A stretch of 45,869 bases of DNA from positions 1 through 45,869 of the forward strand of contig DAIDHV010000011.1 of assembly GCA_027451905.1 (NCBI GenBank), given 5' to 3'. A program made the translations under genes and the position numbers. The notes beneath the pieces are model-generated. The model searched no databases, was not told where the DNA came from, and worked only from the letters and a program-made list of their open reading frames with translations. The stretch's first letter is position 1, and the number at the start of each line of letters is the position of its first letter. Positions 1-45,869 of the stretch are shown one piece after another. This stretch comes from Armatimonadota bacterium (GTDB lineage Bacteria; Armatimonadota; Fimbriimonadia; Fimbriimonadales; Fimbriimonadaceae).

Positions 1-82
1 TTCACATTGAACCCACCAGATCCATTGCGAGACACGTCCGCCATCATGTCACCATCCATTATAGCCATGAGCCGACATTGGT

Positions 83-119
83 GATCCCGCCGGAGGGGAA
101 TGAGCGAAGCGAATCGGGA
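83..119. repeat. REP-like GC-rich element, copy 1
   Basis: Short GC-rich element with the conserved core GAGCGAAGCGAATCGGGA and the start GATCCCGCCGGAGG. The terminal TCCCG/CGGGA can pair. It lies inside Rhs copy 1 and is read in frame as PDSLRSFPSGGI on the minus strand. Confidence 0.7.
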
Positions 120-394
120 TTGCCATGCGCATCATAGATGGGATACACAACAACCGTGTTCGACCCCACGGTCTTGGATATCGCATCTATCCCTCTTGCC
201 CCAATTGCATAATCAGTGACAGCAGGATTGGTGCCTAAATCGACATCTTCCATGCTTCCCGATTTCATTTCCCTCGTGTCACTCGGCGGGACGGGGCGAT
301 CAAAACTGTTCTTTGTTCGCATGGATTCGCCCCGCATCCTGCCATCATATCGGTACAAGGTTGTGGAAGAACCATTGGTCTTAGAGACTCTCAT

Positions 395-461
395 ATCGGA
401 GCCATGGATGGCGGAAATCCCGCCGAGCGAAGCGAGGGTAATTAGGCGAAGCCGAATAGGG
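395..461. repeat. REP-like element, variant form, copy 2
   Basis: It begins with GGAGCCATGGATGGCGG like the other copies. The middle differs (GAGCGAAGCGAGGGTAATTA) before ending in CCGAATAGGGA. GGCGG and CCGCC can pair across a five-base loop. On the minus strand it is read in frame as an ASLGGISAIHGSD block. Confidence 0.65.
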
Positions 462-603
462 AACTGAGCCAAGGTTGGCGAGGTAGCAACCGTTTGGTTC
501 GAGCGATCCCTCGTTCCTTAATCCGGTTGGTGCATGATTGAGGATTGGGAAGTTCTTTAACGTTTTGCCAGCAGTCTCCAATGCGTTCACCTTACTCCCA
601 AAT

Positions 604-1041
604 TCAGCTAAATAGCCTTATTTCGGAGGAGCCTCTGCGCCGACTAGTCAGCGCATACCATAGCTTCAGCCAAGCGTACAGGCAAAAGGGTGCAAAAATG
701 GGAAACAGAAGAAAGTACATTGGTACAACAACCCAACTGCTTTTCAAAAGGCTCTTCACGCGTATGCTGTTGAAAGGAATTTTCTCGGCACTTTCCAAGC
801 CGGCCGTTTGGTAGAAAGCCCCGTCCATAGAGGCAATTAGCTTTTGCAAAGCCGTCCATCCGCCTGCGCTTCTCAACCGCAAAAACATTCGGAACGTACT
901 GACACCTGAAAGGGCAACTGCCCACCAAAAGCAAACAGCGGGTCCATCTTGCCGAAATAAGAGCAACGCCACTATATAATCTAAAAGGAAGGCTATAATT
1001 CGCGATTCGATGAAGCCGAAGGCCAAGAGTATTTTATTCAT
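604..1041 (-). CDS. small membrane protein following Rhs tip (putative immunity protein)
   Basis: A 145-aa protein of unknown family. Hydrophobic stretches lie at about residues 12-30 and 34-52, and again at about 104-128, so an integral inner-membrane protein with three or more segments is likely. It starts 33 bases after the stop of Rhs copy 2 on the same strand and precedes Rhs copy 1. In Rhs/polymorphic-toxin loci, the gene directly after a variable toxin tip commonly encodes its immunity protein. That role is inferred from position only; no immunity family was recognised. A membrane location would fit a membrane-acting toxin, since the preceding tail is hydrophobic. Confidence 0.55.
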   Translation of the reverse strand: MNKILLAFGFIESRIIAFLLDYIVALLLFRQDGPAVCFWWAVALSGVSTFRMFLRLRSAGGWTALQKLIASMDGAFYQTAGLESAEKIPFNSIRVKSLLKSSWVVVPMYFLLFPIFAPFCLYAWLKLWYALTSRRRGSSEIRLFS

Positions 1042-1074
1042 TTAGTGTCTAATGATATTCATGTTACTGCCAGC

Positions 1075-1782
1075 CTATGTCGGGAACGGACCGCCCCATT
1101 GTAGAAACATCCCGATAGCCATAAGTGCTAAGCCGGCTTCAATTTGCTGTGCACCGCAAAAGGCCATGCTGGCGCCTTCACCAACTGCCTCGCCGCCTAG
1201 CAGGTCGTCTACGCTCGCACCACTCAGCAAATCAATTCCAGCACGTACTTGGTCGAAGCCGCTAGATGCGAGATCCTCACCTAGGGCGTAGATTCTTTGC
1301 CCAATTTGAAAGGCTGCCAATGAAACTTTTGACAATAGTGGAGCAATACAATTTTCCAAAACCCACTGGCCAGTTGTCTTGCATACGTCGTATACCATGC
1401 CTCCGACTAACAAATCCACCCACTGCGAGTCAGATCCGCTTTGGTCAACTCTAGAAACTGGGTTGCAACTGGCGTACTCGAACCAATTACTGCCTTGCAT
1501 CTGCGGGTCTTCGCTGATGAATCTCCCCGATGAAGGTTCGTAGTAGCGGGCGCGCATAGTGATGAGGCCGGATTCATCAGTCGTGTCGGAGCCATGGATG
1601 GCGGAGATCCCGCCGGAGGGAAATGAGCGAAGCGAATCGGGAAAGTGACCCAAGTTGGCACAATAACGTCCTTTGGGATCACCAGAACCAGCTCCTGACC
1701 TTAAATTGCCCCAGGGATCATAGGAGCGTTTGTCATTCACATTGAAGCCACCAGATCCATTGCGGGAAACGTCAGCCATCAT
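1075..1782 (-). CDS. Rhs repeat-associated core with variable C-terminal tail, copy 2
   Basis: Residues 1 to about 115 are Rhs core. The signature RARYYEPSSGRFISEDP is the typical end of an Rhs core, after which these proteins switch to a variable toxin tail. Here the tail (about 118 residues, starting around DQSGSDSQWVDL) is hydrophobic, rich in Gly and Ala, and unlike the tail of the copy at 3629-4735. Homology to the other copies continues upstream of the ATG to about 2082 in the same frame, interrupted by one TAG at 1807-1809 where the sister copies have a Tyr codon. The open frame is therefore a truncated remnant of a longer gene, although the tip could still be translated from ATG-ATG at 1777-1782. 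No toxin family was recognised in the tail. Confidence 0.65.
   Translation of the reverse strand: MMADVSRNGSGGFNVNDKRSYDPWGNLRSGAGSGDPKGRYCANLGHFPDSLRSFPSGGISAIHGSDTTDESGLITMRARYYEPSSGRFISEDPQMQGSNWFEYASCNPVSRVDQSGSDSQWVDLLVGGMVYDVCKTTGQWVLENCIAPLLSKVSLAAFQIGQRIYALGEDLASSGFDQVRAGIDLLSGASVDDLLGGEAVGEGASMAFCGAQQIEAGLALMAIGMFLQWGGPFPT
1587..1642. repeat. REP-like element, copy 3
   Basis: Full-length form from GGAGCCATGGATGGCGG to GAGCGAAGCGAATCGGGA, with a GGCGG/CCGCC hairpin. It lies in frame within Rhs copy 2, just before the RARYYEP signature on the minus strand, and encodes PDSLRSFPSGGISAIHGSD. Confidence 0.7.
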
Positions 1783-2082
1783 ATTGCCATGGGCATCATA
1801 GATGGGCTACACAACAACCGTGTTCCCACCTGAAGTCTTTGAAATCGCATCAATTCCTCTTGCCGCGATCGCGTAATCAGTCACCGCCGGAGTCTTCCCG
1901 AGAGTTTCAGTCAATGAAGTGCTACCGACCTTGAACACGCCTCTATTATAAGCCAACTTTCCTATTATAATGAAGACTAGCCACTTGGCTCGCTGACAAA
2001 ACGACTCGAAGTCGCCAAGGATCGGAATATCTGCAACTCTGCCGAGATGGTTTTCATCTTGATAGCAGGACGTCGCCCTCCC
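1783..2082 (-). pseudogene. upstream Rhs remnant separated by a nonsense codon
   Basis: The frame of the copy 2 Rhs tip continues upstream without another stop from 1810 to 2082 (about 90 codons). It includes the block TPAVTDYAIAARGIDAISKT, nearly identical to the two sister copies, and GKLAYNRGVFKV, which matches AYNRTVFKV of copy 3. The single interruption is TAG at 1807-1809, in the phrase VVV-stop-PIYDAHGN, where copies 1 and 3 read VVVYPIYDAHGN. The upstream end coincides with the 94-bp direct repeat beginning at 2078. A point mutation in an originally longer gene is the simplest reading. Confidence 0.6.
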
Positions 2083-2171
2083 CTATCCCTGCCCTTTCCC
2101 CTCCCGAAACGATACGCCACGAGAATTGAAATCCAGAAGTTCGGAAGGGGCAAGGGTTCATTGAAGTTTGC
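2078..2171. repeat. 94-bp direct repeat, left copy
   Basis: Identical to 4953-5046 except for one base (GGAAGGGGC versus GGAAAGGGC). Its ends are imperfect inverted repeats: pyrimidine-rich CCCTTTCCCCTCCCGAA near one end and TTCGGAAGGGGCAAGGG near the other. Each copy sits immediately upstream of an Rhs tip fragment on the minus strand. Confidence 0.85.
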
Positions 2172-2219
2172 GGGCGTGAAATTACGGACATTGAAAACTG
2201 ATCATATTATGCGGACCAG

Positions 2220-2528
2220 TCAGCAGCCCGCACTTTTAATCAACTTGCTCAGTGAAACTCGTATAGCAATAGCGAGGCAAACAATTCCAAGAATGGGCAC
2301 CTTATGAATCCAAAGAAATCTTTTGTCTGCGGTTAGCTCAAGGCAAGCAATCGCAATAAGCATCTGCAAATAAAACAAGTAGCCTTTCTTGTAATAAAGT
2401 AAGTGCTTCACTTGTACTCTGGGCATCCAAAGCACAAAGAGGATCACAAGCGGGACCCGCAGCAACCATGCGAATAAAGTCGACTCAATGCTCAAATTTG
2501 GGCCACCATCAGCAATTTGTTGCAGCAA
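2220..2528 (-). CDS. hypothetical small membrane protein
   Basis: A 102-aa open frame with hydrophobic segments at about residues 18-36, 48-66 and 76-94 and basic residues between them. It has no recognised family. The only available start is TTG at 2526-2528, directly preceded by an in-frame TGA, and no clear ribosome site is visible. A short coding remnant that stops at 2552 lies immediately upstream. The gene therefore fits the local pattern of tail remnant followed by small membrane ORF. It may itself be decaying. Confidence 0.35.
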   Translation of the reverse strand: MLQQIADGGPNLSIESTLFAWLLRVPLVILFVLWMPRVQVKHLLYYKKGYLFYLQMLIAIACLELTADKRFLWIHKVPILGIVCLAIAIRVSLSKLIKSAGC

Positions 2529-2551
2529 TCAAACAGATTTAGATCCAGCAT

Positions 2552-2659
2552 TATAGGGTACACCTCGCAAGCATCTCGCCTACTTCACACGCTAACTTTA
2601 CCATGGCTGCCTCGGCGGAAGACGAAAGTAAATTGGGACCTTGGAAATTGTGAATGGGA
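2552..2659 (-). pseudogene. short coding remnant, possible displaced toxin tail
   Basis: A minus-strand frame of about 35 codons reading NLLSSSAEAAMVKLACEVGE and ending at TAA 2552-2554, with no start codon upstream. The composition looks protein-like, and it ends 23 bases before the membrane ORF at 2220-2528. It is annotated as a remnant only because of that arrangement; no family was recognised. Confidence 0.25.
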
Positions 2660-2700
2660 TATAGCTACGACTCTATTCACCGGTAATTGGTGAAATGGCG

Positions 2701-2955
2701 TCATTGGCTCTTCTTTTTCCTAACGTTAAGTATATAGTAACTGCCGAATAATAGGGCTGCATACGAGGCCATATTGATTATCGCAGTTCCAGGTCGATTT
2801 GCCGACAGCCAGCCGATAGTTAGGAACCTTATGCTGAGCACCAGGGCAACCATCGCCAAAGCCACTGCACACAGAGTGCCTGCTTGGCGATATGGGTAGT
2901 CTAGGGCCCTCCCAAAAATCTGGATTCCAACCATAAATAGTACTGCAATCAACAT
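2701..2955 (-). CDS. hypothetical small membrane protein (putative orphan immunity)
   Basis: An 84-aa protein with hydrophobic segments at about residues 2-16, 24-47 and 57-75 and a basic C-terminus (RKKKSQ). It is probably an inner-membrane protein of three segments and resembles no family I can name. It begins 19 bases after the stop of the degraded coding remnant at 2975-3265. That repeats the spacing seen between Rhs tips and their following small genes. An immunity role is inferred from position only. Confidence 0.45.
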   Translation of the reverse strand: MLIAVLFMVGIQIFGRALDYPYRQAGTLCAVALAMVALVLSIRFLTIGWLSANRPGTAIINMASYAALLFGSYYILNVRKKKSQ

Positions 2956-2974
2956 TCTGCTACTTCATTAACTA

Positions 2975-3265
2975 TCAATCGTCGTCAAGTTCATCAATGG
3001 CAACGGCCATTGCTCCTTCTCCCAAATTAATTGTAGCCCCAAGGTAATTTTGGCGCTTTAAGTGACCATCTGATTTGGGGGGCTGCTTGCAAAAATATTA
3101 GTGGTTTCCCGATCAACCTCGTCCATTTCGGCAGGGTACTAAACCCAATCTGCGCAAGGAGTCACCACAAATAGCTTTTTCAACAGGCATCTTGTTAATC
3201 TGATCCTTGCTAGAGCCCGACGAAAAAACAATAAAAGCTGGCACATTTTGGCAGCACATCCGCTT
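2975..3265 (-). pseudogene. degraded coding fragment, probable displaced polymorphic-toxin tail
   Basis: No single long frame exists, but protein-like segments run in order on the minus strand in different frames: FIVFSSGSSKDQINKMPVEK, then YPAEMDEVDRETTNIFA, then PPKSDGHLKRQNYLGATINL and a final acidic DELDDD before TGA-TAG at 2972-2977. The change of frame between segments implies at least two indels. It starts right after the small gene at 3266-3625 and is followed by the membrane gene at 2701-2955. That is the layout of an orphan tip plus immunity cassette. The family is not recognised. Confidence 0.45.
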
Positions 3266-3625
3266 CTATTTAACCCGAGACCTCGATTGCATTCGCAAAA
3301 GAATATGTTTTGCTTGAAGTAGCCGTAAATTTTCCTCGGTTCGGTTGTCTAAGAAGTTTCGCAATGTAACTAGGTAGTCCGTAGCAAACCTGTTGTCTGG
3401 ATTTTGCGACAGTTCCAATAGCACCGCCTTGGTCAGTTTTTCCACCTGCAAATCTGAATTTGGCCCCACGGTCTCAAATGGTGGCGGGAGGTTTAAGAAC
3501 CTGAATCCTCTAGGCATTCTTAGCTTATCAACTGCCACAACACCAGGCACAAAGCACAGCAGAAGGCAAAGCACTGCGGAAGGAATGATTAAAATCGTCA
3601 AGTACCAGTTCACTTGCCTATTCAT
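3266..3625 (-). CDS. small membrane-anchored protein following Rhs tip (putative immunity protein)
   Basis: A 119-aa protein with one N-terminal hydrophobic segment (about residues 8-31) followed by a soluble, charged, helical region ending in RMQSRSRVK. Its ATG lies three bases after the stop of the Rhs tip at 3629-4735, so the two are almost certainly cotranscribed and translationally coupled. That tight pairing is the usual organisation of toxin tip and immunity gene. No named immunity family could be assigned from sequence. Confidence 0.6.
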   Translation of the reverse strand: MNRQVNWYLTILIIPSAVLCLLLCFVPGVVAVDKLRMPRGFRFLNLPPPFETVGPNSDLQVEKLTKAVLLELSQNPDNRFATDYLVTLRNFLDNRTEENLRLLQAKHILLRMQSRSRVK

Positions 3626-3628
3626 TGA

Positions 3629-4735
3629 TTAGTCGCCGGCATCCTGCTGCATCAGTTCCCCTTCGCAGATCATCATGTACCCTTCTAATGCGAGGATTGC
3701 GCCTCCAAGAGCGGACCTAACCCCATTAAAGTTAATCTTGGAACTAAAGGCGTCTATCAAAAACTGTGCCTGATCTCTAAATGCCTCCCACCCGCTGGGC
3801 TGGGCGCCAAATTCTTTTACAAGTTGCATGCATACCTGATATTCGTTTCCAAGTTCCAGCATCTGGGAAAATGCAGCTGGAAAACTACAAAACTCCAGAC
3901 AGAAGCCACCACCCATGAAAAACATTCCAACTAGTTTCCAAATTGCACCTAGAAGCATGAGTCTCTCGTCCTCCTGCGATTTCCCCGACTCATCAATTGA
4001 GCAAATAGGATTGCATTTACAATATACAAACCAGTTATCGCCTTGCCCACTCTTATCCTCGCTAATAAACCTCCCCGACGTTGGTTCGTAGTAGCGGGCG
4101 CGCATGTAAACTAGGCCGGATTCATCAGTCGTGTCGGAGCCATGGATGGCGGAGATCCCGCCGAAGGGAAATGAGCGAAGCGAATCGGGATTGCCATGGG
4201 CATCATAGATGGGATACACCACAACTGTGTTCGACCCCACGGTCTTGGAAATCGCATCAATTCCTCTTGCCCCGATCGCATAATCGGTCACGGCAGGATT
4301 CGTCCCCAAATCCACGTCTTCCATCGCCATTTGCCCATCATAGCGGTACAAGGTTGTGGAAGAACCATTGGTCTTAGAGACCCTCATGTCGGAGCCATGG
4401 ATGGCGGAGATCCCGCCGACGCAAAGCGGAGGGCAATAAGGCATAGCCGAATCGGGACCATCTGCACGGTACAGGTAATCCCAGGTTCCCGACGAATTGG
4501 TGAGCGTGTTCATTCTGTTCAAGCAGTTCGTAGCTTCAGCGGAGATCCCGCCGAAGGGAAATGAGCGAAGCGAATCGGGATAGTGACCCAAATTGGCGCA
4601 GTACCGGCCCTTGGGATCACCAGACCGTTCCTTCTCCAATGACAATTGGGGAAGGTGGGTCCCGCGGTTGCGGGAGCCGGATTGGGAAATGACATTCATA
4701 GCTGTCTTGAAACCAGTGTTATCGACCTTGAACAC
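3629..4735 (-). CDS. Rhs repeat-associated core with variable C-terminal tail, copy 3
   Basis: The best preserved Rhs fragment here, 368 aa from GTG at 4733-4735. Residues 1 to about 245 are core: YD-like repeats (TTLYRYDGQM), then DAHGNPDSL, and the terminal core signature MRARYYEPTSGRFISED. The following tail of about 115 residues is hydrophobic and Cys- and Gly-rich and matches no family I know. Whole Rhs proteins are usually over 1000 residues, so this is a tip lacking the N-terminal export and shell regions. The frame is open upstream only to a TAG at 4796-4798, and the codons in between still resemble a YD repeat (FAYNRTVFKVDN). Three REP-like elements are embedded in frame. The small membrane gene at 3266-3625 follows after three bases. 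Confidence 0.7.
   Translation of the reverse strand: MFKVDNTGFKTAMNVISQSGSRNRGTHLPQLSLEKERSGDPKGRYCANLGHYPDSLRSFPFGGISAEATNCLNRMNTLTNSSGTWDYLYRADGPDSAMPYCPPLCVGGISAIHGSDMRVSKTNGSSTTLYRYDGQMAMEDVDLGTNPAVTDYAIGARGIDAISKTVGSNTVVVYPIYDAHGNPDSLRSFPFGGISAIHGSDTTDESGLVYMRARYYEPTSGRFISEDKSGQGDNWFVYCKCNPICSIDESGKSQEDERLMLLGAIWKLVGMFFMGGGFCLEFCSFPAAFSQMLELGNEYQVCMQLVKEFGAQPSGWEAFRDQAQFLIDAFSSKINFNGVRSALGGAILALEGYMMICEGELMQQDAGD
4135..4190. repeat. REP-like element, copy 4
   Basis: Nearly identical to the element at 1587-1642 and at the same site before the RARYYEP signature. It has a GGCGG-AGATC-CCGCC hairpin at 4148-4162. Confidence 0.7.
4389..4457. repeat. REP-like element, variant form, copy 5
   Basis: It begins GGAGCCATGGATGGCGG and then diverges (GACGCAAAGCGGAGGGCAAT) before the shared end CCGAATCGGGA. 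On the minus strand it encodes MPYCPPLCVGGISAIHGSD in frame with the Rhs core. It occupies the same Rhs position as the variant at 395-461. Confidence 0.65.
4539..4580. repeat. REP-like element, copy 6 (short form)
   Basis: Carries GCGGAGATCCCGCCGAAGGG through GAGCGAAGCGAATCGGGA but lacks the GGAGCCATGGATG segment. It is embedded in frame in Rhs copy 3 after the block DPKGRYCANLGHY. Confidence 0.7.
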
Positions 4736-4952
4736 AGTCCTATTATAAGCGAACTTCTGTATTTGTTGGAATTCTTTCCGCTCGTACTTAACTAACTAAC
4801 AAAACTCCGCAAGGCTCTCAAGGAAGCGGAAATCCTATTCCTTGCTTTACAGTCATGGAATCTGGGAATCAGCACATCTATCAATGTAAAATGAAACAGG
4901 AATCCTAAACTTTGTGGCAAAGTCCACTGCACTTCAGCAGTCACAACTTGCT

Positions 4953-5046
4953 CTCCCCTATCCCTGCCCTTTCCCCTCCCGAAACGATACGCCACGAGAA
5001 TTGAAATCCAGAAGTTCGGAAAGGGCAAGGGTTCATTGAAGTTTGC
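4953..5046. repeat. 94-bp direct repeat, right copy
   Basis: Second copy of the repeat at 2078-2171, with one mismatch in 94 bases. It lies about 155 bases upstream of the limit of Rhs copy 3 homology. It abuts a 16-bp perfect palindrome (CAGGGGCTAGCCCCTG, 5046-5061). Confidence 0.85.
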
Positions 5047-5211
5047 AGGGGCTAGCCCCTGTAAAGTTCGCCAAGCAGCTGACGACATCAGGAGACGAAT
5101 CCTACAGAGAAGCTCTGGACAAAATACGGGGACTAGTCAGGCGGGTACAAGCAGTTGCTAACAGTTGCAACCGACTGATCGCGAGTCGAGCGAAAAGGAA
5201 CGAGGTGGAGC
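5047..5211. other. intergenic stretch without a recognised gene
   Basis: Together with 4796-4952 this is the gene-poor part between Rhs copy 3 and the next membrane gene. It starts with the palindrome at 5046-5061. Short frames on both strands cross it, but none has a convincing start or similarity. Confidence 0.4.
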
Positions 5212-5727
5212 TTATTTGCTACTTCTATCTGAAATCAATACCCGGCTCACCATAAAGAAGTGCAATAGTGAGTAGATCAAGGTAAGGGGCCAAAGGACGA
5301 GAAAGACAATTACTGAGGCAGCAGTACCTACCCGAGAACTTAAAAATCTTTCTACGGTGTCTGCTTTAGATAGATTTTCAGGTCGGCTTTGCCTTGCATA
5401 ATCCTCCTCGGTCATGAAGCTCTTCTTTCGCTCGATCCTTGCCCACCTGGACCGCGTAATCCGATTGACCTCTTCACGATGGGCAAACAACGAATTTAGG
5501 AGCCAAAGGGCGCACAAGGCTATCCATATTGAACCCAGCCAAAAGTGCGGATTTCCAATCCAAGGTTCTCGGTTCGCTTGTTGCCACACACGCGGTCCAG
5601 CTAGGAGGAACCAGCCCAAAGTCGCGCACTCTGCTGCTCCAATTGAATAAAACAAAGTCGAAAACCTGCAAAACATAACAATACCACCTGAGGTCACGAG
5701 CCAAGTCCATCGCCTGCACTTTTGCAA
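5212..5727 (-). CDS. hypothetical membrane protein
   Basis: Up to 171 aa from TTG at 5725-5727; an internal ATG (residue 18, MFCRFSTLFYSIG) is an alternative start. Hydrophobic segments lie at about residues 8-22, 24-44, 66-84 and 134-157, separated by a charged middle region (RSRWARIERKKSFMTEEDYARQ would be cytoplasmic by the positive-inside rule). No family is recognised. It lies 12 bases after the glycosidase-like gene on the same strand and at the edge of the Rhs island, so it may belong to either. Its many small-membrane-protein neighbours make an island origin plausible. Confidence 0.5.
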   Translation of the reverse strand: MQKCRRWTWLVTSGGIVMFCRFSTLFYSIGAAECATLGWFLLAGPRVWQQANREPWIGNPHFWLGSIWIALCALWLLNSLFAHREEVNRITRSRWARIERKKSFMTEEDYARQSRPENLSKADTVERFLSSRVGTAASVIVFLVLWPLTLIYSLLHFFMVSRVLISDRSSK

Positions 5728-5739
5728 GCCGTAAATGTT

Positions 5740-6837
5740 TCACCAACGGTTTTGTTCAAAGGTAGCCCAAGCTGCATCCGAAACCGAGCCAAACAAAGAG
5801 ACGCCTGCCGCGCCACGGAGCTTGGCAAGCTGGATTGCCTTGGCAAAGTCTTGATCCTTCTCTAAATCTGGCATATAAAGCCCGCAATAAATAGGGAAGG
5901 TTACAGTTTGAATGTTCTCTAAGACCATTTCTCCAATCCATTCCACCGGCTTGTTATAAAACCCGTTATAGATCATAGGGCAAGCCGCGTCCAAGGGCCA
6001 TTTATCCCAATCTTGCCTTACCATTTTCCTAGCCAGCCTGGGGGTAGGGAATACGGCAGCCGTTAGCTGCTTGTTGTGATGGCGCGCCGATTCGTGCAAT
6101 GACTTAACTAGATTGGTTACCGAATCATAGCGAAAATGCAGCCATTCTTGATCTGAAGCCGGGTTTTTGATGTCCATAGGATCGCGCCCAAACTTGTGCT
6201 TAAAGGCACTCCTTGTATGAGAGCTGTAGCAATAGTCATACTGAGGAAGTTCCTCTGTTTCATCCACATTGTATTTGGACCAAAGGGCGCGAGGAAGCAC
6301 AATATCCGGATAACGCACATAATCCAAGTGGATCCCATCAATGGCGTGGTGGCAAGCAATCTCTTCAACCTGCTCTTGCATGTACCTTACAAAGCCGGGA
6401 ATCACGGGCGATACCCACCGATAATAGTCCACATAAGGAGGGTGATCAAAGCAAGATTCTCCTAACCTATTGACCATATACCAATCGGGGTGATGCTCTC
6501 TGATCCACGGATCCCAGCGATTTGTGGTCCATATCCAAGAGTGAAGTTCTAAGCCCGCCGATTTGATTGCGTCGAACTCCTTGGGCTGAATTCCGTCACC
6601 AAAGAACACGCCGGTAATTCCATGACTCTTCAACCCTTGGTACAAGGATTTTAACTCAGCCTGAGTGCTGGAAGTATGGGCACCGGTCCATATCCAATAC
6701 TTGGGGCTGTATTGAAGGTCAGCTGGAGATTTCATAGGTTTATTCAAAGAGGCAGCTGAATCCAATACTCCTCCCGCGCCGATCGCTAGGGAGCCAGCAG
6801 TCAGTACCGATGCAGATAGAAATTGTCGCCTGTTCAC
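5740..6837 (-). CDS. Tat-exported glycoside-hydrolase-like family 10 protein (YngK/DUF187-like)
   Basis: A 365-aa protein with a twin-arginine signal (NRRQFLSASVLTAGSLAIGA, residues 2-21), so it is predicted to be exported folded. The body has a TIM-barrel feel: GVFFGDG, then HSWIWTTNRWDPWIREHHPDW, and the motif DGIHLDYVRYPD. In the YngK/GHL10 family this DxxRxP segment lies at the end of a barrel strand with candidate catalytic Asp residues. Later landmarks are AAVFPTPRLARKMVRQDW and CPMIYNGFY. The family acts on extracellular polysaccharide; the substrate here is unknown. It starts three bases after the stop of the PilB-like gene on the same strand. Family assignment is fairly secure from the motifs; exact activity is not. 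Confidence 0.8.
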   Translation of the reverse strand: MNRRQFLSASVLTAGSLAIGAGGVLDSAASLNKPMKSPADLQYSPKYWIWTGAHTSSTQAELKSLYQGLKSHGITGVFFGDGIQPKEFDAIKSAGLELHSWIWTTNRWDPWIREHHPDWYMVNRLGESCFDHPPYVDYYRWVSPVIPGFVRYMQEQVEEIACHHAIDGIHLDYVRYPDIVLPRALWSKYNVDETEELPQYDYCYSSHTRSAFKHKFGRDPMDIKNPASDQEWLHFRYDSVTNLVKSLHESARHHNKQLTAAVFPTPRLARKMVRQDWDKWPLDAACPMIYNGFYNKPVEWIGEMVLENIQTVTFPIYCGLYMPDLEKDQDFAKAIQLAKLRGAAGVSLFGSVSDAAWATFEQNRW

Positions 6838-6840
6838 TCA

Positions 6841-8112
6841 CTATTCAAGAGATTGGGAATACACGGCGCGGATAACTTCATCGGGAGTCGTCCAGCCGTC
6901 CAGAACTTTCTTTTTGCCATCTTCCAGCATGGTTCTAAATCCTTGCTCTTTGGCAATTCTCATCATGGTTGGAATATCGGCCTTTTCGGCAATGGCGGCT
7001 CTAAATTTGGGGGTGCCCAATATCAGCTCAAAAACGCCAATTCGGCCCTTGTATCCGGTTCCTCTGCACTCTGGGCAGCCCTTGCCTTTCATGATTTTTC
7101 CGGAACTGACTTCTTCCTTGGTTAAATGGAGCATTTCAATATGGTCTGGTTCTGGCTCTAAAGGAATGCGGCATTTGCTGCAGTTCAACCGCACCAGCCT
7201 TTGGGCAAGAATCGCCACCGTAACTCCCGCAATTAAATACGGTTCGGCACCCATATCCACCATACGGCCTATGGTTTCAATGGCATTGTTGGTGTGAATG
7301 GTGCTAAGAACAAGGTGACCGGTAAGCCCCGCTTGGATTCCGATTGCAAGGGAATCGGGATCACGCATTTCTCCAACCATCATCACATCGGGGTCTTGTC
7401 TTAAAAATGTCCGCATAACGCGGGGAAAGCTCATCTTTTCTGTGACTTGAACCTGGGCTATGTTCTTTTCAAATTCATATTCAATCGGGTCTTCAACCGT
7501 CACGATATTCCTTGCTTTGGAATCGAATTTGTGGAGAGAGGCATAAAGAGTAGAAGTCTTTCCTGAACCAGTTGGACCAGTTACCAAGATAAGCCCATAC
7601 GGGATCGCGATTGCCTTTTGCCAATTGACAAACACGTCTTCTGGCATTCCAAGTTTTTGCAGATCAACCCTCATAGAATTGGGGTCAAGAATTCTTAAGA
7701 CAAACTTTTCACCATTGAGGCAAGGCACGCAGCTGGCACGAGCAGAGAGATGGCGCCCGTTGTACTCCATGTCAATACGCCCATCTTGAGGTTCTCGAGT
7801 TTCATCAATCCTCATTCCAGAAGCGAGCTTTAAACGGGCTATAACGTTGCCAGCTTCTTCAGGCGGCAATTGACCGGTATCGTGTAGCTGGCCATCCTGC
7901 CGAAATCGGATTCTTAACTGCTCTCTTTCCGGTTGAAGGTGAATGTCGCTCGTGCCAGTTTCCAGAGCATTCATAAAGATCGAATCAACAATTCCAACTG
8001 CATGGGATACAGAATCGCCACCCATGTCCCTCATGCTGCCTTGCTCGCGCAGAATCAAGCGGAACTTTCGGTTTGTACCAAAGTTTGTATATTGGGAATC
8101 TGAAATGGCCAT
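6841..8112 (-). CDS. GspE/PilB-type secretion or type IV pilus ATPase, short form
   Basis: A 423-aa hexameric ATPase that would power pilin or pseudopilin assembly at the inner membrane. Visible motifs are the Walker A GPTGSGKT (residues 179-186), the Asp box (DPIEYEFE), the Walker B VGEMRD (246-251), the His box ending STIHTNNA, and a tetracysteine zinc site CSKC followed about 30 residues later by CPEC, which distinguishes GspE/PilB from PilT. The usual N-terminal MshEN/N1 domain of about 150 residues is missing: the N2 domain (GTSDIHLQPE) begins near residue 53. No other pilus gene is adjacent. A TATAAA box at 8168-8173 and an inverted repeat lie upstream. Confidence 0.9.
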   Translation of the reverse strand: MAISDSQYTNFGTNRKFRLILREQGSMRDMGGDSVSHAVGIVDSIFMNALETGTSDIHLQPEREQLRIRFRQDGQLHDTGQLPPEEAGNVIARLKLASGMRIDETREPQDGRIDMEYNGRHLSARASCVPCLNGEKFVLRILDPNSMRVDLQKLGMPEDVFVNWQKAIAIPYGLILVTGPTGSGKTSTLYASLHKFDSKARNIVTVEDPIEYEFEKNIAQVQVTEKMSFPRVMRTFLRQDPDVMMVGEMRDPDSLAIGIQAGLTGHLVLSTIHTNNAIETIGRMVDMGAEPYLIAGVTVAILAQRLVRLNCSKCRIPLEPEPDHIEMLHLTKEEVSSGKIMKGKGCPECRGTGYKGRIGVFELILGTPKFRAAIAEKADIPTMMRIAKEQGFRTMLEDGKKKVLDGWTTPDEVIRAVYSQSLE

Positions 8113-8124
8113 ATCGTTTCTTTT

Positions 8125-8165
8125 AGAGGCATGAGCAGCAGGATTTGGTTCGCGCCAATGCCTCT
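8125..8165. promoter_or_regulatory. inverted repeat in the leader of the PilB-like gene
   Basis: AGAGGCAT at 8125-8132 pairs perfectly with ATGCCTCT at 8158-8165 across 25 bases. A minus-strand -10-like TATAAA (complement of 8168-8173) places the transcript start at about 8161, so the hairpin would lie at the 5 prime end of the message. Function unknown. Confidence 0.35.
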
Positions 8166-8210
8166 TCTTTATAGCTTAACAGGTTATTGAATCCGTGGTG
8201 GCAGGTATTG

Positions 8211-9605
8211 CTATTTTGGAATGCCTGGTTCCGTGAGCAAGGCAGGATCCAAAACTCTCTTCAAAGTCGCCTCATCCATTAACCCCTCTTCAAGAACGAT
8301 CTCGGGGATGGTTCTCTTTTCATGAAGGGATCGCTTCACAACCTTAGCAGCCATTTGGTATCCAATATGGGGGTTGAGGGCAGTGGCAAGGGAAGGCGAA
8401 GTCTCCGCATATTGGCGGCACCGATCCTTGTCTGCCTTGATCCCTTCGATGCAGTTTTTGGTAAATGTATCTAGGGTATTGCTTAAAATCGTGAGGGCAA
8501 ATCGGGCGGAAAAAGCCATTCCCGGCATCATGACGTTGAGTTCAAGTTGACCAGCCTGAACCGAGTAATCTATTGCCGCACACTGGCCCAAGACCTGGTA
8601 AAGAACAATGTTGAGGTTCTCGGCCATGCTTGGATTAATCTTTCCCGGCATAATGGATGAGCCTGGCTGCACTGCCGGCAAGACAATTTCTGCCATGCCG
8701 GTTAGGGGTCCAGAACACATGAGCCTCAGGTCATTGCTAATCCTTGTTAACTCTAACGCCAGCATTCTAAGGCCAGAACTCAAAGCCGCCATTGGCAAAT
8801 TGCTTTGCATTGCCTCTCGAAGGTCCGGAGCCGGCCGAAACGGAAGTTTAGTTTCATCGGCTAGATGTTTAACCGCTAGGGCTCTGTAATCGGGATGAGT
8901 ATTCAACCCGGTTCCCGCCGCACTACCTCCAATTCCAAGTTCTTCTAGTTCGTAGGCGGCATTTTCTAGCCACCTCTTTGATTTAGCCACTGCCACCGCA
9001 TAAGCGGCAAACTCTTGCCCTAATCTTATTGGCACAGCGTCTTGCAAGTGAGTTCGGGCTGATTTGAGCACAGCGTCAAATTCAGATGCTTTGGCTTCAA
9101 GGGCATGCTGCAGCCGATCAACAGAGCCGAAAAGCTTTGACAAAGCTATTCGGCTCATGATCCTCATCGCAGATGGGAACGTGTCATTTGTGCTTTGACC
9201 GTAATTGGGATGATCATTTGGGTTGACTAATTTGTACTTACCCAATTTCCCACCCAATATTTCTTCGGCGCGGTTGGCAAGAACCTCATTGCAATTCATA
9301 TTGATGCTGGTTCCTGCACCCATATGAAAAACATCAACCGGAAACTGGTCAAGAAATTTCCCTTCAAGAATTTCATCGGCTGCCTGGATAATCGCTTTTC
9401 CCACTTTTTCATCCAGCAAGCCCAGTTCTAAGTTGGCTCTTGTGCAAGACTTTTTCAGCAATATGTAGGCACGGATCATGTCGGGGGCAACAGTTAGCCC
9501 AGAAATCTGGAATAGATTTCGGCTCCTTTCCGCTTGGCTGCCCCAATAGGCATTCTTGGGAACTTTGACTTCGCCGAGGCTGTCTTTTTCAATTCTAAAC
9601 TCCAT
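8211..9605 (-). CDS. fumC: class II fumarate hydratase (fumarase C)
   Basis: 464 aa, the normal length for class II fumarase, which interconverts fumarate and malate in the TCA cycle. The superfamily signature GSSIMPGKINP lies at residues 315-325, with its catalytic Ser in the SS loop. Other marks are STNDTFPSAM (residues 138-147), THLQDA with the active-site His188, and a C-terminal NPHIGY. STNDTFP and the C-terminus favour fumarase over aspartate ammonia-lyase, which usually reads NDAYP. The Ile in GKINP and Ser-Met-Ala-Glu after it are mild departures from the common PGKVNPTQ, so aspartase is not fully excluded. It is transcribed divergently from accB with only 29 bases between the start codons. 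Confidence 0.85.
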   Translation of the reverse strand: MEFRIEKDSLGEVKVPKNAYWGSQAERSRNLFQISGLTVAPDMIRAYILLKKSCTRANLELGLLDEKVGKAIIQAADEILEGKFLDQFPVDVFHMGAGTSINMNCNEVLANRAEEILGGKLGKYKLVNPNDHPNYGQSTNDTFPSAMRIMSRIALSKLFGSVDRLQHALEAKASEFDAVLKSARTHLQDAVPIRLGQEFAAYAVAVAKSKRWLENAAYELEELGIGGSAAGTGLNTHPDYRALAVKHLADETKLPFRPAPDLREAMQSNLPMAALSSGLRMLALELTRISNDLRLMCSGPLTGMAEIVLPAVQPGSSIMPGKINPSMAENLNIVLYQVLGQCAAIDYSVQAGQLELNVMMPGMAFSARFALTILSNTLDTFTKNCIEGIKADKDRCRQYAETSPSLATALNPHIGYQMAAKVVKRSLHEKRTIPEIVLEEGLMDEATLKRVLDPALLTEPGIPK

Positions 9606-9634
9606 ATGTAAAGGATTACCAGAAGTGATTCATA

Positions 9635-10111
9635 ATGAACCAAGTGTCTGACGCAGAAAATCCCATCACACAGCTTGCTAGGCTGATGGAACAGTTCAAC
9701 TTGGAAGAAGGAGAACTGGCTCGTGACGGAGTCAAGGTTCGATTTGCCCGCAGAAAGAAACAAACCTTGGCCGCCGCTGCCCCAGTCATTGCTGGGCAAA
9801 CGCATGAGGACGAAAGTGAAGATTTGGCTGCCGAACAAGATGAATCGGAAGCCAAAGAACCGGCTGGGCCAGGAACCCCAATACTGTCTCCAATGACTGG
9901 AATTTATTACGTTTCTTCTGGACCAAACGCCCCTCCCTATGTGAAAGTGGGAAGTCATTTCGAAGCAGGGGAAGTGATTGGGCTGATTGAAGCCATGAAG
10001 GTCTTTAACGAAGTGACGGCTACCGAAGCAGGCACAGTCGTGAAGATTTCAGCGGAAACCGCAAAAGTCATCAACCAAGGCGATCCGATTCTTTACTACA
10101 AACCGGAATGA
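9635..10111 (+). CDS. accB: biotin carboxyl carrier protein of acetyl-CoA carboxylase
   Basis: 158 aa. The C-terminal biotinyl domain carries EAMKVFNEV, with biotinylated Lys122, preceded by the characteristic SPMTGIYY and the thumb-like segment around SSGPNAPPYVKVG. The N-terminal part is the usual short helix (ITQLARLMEQFNLEEGEL) plus an acidic, Ala-rich linker (about residues 45-80). The protein carries the carboxyl group between biotin carboxylase and carboxyltransferase in fatty-acid synthesis. No accC is adjacent, which is unusual because accB and accC are commonly paired. Its stop overlaps the hom start by four bases (ATGA), so the two are cotranscribed. Confidence 0.93.
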   Translation: MNQVSDAENPITQLARLMEQFNLEEGELARDGVKVRFARRKKQTLAAAAPVIAGQTHEDESEDLAAEQDESEAKEPAGPGTPILSPMTGIYYVSSGPNAPPYVKVGSHFEAGEVIGLIEAMKVFNEVTATEAGTVVKISAETAKVINQGDPILYYKPE

Positions 10112-11409
10112 GTCAGCAGAAGTCATTAAGAGTGGGGTTCCTCGGGTTTGGAACGGTTGGCTCTGGGGTGTTTCGGATGCTTCAGGACAACTACGCGGCA
10201 GTCACCGATCGAATTGGGTTTCCGGTTGAAATTGTTAAAATCGGCATTCGGGACCTCAGCAAGAGCCGCGATGTGGATCAATCTCTGCTGACCGATGACC
10301 TTGAATCCATTGTCAATGATCCTTCCATTGATGTCGTTTTAGAGTTAATCGGAGGAATTGATCCGGCAGAGAAGTTAGTTGAAACCGCGCTTCTCAACAA
10401 AAAATCAGTTGTGACTGCAAATAAGGAGCTGATGGCCAAACAAGGATCAAGGCTAGTCCACTTGGCAAAGGAGGGCCAGTTAGACCTTCATTTTGAAGCT
10501 GCGGTCGGAGGCGGAATTCCGCTCATCCAGCCCATTAAGCATCAACTGTCTGGGAATGACGTCTTAAAGCTGATCGGCATCCTTAACGGAACGTGCAACT
10601 ATATCCTGACGCGTATGGATTTGGAAGGATCGGATCTTGCCGAAGTGTTAAAGGATGCTCAGGCACTTGGCTTTGCAGAAGCTGATCCTACCAACGATGT
10701 TGAAGGGTTCGATACGCTCTATAAACTGGCAGTTCTCACTGCGATTGCATACGGGAAGCTGCCGGATGTCAGCGGTATTTACCGACAAGGCATCAGTGGT
10801 CTGAAGTCAGAAGAGTTTAAGTATGCGGAAATCCTCGGCTATAAAATCAAGCTCCTTGGGATTGTAGAACCGGTAGCAGATGGCAAAGTCTTAGCCCGAG
10901 TTCACCCCACGTTTGTCCCGCTTAGTCACCCAATCTCTAGCGTCAATGGGGTCAATAACGCAGTTTGGTTGCATGGAGACTTTGTCGGCGATATCATGTT
11001 TTCTGGCAAAGGGGCCGGCGGTGATCCCACAGCTTCTGCCGTGGTTGGAGATCTTATTGACGTAGGCAGGAACATGGCGGCAAACGGTCCTGGAAGCGCG
11101 ATTCCTTTTGGGGTGGGATTAGAAACAGAGTCGATCAATGAGCTTAGCAGTGGCTATTATCTGCGCATCCGCGTCAACGATCAGCCTAAGGTTCTTGGGG
11201 AGATTGCCATGGTGTTTGGCGAACAAGAGGTTTCTCTTAGCGCGATGGAGATGAAGGTTTTAGATCCTTTGGCAAAAGTTGGTGAAATTGTCTTTTTAAC
11301 TCACAAGTGCAAAGAGAAAAACTTTCAGCAGGCAATTACTGAACTTAAAAAATTGGCGAGTGTTCGCTCAATTGAAGCTTTTTTAAGGGTTGAAGATGAC
11401 CGTTTGTGA
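10108..11409 (+). CDS. hom: homoserine dehydrogenase
   Basis: 433 aa. It reduces aspartate semialdehyde to homoserine for threonine and methionine synthesis. The N-terminal NAD(P) fold has GFGTVGSGV (residues 12-20). The catalytic domain contains NKELMA, GGGIPLI and the family signature LNGTCNYIL with GFAEADPTNDVEG. The last about 80 residues (LRIRVNDQPKVLGEIAMVFG) form an ACT domain, the usual place for threonine feedback. It overlaps accB by four bases at an ATGA junction. Length and motifs are standard. Confidence 0.95.
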   Translation: MSQQKSLRVGFLGFGTVGSGVFRMLQDNYAAVTDRIGFPVEIVKIGIRDLSKSRDVDQSLLTDDLESIVNDPSIDVVLELIGGIDPAEKLVETALLNKKSVVTANKELMAKQGSRLVHLAKEGQLDLHFEAAVGGGIPLIQPIKHQLSGNDVLKLIGILNGTCNYILTRMDLEGSDLAEVLKDAQALGFAEADPTNDVEGFDTLYKLAVLTAIAYGKLPDVSGIYRQGISGLKSEEFKYAEILGYKIKLLGIVEPVADGKVLARVHPTFVPLSHPISSVNGVNNAVWLHGDFVGDIMFSGKGAGGDPTASAVVGDLIDVGRNMAANGPGSAIPFGVGLETESINELSSGYYLRIRVNDQPKVLGEIAMVFGEQEVSLSAMEMKVLDPLAKVGEIVFLTHKCKEKNFQQAITELKKLASVRSIEAFLRVEDDRL

Positions 11410-11430
11410 GCATTTTGCCCTCAATGCATC

Positions 11431-11446
11431 GTCTAATCAGTTAGAC
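11431..11446. terminator. short hairpin after hom, possible weak terminator
   Basis: GTCTAA-TCAG-TTAGAC forms a six-base-pair stem with a four-base loop 21 bases after the hom stop, but no T-run follows. It may be a terminator of another type or a binding site. Confidence 0.3.
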
Positions 11447-11512
11447 TGTGATTTGTACCTGGTTGAGCCGATATTTAGGTAAGCACCATCTCCTTTGCAA
11501 TTTAATTTGAAT

Positions 11513-12844
11513 ATGAAGATTTTGAACTTAATCACTTCCAGAAAGGTGACGGTTGTTGCCGTTATCTCGGTTTTAACTCTGGTTGCCATTATTGGTTGTG
11601 GCGGAGGGGGCGGTAGCTCTTCCACAGGTTCGCTGACCACTTCAACCTCTGGCGCACCAACTTCAAGCACGTCTTCATCAGGTTCAACGACCTCAACGAG
11701 CAGCAGCGGCTCGACAACTTCGACCGGTTCCACAACATCCACTGGTTCCACCACTTCAACCGGAGCCACGGGAACTAGCGGCACAACTGGCACAACCGGT
11801 ACTACTGGCACAACCGGTACTACCGGCACAACCGGCACAACCGGTACAACTGGTACCACTGGCACTTTGCCGAGCAACGTTTTAATTTACAACTACCCGC
11901 CTCCGCCTGCAACCTCCATTAACGTCCATTCGATTTCACCGTCGGGAACAAATGACACGCAGATTGCAACCTACAACACCACTTCCATCGAAGCGATTTC
12001 TCCGGACCCCCAGATTGCCAATGGCTATGTGATTGCCCTGAGCAATAACTCGAGCAATACGTCTTACGATCTGTATTTTGCAACCCTTTCAGGCGGAGCC
12101 TTAAACACAAGTAGCGCGGTTCGGCTTACCACCAATACCTTCGGGCAGGTGTATTCGGTTCAGGTCTCTCAGGATGGGACCAAAATCATTACCGTAGCTG
12201 GTGCAACGGGAGGCAGCGGAAACCTGTACTCCATGAGCTTTTCTGATGCAAACAATTCCCCTGTCGTCAGCAATATGAAGCAGCTGGATTCTGCAGACAA
12301 CGCCTACTTGGCTGAGAACAGCACTTCAATTTGTTATACAAAATTGGTTAGCGGGTTGGGCCAAATTTTCCTAATCAACGTCGATGGCACCGGACAGTCC
12401 CAGCTAACTTCTGATAACGCAGATCACACCGATCCTCAGTTCGACAAGTCGAGCGCCAATGTGTGCTGGGCCCAGACTCCTCCTGGCACCGGATTGAACG
12501 GCCAATATGATATTTGGATGTCCTCATCCACCGGAACCAACAAGCATCAGGTCACCAATGTTGGAACCGGAAATAATGCGGCAACCCCTTGCTTTTCACC
12601 TTCCGGAAGCACAATCGGATTTGTTTATATCAACACTTCGAATGCGGCTAATTCTGGCATCTACACCATTTCAACCGCAGGTTCTGGCCAAACATCGGTG
12701 GTCCTCAACTCCCAAATTTGGGTGGGACTGTACTGGACGAACAGTAGCGGAACTGGATTCATGCCCGGAGGGGGTAGTTCTGTATCACTTGGTGGATCGG
12801 ACCTTCATATCCTTCGGCTGATTCAAGAAGGCCGCTGGCCCTGA
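11513..12844 (+). CDS. lipoprotein with Ser/Thr/Gly tandem-repeat linker and TolB-like propeller
   Basis: 443 aa from ATG 11513; a TTG at 11495 in frame would only lengthen the signal. A lipoprotein signal ends in the lipobox AIIGC with Cys29, followed by a run of Gly. Residues about 35-120 are low complexity, first STTSTGS-type and then about nine TTG/GTT tripeptides, and would form a flexible stalk. The remainder has repeating blades of the WD40-like/TolB type (TKIITVAG; DPQFDKSSANVCWAQ; PCFSPSGSTIGFVY), so a beta-propeller exposed at the outer membrane or cell surface is likely. It is a single gene with a hairpin upstream and a convergent neighbour downstream. Function unknown. Confidence 0.75.
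   Translation: MKILNLITSRKVTVVAVISVLTLVAIIGCGGGGGSSSTGSLTTSTSGAPTSSTSSSGSTTSTSSSGSTTSTGSTTSTGSTTSTGATGTSGTTGTTGTTGTTGTTGTTGTTGTTGTTGTLPSNVLIYNYPPPPATSINVHSISPSGTNDTQIATYNTTSIEAISPDPQIANGYVIALSNNSSNTSYDLYFATLSGGALNTSSAVRLTTNTFGQVYSVQVSQDGTKIITVAGATGGSGNLYSMSFSDANNSPVVSNMKQLDSADNAYLAENSTSICYTKLVSGLGQIFLINVDGTGQSQLTSDNADHTDPQFDKSSANVCWAQTPPGTGLNGQYDIWMSSSTGTNKHQVTNVGTGNNAATPCFSPSGSTIGFVYINTSNAANSGIYTISTAGSGQTSVVLNSQIWVGLYWTNSSGTGFMPGGGSSVSLGGSDLHILRLIQEGRWP
11690..11866 (+). repeat. tandem nucleotide repeats encoding STTSTG and TTG units
   Basis: The 11690-11765 part repeats an 18-base ACTTCAACCGGTTCCACA-like unit. The 11776-11866 part repeats a 9-base unit of the form ACAACCGGT/ACTACTGGC about nine times. 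Third-position variation is limited, so slippage is plausible. Confidence 0.8.
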
Positions 12845-12859
12845 ACGCAGAGCTTCAGT

Positions 12860-12876
12860 TAAGCCGAGGCTTATTT
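12860..12876. terminator. short hairpin between convergent genes
   Basis: TAAGC-CGAG-GCTTA followed by TTTG lies in the 59-base gap between the lipoprotein and the convergent HAD gene. The stem is only five base pairs. Confidence 0.3.
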
Positions 12877-12903
12877 GTGGATTCCAAGTTTGACGAGGAC
12901 TAA

Positions 12904-13677
12904 TTATTTGCCAGATGGAGACATCAGGGCTTGATAAACCTGATCCAAAGATTTCACGATCAGATTGGGTAAGGGCCCTGAAGTTGGTATAGGCTCTGGT
13001 CCAACCCCCTCTTTTGCACTGGGCGGCACATCCGAAGGTCGGCGAATCCAAGCCGTGGTCCACTGATGAGACATTGCAGGCACAATGTCATGGGCAAAAC
13101 TGTTTCCGACCATCAAAATTTGACTGCCGGAAGTTCCTGACAAGTCTTCGGCTTTGGCAAAGACTCGCTCTTCTGGTTTGCCAAATCCAAGTTCACCTTC
13201 TATCAAAACAAAATCAAAATACTCTTCAATTTCAAGATGTTGAAGCTCGTGACGTTGGATGTCGGCAGGACCGTTTGTCATCACTCCCAACGGAATTTGC
13301 CCCTTTAATGAATCCAAAATGGCCCTTGCATCCGGAAATAACCTCAGGGCTGTAGACCTGTTCTTAAAATAGATTTCAGAAAGGCTGACGGCAAGATTCT
13401 CATCAACAATCCCTAAGTGGCGCAGAGTCCGGCGCATTAACTCGGTCCTCGTGGATTCTCCCTTGACCAAATATTGTTCTTTCCAACCTTGAGACGTCAA
13501 ATGAGGGCAAAAAAGCTGAAACTCAGTAGCCCAGGCTTTCATCATCTGGATTGGCTTGATGCCTTCAATTTCTACTTCGGAAAATGTTTGCCGCAGCCCC
13601 CACTTGGCTGCATCCCAATAGGCACAAAGAGTATCGTCTAGGTCAAAGAAGATGGTTTTAATGTCATAGAAGCTCAA
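12904..13677 (-). CDS. HAD superfamily hydrolase (YjjG-like)
   Basis: 257 aa. All HAD motifs are present: FDLDDTLC (nucleophile Asp12 and acid Asp14), VMTNGP with the motif II Thr, Lys in FGKPEERVFAKA, and MVGNSFAHDI with the motif IV Asp. The helical cap between motifs I and II fits subclass IA, as in pyrimidine 5-prime-nucleotidase YjjG or phosphoglycolate phosphatase. The substrate is not predictable from sequence. The start overlaps the trpS stop by four bases, making it the last gene of the lysA - M50 protease - trpS - HAD operon. Confidence 0.85.
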   Translation of the reverse strand: MSFYDIKTIFFDLDDTLCAYWDAAKWGLRQTFSEVEIEGIKPIQMMKAWATEFQLFCPHLTSQGWKEQYLVKGESTRTELMRRTLRHLGIVDENLAVSLSEIYFKNRSTALRLFPDARAILDSLKGQIPLGVMTNGPADIQRHELQHLEIEEYFDFVLIEGELGFGKPEERVFAKAEDLSGTSGSQILMVGNSFAHDIVPAMSHQWTTAWIRRPSDVPPSAKEGVGPEPIPTSGPLPNLIVKSLDQVYQALMSPSGK

Positions 13678-14687
13678 GCAAACCTCATTGCGGCTTTCGC
13701 ATCGGCTAGAGTCTTTGAAGCGACTTCGGCTGCCTTTTCGGCTCCTTCTTTCAGCATCAAATTGATGGTATGGTCATCCAATTCTTTCCTGCGCTCTCGA
13801 ATAGGTCGGTAGTATTCATTGATAGATTCGATGCACTCTTTTTTACTTTGCATGCACCCTCTAAGCCCTTCACGATCTTCATTCCATTGAGATTCCCAGT
13901 TTGGGCTGTAGACTCGCAAGTATTGGCAAACCGCACAGCCTTCCGGAATCCCAGGATCAGTTTTTTTGATTTTGGAAGGAGTTGTATAGGCCGACATTAT
14001 CTTGGCTGCAGTTTCATCTTCTGAATCTTTGATGTAAATGCAATTATCGTAAGATTTCGACATTTTCCTCATGTCTGTGCCTGGCAGTACCGCTTCATCT
14101 CCGATGATGTTTTTGAATTCCGGGAATACCTCACCATACAGTCGATTAAAGCGCCTTGCGATTTCTCGACTGATTTCCAGATGAGGGGCTTGATCTTTTC
14201 CAACCGGAACTCCAAATGGCCGGTAGAGCAGAATATCGGCGGCTTGGAGCACTGGATACCCAAGTAAGCCAAACGGGACCGAGTCAGCGGCTAAGTCCGC
14301 CTTTTTTTCCTTGAAGGTCGGCACTCGCTCCAGCCATCCAAGGGGTGTAATCATGGATAGCAAAAGGCAAAGTTCAGCGTGCTGAGGAACGTGAGACTGC
14401 AAAAAGATTACGGACCTAGCCGGATCAATGCCACAAGCTACAAAGTCTCTTGCGACTTCCCGAGAGCTTCTAGAAATTTGCTCTGGATCCTCAAAATGAG
14501 TTGTGAGAGCATGATAGTCGGCGACCATGCAGAAAAGATCGGCTTGCTCTTGCAATTTCACCCAATTTCTTAGGGCTCCTTCATAATTTCCGAGGTGCAA
14601 AAACCCGGTAGAACGCATACCGCTTAGTATTTTTTGGCGGGGATTGGAAGGGATTTGATGAGAGTTAGAGCCCTGAGACGTGGTCAT
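13674..14687 (-). CDS. trpS: tryptophanyl-tRNA synthetase
   Basis: 337 aa, typical for bacterial TrpRS, which charges tRNA-Trp. The class I signatures are visible: HLGNYEGAL (HIGH-type, residues 31-39) and KMSKSYDN (KMSKS loop). The tryptophan pocket region GYPVLQAADILLY and VPVGKDQAPHLE are also typical. The N-terminus starts with about 18 residues of Ser/Asn-rich extension before the catalytic domain. It overlaps the M50 protease gene by four bases at its start and the HAD gene by four bases at its end, so all are tightly coupled. Confidence 0.95.
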   Translation of the reverse strand: MTTSQGSNSHQIPSNPRQKILSGMRSTGFLHLGNYEGALRNWVKLQEQADLFCMVADYHALTTHFEDPEQISRSSREVARDFVACGIDPARSVIFLQSHVPQHAELCLLLSMITPLGWLERVPTFKEKKADLAADSVPFGLLGYPVLQAADILLYRPFGVPVGKDQAPHLEISREIARRFNRLYGEVFPEFKNIIGDEAVLPGTDMRKMSKSYDNCIYIKDSEDETAAKIMSAYTTPSKIKKTDPGIPEGCAVCQYLRVYSPNWESQWNEDREGLRGCMQSKKECIESINEYYRPIRERRKELDDHTINLMLKEGAEKAAEVASKTLADAKAAMRFA

Positions 14688-15313
14688 GCTCTAATCCCAG
14701 TGAGGAGGTTCGTAACATTGTTAACGGACGTGAAAAGAAAGTTGTGTCTGCTTGAATCCAACAAGATCACCAAGAAGATAACTCCCATAAAGCCAATCCT
14801 CCGTTGGAACTGGAACCACCGAACTCTCGGCACTTCTGGCAAAAGCAGTCCAACAAGCCAGTGACCGTCTAAGGGCGAAATTGGGACTAGGTTGAACAGG
14901 GCCAATTCAATGTTTATCCAAGTGCCAAGGAAAAAGAAGCTCTCTAGTGTGGTGCTTCCAGATGTAAGAAAGACTCTGAAAAGAGACGCGTAGATAGCCG
15001 CTTGGCAAACATTAGAGATTGGGCCCGCGATGACCGCAACAAAGAGATCCCATCTTGGATTGCGCATTTTTCGGCTGTCCATCGGTGATGGCTTTCCCCA
15101 ACCAAATCCAAAACCTAAGAGGCTAGACAAAACCATCATCACGGAACCAACGGGGTCCAGATGTTTGAAGAGGTTTAAAGTGACTCTGCCGTACATCCTT
15201 GGGGTTGGGTCTCCGGCAAGGTCCGCAAATTTACAGTGTGCGTACTCATGGATACCAATCCCCAAAAACAGGATAAATAAGCTGCTGACAACTTGAATTG
15301 GGTCTACATTCAT
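14684..15313 (-). CDS. site-2 protease-like M50 family membrane metalloprotease
   Basis: 209 aa, mostly hydrophobic with about five predicted membrane segments. The zinc motif HEYAH is at residues 22-26 in the first helix, and the third ligand motif NLVPISPLDG lies near the C-terminal third. The segment GDPTPRMYGRVTLNLFKHLDPVGS is typical of the small S2P group that lacks PDZ domains. These proteases cleave substrates within the membrane, and their targets are usually unknown. It sits between lysA (three-base gap) and trpS (four-base overlap). It is a second, smaller M50 protease besides the RseP-type gene at 17911-19278. Confidence 0.9.
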   Translation of the reverse strand: MNVDPIQVVSSLFILFLGIGIHEYAHCKFADLAGDPTPRMYGRVTLNLFKHLDPVGSVMMVLSSLLGFGFGWGKPSPMDSRKMRNPRWDLFVAVIAGPISNVCQAAIYASLFRVFLTSGSTTLESFFFLGTWINIELALFNLVPISPLDGHWLVGLLLPEVPRVRWFQFQRRIGFMGVIFLVILLDSSRHNFLFTSVNNVTNLLTGIRA

Positions 15314-15316
15314 GAT

Positions 15317-16651
15317 TTAAAGATCTGATGGAATCGCTTCTCTTGCAAAAAGAGCCTCATATGTCTCCCTAGATTGCAACAGCACATACTGGCCGGATTC
15401 TCTGATAAGGATGGTTGGTGGTCTTAAAAAGCGATTATAGTTGCTTGCCATGGAAGAGTTGTAAGCTCCCGTGTAAAGCACCTGCAAATAGTCTCCAACT
15501 GCAAGAGAACTGGGAAGTTCGACGTCTTCAAAGAGTCTATCCGTTTCACAATGGCTACCACTGATTGTAGCGGTCCTTGAGTTCCCACTGCCATCCAAAA
15601 CCGAGCCCAATGTTATTGAAGACTTTGCATTCGACTCAATTGGCAAAACTGTATACCGGCTTCCGTAGAGCGCGGGTCGAGGATTATCGCTGAGCCCGCC
15701 ATCAACTGCAACGTAGGCCTTTCTGCCGGAGTAAGCAGGCACCGATTTAATGGCTCCAATTTGATACAGGGTCACTCCTGCGCCCGCACAAAGGGATCTC
15801 CCTGGTTCTTGAACAAGTTCAGGCTTATAGTTTTTGTCGGACCACTCGGAGGTTACGGCTTCAACCACTTTTTGGCAATACTCCTCAACTTCCATAGGAA
15901 CATCTTTGGACGTGTAGGACACACCAAGTCCGCCACCAATGTTAAGAATGCTGGCTTCAAAGGCAAATTCCTTTTTCATTTCTTCTGCAAACGAAGAAAT
16001 GGTTTGACCTCCTGAAACCTGAGCCGATGGATCGAGAAGCTGAGAACCTACGTGACAGTGAAATCCGTACAAGGGAAGTCCAAGTTCGAGGCACTTTTGA
16101 ACGGCTAACCGCGCCGAACCATCCACAATGTTGAAACCGAATTTAGTATCGGCTTGGCCAGTCGAAATCTTGGCGTGGGTAATCGGGTCAACTCCGGGAG
16201 CCAATCTCAAAAGGATTTTAGTGTTTCCTAGAGGCACCAGGTTGGCAAGCAAGTCTATTTCACCAAAGTGATCAACAATAATTTGCCCGATGCCGCTTTT
16301 CAAGGCAAATCTCAGGACATCAGCCGATTTGTTATTGCCATGAAGATGACAGTCCTCGGCAGGAACACCTGCCAAAATCGCAACTCGCAATTCACCTTCG
16401 GAAGCAACGTCAATTTTGCAACCCTCCTGGTAAGCGATCTTTACAACTCCGGCGGTGGAGTTTGCTTTGGATGCAAAGGTGACTTCGGAGTGGCTGTAGG
16501 CGCTTCTGAAGGCGTTGACGTACCTTCGTATAGTTTGTCTTAAGGTCTTTTCATCAAGGACGTAAGCTGGGGTGCCAAATTTTTCTGCAATCTGGAGTGC
16601 CTGGTCTTTGGTAAGTATGAAATTCATCTGAGAACGGGAAGCGTCAGTCAC
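15317..16651 (-). CDS. lysA: diaminopimelate decarboxylase
   Basis: A PLP enzyme for the last step of lysine synthesis, about 440 aa. The Schiff-base Lys lies in FASKAN (residue 62 from this start). HCHVGSQ, the glycine-rich GGGLGVSY, EPGRSLCAGAG and, near the C-terminus, YTGAYNSSMASNYN with the family's substrate-binding Tyr are all present. Three starts are possible: TTG 16654, GTG 16651, or ATG 16627 (MNFILTKDQ). A TATAAT box ends six bases before the GTG, matching a pattern of leaderless genes in this window, so GTG is preferred; ATG would give a 30-base gap. It is the first gene of a four-gene operon. Confidence 0.95.
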   Translation of the reverse strand: MTDASRSQMNFILTKDQALQIAEKFGTPAYVLDEKTLRQTIRRYVNAFRSAYSHSEVTFASKANSTAGVVKIAYQEGCKIDVASEGELRVAILAGVPAEDCHLHGNNKSADVLRFALKSGIGQIIVDHFGEIDLLANLVPLGNTKILLRLAPGVDPITHAKISTGQADTKFGFNIVDGSARLAVQKCLELGLPLYGFHCHVGSQLLDPSAQVSGGQTISSFAEEMKKEFAFEASILNIGGGLGVSYTSKDVPMEVEEYCQKVVEAVTSEWSDKNYKPELVQEPGRSLCAGAGVTLYQIGAIKSVPAYSGRKAYVAVDGGLSDNPRPALYGSRYTVLPIESNAKSSITLGSVLDGSGNSRTATISGSHCETDRLFEDVELPSSLAVGDYLQVLYTGAYNSSMASNYNRFLRPPTILIRESGQYVLLQSRETYEALFAREAIPSDL

Positions 16652-16657
16652 CAAAAG

Positions 16658-16687
16658 ATTATATCCGCAAGTTCAAATTTGAACTTG
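16658..16687 (-). promoter_or_regulatory. lysA promoter with a 20-bp perfect palindrome
   Basis: On the minus strand TATAAT (complement of 16658-16663) lies just before the lysA start. Four bases upstream is the perfect palindrome CAAGTTCAAATTTGAACTTG (16668-16687), covering the spacer and the -35 position, where no good -35 hexamer is found. This is a strong candidate binding site for a dimeric regulator of the lysA operon, and possibly of the divergent dxr gene. Confidence 0.65.
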
Positions 16688-16742
16688 TTTCTAGCCTAGG
16701 TTGGTTCTACGAAAAGAAGCGAAAATTGTGATGTCGGGGCTG

Positions 16743-16748
16743 TAAACT
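16743..16748 (+). promoter_or_regulatory. -10 box of dxr (leaderless candidate)
   Basis: TAAACT preceded by TG, seven bases before the GTG start of dxr. No Shine-Dalgarno sequence intervenes, so the transcript would begin at or next to the start codon. Confidence 0.5.
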
Positions 16749-16755
16749 GTGGTTA

Positions 16756-17880
16756 GTGAAAAAGAGGCTTGTTGTCCTTGGCAGTACGGGGAGCATTGGA
16801 ACGCAGACCTTGGAGCTAGTCCGAGAGCACCCGTCCCAGCTTGAGGTTATTGGATTAGCCGCCAAATCTAACGCCGACTTGCTTCTTCAACAAGCGGCTG
16901 AGTTTCACGTTAAGAACTTTGCCCTCTTTGATTCTGAATTAGAAAATTCATTGGGAAGTGGGGTCAATGGCTTAGTCGAGCTTTCAGAATTGCCAAATGC
17001 GGATGTCATTGTGATGGCGGTCTCCGGCGCAATTGGGCTCAAACCATCGTTGGCTGCCCTCCATGCTGGCAAAAGACTTGCATTAGCCAGCAAAGAGGTC
17101 TTGGTGATGGCGGGCCAAGAAGTCATGCGAATTGCGGGCGGTGCAGGAGAAAAACTGACCCCCATCGACAGCGAGCATAGCGCGATTTTTCAGTGTCTGC
17201 AAGGAGTTCCAAAAGGGCTCCTCAAAGAAGTCATCCTAACCGCCTCTGGCGGGCCCTTTCATGGCAAGTCAATCAAGGACCTGGAAAACGTGTCTTTACA
17301 AGACGCCTTGAACCATCCAACCTGGAAGATGGGAGGCAAAATCACAATCGACTCCGCCACCCTGATGAATAAGGCGCTGGAATGGATTGAAGCCAAATGG
17401 CTCTTTAGTCTCCAACCAAGTCAACTAGACGCGGTGGTTCATCGGCAAAGCATCGTGCACTCACTCATCAAGACTTCGGATGGCAGTGTGCTTGCCCAGA
17501 TGGGTTGGCCCAATATGAAGCTGCCAATTTTGTATAGCCTGACCTTTCCAGACAGAATTCAAAACAAATTGGCACCATGGAACCCCATTGATTCACCCCA
17601 TCTGACGTTTGAGCCCATCGATCATAAGACATTTCCCAGCTTACAAATGGCAAAGGTGGCAATGGAAAAAGGAGGGGCAGCATGTGCCATTTTCAATGCT
17701 GCCAATGAGTGCCTTGTTGGCCTCTTTTTGCAAGAAAAAATCAGATTTCTAGATATCTTTCGGGGAGTTGAGTGGGTCTGCAGTCACGTTGAGGAGGAAG
17801 GGTCCACCATCGAATGTTTGACAAATGCCGATAGAGAAGCAAGGCTCAAAGCCCAAGAGTGGTCTGAACTTCACAAGTAA
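16756..17880 (+). CDS. dxr: 1-deoxy-D-xylulose 5-phosphate reductoisomerase
   Basis: 374 aa, normal for Dxr (IspC), which makes methylerythritol 4-phosphate in the non-mevalonate isoprenoid pathway. The NADPH fold begins GSTGSIGTQTLEL (residues 9-21). ASKEVLVMAG, the metal-binding DSEHSAIFQCLQG, LTASGGPF and ATLMNKALEWIEAKWLF are all hallmarks. HRQSIVHSL is the conserved flexible-loop region. It starts at GTG, seven bases after a TAAACT box. RseP follows 30 bases later on the same strand, a common dxr-rseP neighbourhood in bacteria. Confidence 0.97.
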   Translation: MKKRLVVLGSTGSIGTQTLELVREHPSQLEVIGLAAKSNADLLLQQAAEFHVKNFALFDSELENSLGSGVNGLVELSELPNADVIVMAVSGAIGLKPSLAALHAGKRLALASKEVLVMAGQEVMRIAGGAGEKLTPIDSEHSAIFQCLQGVPKGLLKEVILTASGGPFHGKSIKDLENVSLQDALNHPTWKMGGKITIDSATLMNKALEWIEAKWLFSLQPSQLDAVVHRQSIVHSLIKTSDGSVLAQMGWPNMKLPILYSLTFPDRIQNKLAPWNPIDSPHLTFEPIDHKTFPSLQMAKVAMEKGGAACAIFNAANECLVGLFLQEKIRFLDIFRGVEWVCSHVEEEGSTIECLTNADREARLKAQEWSELHK

Positions 17881-17910
17881 AATCAACGTTGACATTCAAA
17901 GATCAAGACT

Positions 17911-19278
17911 ATGTTTCATCGCCTACTATTTGACGCAACCGTCGTTTTTGTTTTTCTAGCAATGATGATGATGCTGGTTCTGGCTCACGAATATGGTCAT
18001 TATCTGTTTGCTCGCCTTTGCAAAATGGGGGTTGAAGAATTTTCAATTGGTTTTGGTAACCCTCTTGTGTGCACTTATCGGGTCAAGGAGACCTTGGTGC
18101 CCATTTCGCAAGATGAAACAAGCCAGCTGCAGAATCTGAAAGAAAGCTTGTCAAATTCAGAGGACGGAGCATTAGGTTTTGCATCAAGGCTTGAAGGTGG
18201 CCAGCCTGAAAAGCAAGGCACCGAAGAAATTGTTGAAGCTAACGGCCAACTGTATCTCAAAGAAAAAACACGCTTCACAATAAGGGCTTGGCCGCTTGGA
18301 GGTTTTGTGCGCATCAAGGGAATGGTGCCCGATGAAGAGAATTCCGAAGTGCATATCCCGGGAGGGTTTTATCAGAAATCGCCGTTCAAAAGATTCTTGG
18401 TACTTCTTGCGGGACCTCTCTTCAGTGTTGCCGCCGGGGTCCTTCTTTTGGTTCCCTACAATATGGTTGTTGGGCAGCCTAAAGCCGATCACACCCCCGT
18501 GATTGCGGGCATTGCGGTTGGAATGCCGGCTATGAGGGCAGGCTTAAAATTAGGAGACAAGGTGGTTTCTATTAACGGGCACAAGATCACCGATTTTTAC
18601 CAAATCCTCACTCTCGTCAGGCAAAACGGAGTCAAACCGCTTTCGGTGGTGGTCGCAAGGAATAACAAAGACCTTACCTTTCGGGTCACCCCAGAACTTG
18701 ATTCGGAAGAAACTCCGGTGATAGGTCCAGATTTAGAGCCAACGGGGGCCATGGCCGTCCAGACAAAAATTGGAATTGTTTGGAACCAGAAATTTGTCCC
18801 CCTTGCCTTTTTTCCTGCACTCGAGAATGCAGCTGTCTTGCCTTGGATCACGGTTTCTGGATTAGCAGATGGAATTCTTCATCCCGCCCAGCTCAAAAAC
18901 AATGTTGGCGGCCCTGAGACAATGATCAAACTCACTGCCAACGCGACTCAGCAAGGGTTTTTGCAGATTCTTTTGCTTTCTGGGCTTCTCAGCGTGTCTC
19001 TTGGAATCTTCAATTTATTGCCGTTTCCACCCCTTGATGGAGGGCAGATGATGATTTCCATTGTGGAAATGCTAAGGAGGGGCAAACGGCTAAGCTTGAA
19101 GGTGCAAAGTCTGGTTTTTAGCACCGGCCTTGCGGTTGTGGGAATGTTAGTGGCAACCGTCCTTGTGTTGGATTTCATGAATGGCCTCAAGAAGCCACCC
19201 CCGGACATCAAAATAATCACTTCAAAATCCCAGCAAACAGCATCATCTAGCACGGATCCAAAGGGCGGTAAAAACTAG
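17911..19278 (+). CDS. rseP: RseP-type site-2 protease with PDZ domain
   Basis: 455 aa, an intramembrane zinc protease that releases regulators such as anti-sigma factors. HEYGH with the zinc His residues is at positions 26-30 in the first membrane helix, followed by the family segment GVEEFSIGFGNPL. A hydrophilic insertion of about 70 residues (EDGALGFASRLEGGQPEKQ) precedes RAWPLGGFVRIKGM. One PDZ domain spans about residues 190-270 (GIAVGMPAMRAGLKLGDKVVSINGHKI). The C-terminal NLLPFPPLDGG holds the third metal ligand. E. coli RseP has two PDZ domains; one is visible here. It lies directly after dxr. Confidence 0.92.
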   Translation: MFHRLLFDATVVFVFLAMMMMLVLAHEYGHYLFARLCKMGVEEFSIGFGNPLVCTYRVKETLVPISQDETSQLQNLKESLSNSEDGALGFASRLEGGQPEKQGTEEIVEANGQLYLKEKTRFTIRAWPLGGFVRIKGMVPDEENSEVHIPGGFYQKSPFKRFLVLLAGPLFSVAAGVLLLVPYNMVVGQPKADHTPVIAGIAVGMPAMRAGLKLGDKVVSINGHKITDFYQILTLVRQNGVKPLSVVVARNNKDLTFRVTPELDSEETPVIGPDLEPTGAMAVQTKIGIVWNQKFVPLAFFPALENAAVLPWITVSGLADGILHPAQLKNNVGGPETMIKLTANATQQGFLQILLLSGLLSVSLGIFNLLPFPPLDGGQMMISIVEMLRRGKRLSLKVQSLVFSTGLAVVGMLVATVLVLDFMNGLKKPPPDIKIITSKSQQTASSSTDPKGGKN

Positions 19279-19317
19279 GCTCTCCTTTGTGGAGTGAAGA
19301 GGCTACTTGCTGACAAG

Positions 19318-19323
19318 TAAACT
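19318..19323 (+). promoter_or_regulatory. -10 box of the first Gfo/Idh/MocA gene
   Basis: TAAACT, preceded by G, lies six bases before GTG 19330 and is directly adjacent to GTG 19324. The spacing common to other genes here favours the second GTG. Confidence 0.45.
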
Positions 19324-19329
19324 GTGCCA

Positions 19330-20298
19330 GTGGACGTAATTGTCGTTGGAGCAGGTGGCATGGGATCGGTCCATGCCAGAAACTGGGCGCGGTATGAAGA
19401 CGTAAATCTCAAGATTTACGATCGTGACCTGTCAAAGTCACAAAAACTAGCTTCAGAGACAAACGGATCTGCGGTTGAGGATTTTAAAGGTTCCTTGCAG
19501 GCAAGCTCAATTCTCGATATCTGCACTCCCACCCCGTTTCACCTTGAGTATCTTCTTGAGGGGCTTCGGGAAAACAAGATCATCGCCTGCGAGAAGCCTT
19601 TGGTTCGCAGTGAAGCAGAAATCGAAGCGCTTTCCGAGGCAGTGAAATCTAGCCACGGTCAGGTCATCCCTTGTCATGTGGTTAGAAACTTTCCTCCTTA
19701 TCTAGCCGCCCATCGAGCGATCAAAGATGGGAAGATTGGCACTCCTGCCGCAATCACCATGCATCGGGGCGGAAGAACTCCATCGGGATCTCAGGAGTGG
19801 TTTTTGGATCACTGCCTTTCTGGAGGTGTGTTGCTGGATTTAGCTATCCACGATTTTGATTGGTTGATTTGGACTCTTGGTCCTGCGGCGGAAGTCACAT
19901 CCCGATCGATCAGTTCAAAGACCGGAACGGGGCCAGATTACGCCCTCACAACTATCAAATTTGAAAGCGGCGCGGTAGCGACGGTTGAATCATCTTGGCT
20001 GGATTTGCAAGGTTTTCATACCTGGTTCGACATCTCGGGCAGCGAAGGGCTGCTTCAGCACGATTCGAAAAAGGAAGCATCCGTGATTTTGGGTAAAGGC
20101 ACCGGAATGATCTACGAAAGCTCGCTTTGCCAGCCAGATGATCCTTACACCAAACAAACCGATTCAATTTATCGAGTCGCGAAGTTTAAAGAAGCCCCAG
20201 CCGTGCAATTTGAAGAAGGAATTCAGGCGGTTAGGCTAAGCCTCGCGTCAATCGAAAGTGCGAAGAACCTTTCCACCGTTTCCCTGACGCGAACATGA
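19330..20298 (+). CDS. Gfo/Idh/MocA family NAD(P)-dependent oxidoreductase
   Basis: 322 aa from GTG 19330 (or 324 from GTG 19324). The N-terminal Rossmann fold has VVGAGGMGSVHARNW, then DICTPTPFHLEYL and the family hallmark CEKPLVRSEAE, whose Lys contacts cofactor and substrate. The second domain has GGVLLDLAIHDFDWLIWTLG, a typical GGxxxDxxxHDxD active-site segment. Such enzymes oxidise or reduce sugars, inositols or biliverdin-type substrates; the specific substrate cannot be read from sequence. It is a single gene between rseP and rph, on the same strand, with its own -10-like box. Confidence 0.88.
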   Translation: MDVIVVGAGGMGSVHARNWARYEDVNLKIYDRDLSKSQKLASETNGSAVEDFKGSLQASSILDICTPTPFHLEYLLEGLRENKIIACEKPLVRSEAEIEALSEAVKSSHGQVIPCHVVRNFPPYLAAHRAIKDGKIGTPAAITMHRGGRTPSGSQEWFLDHCLSGGVLLDLAIHDFDWLIWTLGPAAEVTSRSISSKTGTGPDYALTTIKFESGAVATVESSWLDLQGFHTWFDISGSEGLLQHDSKKEASVILGKGTGMIYESSLCQPDDPYTKQTDSIYRVAKFKEAPAVQFEEGIQAVRLSLASIESAKNLSTVSLTRT

Positions 20299-20301
20299 GA
20301 T

Positions 20302-20330
20302 TTGCGAATTCTTTCTAGCCTCGATATAAG
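20302..20330 (+). promoter_or_regulatory. promoter of rph-rdgB
   Basis: TTGCGA (20302-20307), a 17-base spacer and TATAAG (20325-20330) form a good sigma-70-type promoter. The transcript would start near 20337, giving a leader of about 50 bases. The leader contains the hairpin GGGTC-AGA-GACCC at 20352-20364. Confidence 0.6.
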
Positions 20331-20389
20331 AGTAGGCAGGCAAAAACTCGTGGGTCAGAGACCCGTTTGGTAGGTACTCTTTTGGATTC

Positions 20390-21103
20390 ATGAGACACGA
20401 TGGAAGGAAATTTGACGAACTAAGGACCATTTCGATGGAAAGGGGGTTTGCTAAGTTTGCGGAAGGCTCTTGCCTCATAAAAATTGGTGACACCCACATG
20501 CTTGTCACGGCCACCGTTGAAGAGCGGGTGCCGCCTTTCAAAAAGAACAGCGGAGAAGGCTGGGTCACCGCGGAGTATTCCATGTTGCCTCGATCAGGTA
20601 GGCAGAGGAATCAAAGGGAACTCTTGAAGCCGAATGGGAGAAGCCTCGAAATTCAACGGCTCATCGGGCGAGCCATGCGTTCCGTAGTTGATTTGACGGC
20701 GCTAGGGGAAAGGACGGTAACAATTGATTGCGATGCGATCAGAGCCGATGGAGGAACTCGGTGTGCAAGTATTACTGGCGCCTACGTGGCACTTTATGAC
20801 TCTTTTCGGTGGATGATGGACCAGAAACTCCTGAAGAAGTTTCCCCTTAAAGAGCCGATCGCAGCCGTCTCCGTTGGGGTCTATCGAAACCAAGAGGTGT
20901 TGGACTTAGACTACGAAGAAGACAGTCAGGCAGAAGTCGACATGAATGTTGTGATGACAGCGGCAGGGAAGTTTGTTGAAGTCCAAGGGACGGCAGAAGG
21001 AGAGCCATTTAGCCCCGAAACTCTGGGCAAAATGTTGAAACTCGGCAAAAAAGGCTGTGACGAACTAATTGCGCTGCAAAGGGAAACCCTCGGTCTCTCC
21101 TAA
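20390..21103 (+). CDS. rph: ribonuclease PH
   Basis: 237 aa, the normal length. RNase PH is a phosphate-dependent 3-prime exoribonuclease that trims tRNA and rRNA ends. The start MRHDGRKFDELR is canonical, as are VERGF-type MERGFAKFAEGS, GWVTAEYSMLP, GRSLEIQRLIGRAMRSVVD and DCDAIRADGGTRCASITGA. EGEPFSPETL lies near the end. A promoter with a 17-base spacer and a small leader hairpin precede it. RdgB follows after two bases, a conserved rph-rdgB pairing. Confidence 0.97.
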   Translation: MRHDGRKFDELRTISMERGFAKFAEGSCLIKIGDTHMLVTATVEERVPPFKKNSGEGWVTAEYSMLPRSGRQRNQRELLKPNGRSLEIQRLIGRAMRSVVDLTALGERTVTIDCDAIRADGGTRCASITGAYVALYDSFRWMMDQKLLKKFPLKEPIAAVSVGVYRNQEVLDLDYEEDSQAEVDMNVVMTAAGKFVEVQGTAEGEPFSPETLGKMLKLGKKGCDELIALQRETLGLS

Positions 21104-21105
21104 AA

Positions 21106-21747
21106 ATGGCGGCACCAAATCACGTTGTGATTGCAACTCACAACATCAAAAAAAGCAAAGAAATGGTCGATATTTTGAGCGATCGGTTTCCCGCTACAAA
21201 ATTTGAAACATTGGCTAATTTTCCGGGTGCCCCAGAACCGGAAGAAACCGGATCGACGTATCGAGAAAATGCTCTGATCAAGGCAATCTCCGCTTACCAA
21301 TTCACAGGGATTACGTGTATTGCCGATGACGCAGGGTTGGAAATCGATGCCCTAGAGGGAGCTCCTGGCCTGTATAGTAAGCGCTTTGGAGGTGAATCCA
21401 TGAGCTTTCCCGACAAAATGGCCAAGATTCAATCTTTGTTGGAGGGTGTTCCTGAAGAGAAAAGAACCGCCAGATTTAGGTGCTGGGTAGCGATTGTGAG
21501 TGCAGGGCATGAGCCGACCGCATTCGAAGGGGTTTTGGAAGGATTCATTAACCTTCATCCAATTGGTAGCCATGGGTTTGGATACGACCCCATTTTTTAT
21601 GTGCCAGAACTAAAGCGCACCCTTGCTCAGCTGCCACCAAATGAAAAACATAAGATCAGCCATCGAGGAAAGGTGCTCGACAAGGTCGCCGAATTTTGGC
21701 AGTCCAGTCCCGTATGCGCGGCTTCGCCTGGCCTACAAACAGGCTAG
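21106..21747 (+). CDS. rdgB: XTP/dITP diphosphatase (RdgB/HAM1)
   Basis: 213 aa. It hydrolyses non-canonical purine triphosphates such as dITP and XTP to keep them out of nucleic acids. Motifs are ATHNIKKSKEM (family usually ATxNxxKxxE), ETGSTYRENALIKA, ADDAGLEIDAL with catalytic acids, PGLYSKRFGGE, GSHGFGYDPIFYVPE and KHKISHRGKVL. It lies two bases after rph and ends four bases inside the convergent proline dehydrogenase gene. The C-terminal dozen residues (VCAASPGLQTG) extend slightly past the usual end. Confidence 0.96.
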   Translation: MAAPNHVVIATHNIKKSKEMVDILSDRFPATKFETLANFPGAPEPEETGSTYRENALIKAISAYQFTGITCIADDAGLEIDALEGAPGLYSKRFGGESMSFPDKMAKIQSLLEGVPEEKRTARFRCWVAIVSAGHEPTAFEGVLEGFINLHPIGSHGFGYDPIFYVPELKRTLAQLPPNEKHKISHRGKVLDKVAEFWQSSPVCAASPGLQTG

Positions 21748-22733
21748 CCTTTCATTAAGGCCTTTAGGATGAAAAGCACATTGGCAGGCCGCTCGGCAAG
21801 CCGTCTTGAAAAGTAGGGGTACCAAGAGTCTCCAAAGGGCACATAAACCCTGACGTTGAATCCATCTTGAACCAGAGATTCTTGGATGTCTCTTCGAATT
21901 CCGTAAAGCATTTGAAACTCAAATCGTGATGGATCAATGTTTTCCTGCTTGACATACGCCTTGAGTTCTTGGATGATTTTTTCGTCTTGAGTTGCGATAG
22001 CAGGATAGAATCCTTTGGAAAGCAGTAGCTTTGCTTGGCGGACATAGGCTTCATCAACCTTGGATTTATCTTTGTACGCCACCGATTCTGGCTCCAAATA
22101 AGCACCTTTGACCAAACGGCATCTCGCTTGAAGGTCGATAATCCGTTGCACGTCTTCATCGTTACGAAACAGATAGCTTTGTAACACAACCCCCACATTT
22201 TTGTAATCCAAAAAGACTCTTTCAAACATGGCCATTGTCCTTTCCGTGTAGGCGGAACTTTCCATATCGATTCGGACAAAGTTTTTGTGCTCTTCGGCCC
22301 GCCACAAAACCCCGCGCAAATTGTGCTCACAGAATTCCTCCCCTTGGTCTAAACCGCACTGAGTGAGCTTAATCGAGATATTCATAGGCTCGGAGGGGTT
22401 CAAAGTGGGTTCAAGGGTAGCACATGGCTTGAGGGCGGGGTTGGCTCCGTTGGCGGGACTTGTCAGCGGGAACTTTGCAACTGCCTCCAGCATCTGCGAA
22501 TAAGTGGCAACCGCTTGATTTGCCTCTTCTTGGCTGGATGTATTTTCACCTAAATAATCCAATGTAATCCGAATCCTTTTTTCAAGAAGCGGCTTGCATG
22601 CTTCCAATGAACTTTCTAGGGTGTCGCCTGCAATAAACCGATTGACGACCGATCGAAAAAGTCGAGATCGTTTCACCATTCGTTCAACAGGAGAAAGTGA
22701 GGATGCGCGAAGAATTAAGGCGCGGGAAAGCAC
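21744..22733 (-). CDS. proline dehydrogenase, monofunctional
   Basis: 329 aa. It oxidises proline to pyrroline-5-carboxylate with FAD at the membrane surface. The beta-alpha barrel signatures are visible: ISIKLTQCGLD near the first flavin strand, VRIDMESSAYTERTMAMFE, GVVLQSYLFRNDEDV, RCRLVKGAYLEPESVAY and, near the C-terminus, VRVYVPFGDSWYPYFSRRLAERPANV with the substrate-binding Arg pair. The length fits the single-domain enzyme, not bifunctional PutA. It begins three bases after the dusB stop, so the two are cotranscribed, and it converges with rdgB. Confidence 0.93.
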   Translation of the reverse strand: MLSRALILRASSLSPVERMVKRSRLFRSVVNRFIAGDTLESSLEACKPLLEKRIRITLDYLGENTSSQEEANQAVATYSQMLEAVAKFPLTSPANGANPALKPCATLEPTLNPSEPMNISIKLTQCGLDQGEEFCEHNLRGVLWRAEEHKNFVRIDMESSAYTERTMAMFERVFLDYKNVGVVLQSYLFRNDEDVQRIIDLQARCRLVKGAYLEPESVAYKDKSKVDEAYVRQAKLLLSKGFYPAIATQDEKIIQELKAYVKQENIDPSRFEFQMLYGIRRDIQESLVQDGFNVRVYVPFGDSWYPYFSRRLAERPANVLFILKALMKG

Positions 22734-22736
22734 AGA

Positions 22737-23867
22737 TTATTGAACCATAACCGCGGGTTCTTTAGCCTCATCGGCGTTAAAAACAGGTACGTCTGCCTGG
22801 TTCATGAAATCTTCAACCGCGGCTTCAACATCGGCAAAGCCATTGCAGCTAAATAGGATTGCTCTTAATTTTGAGGCATTGGCAAATCCCTTGAAGTAGA
22901 GGGGAAGCTGACCCCTTAATGAAGCCGTCTTTCGCTGATCGCATAGGTCAATTTCCTGCCTGGTTAGGGGGCGATTGAGCTCTTCTTGGAAGTCTTCTTT
23001 AGCAAAGTCAATTGTCATTCGCAAATGTTCCAAGGCAACGGACGCTCGTTCCGTTAGGGTGGGGGGTTGTGGCGCCTCTAAGCCAAGCAGCCGATTTCGG
23101 ACTGACCTTAGGAACCACGGGTTTCCGATTGCGGATCTGCCGATCATAACTCCGTCACATCCGGTTTCTTGCAGCATTTTCACGGCGTCGTCTGCGCATC
23201 GGATGTCCCCGTTGCCAATTAGTGGAATCGAAACCGAGCTCCTCAATTGCTCCAAAAGCTGCCAATTGGCAACTCCATCAAACCCTTGCTGGGCAAATCT
23301 CGCATGAAGGGTCAGGGCCTTAACTCCGCACTGCTCAAATCGCTTTGCCAAATCCGGAGCCGTGAACTCGTGGCGATGCCAGCCGGCTCGAACCTTGACC
23401 GTGACGGGAACAGGAACCGCCTTCACCACGGCTTGAACAACCTTCTCCGCTGTTTCTGGATCTTTGAGAAGGGCCGCTCCAGCTCCTGTTTTGCAAACTT
23501 TTGGCACCCAGCAGCCCATGTTGATGTCGATGATATCGGCACCTTGAATCACGGCGAGTTCCGCTGCCTTTGCCATTGTTTCCGGTTCTCCGCCAAAAAT
23601 TTGAATCGCTACCGGCCTTTCTTCGTCAGCAACTGTCATTTTCTGAATGGTGCGCACCGGATTAAACTTTGCCGCCATTGCGCTCACAAATTCAGAAACG
23701 ACAAGACCGGGGTTTCCGATTCTTTTGCAAAGAATTCGAAACGGCAGATTGGTTACATCTTCCATGGGGGCAAGAACAACGCAAGGATCTACCGCAATGT
23801 CTCCAATGTAGAAGAGTCGAGAAGCGGGGTGCGATTCCATGGAGGTATTGCGTTTCTCGATCACCAC
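22737..23867 (-). CDS. dusB: tRNA-dihydrouridine synthase (DusB-like)
   Basis: 376 aa from GTG 23867; a second GTG directly follows and an ATG lies at residue 10. The FMN-dependent barrel reduces uridines in tRNA. LAPMEDVTNLPFR, the catalytic Cys119 in INMGCWVPKV, VTVKVRAGW, LTLHAR, IGNGDI and GVMIGRSAIGNPWF are present. The family normally reads GCPxxKV at the active site; GCWVPKVCKTGAG here keeps the Cys but changes its neighbours. A C-terminal extension of about 30 residues rich in acidic and Val residues follows the normal end. It sits upstream of proline dehydrogenase and is divergent from the second Gfo/Idh/MocA gene. Confidence 0.93.
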   Translation of the reverse strand: MVIEKRNTSMESHPASRLFYIGDIAVDPCVVLAPMEDVTNLPFRILCKRIGNPGLVVSEFVSAMAAKFNPVRTIQKMTVADEERPVAIQIFGGEPETMAKAAELAVIQGADIIDINMGCWVPKVCKTGAGAALLKDPETAEKVVQAVVKAVPVPVTVKVRAGWHRHEFTAPDLAKRFEQCGVKALTLHARFAQQGFDGVANWQLLEQLRSSVSIPLIGNGDIRCADDAVKMLQETGCDGVMIGRSAIGNPWFLRSVRNRLLGLEAPQPPTLTERASVALEHLRMTIDFAKEDFQEELNRPLTRQEIDLCDQRKTASLRGQLPLYFKGFANASKLRAILFSCNGFADVEAAVEDFMNQADVPVFNADEAKEPAVMVQ

Positions 23868-23918
23868 TTCTGTTTACCTTTTTGGCACGTGCATCAACCT
23901 ATTTTTTGCTGGAATTGG

Positions 23919-23924
23919 TAAAAC
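23919..23924 (+). promoter_or_regulatory. -10-like box of the second Gfo/Idh/MocA gene
   Basis: TAAAAC preceded by GG, seven bases before ATG 23932, with no ribosome site between. It matches the spacing at dxr and the BMP lipoprotein gene. Confidence 0.4.
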
Positions 23925-23931
23925 ATGAACT

Positions 23932-25083
23932 ATGAAGCGCAAAGTCAATGTTGGTTTGATCGGGTATCAGTTTATGGGCAAGGCCCACAGCAACGCCTAT
24001 AGGCAAGTAGGACGATTTTTTGATTTGCCGGTCGAAGTTTGTATGCATACACTTTGCGGCCGAACCGAGGGACCTCTGAAAGCAGCGGCTGAAAAAATGG
24101 GCTGGGAGAGGACCGAAACTGATTGGCGCAAAGTTGTTGAAAATCCGGCAATCGACATTATTGATGTATCAACTCCTGGAGACAGCCACGCCGAGATTGC
24201 CATTGCCGCCGCCAAAGCAGGCAAGGCGGTTTTTTGCGAGAAGCCGCTTGGCAACACTTTGGCAGAGTCAAGAGCCATGTTGGAAGCGGTGGAAGCCCAC
24301 CAGGTCGCTCATGCCATTTTTCATAATTACCGAAAAGCACCAGCGGTTAGCCTTGCCAAACAGATGATTCAAGAAGGGAAGTTGGGAACGATTTACCATT
24401 GGCGTGGGACCTATTTGCAGGATTGGATTGCCGATCCCAATTTTCCCCTCGTCTGGAGGCTCCAAAAAGAGAAAGCAGGTTCAGGAACGCATGGAGATAT
24501 TAATGCCCACATCATCGACCTGGCTAGGTTCCTTATCGGAGAAATTGAAGAGGTTTCCGGGCTGCTGCACACCTTTATCAAAAAGCGGCCAATAGCTGGA
24601 GAAATTGACGACAAACTGGGTGCCAAAGCCAGCGGCCAAATGGGAGACGTCACGGTTGATGATGCGGCGATGTTTCTTGCCAAGTTCAAAAATGGGGCAC
24701 TGGGGACCTTTGAAGCTAGCCGTTTTGCGGTGGGTAGGAAGAACTACAACCGCTTCGAGATAAACGGCAGCAAAGGAAGCGTTGTTTTCAACCTTGAGCG
24801 CATGAACGAATTGGAGTACTACGACAATTCAGCACCAGAATCTACTCATGGCTTTACTTTGATCCAGGCAACCGAAGGGGTCCATCCCTACGCTGGACAC
24901 TATTGGCCGGTGGGTCATATTATTGGTTATGAGCATACGTTTATCAACTTGCTGGCCGACGCTTTTACTGCTTACGCGGACAATCGGGCCATTTCACCAA
25001 ACTTTGTTGATGGGTTCGAGAACCAAAAGGTGCTAGAAGCAGTAGAGCGCTCCTCAGAGTCGAAATGCTGGGTTAAGATTTAA
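23932..25083 (+). CDS. Gfo/Idh/MocA family NAD(P)-dependent oxidoreductase
   Basis: 383 aa, standard for the family. The Rossmann start is [20 protein letters not shown], followed by [32 protein letters not shown] with the conserved EKP motif. The second domain carries [24 protein letters not shown], the equivalent of the GGxxxDxxxHxID active-site segment. [25 protein letters not shown] is typical of sugar or inositol dehydrogenases of this group. [14 protein letters not shown] near the end is common in myo-inositol or glucose-fructose type members. The substrate is unassigned. It is divergent from dusB with a 64-base gap. Confidence 0.9.
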
Positions 25084-25096
25084 CCAATCTAGAACC

Positions 25097-25303
25097 TTAA
25101 TCTTTATGACACTTCAAAGTGTTCGTCAGCTTTACGAGCACGCTTTCGCCAGTCGCACCTAAGTACGGTGACATAAGCAAGATGTTGGTGAGAGCCTCGG
25201 TCTCTTGCAAGGTCAGTGTGACTGTGCTAGCGTAAGAAGGTGTTGTGGTTTTTTTGGGTTGATTTGTAGTGAAACTCAGCCCTTTTTTATTCGTCATTTC
25301 CAT
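25097..25303 (-). CDS. small hypothetical protein
   Basis: 68 aa from ATG 25303 (ATG 25297 is two residues in). A longer frame exists upstream, but an AAGG at a workable distance precedes 25303. The sequence is polar at the N-terminus (MEMTNKKGLSFTTNQPKKTT) and then mixed (TLTLQETEALTNILLMSPYL), with no membrane helix and no known family. It fills the gap between the Gfo/Idh/MocA gene and the large barrel gene on the opposite strand. A real gene is plausible but unproven. Confidence 0.35.
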   Translation of the reverse strand: MEMTNKKGLSFTTNQPKKTTTPSYASTVTLTLQETEALTNILLMSPYLGATGESVLVKLTNTLKCHKD

Positions 25304-25417
25304 TGTAAATTGCCTTATGTTGACGAAAGACGCTGAAAAAGTGAAGAAGTTCAAGTTTTTGGGCTCCAGCAAAGCTGAAAAAGCGTACATACTAATAAGA
25401 AGGCGGTTCAAAAGTCC

Positions 25418-28400
25418 ATGGAGGGCAAACGAGCAAATTTGAAATATCTAGGGGGAGTTCTATTAACCTTTGCGCCTGTGCTGGCTTTTGGTCAACAGGC
25501 GTTACCTCCTATCAAGTTAATTACTGCCAATTCATCTAACGAGCTTCCGGTTCAAACTGCAATCGAGACGCACGTTCTAGAAGGCACTGCAACTGGCGTT
25601 GTTTTAGAGCATGCTGGAGTTGACCCCAAATCTGTGCTTGTATCCCTCAACGGAACCCCTTTGGCCAGTGGCAAGCAGTTTACGGTCAATGGGCCCGAGG
25701 GCACCATTAGCTTTGGAGTTCAAACTCAGCCCGGTGACCAAGTCAACGTAACCTACCAATATGGCAAGGCCTTCGAGACTGCAACCGCACCAGGATCTGG
25801 CCTGCTAACATTCGGCTTAGCAGGGGGCAAGGCTCAGATTGGAATGGGTCTGATGACTCCGGAGCGGCTTGCTGATGGATCTGTTTACCAAAGTCAGGTT
25901 ATGGCTCTTGGCAATAATTTTTCAAGCCACGGCATCGGACTGCAGGGTGGAGTGATGTTCGGTAACCGAATGCAGTCCAATGCACTTGGTTATGCGGGCA
26001 CCTCAAGCGTTGGCAATACAGAGAAGTTCATTTCTGAACTGTTAACCCAAAAGGTTTCAAGTGGAACCCTGAGCATCGGATACCAAGACATAAGCTCTGG
26101 CTTCAACTCTTTTAACTCTCTGGAAGGGTTCACGGGGCAGCAAGTTGCCTCCCTTTCTAAGCAAGCGGGGCTTAAAGAACAGTCCATCGGGTTGAACAAT
26201 GTCAAGATTGGTGGGCTCAATCTTCAATCGAATTTAGAAAAAATCTCGGATGGCAAAAACGGAGTCACCGATTCTTCTGTGAGTCTAAAATCGAAAACCG
26301 CTTCTATCGATTTTTCACAAAGCAGCGTTGACCAAGGATTCAACCGATTTGCCGATTTGGGAGTTCCTCAACTAACTAATTTACAAACTCAGGCTGGGCT
26401 TAGTCTGCGCACTATTGCAGGAAATTTCCAGATTGGGAAAGGTGGAATCCTGAACTTTGATAATCGAAGCTATACCGGTGCTTCTGGCGATCTGAATATC
26501 TCCGACCTTGGTCTAAAGCAGGGTGCCTATTCCTTCGATACAGGTTCGGCATTTCAATCTAAGTCATTCAACCAATACGCGGGTGTCTCGAATAATGACA
26601 AGCTTGCCTATACCGGTTTAGATGGCCTCGATCAAAAATGGTTTAACTTTTCTCGAGACAATGGAAAAGGGATATTGCCCGATTTTCTCAACTTCGACAC
26701 CATGAACGGTCAAGCCGGTTCAATGCAGTCGGTAGGGCTTGGGCTTGCTGGCAAAACTTGGTCTTTAGGGCATCAGTCCATCTCTACCACATCGGGCTTT
26801 GCTAATTTGCCGACAATGCAGCCAGGAGTTGCTCAGGGTCAAATTGGAAGCCTTTCCAAACTATACCCAGGTGCAACGCCAGTCAATATTCCCGGAGAGC
26901 AAGGCGCTTACATGGGCCTGGCGGGAATCAGCCGAAGTTTTACGGAATTTAAACTCGATCCAAGCAAGGTCACTTCACTTGACGTGCATGATGCTAGATT
27001 TGCGGCTACCGATGGTTCGGCCCTTGAAGACGTTATCAACTTTAAGTCTGGCAACTACACATTGGGCTACACAAATGGGACGATTGGGTCTGGGTTTTCC
27101 GAAGTTAACCGGTTGATGGGTTTTGAGAAGAACACCCTAGGCGGCATTTTGGGTTCAAACATGAACGCCCTGAATCTTGGAATCGCTTTGGGCAAAGGCA
27201 GCCAATTAACCGCTTCTAATTTTAATACCACCGAAGGTGCCAATTCTGCCCTGAGAAATCAGGTGCAGCTGACAAGTAAGAACCTTAACCTTATGCTTGC
27301 CAACCGAAGTGTTACTTCTGGTTTTTCTGCAATTGGGCTTTCCGCCGATCCTGAACGAGCTTTGATGGCCAGTTTGGCGGGATTTGATCAGTCTGTAAGC
27401 CAGCTCTCTTGGAACCTCAATAAGGAGATGTCCTTGAATGAATCTGGTTACGTCCAAACTGCTTTGGGTTCAACCACCCCTCAACTGTCTCATCAGCAAG
27501 TGGCATTTAACTATGCTAACCCTAAACAGGGTCTGGAAATGGGAGTGGTGCAAACATCAGATTCAAACTCCCAAACAACGGCTCCAATTGCCTCTTCCAA
27601 TGATCGAATTGTCACCATTGATAAGTCTGCAAAAAATTGGAATTTAAAGATTCAGGAAGAGTCAAACAACATCACTGCGCCAGTGGGAACTACGAATCCA
27701 ACCGTTGTCCAGCAAAGTTATGTTGCTAAAGCCGCCACGCTTTCCGTAAAAGTAAGCCCATCAACCACCTTATCTAGCGAGCAATCGCAGACCAACTATG
27801 CGGGCGGCCAGTCCCAAACCGCCAGTACCAATACTGTTTCCACTCAGATTGCAAAAGGCATGGGTGTTTCGGTTTCGGAGACCCACATTGCGGAACCCGA
27901 CAACAGCGCCAACGACCAGCAAAAGCGGGATTACGGATTTTGGGTTGATCTGGGTCACGGTCTTGTCTTTCGATACGGAGTTCAGAGGCAAGTGCTGGGC
28001 CCGAACAGCGGAACATCGTCTTCTATGTTCATGATTGGGCAAAACAACCCAAACATCAACTCCAGTCAGCTTGGAAGTTTAGGGACTGCCGCAATTGGCG
28101 GATTTACGCTTGCAGGCGGATATGGTGCAAATCAGTGGGAGACACCTAGCGGAAGCACCTCCTCTTTAAGAACTCAAGCGTTTAGCAATATCAGAATTGG
28201 AACCGCCAAACCAATGAATTTTGGGTTTCTAAAGAACGTTTCTTTTGGATTTAGCCAAGACACAGCTGCCGACAGCTTTAACTGGATCAAAGAGGATAAG
28301 CAATTTGGTTTCTCCACCGGACTAGCCGGTACCGCCTTGGGCTTGGGATACCACAGCCAGGCTGATCAGGCGGGGGATGAGGCCATTGACCGGTCCATTT

Positions 28401-28963
28401 CCTTTGCTACCGATCCGAAGCAGAGAAGGTTCATTAGTGCAGCGATCATGTACAAGATGAGAACCTTGCCAAGCAATCAAAGAACAATGATTCGCAACTT
28501 TGATTTCGCCATCCGCCCCACGAAGCTGATTACGATTAGTAACGACTTAGTGACCAATCCTGATGTGCCTAATGGGGCTGCAATCCTTGGCTCGATCCCG
28601 CAAGCAACTCGTTCTAACACATGGGGACTCGCGTACAAAACAACAAAGTCCACAACCTTGGGCGCAAGCTGGCAAGAACTGATCAATGATCAAACTCATA
28701 CTTACAGCACCACAACCGGTTTGGACCTGACCTTATTTAGAACCACAAGTCCGTTGCACTTGTTTTATGGGTTTGCCAATAATTTCAACTCAAGCACTTC
28801 AAGAAGCTTGATTGACCGTTGGAGCATTCAGTTTGATCAGAAGGCTGGCCCTAACCAGTCATTCAACATGTTTATTGGCGACATCAGTTACGGCTACACG
28901 ATCCCGGGTGGCAGCAACGCTCACAATCTCACCGCCAGAGTTGAATATAGCTGGAAGTTCTAA
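25418..28963 (+). CDS. predicted large outer-membrane beta-barrel-like protein
   Basis: 1181 aa with a signal peptide (about residues 1-25, cut near LAFGQQ). Residues about 45-110 form a compact beta domain ending in GDQVNVTYQYG. The rest is dominated by alternating polar and hydrophobic residues, Gly, Ser, Asn and Thr, with almost no Cys. It contains at least five copies of a loose unit of about 40-45 residues around a SGF motif (SIGYQDISSGFNSFNSLEGF, TLGYTNGTIGSGFSEVNRL and similar). The chain ends ARVEYSWKF. A terminal Phe after alternating aromatic residues is a classic outer-membrane-barrel insertion signal. No family is recognised; a porin, adhesin or surface scaffold is possible. It is a single gene. 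Confidence 0.75.
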   Translation: MEGKRANLKYLGGVLLTFAPVLAFGQQALPPIKLITANSSNELPVQTAIETHVLEGTATGVVLEHAGVDPKSVLVSLNGTPLASGKQFTVNGPEGTISFGVQTQPGDQVNVTYQYGKAFETATAPGSGLLTFGLAGGKAQIGMGLMTPERLADGSVYQSQVMALGNNFSSHGIGLQGGVMFGNRMQSNALGYAGTSSVGNTEKFISELLTQKVSSGTLSIGYQDISSGFNSFNSLEGFTGQQVASLSKQAGLKEQSIGLNNVKIGGLNLQSNLEKISDGKNGVTDSSVSLKSKTASIDFSQSSVDQGFNRFADLGVPQLTNLQTQAGLSLRTIAGNFQIGKGGILNFDNRSYTGASGDLNISDLGLKQGAYSFDTGSAFQSKSFNQYAGVSNNDKLAYTGLDGLDQKWFNFSRDNGKGILPDFLNFDTMNGQAGSMQSVGLGLAGKTWSLGHQSISTTSGFANLPTMQPGVAQGQIGSLSKLYPGATPVNIPGEQGAYMGLAGISRSFTEFKLDPSKVTSLDVHDARFAATDGSALEDVINFKSGNYTLGYTNGTIGSGFSEVNRLMGFEKNTLGGILGSNMNALNLGIALGKGSQLTASNFNTTEGANSALRNQVQLTSKNLNLMLANRSVTSGFSAIGLSADPERALMASLAGFDQSVSQLSWNLNKEMSLNESGYVQTALGSTTPQLSHQQVAFNYANPKQGLEMGVVQTSDSNSQTTAPIASSNDRIVTIDKSAKNWNLKIQEESNNITAPVGTTNPTVVQQSYVAKAATLSVKVSPSTTLSSEQSQTNYAGGQSQTASTNTVSTQIAKGMGVSVSETHIAEPDNSANDQQKRDYGFWVDLGHGLVFRYGVQRQVLGPNSGTSSSMFMIGQNNPNINSSQLGSLGTAAIGGFTLAGGYGANQWETPSGSTSSLRTQAFSNIRIGTAKPMNFGFLKNVSFGFSQDTAADSFNWIKEDKQFGFSTGLAGTALGLGYHSQADQAGDEAIDRSISFATDPKQRRFISAAIMYKMRTLPSNQRTMIRNFDFAIRPTKLITISNDLVTNPDVPNGAAILGSIPQATRSNTWGLAYKTTKSTTLGASWQELINDQTHTYSTTTGLDLTLFRTTSPLHLFYGFANNFNSSTSRSLIDRWSIQFDQKAGPNQSFNMFIGDISYGYTIPGGSNAHNLTARVEYSWKF

Positions 28964-29012
28964 CCAATTCATTTGGTTGAGAATAGGCTTGTAACTGCCA
29001 ATAATTAAGCTC

Positions 29013-29789
29013 GTGAGAGAGTTTTTACAGGTTGTTGGGATCTGCTTGCATGGTAATTCTTGTGCTTGGATGCCGAGCGAGCAAAGGCCGCCCGAACTTC
29101 TGGGCTGGACCGACCTGTTTTCGAATACCTATGAAATTGAGTTCCTGCGGCCTAGACTGAAGGCTGGGGGGTCCACTGGAACCGTTGCATTAGGCACATC
29201 TAGGTGGTACAAGAGAATGCAATCCGAGGGCGTCAGCACCTATTTTTTGGTGGGAATCCCTAAATGGGGAAGTTCATCCTATCCAGAAGACTTGGGGATC
29301 TTTACCGACGGCAATACCGGTGCAGAGTTTTGGAGATTCCATAAAAGAACTCGGATCAGTGGGTCTAGAGATTCAAGCCCATACAAACTCTTCTTTACCA
29401 GTGAGCGGGCAACCAGAAACCTAAGTAGTGTCCCTGAAAGTGGACTCGTCTCGACTTCTTCGATTCTGAAATTAGTTTTCCGAATTGCGTCTCTGCTTAG
29501 ATCAGAAGGTTCAACGTTTGCAAGGAATTTTGAGCGGGTCGCAGATCTTGCCATAAGCCATAACCCCCAAGCCGAGTTTGCAGATTTTATTGGCAGTCAG
29601 TTTTCTGGCCAGGATCGGCTTGTGCTCATCGTTTGCATGGAATCTCTCAAGACTCTGAGATCTGTTTGCTCCGATAAAAAGCTGAGCTCGGATGCCTTGG
29701 AATGCTGTCGACAACTGTGGGATGACTGTCTAACATGCATTACAACCGCGGTTAATGTGGGTCATTTGCAAGCTGAAGAAGCCGCGTAA
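29013..29789 (+). CDS. hypothetical protein, weak RecO-like features
   Basis: 258 aa from GTG. The N-terminal 75 residues look like a small beta domain (QVVGICLHGNSCAWMPSEQR through FLRPRLKAGGSTGTVA). The C-terminal half is helical and contains several Cys. That outline (short OB-like domain, then helices) resembles the DNA repair protein RecO, but the usual RecO motifs are not clear and the middle region (YFLVGIPKWGSSSYPEDLG) does not fit. I do not assign a function. It sits after the large barrel gene and converges with the H-X9-DG gene. Confidence 0.5.
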   Translation: MREFLQVVGICLHGNSCAWMPSEQRPPELLGWTDLFSNTYEIEFLRPRLKAGGSTGTVALGTSRWYKRMQSEGVSTYFLVGIPKWGSSSYPEDLGIFTDGNTGAEFWRFHKRTRISGSRDSSPYKLFFTSERATRNLSSVPESGLVSTSSILKLVFRIASLLRSEGSTFARNFERVADLAISHNPQAEFADFIGSQFSGQDRLVLIVCMESLKTLRSVCSDKKLSSDALECCRQLWDDCLTCITTAVNVGHLQAEEAA

Positions 29790-29811
29790 TCCTCGGTCTG
29801 AATGGTCCCTT

Positions 29812-30717
29812 CTAGGGTCCGTTGACGGGAAGCGCCCAATTCGACTCATCTTCTGCCTGGCGAGCATTCAAAAACCCATAGTGACCATCCAAAAACAGAG
29901 CCAGAATTCTTCCTTCGTGGCGAGGGCTGGTTGACTTATCAGTCAGGCCAGATGAGGTGTCTGCGAAAGCAAGCCTTGTGATTCCTGCATGTTTGATGAG
30001 GCCTTGGCCCATCATCGGCAAACTGCCGGAGCTAGGAACATCATTGCCGGTGGAGTATCCAATCATAAAGCCGTCCATAATCGGCCCATTGGCCCCTCCA
30101 GGGCGAATAGGACAGGGATCAAAGGTATGATCTGCGCCTCCATTGTCGGTCTCGGCTACCATGACAACTGAGCTTGCGTTGGCAAAGTCAGACTTCGAAT
30201 GTTCGGCAACTGCGGCGTAAAGCCCGTAAGATAACGGCATCGCTTTTCCATTGAGCCCCTCTACTTGGACTGTATTGCCTACTTGGGCAGATGGGCACAA
30301 AAATGATCTTTTTGGATCGAAGCCGCTAATATTAATGAGCGTTGATGCCCAGACTGAAGGGAGTCCTTTTGAATCTAGTGCGGGCAGACCGTTATCGGGA
30401 TTGACTACATACATGGGTGGCAATCGGTCGTCGTTATCAACCATGTAATTGCTCATGGAAACACTGATTGCTTGCAAATTGAGTCGGCAAAGGTATGCGT
30501 TCAACTGGCCCTTCATGATAATGTAGGTCGGAACCGCGGCAACCACAAAGACCGCAAGGGCTACCGCAATAACCTTGACATCCTTTTTGGAAAAGTACTC
30601 GTTGTTCGGTTTCTCCTCATTGGGGCTGTCATCCAATGAATCGGCGGGGATAAAGAGGGAGAGAAGGGAAACGGCAAGGATGCCAATGCCAATTGATGCC
30701 GAATGGAGATTAATCAC
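29812..30717 (-). CDS. membrane protein with prepilin-type H-X9-DG C-terminal domain
   Basis: 301 aa. Two hydrophobic segments lie at about residues 8-24 and 48-68, separated by a charged stretch (DDSPNEEKPNNEYFSKKD). The remainder is exported-looking: QAISVSMSNYMVDNDDRLPP is the segment that follows the N-terminal helix in pseudopilin-like DUF1559 proteins. The C-terminus has His267, nine residues, then Asp277-Gly278 (HEGRILALFLDG), the H-X9-DG motif. Unlike usual members it has no type III prepilin cleavage signal; the helix lies after a first membrane segment. It overlaps the LCP gene by eight bases, so the two form an operon. Confidence 0.75.
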   Translation of the reverse strand: MINLHSASIGIGILAVSLLSLFIPADSLDDSPNEEKPNNEYFSKKDVKVIAVALAVFVVAAVPTYIIMKGQLNAYLCRLNLQAISVSMSNYMVDNDDRLPPMYVVNPDNGLPALDSKGLPSVWASTLINISGFDPKRSFLCPSAQVGNTVQVEGLNGKAMPLSYGLYAAVAEHSKSDFANASSVVMVAETDNGGADHTFDPCPIRPGGANGPIMDGFMIGYSTGNDVPSSGSLPMMGQGLIKHAGITRLAFADTSSGLTDKSTSPRHEGRILALFLDGHYGFLNARQAEDESNWALPVNGP

Positions 30718-31645
30718 TTGCTAAATGATACTTGGCAAGCACGGCAGGAACTTGGCTCTTGATGAGTGCCAAGTTATAGTGCGGCGCATTTCTTGTTGGC
30801 AAAATCCCAAAACTCATATTGGTCTCGGGAACTGACTTCAGCCAATCTCCTATCGACACAATTTCTTGGTCGGTAAAACCGTCGGAAAGCATTTGGGCGG
30901 TGGCGTCTAAAACGGCGGTGAGAGCCTGAGGCCTTTGCTTAATTCTTTGCTTCATCGCATAGATCAACAAATGCTGTCGCTCTTGCCTCAAAATGTCGCT
31001 ATCAGCGTGTCTGAATCTTGCAAACTCCTCTGCAGTGCGCCCGTCTAACCACTGGGGGCCCTTCTTAAGATGAATATGCAGGTGACCGGCGTTGTCGTCA
31101 TAGTTCATGTCGCGGGGCACATCGACATAGACTCCTCCAACCGAGTTGATCATGTTTCGAAAGCCTTCAAAGTTAATTGTGACCGTCCGATCAATATGGA
31201 CTCCCAAGAGGTACTCGACTGCTTTTTGGGCTAAGGCGTCCCCTCCCATGGCATGATAGGCGTTAATTTTTTGATCCTTGTATCCAGGAAGCTCACACAG
31301 GGTATCGCGGGGAATGTTGACACCTGTCACCTCATTATTGGCGAAGTCAAATTTTGCAAGCAGCATTGTATCGCTTCGGGCGGCTGCGGTTGTGATTTTT
31401 GCCCCCCCCGTTGATCGGTTTTCATCGCAGCCTAAAACAAGCACTGTGAGGGTTGATTTTCCATCAAAGGCTTCTTGCGGCGTCGGAGGGCGAAGAACAC
31501 CCATCAATCCAACCTTTTGGACAACTTTGCTTGATTCTAGCCATCCGCCGAGGGTTCCAAGACCAAGGGCAGCAAGTACAAAAACACCGTATCCAATGGA
31601 TCCCCAAACGGACTTGCCACGCTTTGCTGGACTAGTTTTAGCCAT
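30710..31645 (-). CDS. LytR-CpsA-Psr (LCP) family protein
   Basis: 311 aa. One N-terminal membrane helix (about residues 13-34) anchors an extracytoplasmic LCP domain. Motifs are LVLGCDENRS, RSDTMLLAKFDF, GVNIPRDTLCELPGY with the conserved Arg-Asp pair, KINAYHAMGG, INFEGFRNMINSVGGVYVDVP and LDGRTAEEFARFRHADSDILRQERQ. LCP enzymes transfer glycopolymers from lipid carriers to peptidoglycan or other acceptors. It is paired with the H-X9-DG membrane protein downstream. TAAACT lies eight bases before its ATG. Confidence 0.92.
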   Translation of the reverse strand: MAKTSPAKRGKSVWGSIGYGVFVLAALGLGTLGGWLESSKVVQKVGLMGVLRPPTPQEAFDGKSTLTVLVLGCDENRSTGGAKITTAAARSDTMLLAKFDFANNEVTGVNIPRDTLCELPGYKDQKINAYHAMGGDALAQKAVEYLLGVHIDRTVTINFEGFRNMINSVGGVYVDVPRDMNYDDNAGHLHIHLKKGPQWLDGRTAEEFARFRHADSDILRQERQHLLIYAMKQRIKQRPQALTAVLDATAQMLSDGFTDQEIVSIGDWLKSVPETNMSFGILPTRNAPHYNLALIKSQVPAVLAKYHLASD

Positions 31646-31653
31646 TCTTGTTT

Positions 31654-31659
31654 AGTTTA
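31654..31659 (-). promoter_or_regulatory. -10 box of the LCP gene
   Basis: TAAACT on the minus strand, preceded by G, eight bases before the ATG of the LCP gene, with no Shine-Dalgarno sequence in the gap. Confidence 0.45.
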
Positions 31660-31704
31660 CGTTAACGCTAATCAAATCGACTAGGTTCCCAGTTGCAATT
31701 GTGT

Positions 31705-31744
31705 TACAATGGTTGGTAACGAATTTTTTTGAACTTGGTAGACT
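31705..31744 (+). promoter_or_regulatory. candidate promoter elements of nuoB-nuoI
   Basis: Two candidates are visible: an extended -10 TGTTACAAT ending at 31710, and a GTAGACT box with TAGACT at 31739-31744, ten bases before ATG 31755. Either could drive nuoB; no good -35 hexamer is seen. Confidence 0.35.
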
Positions 31745-31754
31745 AGTTTGAATC

Positions 31755-32321
31755 ATGCCCAGGCGCATAGAAACGGTTGTTCTTCATGACAGCACGACCC
31801 CTATTATTGGTGATGTGCAAAAGGGAGGAAACGTCATTCTGACCACAGTAGATTCGTTGCTGGCCCAGGCAAGGGCAAATTCGCTTTGGCCTCTTACTTT
31901 TGGATTAGCCTGCTGCGCCATCGAAATGATGTCCGCTTCCGCTGCCCGTTTTGACTTGGCCAGATTTGGATCGGAAGCATTCCGAGCCAGCCCTCGGCAA
32001 GCCGATGTCATGATTATTGCAGGGCGGCTTAGCAAAAAGATGGCACCGGTTCTTCGGCAAATTTATGATCAGATGCCAGAACCTAAGTGGGTGATTTCTA
32101 TGGGAGCCTGCGCCAGTTCTGGTGGTGTTTACAACAACTATGCCATCGTACAAGGGGCAGATCAGGTTGTTCCGGTTGATGTTTATGTTCCCGGCTGCCC
32201 ACCATCACCCGATGCCCTCATCTACGGCATCATGAAGCTACAAGAGAAAATCAAAAAAGAGTCTGGCCGATACAAGATCATTGAATTGAATCCAAGAACC
32301 AATGAAGAGGTAACAGTTTGA
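31755..32321 (+). CDS. nuoB: NADH-quinone oxidoreductase subunit B
   Basis: 188 aa. NuoB holds the N2 iron-sulfur cluster of respiratory complex I, the last stop before quinone. The cluster ligands are all visible: the adjacent Cys53-Cys54 in LACCAIEMM, Cys119 in MGACASSGG and Cys148 in VPGCPPSP. The N-terminal 20 residues ([20 protein letters not shown]) are slightly longer than average. NuoI follows with a four-base overlap. No nuoA, nuoC or nuoD is adjacent, which is odd for a gene usually embedded in an 11-14 gene operon. Confidence 0.96.
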
Positions 32322-32770
32322 GCCTCGGAATTCTTAAAGATGTCGCCCGCCCTATTCTAGGCGGCATGGGGATCACTGCCAAAAGGCTTCGCCACAAGAA
32401 GGCAACGATTTCATACCCAGAGCAAAGGCGAGAGCAATACCCGAGAACCCGTTGGAGACACGCATTAACCCGTTACGAAAATGGACTTGAAAAGTGTATC
32501 GGTTGCTCATTGTGCGCGGGGGCTTGCCCCGCAAAGTGCATCAACGTCGTTGCGGCGGAAAACACGGATGAAGATCGTCATTCACCTGGCGAGCGGTATG
32601 CAGTGCGCTATGAAATCAACATGATTCGATGCATTTTTTGCGGTTATTGCCAAGAAGCCTGTCCAACGGGGGCAATTGTTCTTCGCAAAGAATTCGAACT
32701 GGCGAACTACCACCGCGAAGATTTCATTTACACAAAAGAGATGCTTCTGGAGGCAAAAGCGTCCACTTAG
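32318..32770 (+). CDS. nuoI: NADH-quinone oxidoreductase subunit I
   Basis: 150 aa from TTG 32318, overlapping the nuoB stop by four bases (TTGA). It carries the two 4Fe-4S clusters of the complex I TYKY subunit. The first binding set is Cys60, 63, 66 and 70 ([12 protein letters not shown]); the second is Cys105, 108, 111 and 115 ([12 protein letters not shown]). [20 protein letters not shown] is highly typical of NuoI. The protein connects the peripheral arm's cluster chain to NuoB. Only nuoB accompanies it here. Confidence 0.95.
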
Positions 32771-32851
32771 GGCCAGATTTGTTTCCACCGAGCCTCTCAT
32801 TCTCCTCAATCTTTTGGTTAAAAATCGACAACAAGTTTCTGGAGATTGTCG

Positions 32852-32857
32852 TAGACT
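32852..32857 (+). promoter_or_regulatory. -10 box of the BMP lipoprotein gene (leaderless candidate)
   Basis: TAGACT preceded by G, seven bases before ATG 32865. The nearest GGAGA is 19 bases from the ATG, too far to act as a ribosome site. Confidence 0.5.
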
Positions 32858-32864
32858 TGTAAAA

Positions 32865-33878
32865 ATGAAGTCACCATTTCTGATCGGTTCCATTGCTGCC
32901 CTTGTTTTGTTAAGCGGATGCCTATCGAACTCCTCTCCTTCGGCTGCCAATCCGAAAGGATCTTCATCCAGCAAGCAATCGGGTTCTTTTAAGGTAGCTT
33001 TGTTGACTCTTGGCCCTGTTGATGACGCGGGCTGGAACGCGCTTGCCTATAACGGGTTACAAGCTGTCAAGACCAAGCTAGATGCCCAAGTCAATAACCA
33101 AGTGGCTTCTGGTACTCAAATTAAAGACGCGCTGAGGTCTTACGCCCAGCAGGGATACAACCTAGTAATTGGCCACGGGTACGAATATAACGCTCCTGCC
33201 TTTGATGTAGCAAAGAACTTCCCCAAGACTGATTTTGTAACCAGTTCAGGATCGCAAACCGCTCCCAACTTAGCCACGTTTCGGTTTTATCTAGAACAAG
33301 GGTTTTATTTGGCTGGCATGATGGCGGCCGAAATGTCTAAAACCGGAGTTATTGCTCAAGTTGGTGGAGACAAGGTGCCGCCTATAGCCTCAACTTTTGA
33401 TGCCTTTGAGGCAGGGGCAAAGGCCGCCAATCCAAAAATTAAGGTCCTTACCGTATACACGGGGAACGGCAACGACGTTGCGGCTGCAAAGAGGGCAACC
33501 GAGAGCGTTATTGCTCAGCATGCAGATTTTGTGATTCACCAAGCGGACAACGCGGCTCAAGGTGTTTTTGACGCCTGTAAAGAACATCATGTCTTTGCTT
33601 TTGGTGCCAATGCCAACCAAAATGACAATCAATCGGGAGTGGTCATTGCTTCTGCCGTGATCAATGCTGATCCCGCCTTTGTTGCGGTTGCACAAGACGT
33701 CAAAGATGGAACCTTTAAGGGCTCGGTGCGCCTCGTTGGTATGGATACGGGAGCAATTGAGTTTGACATCAATCCTAAGTTTCAGGCTCAAATTCCTGCC
33801 AAAGTCGTTGCTTCGATCCAAGCAGCAGAGGCGGCAATTAAGTCTGGCAAACTCGTTGTGCCCAAATTGAACTTCTAG
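32865..33878 (+). CDS. BMP-family (BmpA/PnrA-like) substrate-binding lipoprotein
   Basis: 337 aa. The lipobox LLSGC places the lipidated Cys at residue 19, followed by a Ser-rich linker. The mature domain is a type I periplasmic-binding fold of the BMP family: VALLTLGPVDDAGWNALAYNGL is the diagnostic start. QGYNLVIGHGYEYNAPAFDVA, QGFYLAGMMAAEMSKTGVIAQVGG and VFAFGANANQND follow. BMP proteins bind purine nucleosides (PnrA type). The start was set at ATG 32865 because the signal peptide begins there; longer frames overlap nuoI. An ATPase and two permeases follow, completing the importer. Confidence 0.93.
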   Translation: MKSPFLIGSIAALVLLSGCLSNSSPSAANPKGSSSSKQSGSFKVALLTLGPVDDAGWNALAYNGLQAVKTKLDAQVNNQVASGTQIKDALRSYAQQGYNLVIGHGYEYNAPAFDVAKNFPKTDFVTSSGSQTAPNLATFRFYLEQGFYLAGMMAAEMSKTGVIAQVGGDKVPPIASTFDAFEAGAKAANPKIKVLTVYTGNGNDVAAAKRATESVIAQHADFVIHQADNAAQGVFDACKEHHVFAFGANANQNDNQSGVVIASAVINADPAFVAVAQDVKDGTFKGSVRLVGMDTGAIEFDINPKFQAQIPAKVVASIQAAEAAIKSGKLVVPKLNF

Positions 33879-33919
33879 TTTAGTAGAGGTTTGCGGGACC
33901 TAATCAAAGCGAAAAGACT

Positions 33920-35356
33920 GTGAAAAGCCTGGATGTCCGTTCCATTAGCAAAGCTTTTGGAGCCACCCAGGCCTTGCAAAATGTAAGCCTGACATTCAAA
34001 GGCGGGGAGGTCCATGCTGTCTTAGGAGAAAACGGGGCTGGCAAATCAACGTTAGTTAGCGTTATCGCTGGCTTTCTCAAACCCGATTCGGGATCAATTG
34101 TGAGTGATGGTGAGGAACTGCCGCTGGGTCAGCCCCACCTGACAAGGCAAATGGGAGTAGCCATGGTTCATCAGCATTTCACCCTAGCGCCTAGCCTATC
34201 AGCTGCCGAAAACTACACGTTAGGGCATCTGACGAAACTTGGTTGCCTCGTTAATCCTCGGAAAAAGGAGGCTGAACTTAAAAGTCGAGCCACGGAAATG
34301 AACTGGTCTATTTCGGCAAGAGAAAAGGCTTCTGCGCTGCCGGTTGGCATGCAGCAGAGATTGGAAATCCTGAAGAACATTGGATCAAACTCTGAAGTCC
34401 TGATCTTTGATGAGCCAACCGCCGTGCTCACTCAAGATGAATCGGCTGAACTATTGCAGTCGTTACGTCACTTTTCTGCTTCGGGTAAGGTTGTCATCCT
34501 TATTGCTCATAAGCTATCTGAAGTTCTTTCGGTTGCTGACCAAATCTCGGTCTTACGCAAAGGTGTGCTCATTGGCAGCGTAAATCGAAGTGAAGCAACT
34601 AGTGAAAATCTTGCCGAGATGATGCTGGGAGAGCCGCCTCGTTTTGACAAAGTTCAGACGGAGCTCAATCTTTCTGAAGGATTAAGGCTAGATTCTGTTT
34701 CCGTTCTTGGGGATGCAAAAAATCGCGCGATCACCAACTTAAGCCTAGAGATACGGCGAGGCGAGATTGTTGGAATCGGGGGGGTGGACGGCAATGGTCA
34801 GTATGAATTATCGGAAGCGGTCACCGGTGTACGCAAAATTAAGTCTGGGCAAATTCGTTTTGCGGGAAAAATAAATCCTGTATTGGCTTACATTCCTGGT
34901 GATCGCCGCGCAGAAGGGCTTGCTCTTTCCTTAACTCTTTGGGAAAATCTTCTAATTGGCAAGAAGCGTGGGGACGGGGTCCATGACGGCTACCTAAACC
35001 TTAAGGTGATCCGATCTTGGGCAAGAAATCTATTGACAAAATTCCAGGTCAAAGCTCTTGGAGAGCGGGACTTGGCAAGCTCGTTGAGTGGTGGAAACCA
35101 GCAAAAGGTGGTTGTGGCAAGGGAGTTAGATCGAAACCCGGAATTGATTGTGGCTTTGAATCCAACCCGGGGCCTCGATATCAAAGCCTCTGAATTTGTT
35201 CGTTCTTCCCTGCTCAAGGCTAGCAACGATGGAGCCGCTGTCTTGCTAATTTCAACCGACCTAGATGAACTTGCTGAGGTTGCCGATCGAGTCCACTTTC
35301 TTCAGGGCGGACGACTATCGGAGCCCTCCGACATCAAGGCAATGGTAAGTCAATGA
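33920..35356 (+). CDS. ABC importer double ATP-binding protein, nucleoside/sugar type
   Basis: 478 aa with two ABC domains in one chain, like NupO/YufO and RbsA. Domain 1 has Walker A GENGAGKST (residues 36-44), signature LPVGMQQRLEILK and Walker B VLIFDEPTAVL. Domain 2 has the degenerate first motif GGVDGNGQYEL and the signature LSGGNQQKVVVARELDRNPELIVALNPTRGLD, the usual asymmetric pattern of this class. LPVGMQQR is characteristic of the BMP-linked nucleoside group. It lies 41 bases after the binding-lipoprotein gene and overlaps the first permease by four bases. It energises uptake at the inner membrane. Confidence 0.93.
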   Translation: MKSLDVRSISKAFGATQALQNVSLTFKGGEVHAVLGENGAGKSTLVSVIAGFLKPDSGSIVSDGEELPLGQPHLTRQMGVAMVHQHFTLAPSLSAAENYTLGHLTKLGCLVNPRKKEAELKSRATEMNWSISAREKASALPVGMQQRLEILKNIGSNSEVLIFDEPTAVLTQDESAELLQSLRHFSASGKVVILIAHKLSEVLSVADQISVLRKGVLIGSVNRSEATSENLAEMMLGEPPRFDKVQTELNLSEGLRLDSVSVLGDAKNRAITNLSLEIRRGEIVGIGGVDGNGQYELSEAVTGVRKIKSGQIRFAGKINPVLAYIPGDRRAEGLALSLTLWENLLIGKKRGDGVHDGYLNLKVIRSWARNLLTKFQVKALGERDLASSLSGGNQQKVVVARELDRNPELIVALNPTRGLDIKASEFVRSSLLKASNDGAAVLLISTDLDELAEVADRVHFLQGGRLSEPSDIKAMVSQ

Positions 35357-36432
35357 TAAGCGAACATAACAAAGCCAAGGCTCTCTTGCCCTCATGGGCT
35401 AGCCAACTTTTGTTGCGTTCTGGCTTGTACATTTTGGGGTTTGGCTTGTTGCTTGCCCTGACACTAGCAACTTTTCACCTTCCCGTTTTCAGTTCTGCCG
35501 AATTGCTCTTCCATGGCGCCTTTGGAGATCAGTTTGGAATTGGCAGAACGGCTTCCAAAGCAACTCCACTATTGCTTTGCGGTCTAGGTGTGATTGTAGC
35601 GTGGAAGGCGGGCATGTTCAATATCGGCGGAGAAGGTCAATTTGTATCCGGCGGATTGCTTGGGGCAGCTGTGTATCCAGTTCTTCAGTCACACCATATC
35701 TCCGGTTCCATTGCTATAGTTTGCATCCTAGTTGCCTCTGCGGTTGGAGGAGCCATCTGGGCAGGGATTGCTGGATTTTTAAAGGTTCGCAGAGGAGTGG
35801 ATGTGGTCATCAGTACGATTTTGCTTAATTTCATTGCTTTTCAGATCATGAAGTGGCTGGTATCAGGCCCGATGATGGAAAAAAGCGGGGGCCTCCCCGA
35901 GACTCCCCAAATCACTTCAAAGGATATTCTTTGGCACCCTAACCCTCAGACAGACTTCCACCTAGGGATTGCAATTGCGATCCTAGTTGCTCTTGTTATC
36001 TGGTGGATCCAATATCGAACACGATTTGGGCTGGAAATGAGGGTTGTGGGCGATAATCCGACGGCTGCCAGGTCAAACCGTTTGTCAAGCGGAAGGCGGC
36101 AAATTGAAGCGATGCTGATTTCTGGCGCTCTCTGTGGATTAGCAGGCGGAATTGAATACAGCGCAATGGCAGGGCAGATCGGATTAGATTTTAATCAGAA
36201 CTGGGGGTTTTTGGCGATACCGGTTGCGTTGGCAGCAGGACTCCAGCCCCTTTATGCGATTCCAAGTGCAATATTCTTTGGAAGCTTGTTTGCAGGAAGC
36301 GTCAATCTTAGCCGTTACACACAATCAGGAGATTCCGTGATTTACATCATCCAGGCCATTGTTGTGTTAGGACTTGTTGCCGGCCAAACCTGGAAGATGA
36401 AAAGCAGAAGAACAGGGGAGGTCATCGGATGA
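35353..36432 (+). CDS. ABC importer permease, BMP/nucleoside type, subunit 1
   Basis: 359 aa, strongly hydrophobic with eight or more predicted membrane segments. The family landmark WKAGMFNIGGEGQFVSGG lies near residues 82-98; GMFNIGGEGQ is the hallmark of YufP/NupP-type permeases. The second, RAVGDNPTAARSNRLSS-like segment (RVVGDNPTAARSNRLSSG), is the coupling region. GALCGLAGGIEYSAM and NQNWGFLAIPVALAAGLQP are also typical. It overlaps the ATPase and the second permease gene by four bases each. It forms the transmembrane pathway with the next gene. Confidence 0.93.
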   Translation: MISEHNKAKALLPSWASQLLLRSGLYILGFGLLLALTLATFHLPVFSSAELLFHGAFGDQFGIGRTASKATPLLLCGLGVIVAWKAGMFNIGGEGQFVSGGLLGAAVYPVLQSHHISGSIAIVCILVASAVGGAIWAGIAGFLKVRRGVDVVISTILLNFIAFQIMKWLVSGPMMEKSGGLPETPQITSKDILWHPNPQTDFHLGIAIAILVALVIWWIQYRTRFGLEMRVVGDNPTAARSNRLSSGRRQIEAMLISGALCGLAGGIEYSAMAGQIGLDFNQNWGFLAIPVALAAGLQPLYAIPSAIFFGSLFAGSVNLSRYTQSGDSVIYIIQAIVVLGLVAGQTWKMKSRRTGEVIG

Positions 36433-37316
36433 GCATTTTATCCGTCCGCTCGATAATCGCGACGATCCCCTACGCGGCTCCGGTTGCCTTTGCGGGTCTC
36501 GGCGAGTCCATCGGCCAGCTGAGTGGCCTCATTAATGTCGGGCTGGAAGGGATGATGCTAACTGGAGCCTACTTTGCACTGGTCGGAACAACCTTGTTTC
36601 CCGGCCATTTTGCGGTTGAAGCTGGGTTTGCCTGCGGCACGATTGCGGCGGTTTTACTCGCCGTGATCAGCGCAATTTTTACCGTCTGGCTAAATGCGGA
36701 CCAGGTTGTGGTGGGCACCGCTGTGAATCTGCTGGCACTTGGGCTAACAACAACGCTGTTTCGTGACCACTATGGGCAAAGTGGAAGCCTCATATCACTG
36801 CCTTCCCTTCACCGCACTTTCGGTTTTGATGCCCTCACCATCGCGTTTCTTCTTTTGCTGCCAATGAGTTGGTTCTTGGTCTATCGCACTGGTTGGGGAT
36901 TGGCGATTCGGGCAGCTGGCGATTACCCGCCTGCTGCAGAATCAGCCGGCTTTTCGGTGAGAAGACTTCGAACCGGTGCCGCCTTGATCGGAGGGTTCAT
37001 GGCAGGGCTAGGAGGCGCGTATTTGGTCCTAGGGACAACTGCGACCTTTACCGAGAACATGACGGCAGGCAGAGGGTTTTTGGCGATCGCCCTAGTAACC
37101 TTTGGAAGGTGGAAGCCTAGCTGGATTGCCCTCGCCGCCCTGTTTTTAGGTCTCCTTGATTCCTTGCAATACCAGCTTCAAGCAACTGGCATCCATATTT
37201 CGGCATACCTTCTGCAGTCGCTGCCGTATTTGGGGGCTCTCATTGTTCTATCGATTGCGGGAACGGGTAGCTTTGCCCCGAAAAGCCTCGGCATTCCCTT
37301 AAAATCTCACGAGTGA
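36429..37316 (+). CDS. ABC importer permease, BMP/nucleoside type, subunit 2
   Basis: 295 aa with about seven or eight membrane segments. GLINVGLEGMMLTGAYFAL near residues 33-50 is the YufQ/NupQ counterpart of the FNIGGEGQ motif. AIRAAGDYPPAAESAGFSVRRLRTGA is the cytoplasmic coupling loop. GFLAIALVTFGRWKP follows. It is the last gene of the importer set: binding lipoprotein, double ATPase and two different permeases. The substrate is inferred to be purine nucleosides from the family; no experimental evidence can be seen here. Confidence 0.93.
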   Translation: MSILSVRSIIATIPYAAPVAFAGLGESIGQLSGLINVGLEGMMLTGAYFALVGTTLFPGHFAVEAGFACGTIAAVLLAVISAIFTVWLNADQVVVGTAVNLLALGLTTTLFRDHYGQSGSLISLPSLHRTFGFDALTIAFLLLLPMSWFLVYRTGWGLAIRAAGDYPPAAESAGFSVRRLRTGAALIGGFMAGLGGAYLVLGTTATFTENMTAGRGFLAIALVTFGRWKPSWIALAALFLGLLDSLQYQLQATGIHISAYLLQSLPYLGALIVLSIAGTGSFAPKSLGIPLKSHE

Positions 37317-37359
37317 ATGCCATTTTTGCTGACATCAATTAAATTGCGCTCGGAAGCCG

Positions 37360-37365
37360 TAGAAT
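37360..37365 (+). promoter_or_regulatory. -10 box of the tandem PTPS gene
   Basis: TAGAAT preceded by G, seven bases before TTG 37373 and 16 before ATG 37382. The seven-base spacing matches other leaderless candidates and favours the TTG start. Confidence 0.4.
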
Positions 37366-37372
37366 AGTTTGG

Positions 37373-38233
37373 TTGGGTTTTATGGAATCAGTGGCATTAA
37401 CAAGGGAAGTTACTTTTTCGAGTGGTCACCGTTTTTGGCTGGACCATTTGAGTGCCGCAGAAAACTTGACCCTCTTTGGAGCCTATGCCTCGCGATTCAA
37501 TCATGGCCACAACTACCGATTGCAAGTGACGATTGATGGCCAAGTGGATCCAATGACGGGAATGGTTGTTAACATCAAACTCTTGGATGAATTGCTTCAA
37601 GACAATGTTGTTGATAAATTTCACCTCAAGAGCCTGAATGATGAGGTTGCAGTTTTAAAAGGCAAGGTGCCAACCCTTGAAGTCCTTTTGCACGTTGTGC
37701 GCAATTTGATAGCGGAGCCAGATGGAAGAGTCTTGCTCAACTCATCTTCGCCTCAAAACTGCCAAGTAACCCTGCAAAGACTGCGATGCTTTGAAATGCC
37801 CGATTTATGGGCCGACTGGACAGAAAATATGATGACATTAACCCGATCTTACGAATTTGCAGCCGCTCATCGCCTTCATGTTGCGGGCCTAAGCCATGAT
37901 GAGAATGTCAAGCTTTTTGGAAAGTGCAACAACCAAAATGGTCATGGCCACAACTATGTTGTTGAAGTTACGGTTACTGGCCAAATGGATGAAAACACAG
38001 GCATGATTATTGACCTTGTCCAGTTAGATCGCCTTGTTGAATCGGAGATTGTTGAGAAGCTAGACCATAAAAACCTTGATGTCGATGTTCCCGAACTGTT
38101 GGGGCGTCCGACAACCAGCGAAAACATTGTCGCCTTCATTGACAAAGTCCTTCAAGAAAAACTTGGGAAGGCCCTTGTCGGTGTCCGGCTATTTGAGACG
38201 GCCCGTAACTCTTTCGAAATCAGCCATGGGTGA
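37373..38233 (+). CDS. fused tandem 6-pyruvoyl-tetrahydropterin synthase (PTPS) protein
   Basis: 286 aa from TTG 37373; residues below count from ATG 37382. Two PTPS-fold domains are joined head to tail. Domain 2 (about 150-283) looks active: zinc ligands His163, His188 and His190, catalytic Cys182 in LFGKCNNQNGHGHNY, relay residues Asp228-His229 in LDHKNLDVDVP, and Glu272. These phrases closely resemble the animal PTPS of tetrahydrobiopterin synthesis. Domain 1 (about 8-145) keeps zinc ligands His16, His41 and His43 and Glu138, but has Tyr35 where the Cys should be and Phe80 for the relay Asp. It therefore probably lost catalysis and may be structural or regulatory. The SDR gene overlaps its end by eight bases. 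Confidence 0.85.
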   Translation: MGFMESVALTREVTFSSGHRFWLDHLSAAENLTLFGAYASRFNHGHNYRLQVTIDGQVDPMTGMVVNIKLLDELLQDNVVDKFHLKSLNDEVAVLKGKVPTLEVLLHVVRNLIAEPDGRVLLNSSSPQNCQVTLQRLRCFEMPDLWADWTENMMTLTRSYEFAAAHRLHVAGLSHDENVKLFGKCNNQNGHGHNYVVEVTVTGQMDENTGMIIDLVQLDRLVESEIVEKLDHKNLDVDVPELLGRPTTSENIVAFIDKVLQEKLGKALVGVRLFETARNSFEISHG

Positions 38234-38939
38234 TTTCTCGCTTTCTAAGCGGATTTTGGTCACCGGTGCCTCAAGCGGAATCGGCAAGTCCATTGCTCTG
38301 GGACTTTGGAATGCGGGCTATTCGGTTGTTGCCAACGGTCGGGATGAAAGCCGCTTGAGTGACCTCGCTGCCCAATCAAATCACCAAATCGAGATGGTTA
38401 TTGGAGACTTAGCGGAAGCTTTGACGGTGGATAGGCTTCATGACTCTCTTTATTCCAAGCCAGATTCCTATCCGGTGCTGATTAACTCGGCTGGAATCGC
38501 GGCTTTTAGCGATTACGGTTCGGGAACTGTAGCCGATTTTGAAAAGCAGATACTGGTCAATTTGACCCTTCCAAATCGGCTGATCCATCGGGTTCTTCCA
38601 GATATGTTGCATCGAGGGGGTGGGCAAATCATCAATATTGGTAGCATTGCTGCCGTCAACGTGTTTGCAGGGGCCGACGCTTACAGCGCCAGCAAAGCTG
38701 CCCTTCATAGCCTTGGAAGGACATTGCTGGCAGGACACAGGAATAGGGGGCTTAAGTTAACGACCGTGATTTGTGGCGCTGCCGACACTCCAATCTGGGA
38801 TTCAATGCCAGAACCACCCGATCGGGCTAAGATGCTATCGCCCCAAGATGTTTGCGATGTTGTGCTCTTTTTGCTGAACTTGAGCTCTTCGGCCAACATA
38901 GACGAAATAACCTTGCTTCCACAGGGCGGTATTTTGTAA
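38226..38939 (+). CDS. short-chain dehydrogenase/reductase, candidate sepiapterin-reductase-like
   Basis: 237 aa from ATG 38226, which overlaps the stop of the PTPS gene by eight bases. The classical SDR motifs are intact: TGASSGIG (residues 13-20), NSAGIAA (NNAG-equivalent), catalytic Ser140 in INIGSIAAV and Tyr153-x3-Lys157 in DAYSASKAAL. The translational overlap with a PTPS gene suggests a reductase acting on a pterin product, as sepiapterin reductase does in tetrahydrobiopterin synthesis. That role is inferred from context; generic 3-oxoacyl reductase or other SDR roles remain possible. Confidence 0.85.
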   Translation: MGDFSLSKRILVTGASSGIGKSIALGLWNAGYSVVANGRDESRLSDLAAQSNHQIEMVIGDLAEALTVDRLHDSLYSKPDSYPVLINSAGIAAFSDYGSGTVADFEKQILVNLTLPNRLIHRVLPDMLHRGGGQIINIGSIAAVNVFAGADAYSASKAALHSLGRTLLAGHRNRGLKLTTVICGAADTPIWDSMPEPPDRAKMLSPQDVCDVVLFLLNLSSSANIDEITLLPQGGIL

Positions 38940-38952
38940 TCTTTCTGCCCAA

Positions 38953-38967
38953 GAGTTACTCTTTTGT
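38953..38967 (+). terminator. weak hairpin after the SDR gene
   Basis: AAGAG-TTA-CTCTT followed by TTGTT, a five-base-pair stem about 12 bases after the SDR stop. It is weak, but correctly placed for termination of the PTPS-SDR unit. Confidence 0.35.
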
Positions 38968-39075
38968 TAAAAATCTGCGTACTAAAAGGAGAGAGGGGGA
39001 CTTCTTGCCTCTTTGAATCGTCTGAAAGAACAATCTCATGAACGGATTAAATCGAGTGTATAGGGAAAGCTGGAA

Positions 39076-39105
39076 TTGGACTCCATCTTGGAACGATACG
39101 ATAAT
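39076..39105 (+). promoter_or_regulatory. candidate promoter upstream of the HNH gene
   Basis: TTGGAC (39076-39081), an 18-base spacer and GATAAT (39100-39105). A transcript starting near 39112 would meet the terminator at 39132-39163 after about 20 bases of unique sequence, giving either a tiny RNA or an attenuated leader for the HNH gene. Confidence 0.4.
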
Positions 39106-39131
39106 ACGCATGGCTCAGTTGCTAACTCTTC

Positions 39132-39163
39132 AAGCCTGCGTGTCCGTGTACGCAGGCTTTTTT
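39132..39163 (+). terminator. strong rho-independent terminator in the HNH leader
   Basis: AAGCCTGCGT and ACGCAGGCTT form a perfect ten-base-pair stem with an eight-base loop, followed by a T-run (six T from 39158). It lies 63 bases before the HNH start codon and points in the same direction, so it may act as an attenuator or end an upstream small transcript. Confidence 0.85.
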
Positions 39164-39225
39164 ATTGGCAAGCCCCAAGAGAAAGTCAGTTCAGTTCAGT
39201 CCAAGGCCGCGAAGAGGTGTTGGAC

Positions 39226-39768
39226 ATGATAAGCCATGAAGTGCTGGTCTTGAATAACAACTACGAGCCGCTCAACGTTTGCAACATGAGGAGAGCGCTT
39301 TCTTTGCTGATGCTTGGTAAAGCAGAAGTGCTTCAGCAGCGGGACGTCCCATTGGCAACAGTACGGGGTGAAGTGTCGGCTCCATCCATTGTCAAGATGC
39401 GGTACACGGTGAGAAGGCCAATGCCCCAGCTACGGCTTTCTCGACATTCCATTTTAGCAAGAGATAATTACTGTTGCCAGTACTGTGGAGCGAAGGGTAA
39501 GGATCTCACCATCGATCACGTTGTGCCAAGATGGGTTGGTGGCGAAAACTCTTGGGAAAACTTAGTGGCTTGTTGCCGAAGATGCAATCTAAAAAAAGCA
39601 GACAAAACGCCCTTGCAAGCCGGAATGAAATTAAGCCGGAAGCCGAGAAGGCCCCACTTTGTGCCGTATTTGTCGTTACCGCTGTACTTAAAAGCCCAGA
39701 ATCGAACTGACTGGCAAGATTATCTGCCTCAATTTGAAGAATTTGCGATGCCCAATATATCGAATTAG
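39226..39768 (+). CDS. HNH endonuclease (RRXRR/IEA-type small HNH protein)
   Basis: 180 aa from ATG 39226, chosen because GAAGAGG lies eight bases upstream. The N-terminal part has the conserved phrase VLVLNNNYEPLNVCNMRRALSLL seen in a widespread family of small chromosomal HNH proteins. The C-terminal domain is an HNH zinc finger: Cys84-x2-Cys87 (CQYCGAKG), Asp97-His98 in LTIDHVVPRWVGG, then ENLVACCRRCNLKKADKTP with Cys117 and Cys120. The family is often a single non-mobile gene with unknown biological role. It is preceded by a promoter-terminator leader. Confidence 0.88.
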   Translation: MISHEVLVLNNNYEPLNVCNMRRALSLLMLGKAEVLQQRDVPLATVRGEVSAPSIVKMRYTVRRPMPQLRLSRHSILARDNYCCQYCGAKGKDLTIDHVVPRWVGGENSWENLVACCRRCNLKKADKTPLQAGMKLSRKPRRPHFVPYLSLPLYLKAQNRTDWQDYLPQFEEFAMPNISN

Positions 39769-39821
39769 TCGGTACCGTTGGCGGGAGTTGGGCGTCTCAA
39801 TCGAGTAGACTCAAGACTTGC

Positions 39822-39860
39822 TATACTGTTGTTACCAGACAGTCCAACCACGGATGGAGG
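39822..39860 (+). promoter_or_regulatory. murA promoter and ribosome site that fixes the start
   Basis: An extended -10, TGCTATACT, ends at 39827. GGAGG at 39856-39860 touches ATG 39861 directly but is six bases from ATG 39867, which identifies the second ATG as the real start. Confidence 0.6.
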
Positions 39861-39866
39861 ATGAAA

Positions 39867-41144
39867 ATGGAAGTTTATAAAATAGAAGGCGGTCACCGAC
39901 TTACGGGGACTGTTAATATCAAAGGAAGCAAAAACACTGCCCTTGCGGTTATGTCGGGGGTGCTCTTGGCAGAAGGTGTATGTACCCTGACCAATGTTCC
40001 AGACCTAAGCGACACAAGAGCGAAAGCAAAATTGCTGCAGCAGATCGGTGCCCAAGTTGAATGGAAAGGTGATACCCTCCTCGTAGATGCCTCTTCAATT
40101 CAGGCAGAAGAGCTTGATGAATCTCTTGTCCGATCGATTCGAACAAGTTTTTACATGCTTGGTCCGCTGTTAGCAAGAACTCAAAAAGTGGTGCTGCCTT
40201 CACCAGGGGGCTGCCGCATTGGGGCAAGGCCAGTCGATTTTCATATCAAGGGTCTTGAAAAGCTTGGCGCTAAAATTCGACTTGACGGCGGAGTTTACTA
40301 TTCTGAAGCGAAAAAGCTGAAAGGGGCTGAAATCTATCTTGATTACCCCAGCGCAGGTGCAACTCAGCACCTGATGACAGCGGCTGTTTTAGCAGAAGGT
40401 TCCACTGTTATCGACAACGCGGCAATGGAGCCCGAAATCACGTCATTGGCCTCATTTCTAAACACTTTAGGGGCGCGAGTTGAAGGAGCAGGGACCAGTA
40501 AAATCACAATTGAAGGGGTTCCTAAGCTCATTGGTGGATCGTTTAGGATCCCAGCCGACCGTTTGCAGGCAGGAACCTATTTGCTGGCAGCCGCGATCAC
40601 CTATGGAGACATCACCGTAACTGGAGTCCTGCCCGAGCATCAAACCGCATTGGCGAAAAAACTCATTGAAGCAGGTGCCGACGTTTCGGAGGGGCCAGAT
40701 TGGGTGCGAGTCAATGTTGATAGGAAGCTCAACGCAATTAAGGTGATGACGATGCCGCATCCTGGTTTTCCAACCGATATGCAGCAGCCGATGGCTGCCG
40801 TCTTGGCAATTGCAAACGGAACGAGCTTTGTTGAAGAGACAATTTACGAAAACAGAATTGGGCATATTCAAGAGCTGAACCGAATGGGTGCCAATATCAG
40901 GTTAGAAGGAAGAACGGCAGTTATTTGCGGTGTGCCAAAGCTCTTCGGTGCTTCAGTTGAGGCTAGCGATTTGCGCGCAGGTGCCAGTTTGGTGCTGGCT
41001 GGATTGGGTGCGGAGGGCAACACGACCGTTCATAGAATTGATCATATTGATAGAGGCTATCAAGGATTTATGGAAACACTGAGAGACCTCGGGGCCACGA
41101 TTTCTAGGGTAGCCGATCGCGATGGGGTCGAAAAGAGATTCTAA
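39867..41144 (+). CDS. murA: UDP-N-acetylglucosamine 1-carboxyvinyltransferase
   Basis: 425 aa from the second of two ATGs, as the GGAGG spacing shows. MurA adds enolpyruvate from PEP to UDP-GlcNAc, the first committed step of peptidoglycan synthesis. The N-terminal IKGSKNTALAV holds the conserved Lys22-Asn23. Cys116, the PEP-binding and fosfomycin-reactive Cys, is in PSPGGCRIGARPVDFH. HPGFPTDMQQPMAA and NRIGHIQELNRMGA are also canonical. The Cys form predicts fosfomycin sensitivity of the enzyme. MreB follows, its likely start lying inside the last codons of murA. Confidence 0.97.
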   Translation: MEVYKIEGGHRLTGTVNIKGSKNTALAVMSGVLLAEGVCTLTNVPDLSDTRAKAKLLQQIGAQVEWKGDTLLVDASSIQAEELDESLVRSIRTSFYMLGPLLARTQKVVLPSPGGCRIGARPVDFHIKGLEKLGAKIRLDGGVYYSEAKKLKGAEIYLDYPSAGATQHLMTAAVLAEGSTVIDNAAMEPEITSLASFLNTLGARVEGAGTSKITIEGVPKLIGGSFRIPADRLQAGTYLLAAAITYGDITVTGVLPEHQTALAKKLIEAGADVSEGPDWVRVNVDRKLNAIKVMTMPHPGFPTDMQQPMAAVLAIANGTSFVEETIYENRIGHIQELNRMGANIRLEGRTAVICGVPKLFGASVEASDLRAGASLVLAGLGAEGNTTVHRIDHIDRGYQGFMETLRDLGATISRVADRDGVEKRF

Positions 41145-42160
41145 ACTTCAAACTTCGACCGGAAATTGGAATTGATCTAGGCACCGCCAATATCCTAGTC
41201 TACAGGCGAGGTAAGGGCATTGTCCTTAATGAGCCCACCGTAATGGCGATCAATTCTCAAAATAAAAAGCCACTTGCCCTTGGCAATGAGGCAAGGGAAA
41301 TGATCGGACGAACGCCCGGCTATATCACGGCAATCAAACCCTTAAGAGACGGAGTTATTGCCGATTACACGACGACGCTGAAGATGATGCAAATCATCAT
41401 CGAAAAGGTTATAGGTGGTCGGTTTGGATTCAAGCCAATTGTCTTAGTTTGCATTCCCAGCGGCGTGACCAATGTCGAAAAAAGAGCAGTCATGATGGCT
41501 GCCAAAGAGGCGGGAGCTCATCAAGCCTTTGTGATTGAAGAGCCAATGGCAGCCGCGATCGGGGCGGGCCTTCCAATTGCTCAGCCAGGAGGAAACATGG
41601 TTGTTGATATTGGTGGCGGAACTTCGGATGTCGCCGTCATTTCGCTAGGCGGAATCGTCGTCAGTGAATCCATCAGGATCGGCGGAAATAAATTAGACGA
41701 AGCTATCATGCGTCACGTCAAAAACACTTATAATTTGCTGATTGGGGAAACAACTGCCGAGGAAGTCAAAATCAGAATTGGATCGGCTCATAAACTTCAG
41801 CAGGAAATGAAAATGGAGGTCAGAGGCAGAGACGTGGTGCAAAGCATGCCTCGGACCGTCACAGTAACCAGCGAAGAAATCAGAGAAGCCCTTAGTGACC
41901 CTATCAAGCAAATCTGCCAAAAGGTTTGCATGGTTTTAGAGCGCACGCCTCCCGAGCTGGCCAGTGACGTCATTGAGCGGGGAATCACCCTCACCGGAGG
42001 AGGAGCCCTGCTGCGGGGATTAGACAAGCTCCTCGAATCCGCAACCGAAATCCCGGTCAGAGTTGCCGACAACGCGCTAAACTGTGTTGCAATTGGTACC
42101 GGAAAGGCACTCGAAGAAATGGATACAATTCGGTCTAGCGGTGCGGTAACAACGTTTTAG
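41138..42160 (+). CDS. mreB: rod-shape-determining protein MreB, probable ATT start
   Basis: The actin-like MreB forms filaments that direct wall synthesis. An open frame from ATG 41243 lacks the N-terminal phosphate-1 loop, yet the same frame upstream encodes IGIDLGTANILVYRRGKGIVLNEP, which is indispensable. Between the in-frame TAG at 41105 and 41243 there is no ATG, GTG or TTG. The best start is ATT at 41138, giving MLNFKLRPEIGIDLGTANIL and 340 aa, the exact usual length. Other motifs are phosphate-2 DIGGGTSDVAVISLGG, EEPMAAAIGAGLP and the adenosine motif TGGGALLRGLD. It overlaps the murA stop by seven bases, so reinitiation or coupling is likely. Confidence 0.9.
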   Translation: MLNFKLRPEIGIDLGTANILVYRRGKGIVLNEPTVMAINSQNKKPLALGNEAREMIGRTPGYITAIKPLRDGVIADYTTTLKMMQIIIEKVIGGRFGFKPIVLVCIPSGVTNVEKRAVMMAAKEAGAHQAFVIEEPMAAAIGAGLPIAQPGGNMVVDIGGGTSDVAVISLGGIVVSESIRIGGNKLDEAIMRHVKNTYNLLIGETTAEEVKIRIGSAHKLQQEMKMEVRGRDVVQSMPRTVTVTSEEIREALSDPIKQICQKVCMVLERTPPELASDVIERGITLTGGGALLRGLDKLLESATEIPVRVADNALNCVAIGTGKALEEMDTIRSSGAVTTF

Positions 42161-42179
42161 TAAGGCTAAGGTAATAAAA

Positions 42180-42776
42180 ATGGTAGGAACTTTCATTTTA
42201 GGAATCACTTCGTTAGGTGCGCTTTTGCCCTTATCGGTAAGTCATGCACGTAAACTTGAATTGGTGGCTTTTCAGCCAGCCTATGCTAGGACTTTTGAAG
42301 ATACGGCTGATCTACCAATTCATGTGAAAGAGGCCAATTGGCTCTTTTCAAGTTCACTAAAGTTCATGGACCGGGCCGATGGCATCAAGCCAAGAAAGAT
42401 GACATTCTTTTCTGGCAATCCAGGGTCCAGTGTGAATCGAGTCGAGTTCCTTAATGCACTTGATAAGTTAGAGCGCTCTCAAGAAAAGTTCTATGTGATG
42501 ATTGTCCGTCGGCAATACATGGATCCTAATGTCATTGAGTTTCCCCCCGCCGAAAAGCGGATTGCAGAGAATCTGATTGTGCGCGGATTTTTGGCACCAA
42601 CTTGCCCCTTAGTGGTTGGCAGGGACGCCTCTAGTTCGAAGCCTCGAAACACGGTTTCTTTAAGCGAAGCTGGCGACTATGTAGCCTACCTGATTTCAAG
42701 ATGGGCCCAGCAGTCTCACCATTCCAGTTTGCAGTGGTCTCCGAGCCTTGAATATCTAGGCAAAAAGGGACACTAG
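42180..42776 (+). CDS. hypothetical exported protein, possible degenerate SLH-like region
   Basis: 198 aa with a hydrophobic N-terminus (MVGTFILGITSLGALLPLSVSHA), probably a signal peptide. The body contains VNRVEFLNALDKLERS, reminiscent of the VTRAEFAxLL turn of S-layer homology domains, and AEKRIAENLIVRGFLAP, reminiscent of the preceding SLH helix. The key SLH residues are not all present, so this is only a suggestion. It lies 19 bases after mreB and may be cotranscribed with it, which would fit an envelope role. No catalytic motif is visible. Confidence 0.55.
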   Translation: MVGTFILGITSLGALLPLSVSHARKLELVAFQPAYARTFEDTADLPIHVKEANWLFSSSLKFMDRADGIKPRKMTFFSGNPGSSVNRVEFLNALDKLERSQEKFYVMIVRRQYMDPNVIEFPPAEKRIAENLIVRGFLAPTCPLVVGRDASSSKPRNTVSLSEAGDYVAYLISRWAQQSHHSSLQWSPSLEYLGKKGH

Positions 42777-42881
42777 GAAACCTCACTTGAATTGTTAAGT
42801 GATCCAACCAAAAACCTTAATTTTGACAAGTAAAAATACCTGATTTTGGTGGAATTAAGCATGGATTAAGATGCGCTGTTG

Positions 42882-42905
42882 TAAACTATATTCGTCTTTG
42901 AGGAG
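42882..42905 (+). promoter_or_regulatory. -10 box and ribosome site of the PEP-CTERM gene
   Basis: GTAAACT with TAAACT at 42882-42887, then AGGAG at 42901-42905, eight bases before ATG 42914. This gene has a proper leader, unlike the leaderless candidates. Confidence 0.5.
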
Positions 42906-42913
42906 ATATATTC

Positions 42914-43567
42914 ATGAAGAAATTACTTCCTGTTGTTGTGGGCTTGGTTGCGGTGTTACAAATCGCCAGCTCCCAGGTCATCGTCACTAATCGTAATCAG
43001 TTGCTCAATAACGATTCTTTGGATTTTGCTCAGTTTGGATCCGATTTCACTTCATTGCCCAATACCTTGGATGGAACCACCCTTAATGGGAATGGAGTCC
43101 ATATTGCTTCATCTTCCGCAACGATCAACCGAGTTGATGAAGGCACTTCTTGGCACGGAAACTTTACAATAGGTGATCATTTGCTATGGTCAAAAGATAA
43201 CTATTCGGTGCTTTCTTTTGATTTTGCTAATCCCGTCTATGGGGCTGGACTGCAAATCATGAACAACCCCTATGGCAATTTCACAGCGTTTGTTTTTGCG
43301 AGAGACGCGATAGGTAATCCGATTGCCGAGTTTGCCTTAAACGGAGTCAGCAACGGCAACGAAGACGGCAGTGCTATTTTCTTGGGTGTCTATAGCGGTG
43401 CTGATAACATTAGCTCTTTAACCTATTTTGTTTCGCCGCAAACCGACCCTAACTTCACTGGGTTTGCTGTAAACGACATGACAATTCAGTCTGTCCCCGA
43501 GCCTGCTTCTTTTGTTGCCTTGGCAGTTGGGATCGTCGGATTGGTATCTAGAAAGCGTCGAAGCTAA
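42914..43567 (+). CDS. PEP-CTERM sorted exported protein
   Basis: 217 aa. A signal peptide (residues 1-20, MKKLLPVVVGLVAVLQIASS) leads a beta-rich, Asn/Gly/Ser-rich domain. The C-terminus is VPEPASFVALAVGIVGLVSRKRRS: the VPEP motif, one hydrophobic helix and a basic tail, the recognition signal of the exosortase/PEP-CTERM system. Such proteins are cleaved by exosortase and displayed at the surface, often in biofilm or exopolysaccharide contexts. The phrases FDFANPVYGAGLQIMNNPYG and FTAFVFARDAIGNPIAEF resemble a jelly-roll domain common in PEP-CTERM proteins. No exosortase gene lies in this window. Confidence 0.9.
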   Translation: MKKLLPVVVGLVAVLQIASSQVIVTNRNQLLNNDSLDFAQFGSDFTSLPNTLDGTTLNGNGVHIASSSATINRVDEGTSWHGNFTIGDHLLWSKDNYSVLSFDFANPVYGAGLQIMNNPYGNFTAFVFARDAIGNPIAEFALNGVSNGNEDGSAIFLGVYSGADNISSLTYFVSPQTDPNFTGFAVNDMTIQSVPEPASFVALAVGIVGLVSRKRRS

Positions 43568-43585
43568 GATTAGATTAGACGCAAA

Positions 43586-43620
43586 GAAAGTGGACTGAAG
43601 GTTTTTCTTCAGTCCACTTT
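43586..43620. terminator. strong rho-independent terminator after the PEP-CTERM gene
   Basis: AAAGTGGACTGAAG and CTTCAGTCCACTTT form a perfect 14-base-pair stem with a six-base loop (GTTTTT), followed by TTG. It ends the PEP-CTERM transcript. Confidence 0.9.
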
Positions 43621-43720
43621 TGTATTGATGGGCCCTCATATGGCTGGGCCTGTTTATGAAAGGCAGTTGCGCAAACCGAATTACGCTCTTGCAATTCCGG
43701 CAAGATAGTATTCTGAGCCA

Positions 43721-45814
43721 ATGAACTTTCGATCTATGCAGAGGCAATTTGTCGCGACGAGATTTGCCTTTGTTACCCTGTTAGCAAGTCAATTTTTGCT
43801 AAGCCATGCCTTTGTTGCGCAAGATATCCAAAACCGTGTCGTCAAAAACCTTGATGCCAACTGGAAATTTGGCCTTTCCAATGCACAAATACCAGCTTTG
43901 GCAAGAGCAAGTCTAAATCAAATCATTTCCGTTCCTTATACTTGGAACAGCCAAGATATCCAATCCGGAGGCAAGTACAAGACAGGAGGAGGCTGGTATG
44001 AAAAGACCGTTGAAGTTACTTCAGAAGAGCTAGGCTCTCGGGAAGTCTTTTTGCGCTTTTTGGGAGTTTGCTCGGTTGCCAAGGTTTATGTGAATGATAG
44101 ATTCTTAGGTCAGCACAAGGGCGGATTCTCTGCCTTTTGCTTTGATGCGACGCCCTTATTGAAACCAGGCGTGAATACAATTGACGTTCGGGCCGACAAC
44201 ACCCCCAGACCAGATGTCATCCCCATCAATATGAACCTGTTTGCACTTTTTGGCGGAATCTACCGCAATGTTCAGCTCATTGAAACTCCAAAAGTGTGCG
44301 TATCACCAATAGATTGGGCTTCTCCTGGGGTCTTTGTTGATGAAAAATCAGTGACCCAAAAGCAAGCCACGCTGAGGGTGCGGGTTGATGAGCAAAATTT
44401 CACTCCTCAATTTGAACTAGCATCCTTAGTTGTCCAGGTTCTCGATGCAAAGGGCCAGGTTGTGGCCTCAAACAGCAGGCACGACGTCCTTTTTAGCGGG
44501 CCGATCCTTCAAAAATCAGTGGACATTAGGATCTTGAATCCTCACCTTTGGATGGGAAGAATCGATCCTTATCTCTATCGTCTTCATGTTTCTCTTTCTT
44601 CGAAAGCAGGTACAGATACGGTCCTCCATCAAAGGATTGGTTTGAGGCATTTCTCAATTGAGCCTGGAAAAGGCTTCTATCTCAATGGCAAACCATATCG
44701 GCTCTATGGAGTTTGCCGCCACCAAGATTTTGACCACGAAGGCAATGCTATGACCGACGCCCAGCAAATTAACGATGCCAAGATGATTTTTGACATTGGA
44801 GCAACCGCAGTTAGGCTAGCTCACTATCAGCAAGCTCAGGTCATTTATAGAGCTTTTGATAAGCTTGGGGTTGTTGTTTGGGCCGAGTCACCCTTTGTCA
44901 ATGCATCGAGTGGCAAGGAAGAGCAAAACGCCCTCCAGCAGTATAAGGAGTTGATTCTCCAGAACTTTAACCACCCTTGCATCGCCTTTTGGGGAAGCAG
45001 CAACGAGGTATACGGGAGAACTGCTCAATCTTACGTGCCAACGTTGATTAGAGAGCTGGCTCTAGAGGCCAAAGAACTCGATCCTAGCCGATTCTCGGCA
45101 GCCACTTCGGGTGCAGGGAATCCAACTGGTCCTGAAGTTGGATATGCCGACGTTCAGGGTATGAACCGATATTACGGCTGGTATTACGGCCATGTTTTCG
45201 ATCTTCAAAAGTGGTTCCAACATATGCATCAGCAGCGCCCAGGACTGGTTTTTGCTTTGACCGAATATGGGGCAGAAGCCAATATTAAGCAACAGGCCGA
45301 AGTGACTCCTCACAAAGTTAATGCTGAAGGTGCCTTTTTCCCAGAAGGCTTGCAGACTTTGATTCACGAGAAGAGCTGGATGATTATCAAAAAACACCCC
45401 GAATGCGTGGCAAGCTTTGTTTGGAATATGTTTGATTTTACGGTTCCCGGCTGGGATCGAGGCGGAATGAACGCACGCAACATGAAGGGCTTGGTGACGT
45501 ATGACCGTAAAACGAAGAAAGATGCATTTTACTGGTATCAAGCCAATTGGTCTTCAATTCCTGTTCTTCACCTTGTCGGCAGGCGGGCAAATCAGCGTAC
45601 TCACAACCAAGCTAGTGTCGAATTGTTTTCTAATGTCGGCAAGCCACGCCTTGTTGTTAATGGAGCCGCAATAAGTCTGCACAAAGGGATCAATCAATTT
45701 GATTGGGTTAGCAGTCCTGTGCAATTAAGGCAAGGAAAGAATCTTATAACTACTCAAGCCAAGCATGGTGGGAAAATCCTAAAGGATCAGATGTGGTCCG
45801 CCCCCGTAAATTGA
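43721..45814 (+). CDS. glycoside hydrolase family 2 protein (beta-galactosidase/beta-glucuronidase type)
   Basis: 697 aa with a signal peptide (about residues 1-29, cut after LSHAFVA), hence exported. The GH2 order is visible: an N-terminal sugar-binding jelly roll (ANWKFGLS through GGIYRNVQLIETP, about 40-185), an immunoglobulin-like domain (about 195-310), and the catalytic barrel from RHFSIEPGKGFYLNGKPYRLYGVCRHQD onward. The acid/base is Glu429 in FWGSSNEVYG and the nucleophile is Glu515 in LTEYGAE. AVRLAHYQQ and SFVWNMFDF are conserved barrel phrases. A short C-terminal beta domain follows. Substrate specificity is not decidable. TAGTAT lies nine bases before the ATG, with no Shine-Dalgarno site. 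Confidence 0.93.
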   Translation: MNFRSMQRQFVATRFAFVTLLASQFLLSHAFVAQDIQNRVVKNLDANWKFGLSNAQIPALARASLNQIISVPYTWNSQDIQSGGKYKTGGGWYEKTVEVTSEELGSREVFLRFLGVCSVAKVYVNDRFLGQHKGGFSAFCFDATPLLKPGVNTIDVRADNTPRPDVIPINMNLFALFGGIYRNVQLIETPKVCVSPIDWASPGVFVDEKSVTQKQATLRVRVDEQNFTPQFELASLVVQVLDAKGQVVASNSRHDVLFSGPILQKSVDIRILNPHLWMGRIDPYLYRLHVSLSSKAGTDTVLHQRIGLRHFSIEPGKGFYLNGKPYRLYGVCRHQDFDHEGNAMTDAQQINDAKMIFDIGATAVRLAHYQQAQVIYRAFDKLGVVVWAESPFVNASSGKEEQNALQQYKELILQNFNHPCIAFWGSSNEVYGRTAQSYVPTLIRELALEAKELDPSRFSAATSGAGNPTGPEVGYADVQGMNRYYGWYYGHVFDLQKWFQHMHQQRPGLVFALTEYGAEANIKQQAEVTPHKVNAEGAFFPEGLQTLIHEKSWMIIKKHPECVASFVWNMFDFTVPGWDRGGMNARNMKGLVTYDRKTKKDAFYWYQANWSSIPVLHLVGRRANQRTHNQASVELFSNVGKPRLVVNGAAISLHKGINQFDWVSSPVQLRQGKNLITTQAKHGGKILKDQMWSAPVN

Positions 45815-45869
45815 AGACATCATAACTAGAGTTCTTCTCGTCAAGAAAATACGAAGAGAAGACAATGAA

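Follow-up and report, generated by a model that had tools for sequence, protein, structure and literature searches.

A two-domain PTPS gene of animal type overlaps an SDR gene behind an ABC importer operon in Armatimonadota: a probable locus for a reduced biopterin cofactor

Results

A fused PTPS gene lies between an ABC importer and an SDR gene

Inspection of the window (the whole stretch of 45,869 nucleotides of Armatimonadota DNA analyzed here) reveals a gene for a two-domain 6-pyruvoyl-tetrahydropterin synthase (PTPS), preceded by the genes of an ABC importer and followed by a gene for an SDR reductase.

32862-33878, forward strand: BMP/PnrA-type substrate-binding lipoprotein of an ABC importer, nearest solved relative 6pi5
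33920-35356, forward strand: ABC transporter ATPase with two ABC domains
35353-36432, forward strand: ABC permease 1
36429-37316, forward strand: ABC permease 2
37382-38233, forward strand: bimodular PTPS (bPTPS-II type), 283 residues from the ATG; a TTG at 37373 is also open
37397-37822, forward strand: N-terminal PTPS domain without the catalytic triad; zinc ligands His16, His41 and His43 and residues Glu100 and Glu138 kept, Cys replaced by Tyr35 and Asp-His by His-Leu
37838-38224, forward strand: C-terminal PTPS domain, animal-like and complete; Cys182, Asp228, His229, zinc ligands His163, His188 and His190, Glu247, Glu272, spacing CxxxxxHGH
38226-38939, forward strand: SDR reductase, predicted equivalent of sepiapterin reductase; Ser140-Tyr153-Lys157 plus Phe94, Trp191 and Met203

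An earlier note on this DNA had described a fused tandem PTPS overlapping the SDR gene by eight bases, and both features are present. The open reading frame at 37373-38233 encodes 286 residues, or 283 if counted from the ATG at 37382, which is a more likely start than the TTG, and it holds two PF01242 stretches (whole-protein E 8.5e-50; in the genome scan, 1.4e-19 for the first and 1.3e-28 for the second). The SDR gene begins with the ATG at 38226, and the PTPS stop codon ends at 38233. The two-domain PTPS is the sole PF01242 protein of its genome, which is 98% complete. That the two-domain frame is not a matter of chance follows from the occurrence of the full-length protein in 83 of the 101 genomes searched, its own counted, where the relatives' proteins are about 33-54% identical to that of the window over their full length. 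A scan of named genomes extends the form beyond Armatimonadota to Chloroflexota, Cyanobacteria, Bacillota, Poribacteria, Planctomycetota, Binatia and others. N- and C-type PTPS also occur as two neighboring genes that share a reading frame and are divided by one stop codon followed by a start codon, at five Acidobacteriota loci and one locus of an unassigned bacterium (L160:3992-4825, L161:4001-4879, L165:2587-3489, L167:3959-4822, L168:3959-4816 and L197:3718-4641); the N-gene keeps the full triad in most of these, and the form is either unfused or re-split.

In 48 of 55 genomes from the organism's own family, in 5 of 7 from family f5 and in members of three more families, PTPS is directly preceded by the last importer permease, which overlaps or touches the PTPS start in most of the own-family and f5 genomes with this linkage. 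The presence of the importer operon ahead of the PTPS and SDR genes in most related species is the firmest new clue to come from the analysis. On the other side, an SDR of the same type lies directly 3' of PTPS in 28 of the 50 own-family genomes that could be read, with none at the threshold used in 22. The order PTPS-folE-SDR occurs in Chloroflexota, Poribacteria and family f5, and PTPS-folE in Acidobacteriota. Many relatives also have an HNH endonuclease gene (39076-39768 in the window) close to PTPS, where it often lies on the opposite strand, which describes a shared neighborhood and not one operon.

The C-terminal domain groups with animal PTPS

The C-terminal domain carries the motifs LFGKCNNQNGHGHNY and LDHKNLD and has an intact triad (Cys, Asp, His) together with its zinc ligands and the Glu that anchors the pterin, which bears out the earlier description of this domain as catalytically complete. 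Its likeness to the animal enzymes holds as well: E-values are 2e-33 with rat PTPS and 7e-33 with human PTPS versus 8e-8 with E. coli QueD, and identity to the rat enzyme reaches 49% over the aligned part. The N-terminal domain follows the same trend, with E-values of 1e-17 for animal PTPS versus 4e-3 for QueD. Compared with the solved rat (1b66, 1gtq) and human (3i2b) structures, the C-domain is 44-49% identical and has all catalytic residues in common with them; in contrast to the two-domain window protein, the animal proteins have a single domain. Animal PTPS is a homohexamer.

A maximum-likelihood tree of 91 domains, including E. coli and Pseudomonas QueD, the relatives' stand-alone homologues and animal PTPS, separates two sides. 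The two QueD proteins and the stand-alone homologues form one clade (100/95), and every N and C part of a two-domain protein falls with animal PTPS on the opposite side, so that the second domain of the window protein stands outside the QueD clade. All 36 N-domains, from Armatimonadota, cyanobacteria, Chloroflexota, Bacilli and Poribacteria, form one clade (99/98); the C-domains do not resolve into one, and animal PTPS falls among C-domains and single-domain proteins. Given the monophyly of the N-domains, the two-domain form looks like the product of a single duplication and fusion that is now spread across several phyla.

Motif spacing gives the same assignment. The C-domain reads Cys182...His188-Gly-His190 with Asp228-His229 and Glu272, where CxxxxxHGH is the signature of PTPS-II (PMC5041015) and QueD (PTPS-I) has CxxxHGH. 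The NCBIfam QueD model TIGR03367 nonetheless scores the two-domain protein at 102 bits, above its cut-off of 89. The folate-bypass type (PTPS-III), defined by a Glu in ExxHGH and the lack of FolB, is rejected: the Glu is absent at the site and FolB is present (G000:C3:204206).

A bimodular bPTPS-II serving tetrahydrobiopterin (BH4) synthesis was reportedly described by Kong and colleagues in 2006 for Synechococcus sp. PCC 7942. The window protein resembles it in having two PTPS domains per chain, in its PTPS-II type and in an N-domain lineage common to both, with BH4 synthesis the role proposed here. Given that bimodular PTPS-II for BH4 was previously known, the window protein is best regarded as an Armatimonadota example of a described family. 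The two differ in phylum, in the N-domain, where cyanobacterial copies lack part of the triad (Asp-Phe) and the window protein lacks all three residues, and in setting, where the window gene adjoins an SDR gene and an ABC importer and the cyanobacterial copies have no such neighbors. Canonical activity in vitro has been reported for Synechococcus PTPS-II (PMC5041015). Among the papers searched, we found none that deals with PTPS in Armatimonadetes or with BH4 in Fimbriimonas.

The N-terminal domain keeps its zinc and pterin-anchor residues without a triad

The N-terminal domain retains zinc ligands and lacks the catalytic Cys and Asp, as had been noted before, and the triad His is missing too. 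Its Asp-His site reads His-Leu (FHLKSLN), and a multiple alignment places both conserved Glu residues (100 and 138) as retained. The zinc His and both Glu are invariant in all 55 own-family members, which rules out a decaying remnant; as read from these alignments, the loss of the triad is lineage-wide and not decay. At the Cys position, 48 of the 55 members have Trp, and the window protein has Tyr. A different, half-silent state, unlike the Trp type, occurs in N-domains of family f2 (L118:3986-4891, L122:3974-4810 and other loci), which keep Asp-His and replace the Cys with Ala, Leu or Thr; of 15 such N-domains, 13 have Ala, in most cases with HHGHNY.

Such conservation raises the question of whether the N-domain does more than provide a scaffold. 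A role as sensor or feedback site, in which the zinc and the anchoring Glu bind pterin, would explain the invariance of the zinc His and both Glu across 55 of 55 members, and the Trp in 48 of 55 fits selection for a site without a catalytic Cys. Three points count against it: the window protein itself has Tyr at the Trp position, the N-domain evolves faster than the C-domain (mean identity 52% versus 61%), and the zinc may be purely structural. We therefore treat a sensor role as a tentative idea, less probable than a structural one.

Comparison across 157 two-domain proteins reveals how the triad is distributed between the domains. The C-domain Cys is retained in every one. In 95 of them, the window protein included, the N-domain lacks both Cys and Asp-His and the C-domain is complete. 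The Asp-His pair is lost from 12 C-domains (Poribacteria, Chloroflexota and two of family f2), and the partner N-domain keeps the pair in 12 of 12. In rat PTPS, one subunit gives the Cys and the neighboring subunit the Asp-His, an inter-subunit triad that Burgisser and colleagues reportedly described in 1995. The pairing of every C-domain lacking Asp-His with an N-domain bearing it agrees with sharing of the triad between domains, and these sequences suggest a catalytic N-domain in some lineages and a silent one in that of the window. The pattern is suggestive and not proof, since only about three independent losses lie behind it.

The AlphaFold model of the two-domain chain (pLDDT 95.7, pTM 0.91) places the modeled C-domain on human PTPS with a Z-score of 18.4 over 135 residues. 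The side-by-side placement of the modeled domains recurs in the tandem T-folds of uricase (Z 12.7 over 222 residues for the whole chain) and GTP cyclohydrolase IB (Z 11.2 over 202), which at 6-11% identity have no close sequence relation to the chain and carry out other chemistry. The model covers one chain. Across chains, in a trimer or tetramer ring, the triad seems to call for a C-C contact in Armatimonadota and for an N-C contact in Poribacteria, demands that we could not reconcile with one fixed ring.

The SDR resembles Chlorobium-type sepiapterin reductase

A profile of 27 PTPS-linked SDR sequences was compared with the PDB, and the top match is the sepiapterin reductase of Chlorobium tepidum (2bd0), in an E-value tie with 2ehd; when the window SDR alone is the query, 2bd0 ranks only 60th. 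Given the tie, the call of sepiapterin reductase rests on Phe, Trp and Met residues and on gene order. What sets 2bd0 apart from 2ehd is a pair of residues, Trp191 and Met203, that all 53 of 53 PTPS-linked SDRs have: 2bd0 shares both, and the next among the matches listed do not. Phe94 occurs in 38 of the 53 and also in the window SDR. Phe94 and Trp191 align with Phe99 and Trp196 of 2bd0, which are indispensable in substrate binding in the C. tepidum enzyme (PMC7520308), and the catalytic Ser140, Tyr153 and Lys157 are in place. The C. tepidum enzyme yields an L-threo product.

Two other identities were rejected. The earlier note had weighed a fatty-acid reductase, and the SDR falls far under the FabG cut-offs (90 bits versus 298 for TIGR01830, 99 versus 222 for PRK12826), with the profile ranking sepiapterin reductase first. 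In pteridine reductases (PTR1/FolM/PruA), an Arg takes the place of a Gly that other SDRs have in their N-terminal glycine motif (PMC13259868); the window SDR reads TGASSGIG, without this signature. The nearest NCBIfam name for the window SDR is an unnamed family, PRK07454, under cut-off, and the PTPS-linked SDRs as a group also match that family best in NCBIfam. If PRK07454 is a cyanobacterial family, the sepiapterin reductase of cyanobacteria may belong to it.

The remaining pathway genes lie elsewhere in the genome

The earlier note had pointed to a GTP cyclohydrolase and a pterin-dependent hydroxylase as genes to look for elsewhere, and both were found, together with a dehydratase.

C10:71512-72267, own genome: GTP cyclohydrolase FolE2, 278 bits versus a cut-off of 215
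C3:457278-457979, own genome: phenylalanine 4-monooxygenase, 291 bits versus a cut-off of 247
C5:107126-107386, own genome: carbinolamine dehydratase

Judged by its gene content, the genome thus carries a full BH4 route on paper. No FolE of type IA turned up in the own-family members searched; this type adjoins the two-domain PTPS in seven relatives of the own order, and in one order member (G062) the hydroxylase gene is divergent from PTPS-folE. Among genomes that have the two-domain PTPS, 74 of 83 also have the hydroxylase, versus 5 of 18 that lack the PTPS (p 3e-7, uncorrected for kinship); in the other 9 of the 83 no hydroxylase was detected.

Presence of the two-domain PTPS does not follow queuosine genes

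The window locus lies outside any queuosine cluster. In its genome, queC and queE are adjacent (L214:8272-9686, C1) and no separate queD was found. A stand-alone QueD-like gene occurs in many relatives, and in some of them it lies close to queC. All 30 genomes with this gene have queC, and no such gene was found in the 15 genomes without queC. The two-domain PTPS is kept in 12 of those 15, and 11 of the 12 have the hydroxylase; its persistence there ties it to the hydroxylase route.

Given a queC-queE pair without a separate queD, a side role in queuosine synthesis is possible for the window protein. A bifunctional enzyme would have BH4 as its main role and also supply 6-carboxytetrahydropterin where a separate QueD is missing, as in 14 of the 61 searched genomes, the own genome included, which combine full-length queC and the two-domain PTPS without a QueD-like gene. 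Hybrid COG0720 enzymes serving two pathways, folate plus Q, provide a precedent (PMC5041015). On the other hand, we found no sequence feature that distinguishes the 14 genomes, and the missing QueD may have diverged or may lie where the assembly has a gap; we consider dual function rather doubtful. That the protein is simply the genome's QueD (6-carboxytetrahydropterin synthase), with the SDR unrelated, is highly improbable: it is the sole PF01242 protein beside a queC/queE pair without queD and exceeds the TIGR03367 cut-off, yet its tree position with animal PTPS, the CxxxxxHGH motif, its distance from the que genes, and its retention in queC-less genomes while most relatives hold a separate QueD-like gene that tracks queC led us to reject QueD as its sole role.

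Discussion

The locus very probably makes a reduced biopterin cofactor, with PTPS and SDR encoded here and FolE2, hydroxylase and dehydratase elsewhere. The earlier note had read PTPS followed by an SDR as a possible pterin operon with the enzyme order of tetrahydrobiopterin synthesis, and the tree, the SDR profile and the pathway genes in the genome lend support to that prediction. From the observed sequence families, gene order, co-occurrence and predicted fold we infer which reactions take place, what product they give and with which stereochemistry, and what the N-domain does. FolE2 would convert GTP to dihydroneopterin triphosphate, which the two-domain PTPS would turn into 6-pyruvoyl-tetrahydropterin using the zinc, anchoring Glu and Cys of its C-domain. 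The overlapping SDR would then reduce the side-chain carbonyls in the manner of Chlorobium-type sepiapterin reductase, and the product would feed phenylalanine 4-monooxygenase, with recycling via carbinolamine dehydratase. The N-domain, its triad gone and its zinc and pterin-anchor residues kept, would most likely play a structural part in the ring and perhaps still bind pterin.

The importer may belong to the same physiology. Its binding protein is nearest to 6pi5, an atrazine periplasmic binding protein, which we take to be AtzT, a binder of purine-like rings; its nearest NCBIfam name is a putative B6 transporter, well under cut-off. Uptake of a purine nucleoside or pterin is our guess, suggested by the linkage, and no link between a BMP transporter and pterins was found among the papers searched. 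A wider proposal, speculative and in our view improbable as a whole, is that the inter-subunit triad is split between the fused domains in ways that vary among phyla, with Cys always from the C-domain and Asp-His from the N-domain in Poribacteria and Chloroflexus and from the C-domain in Armatimonadota and cyanobacteria, which would give lineage-specific mixed rings, and that in Armatimonadota the BMP-type ABC transporter of the operon imports a pterin or purine precursor for the route.

The triad losses among the 157 natural proteins constitute a ready experiment in how a shared active site is split after gene fusion. The SDR signature of Phe94, Trp191 and Met203 may let the third enzyme be named in many genomes where the SDR is unnamed, and the linked importer can be tested as a candidate for uptake of a pterin or purine coupled to cofactor synthesis. 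Animals are the best-known makers of BH4. In the present case genes for the whole route, along with a hydroxylase that would use BH4, are found in a bacterial phylum that has received little study.
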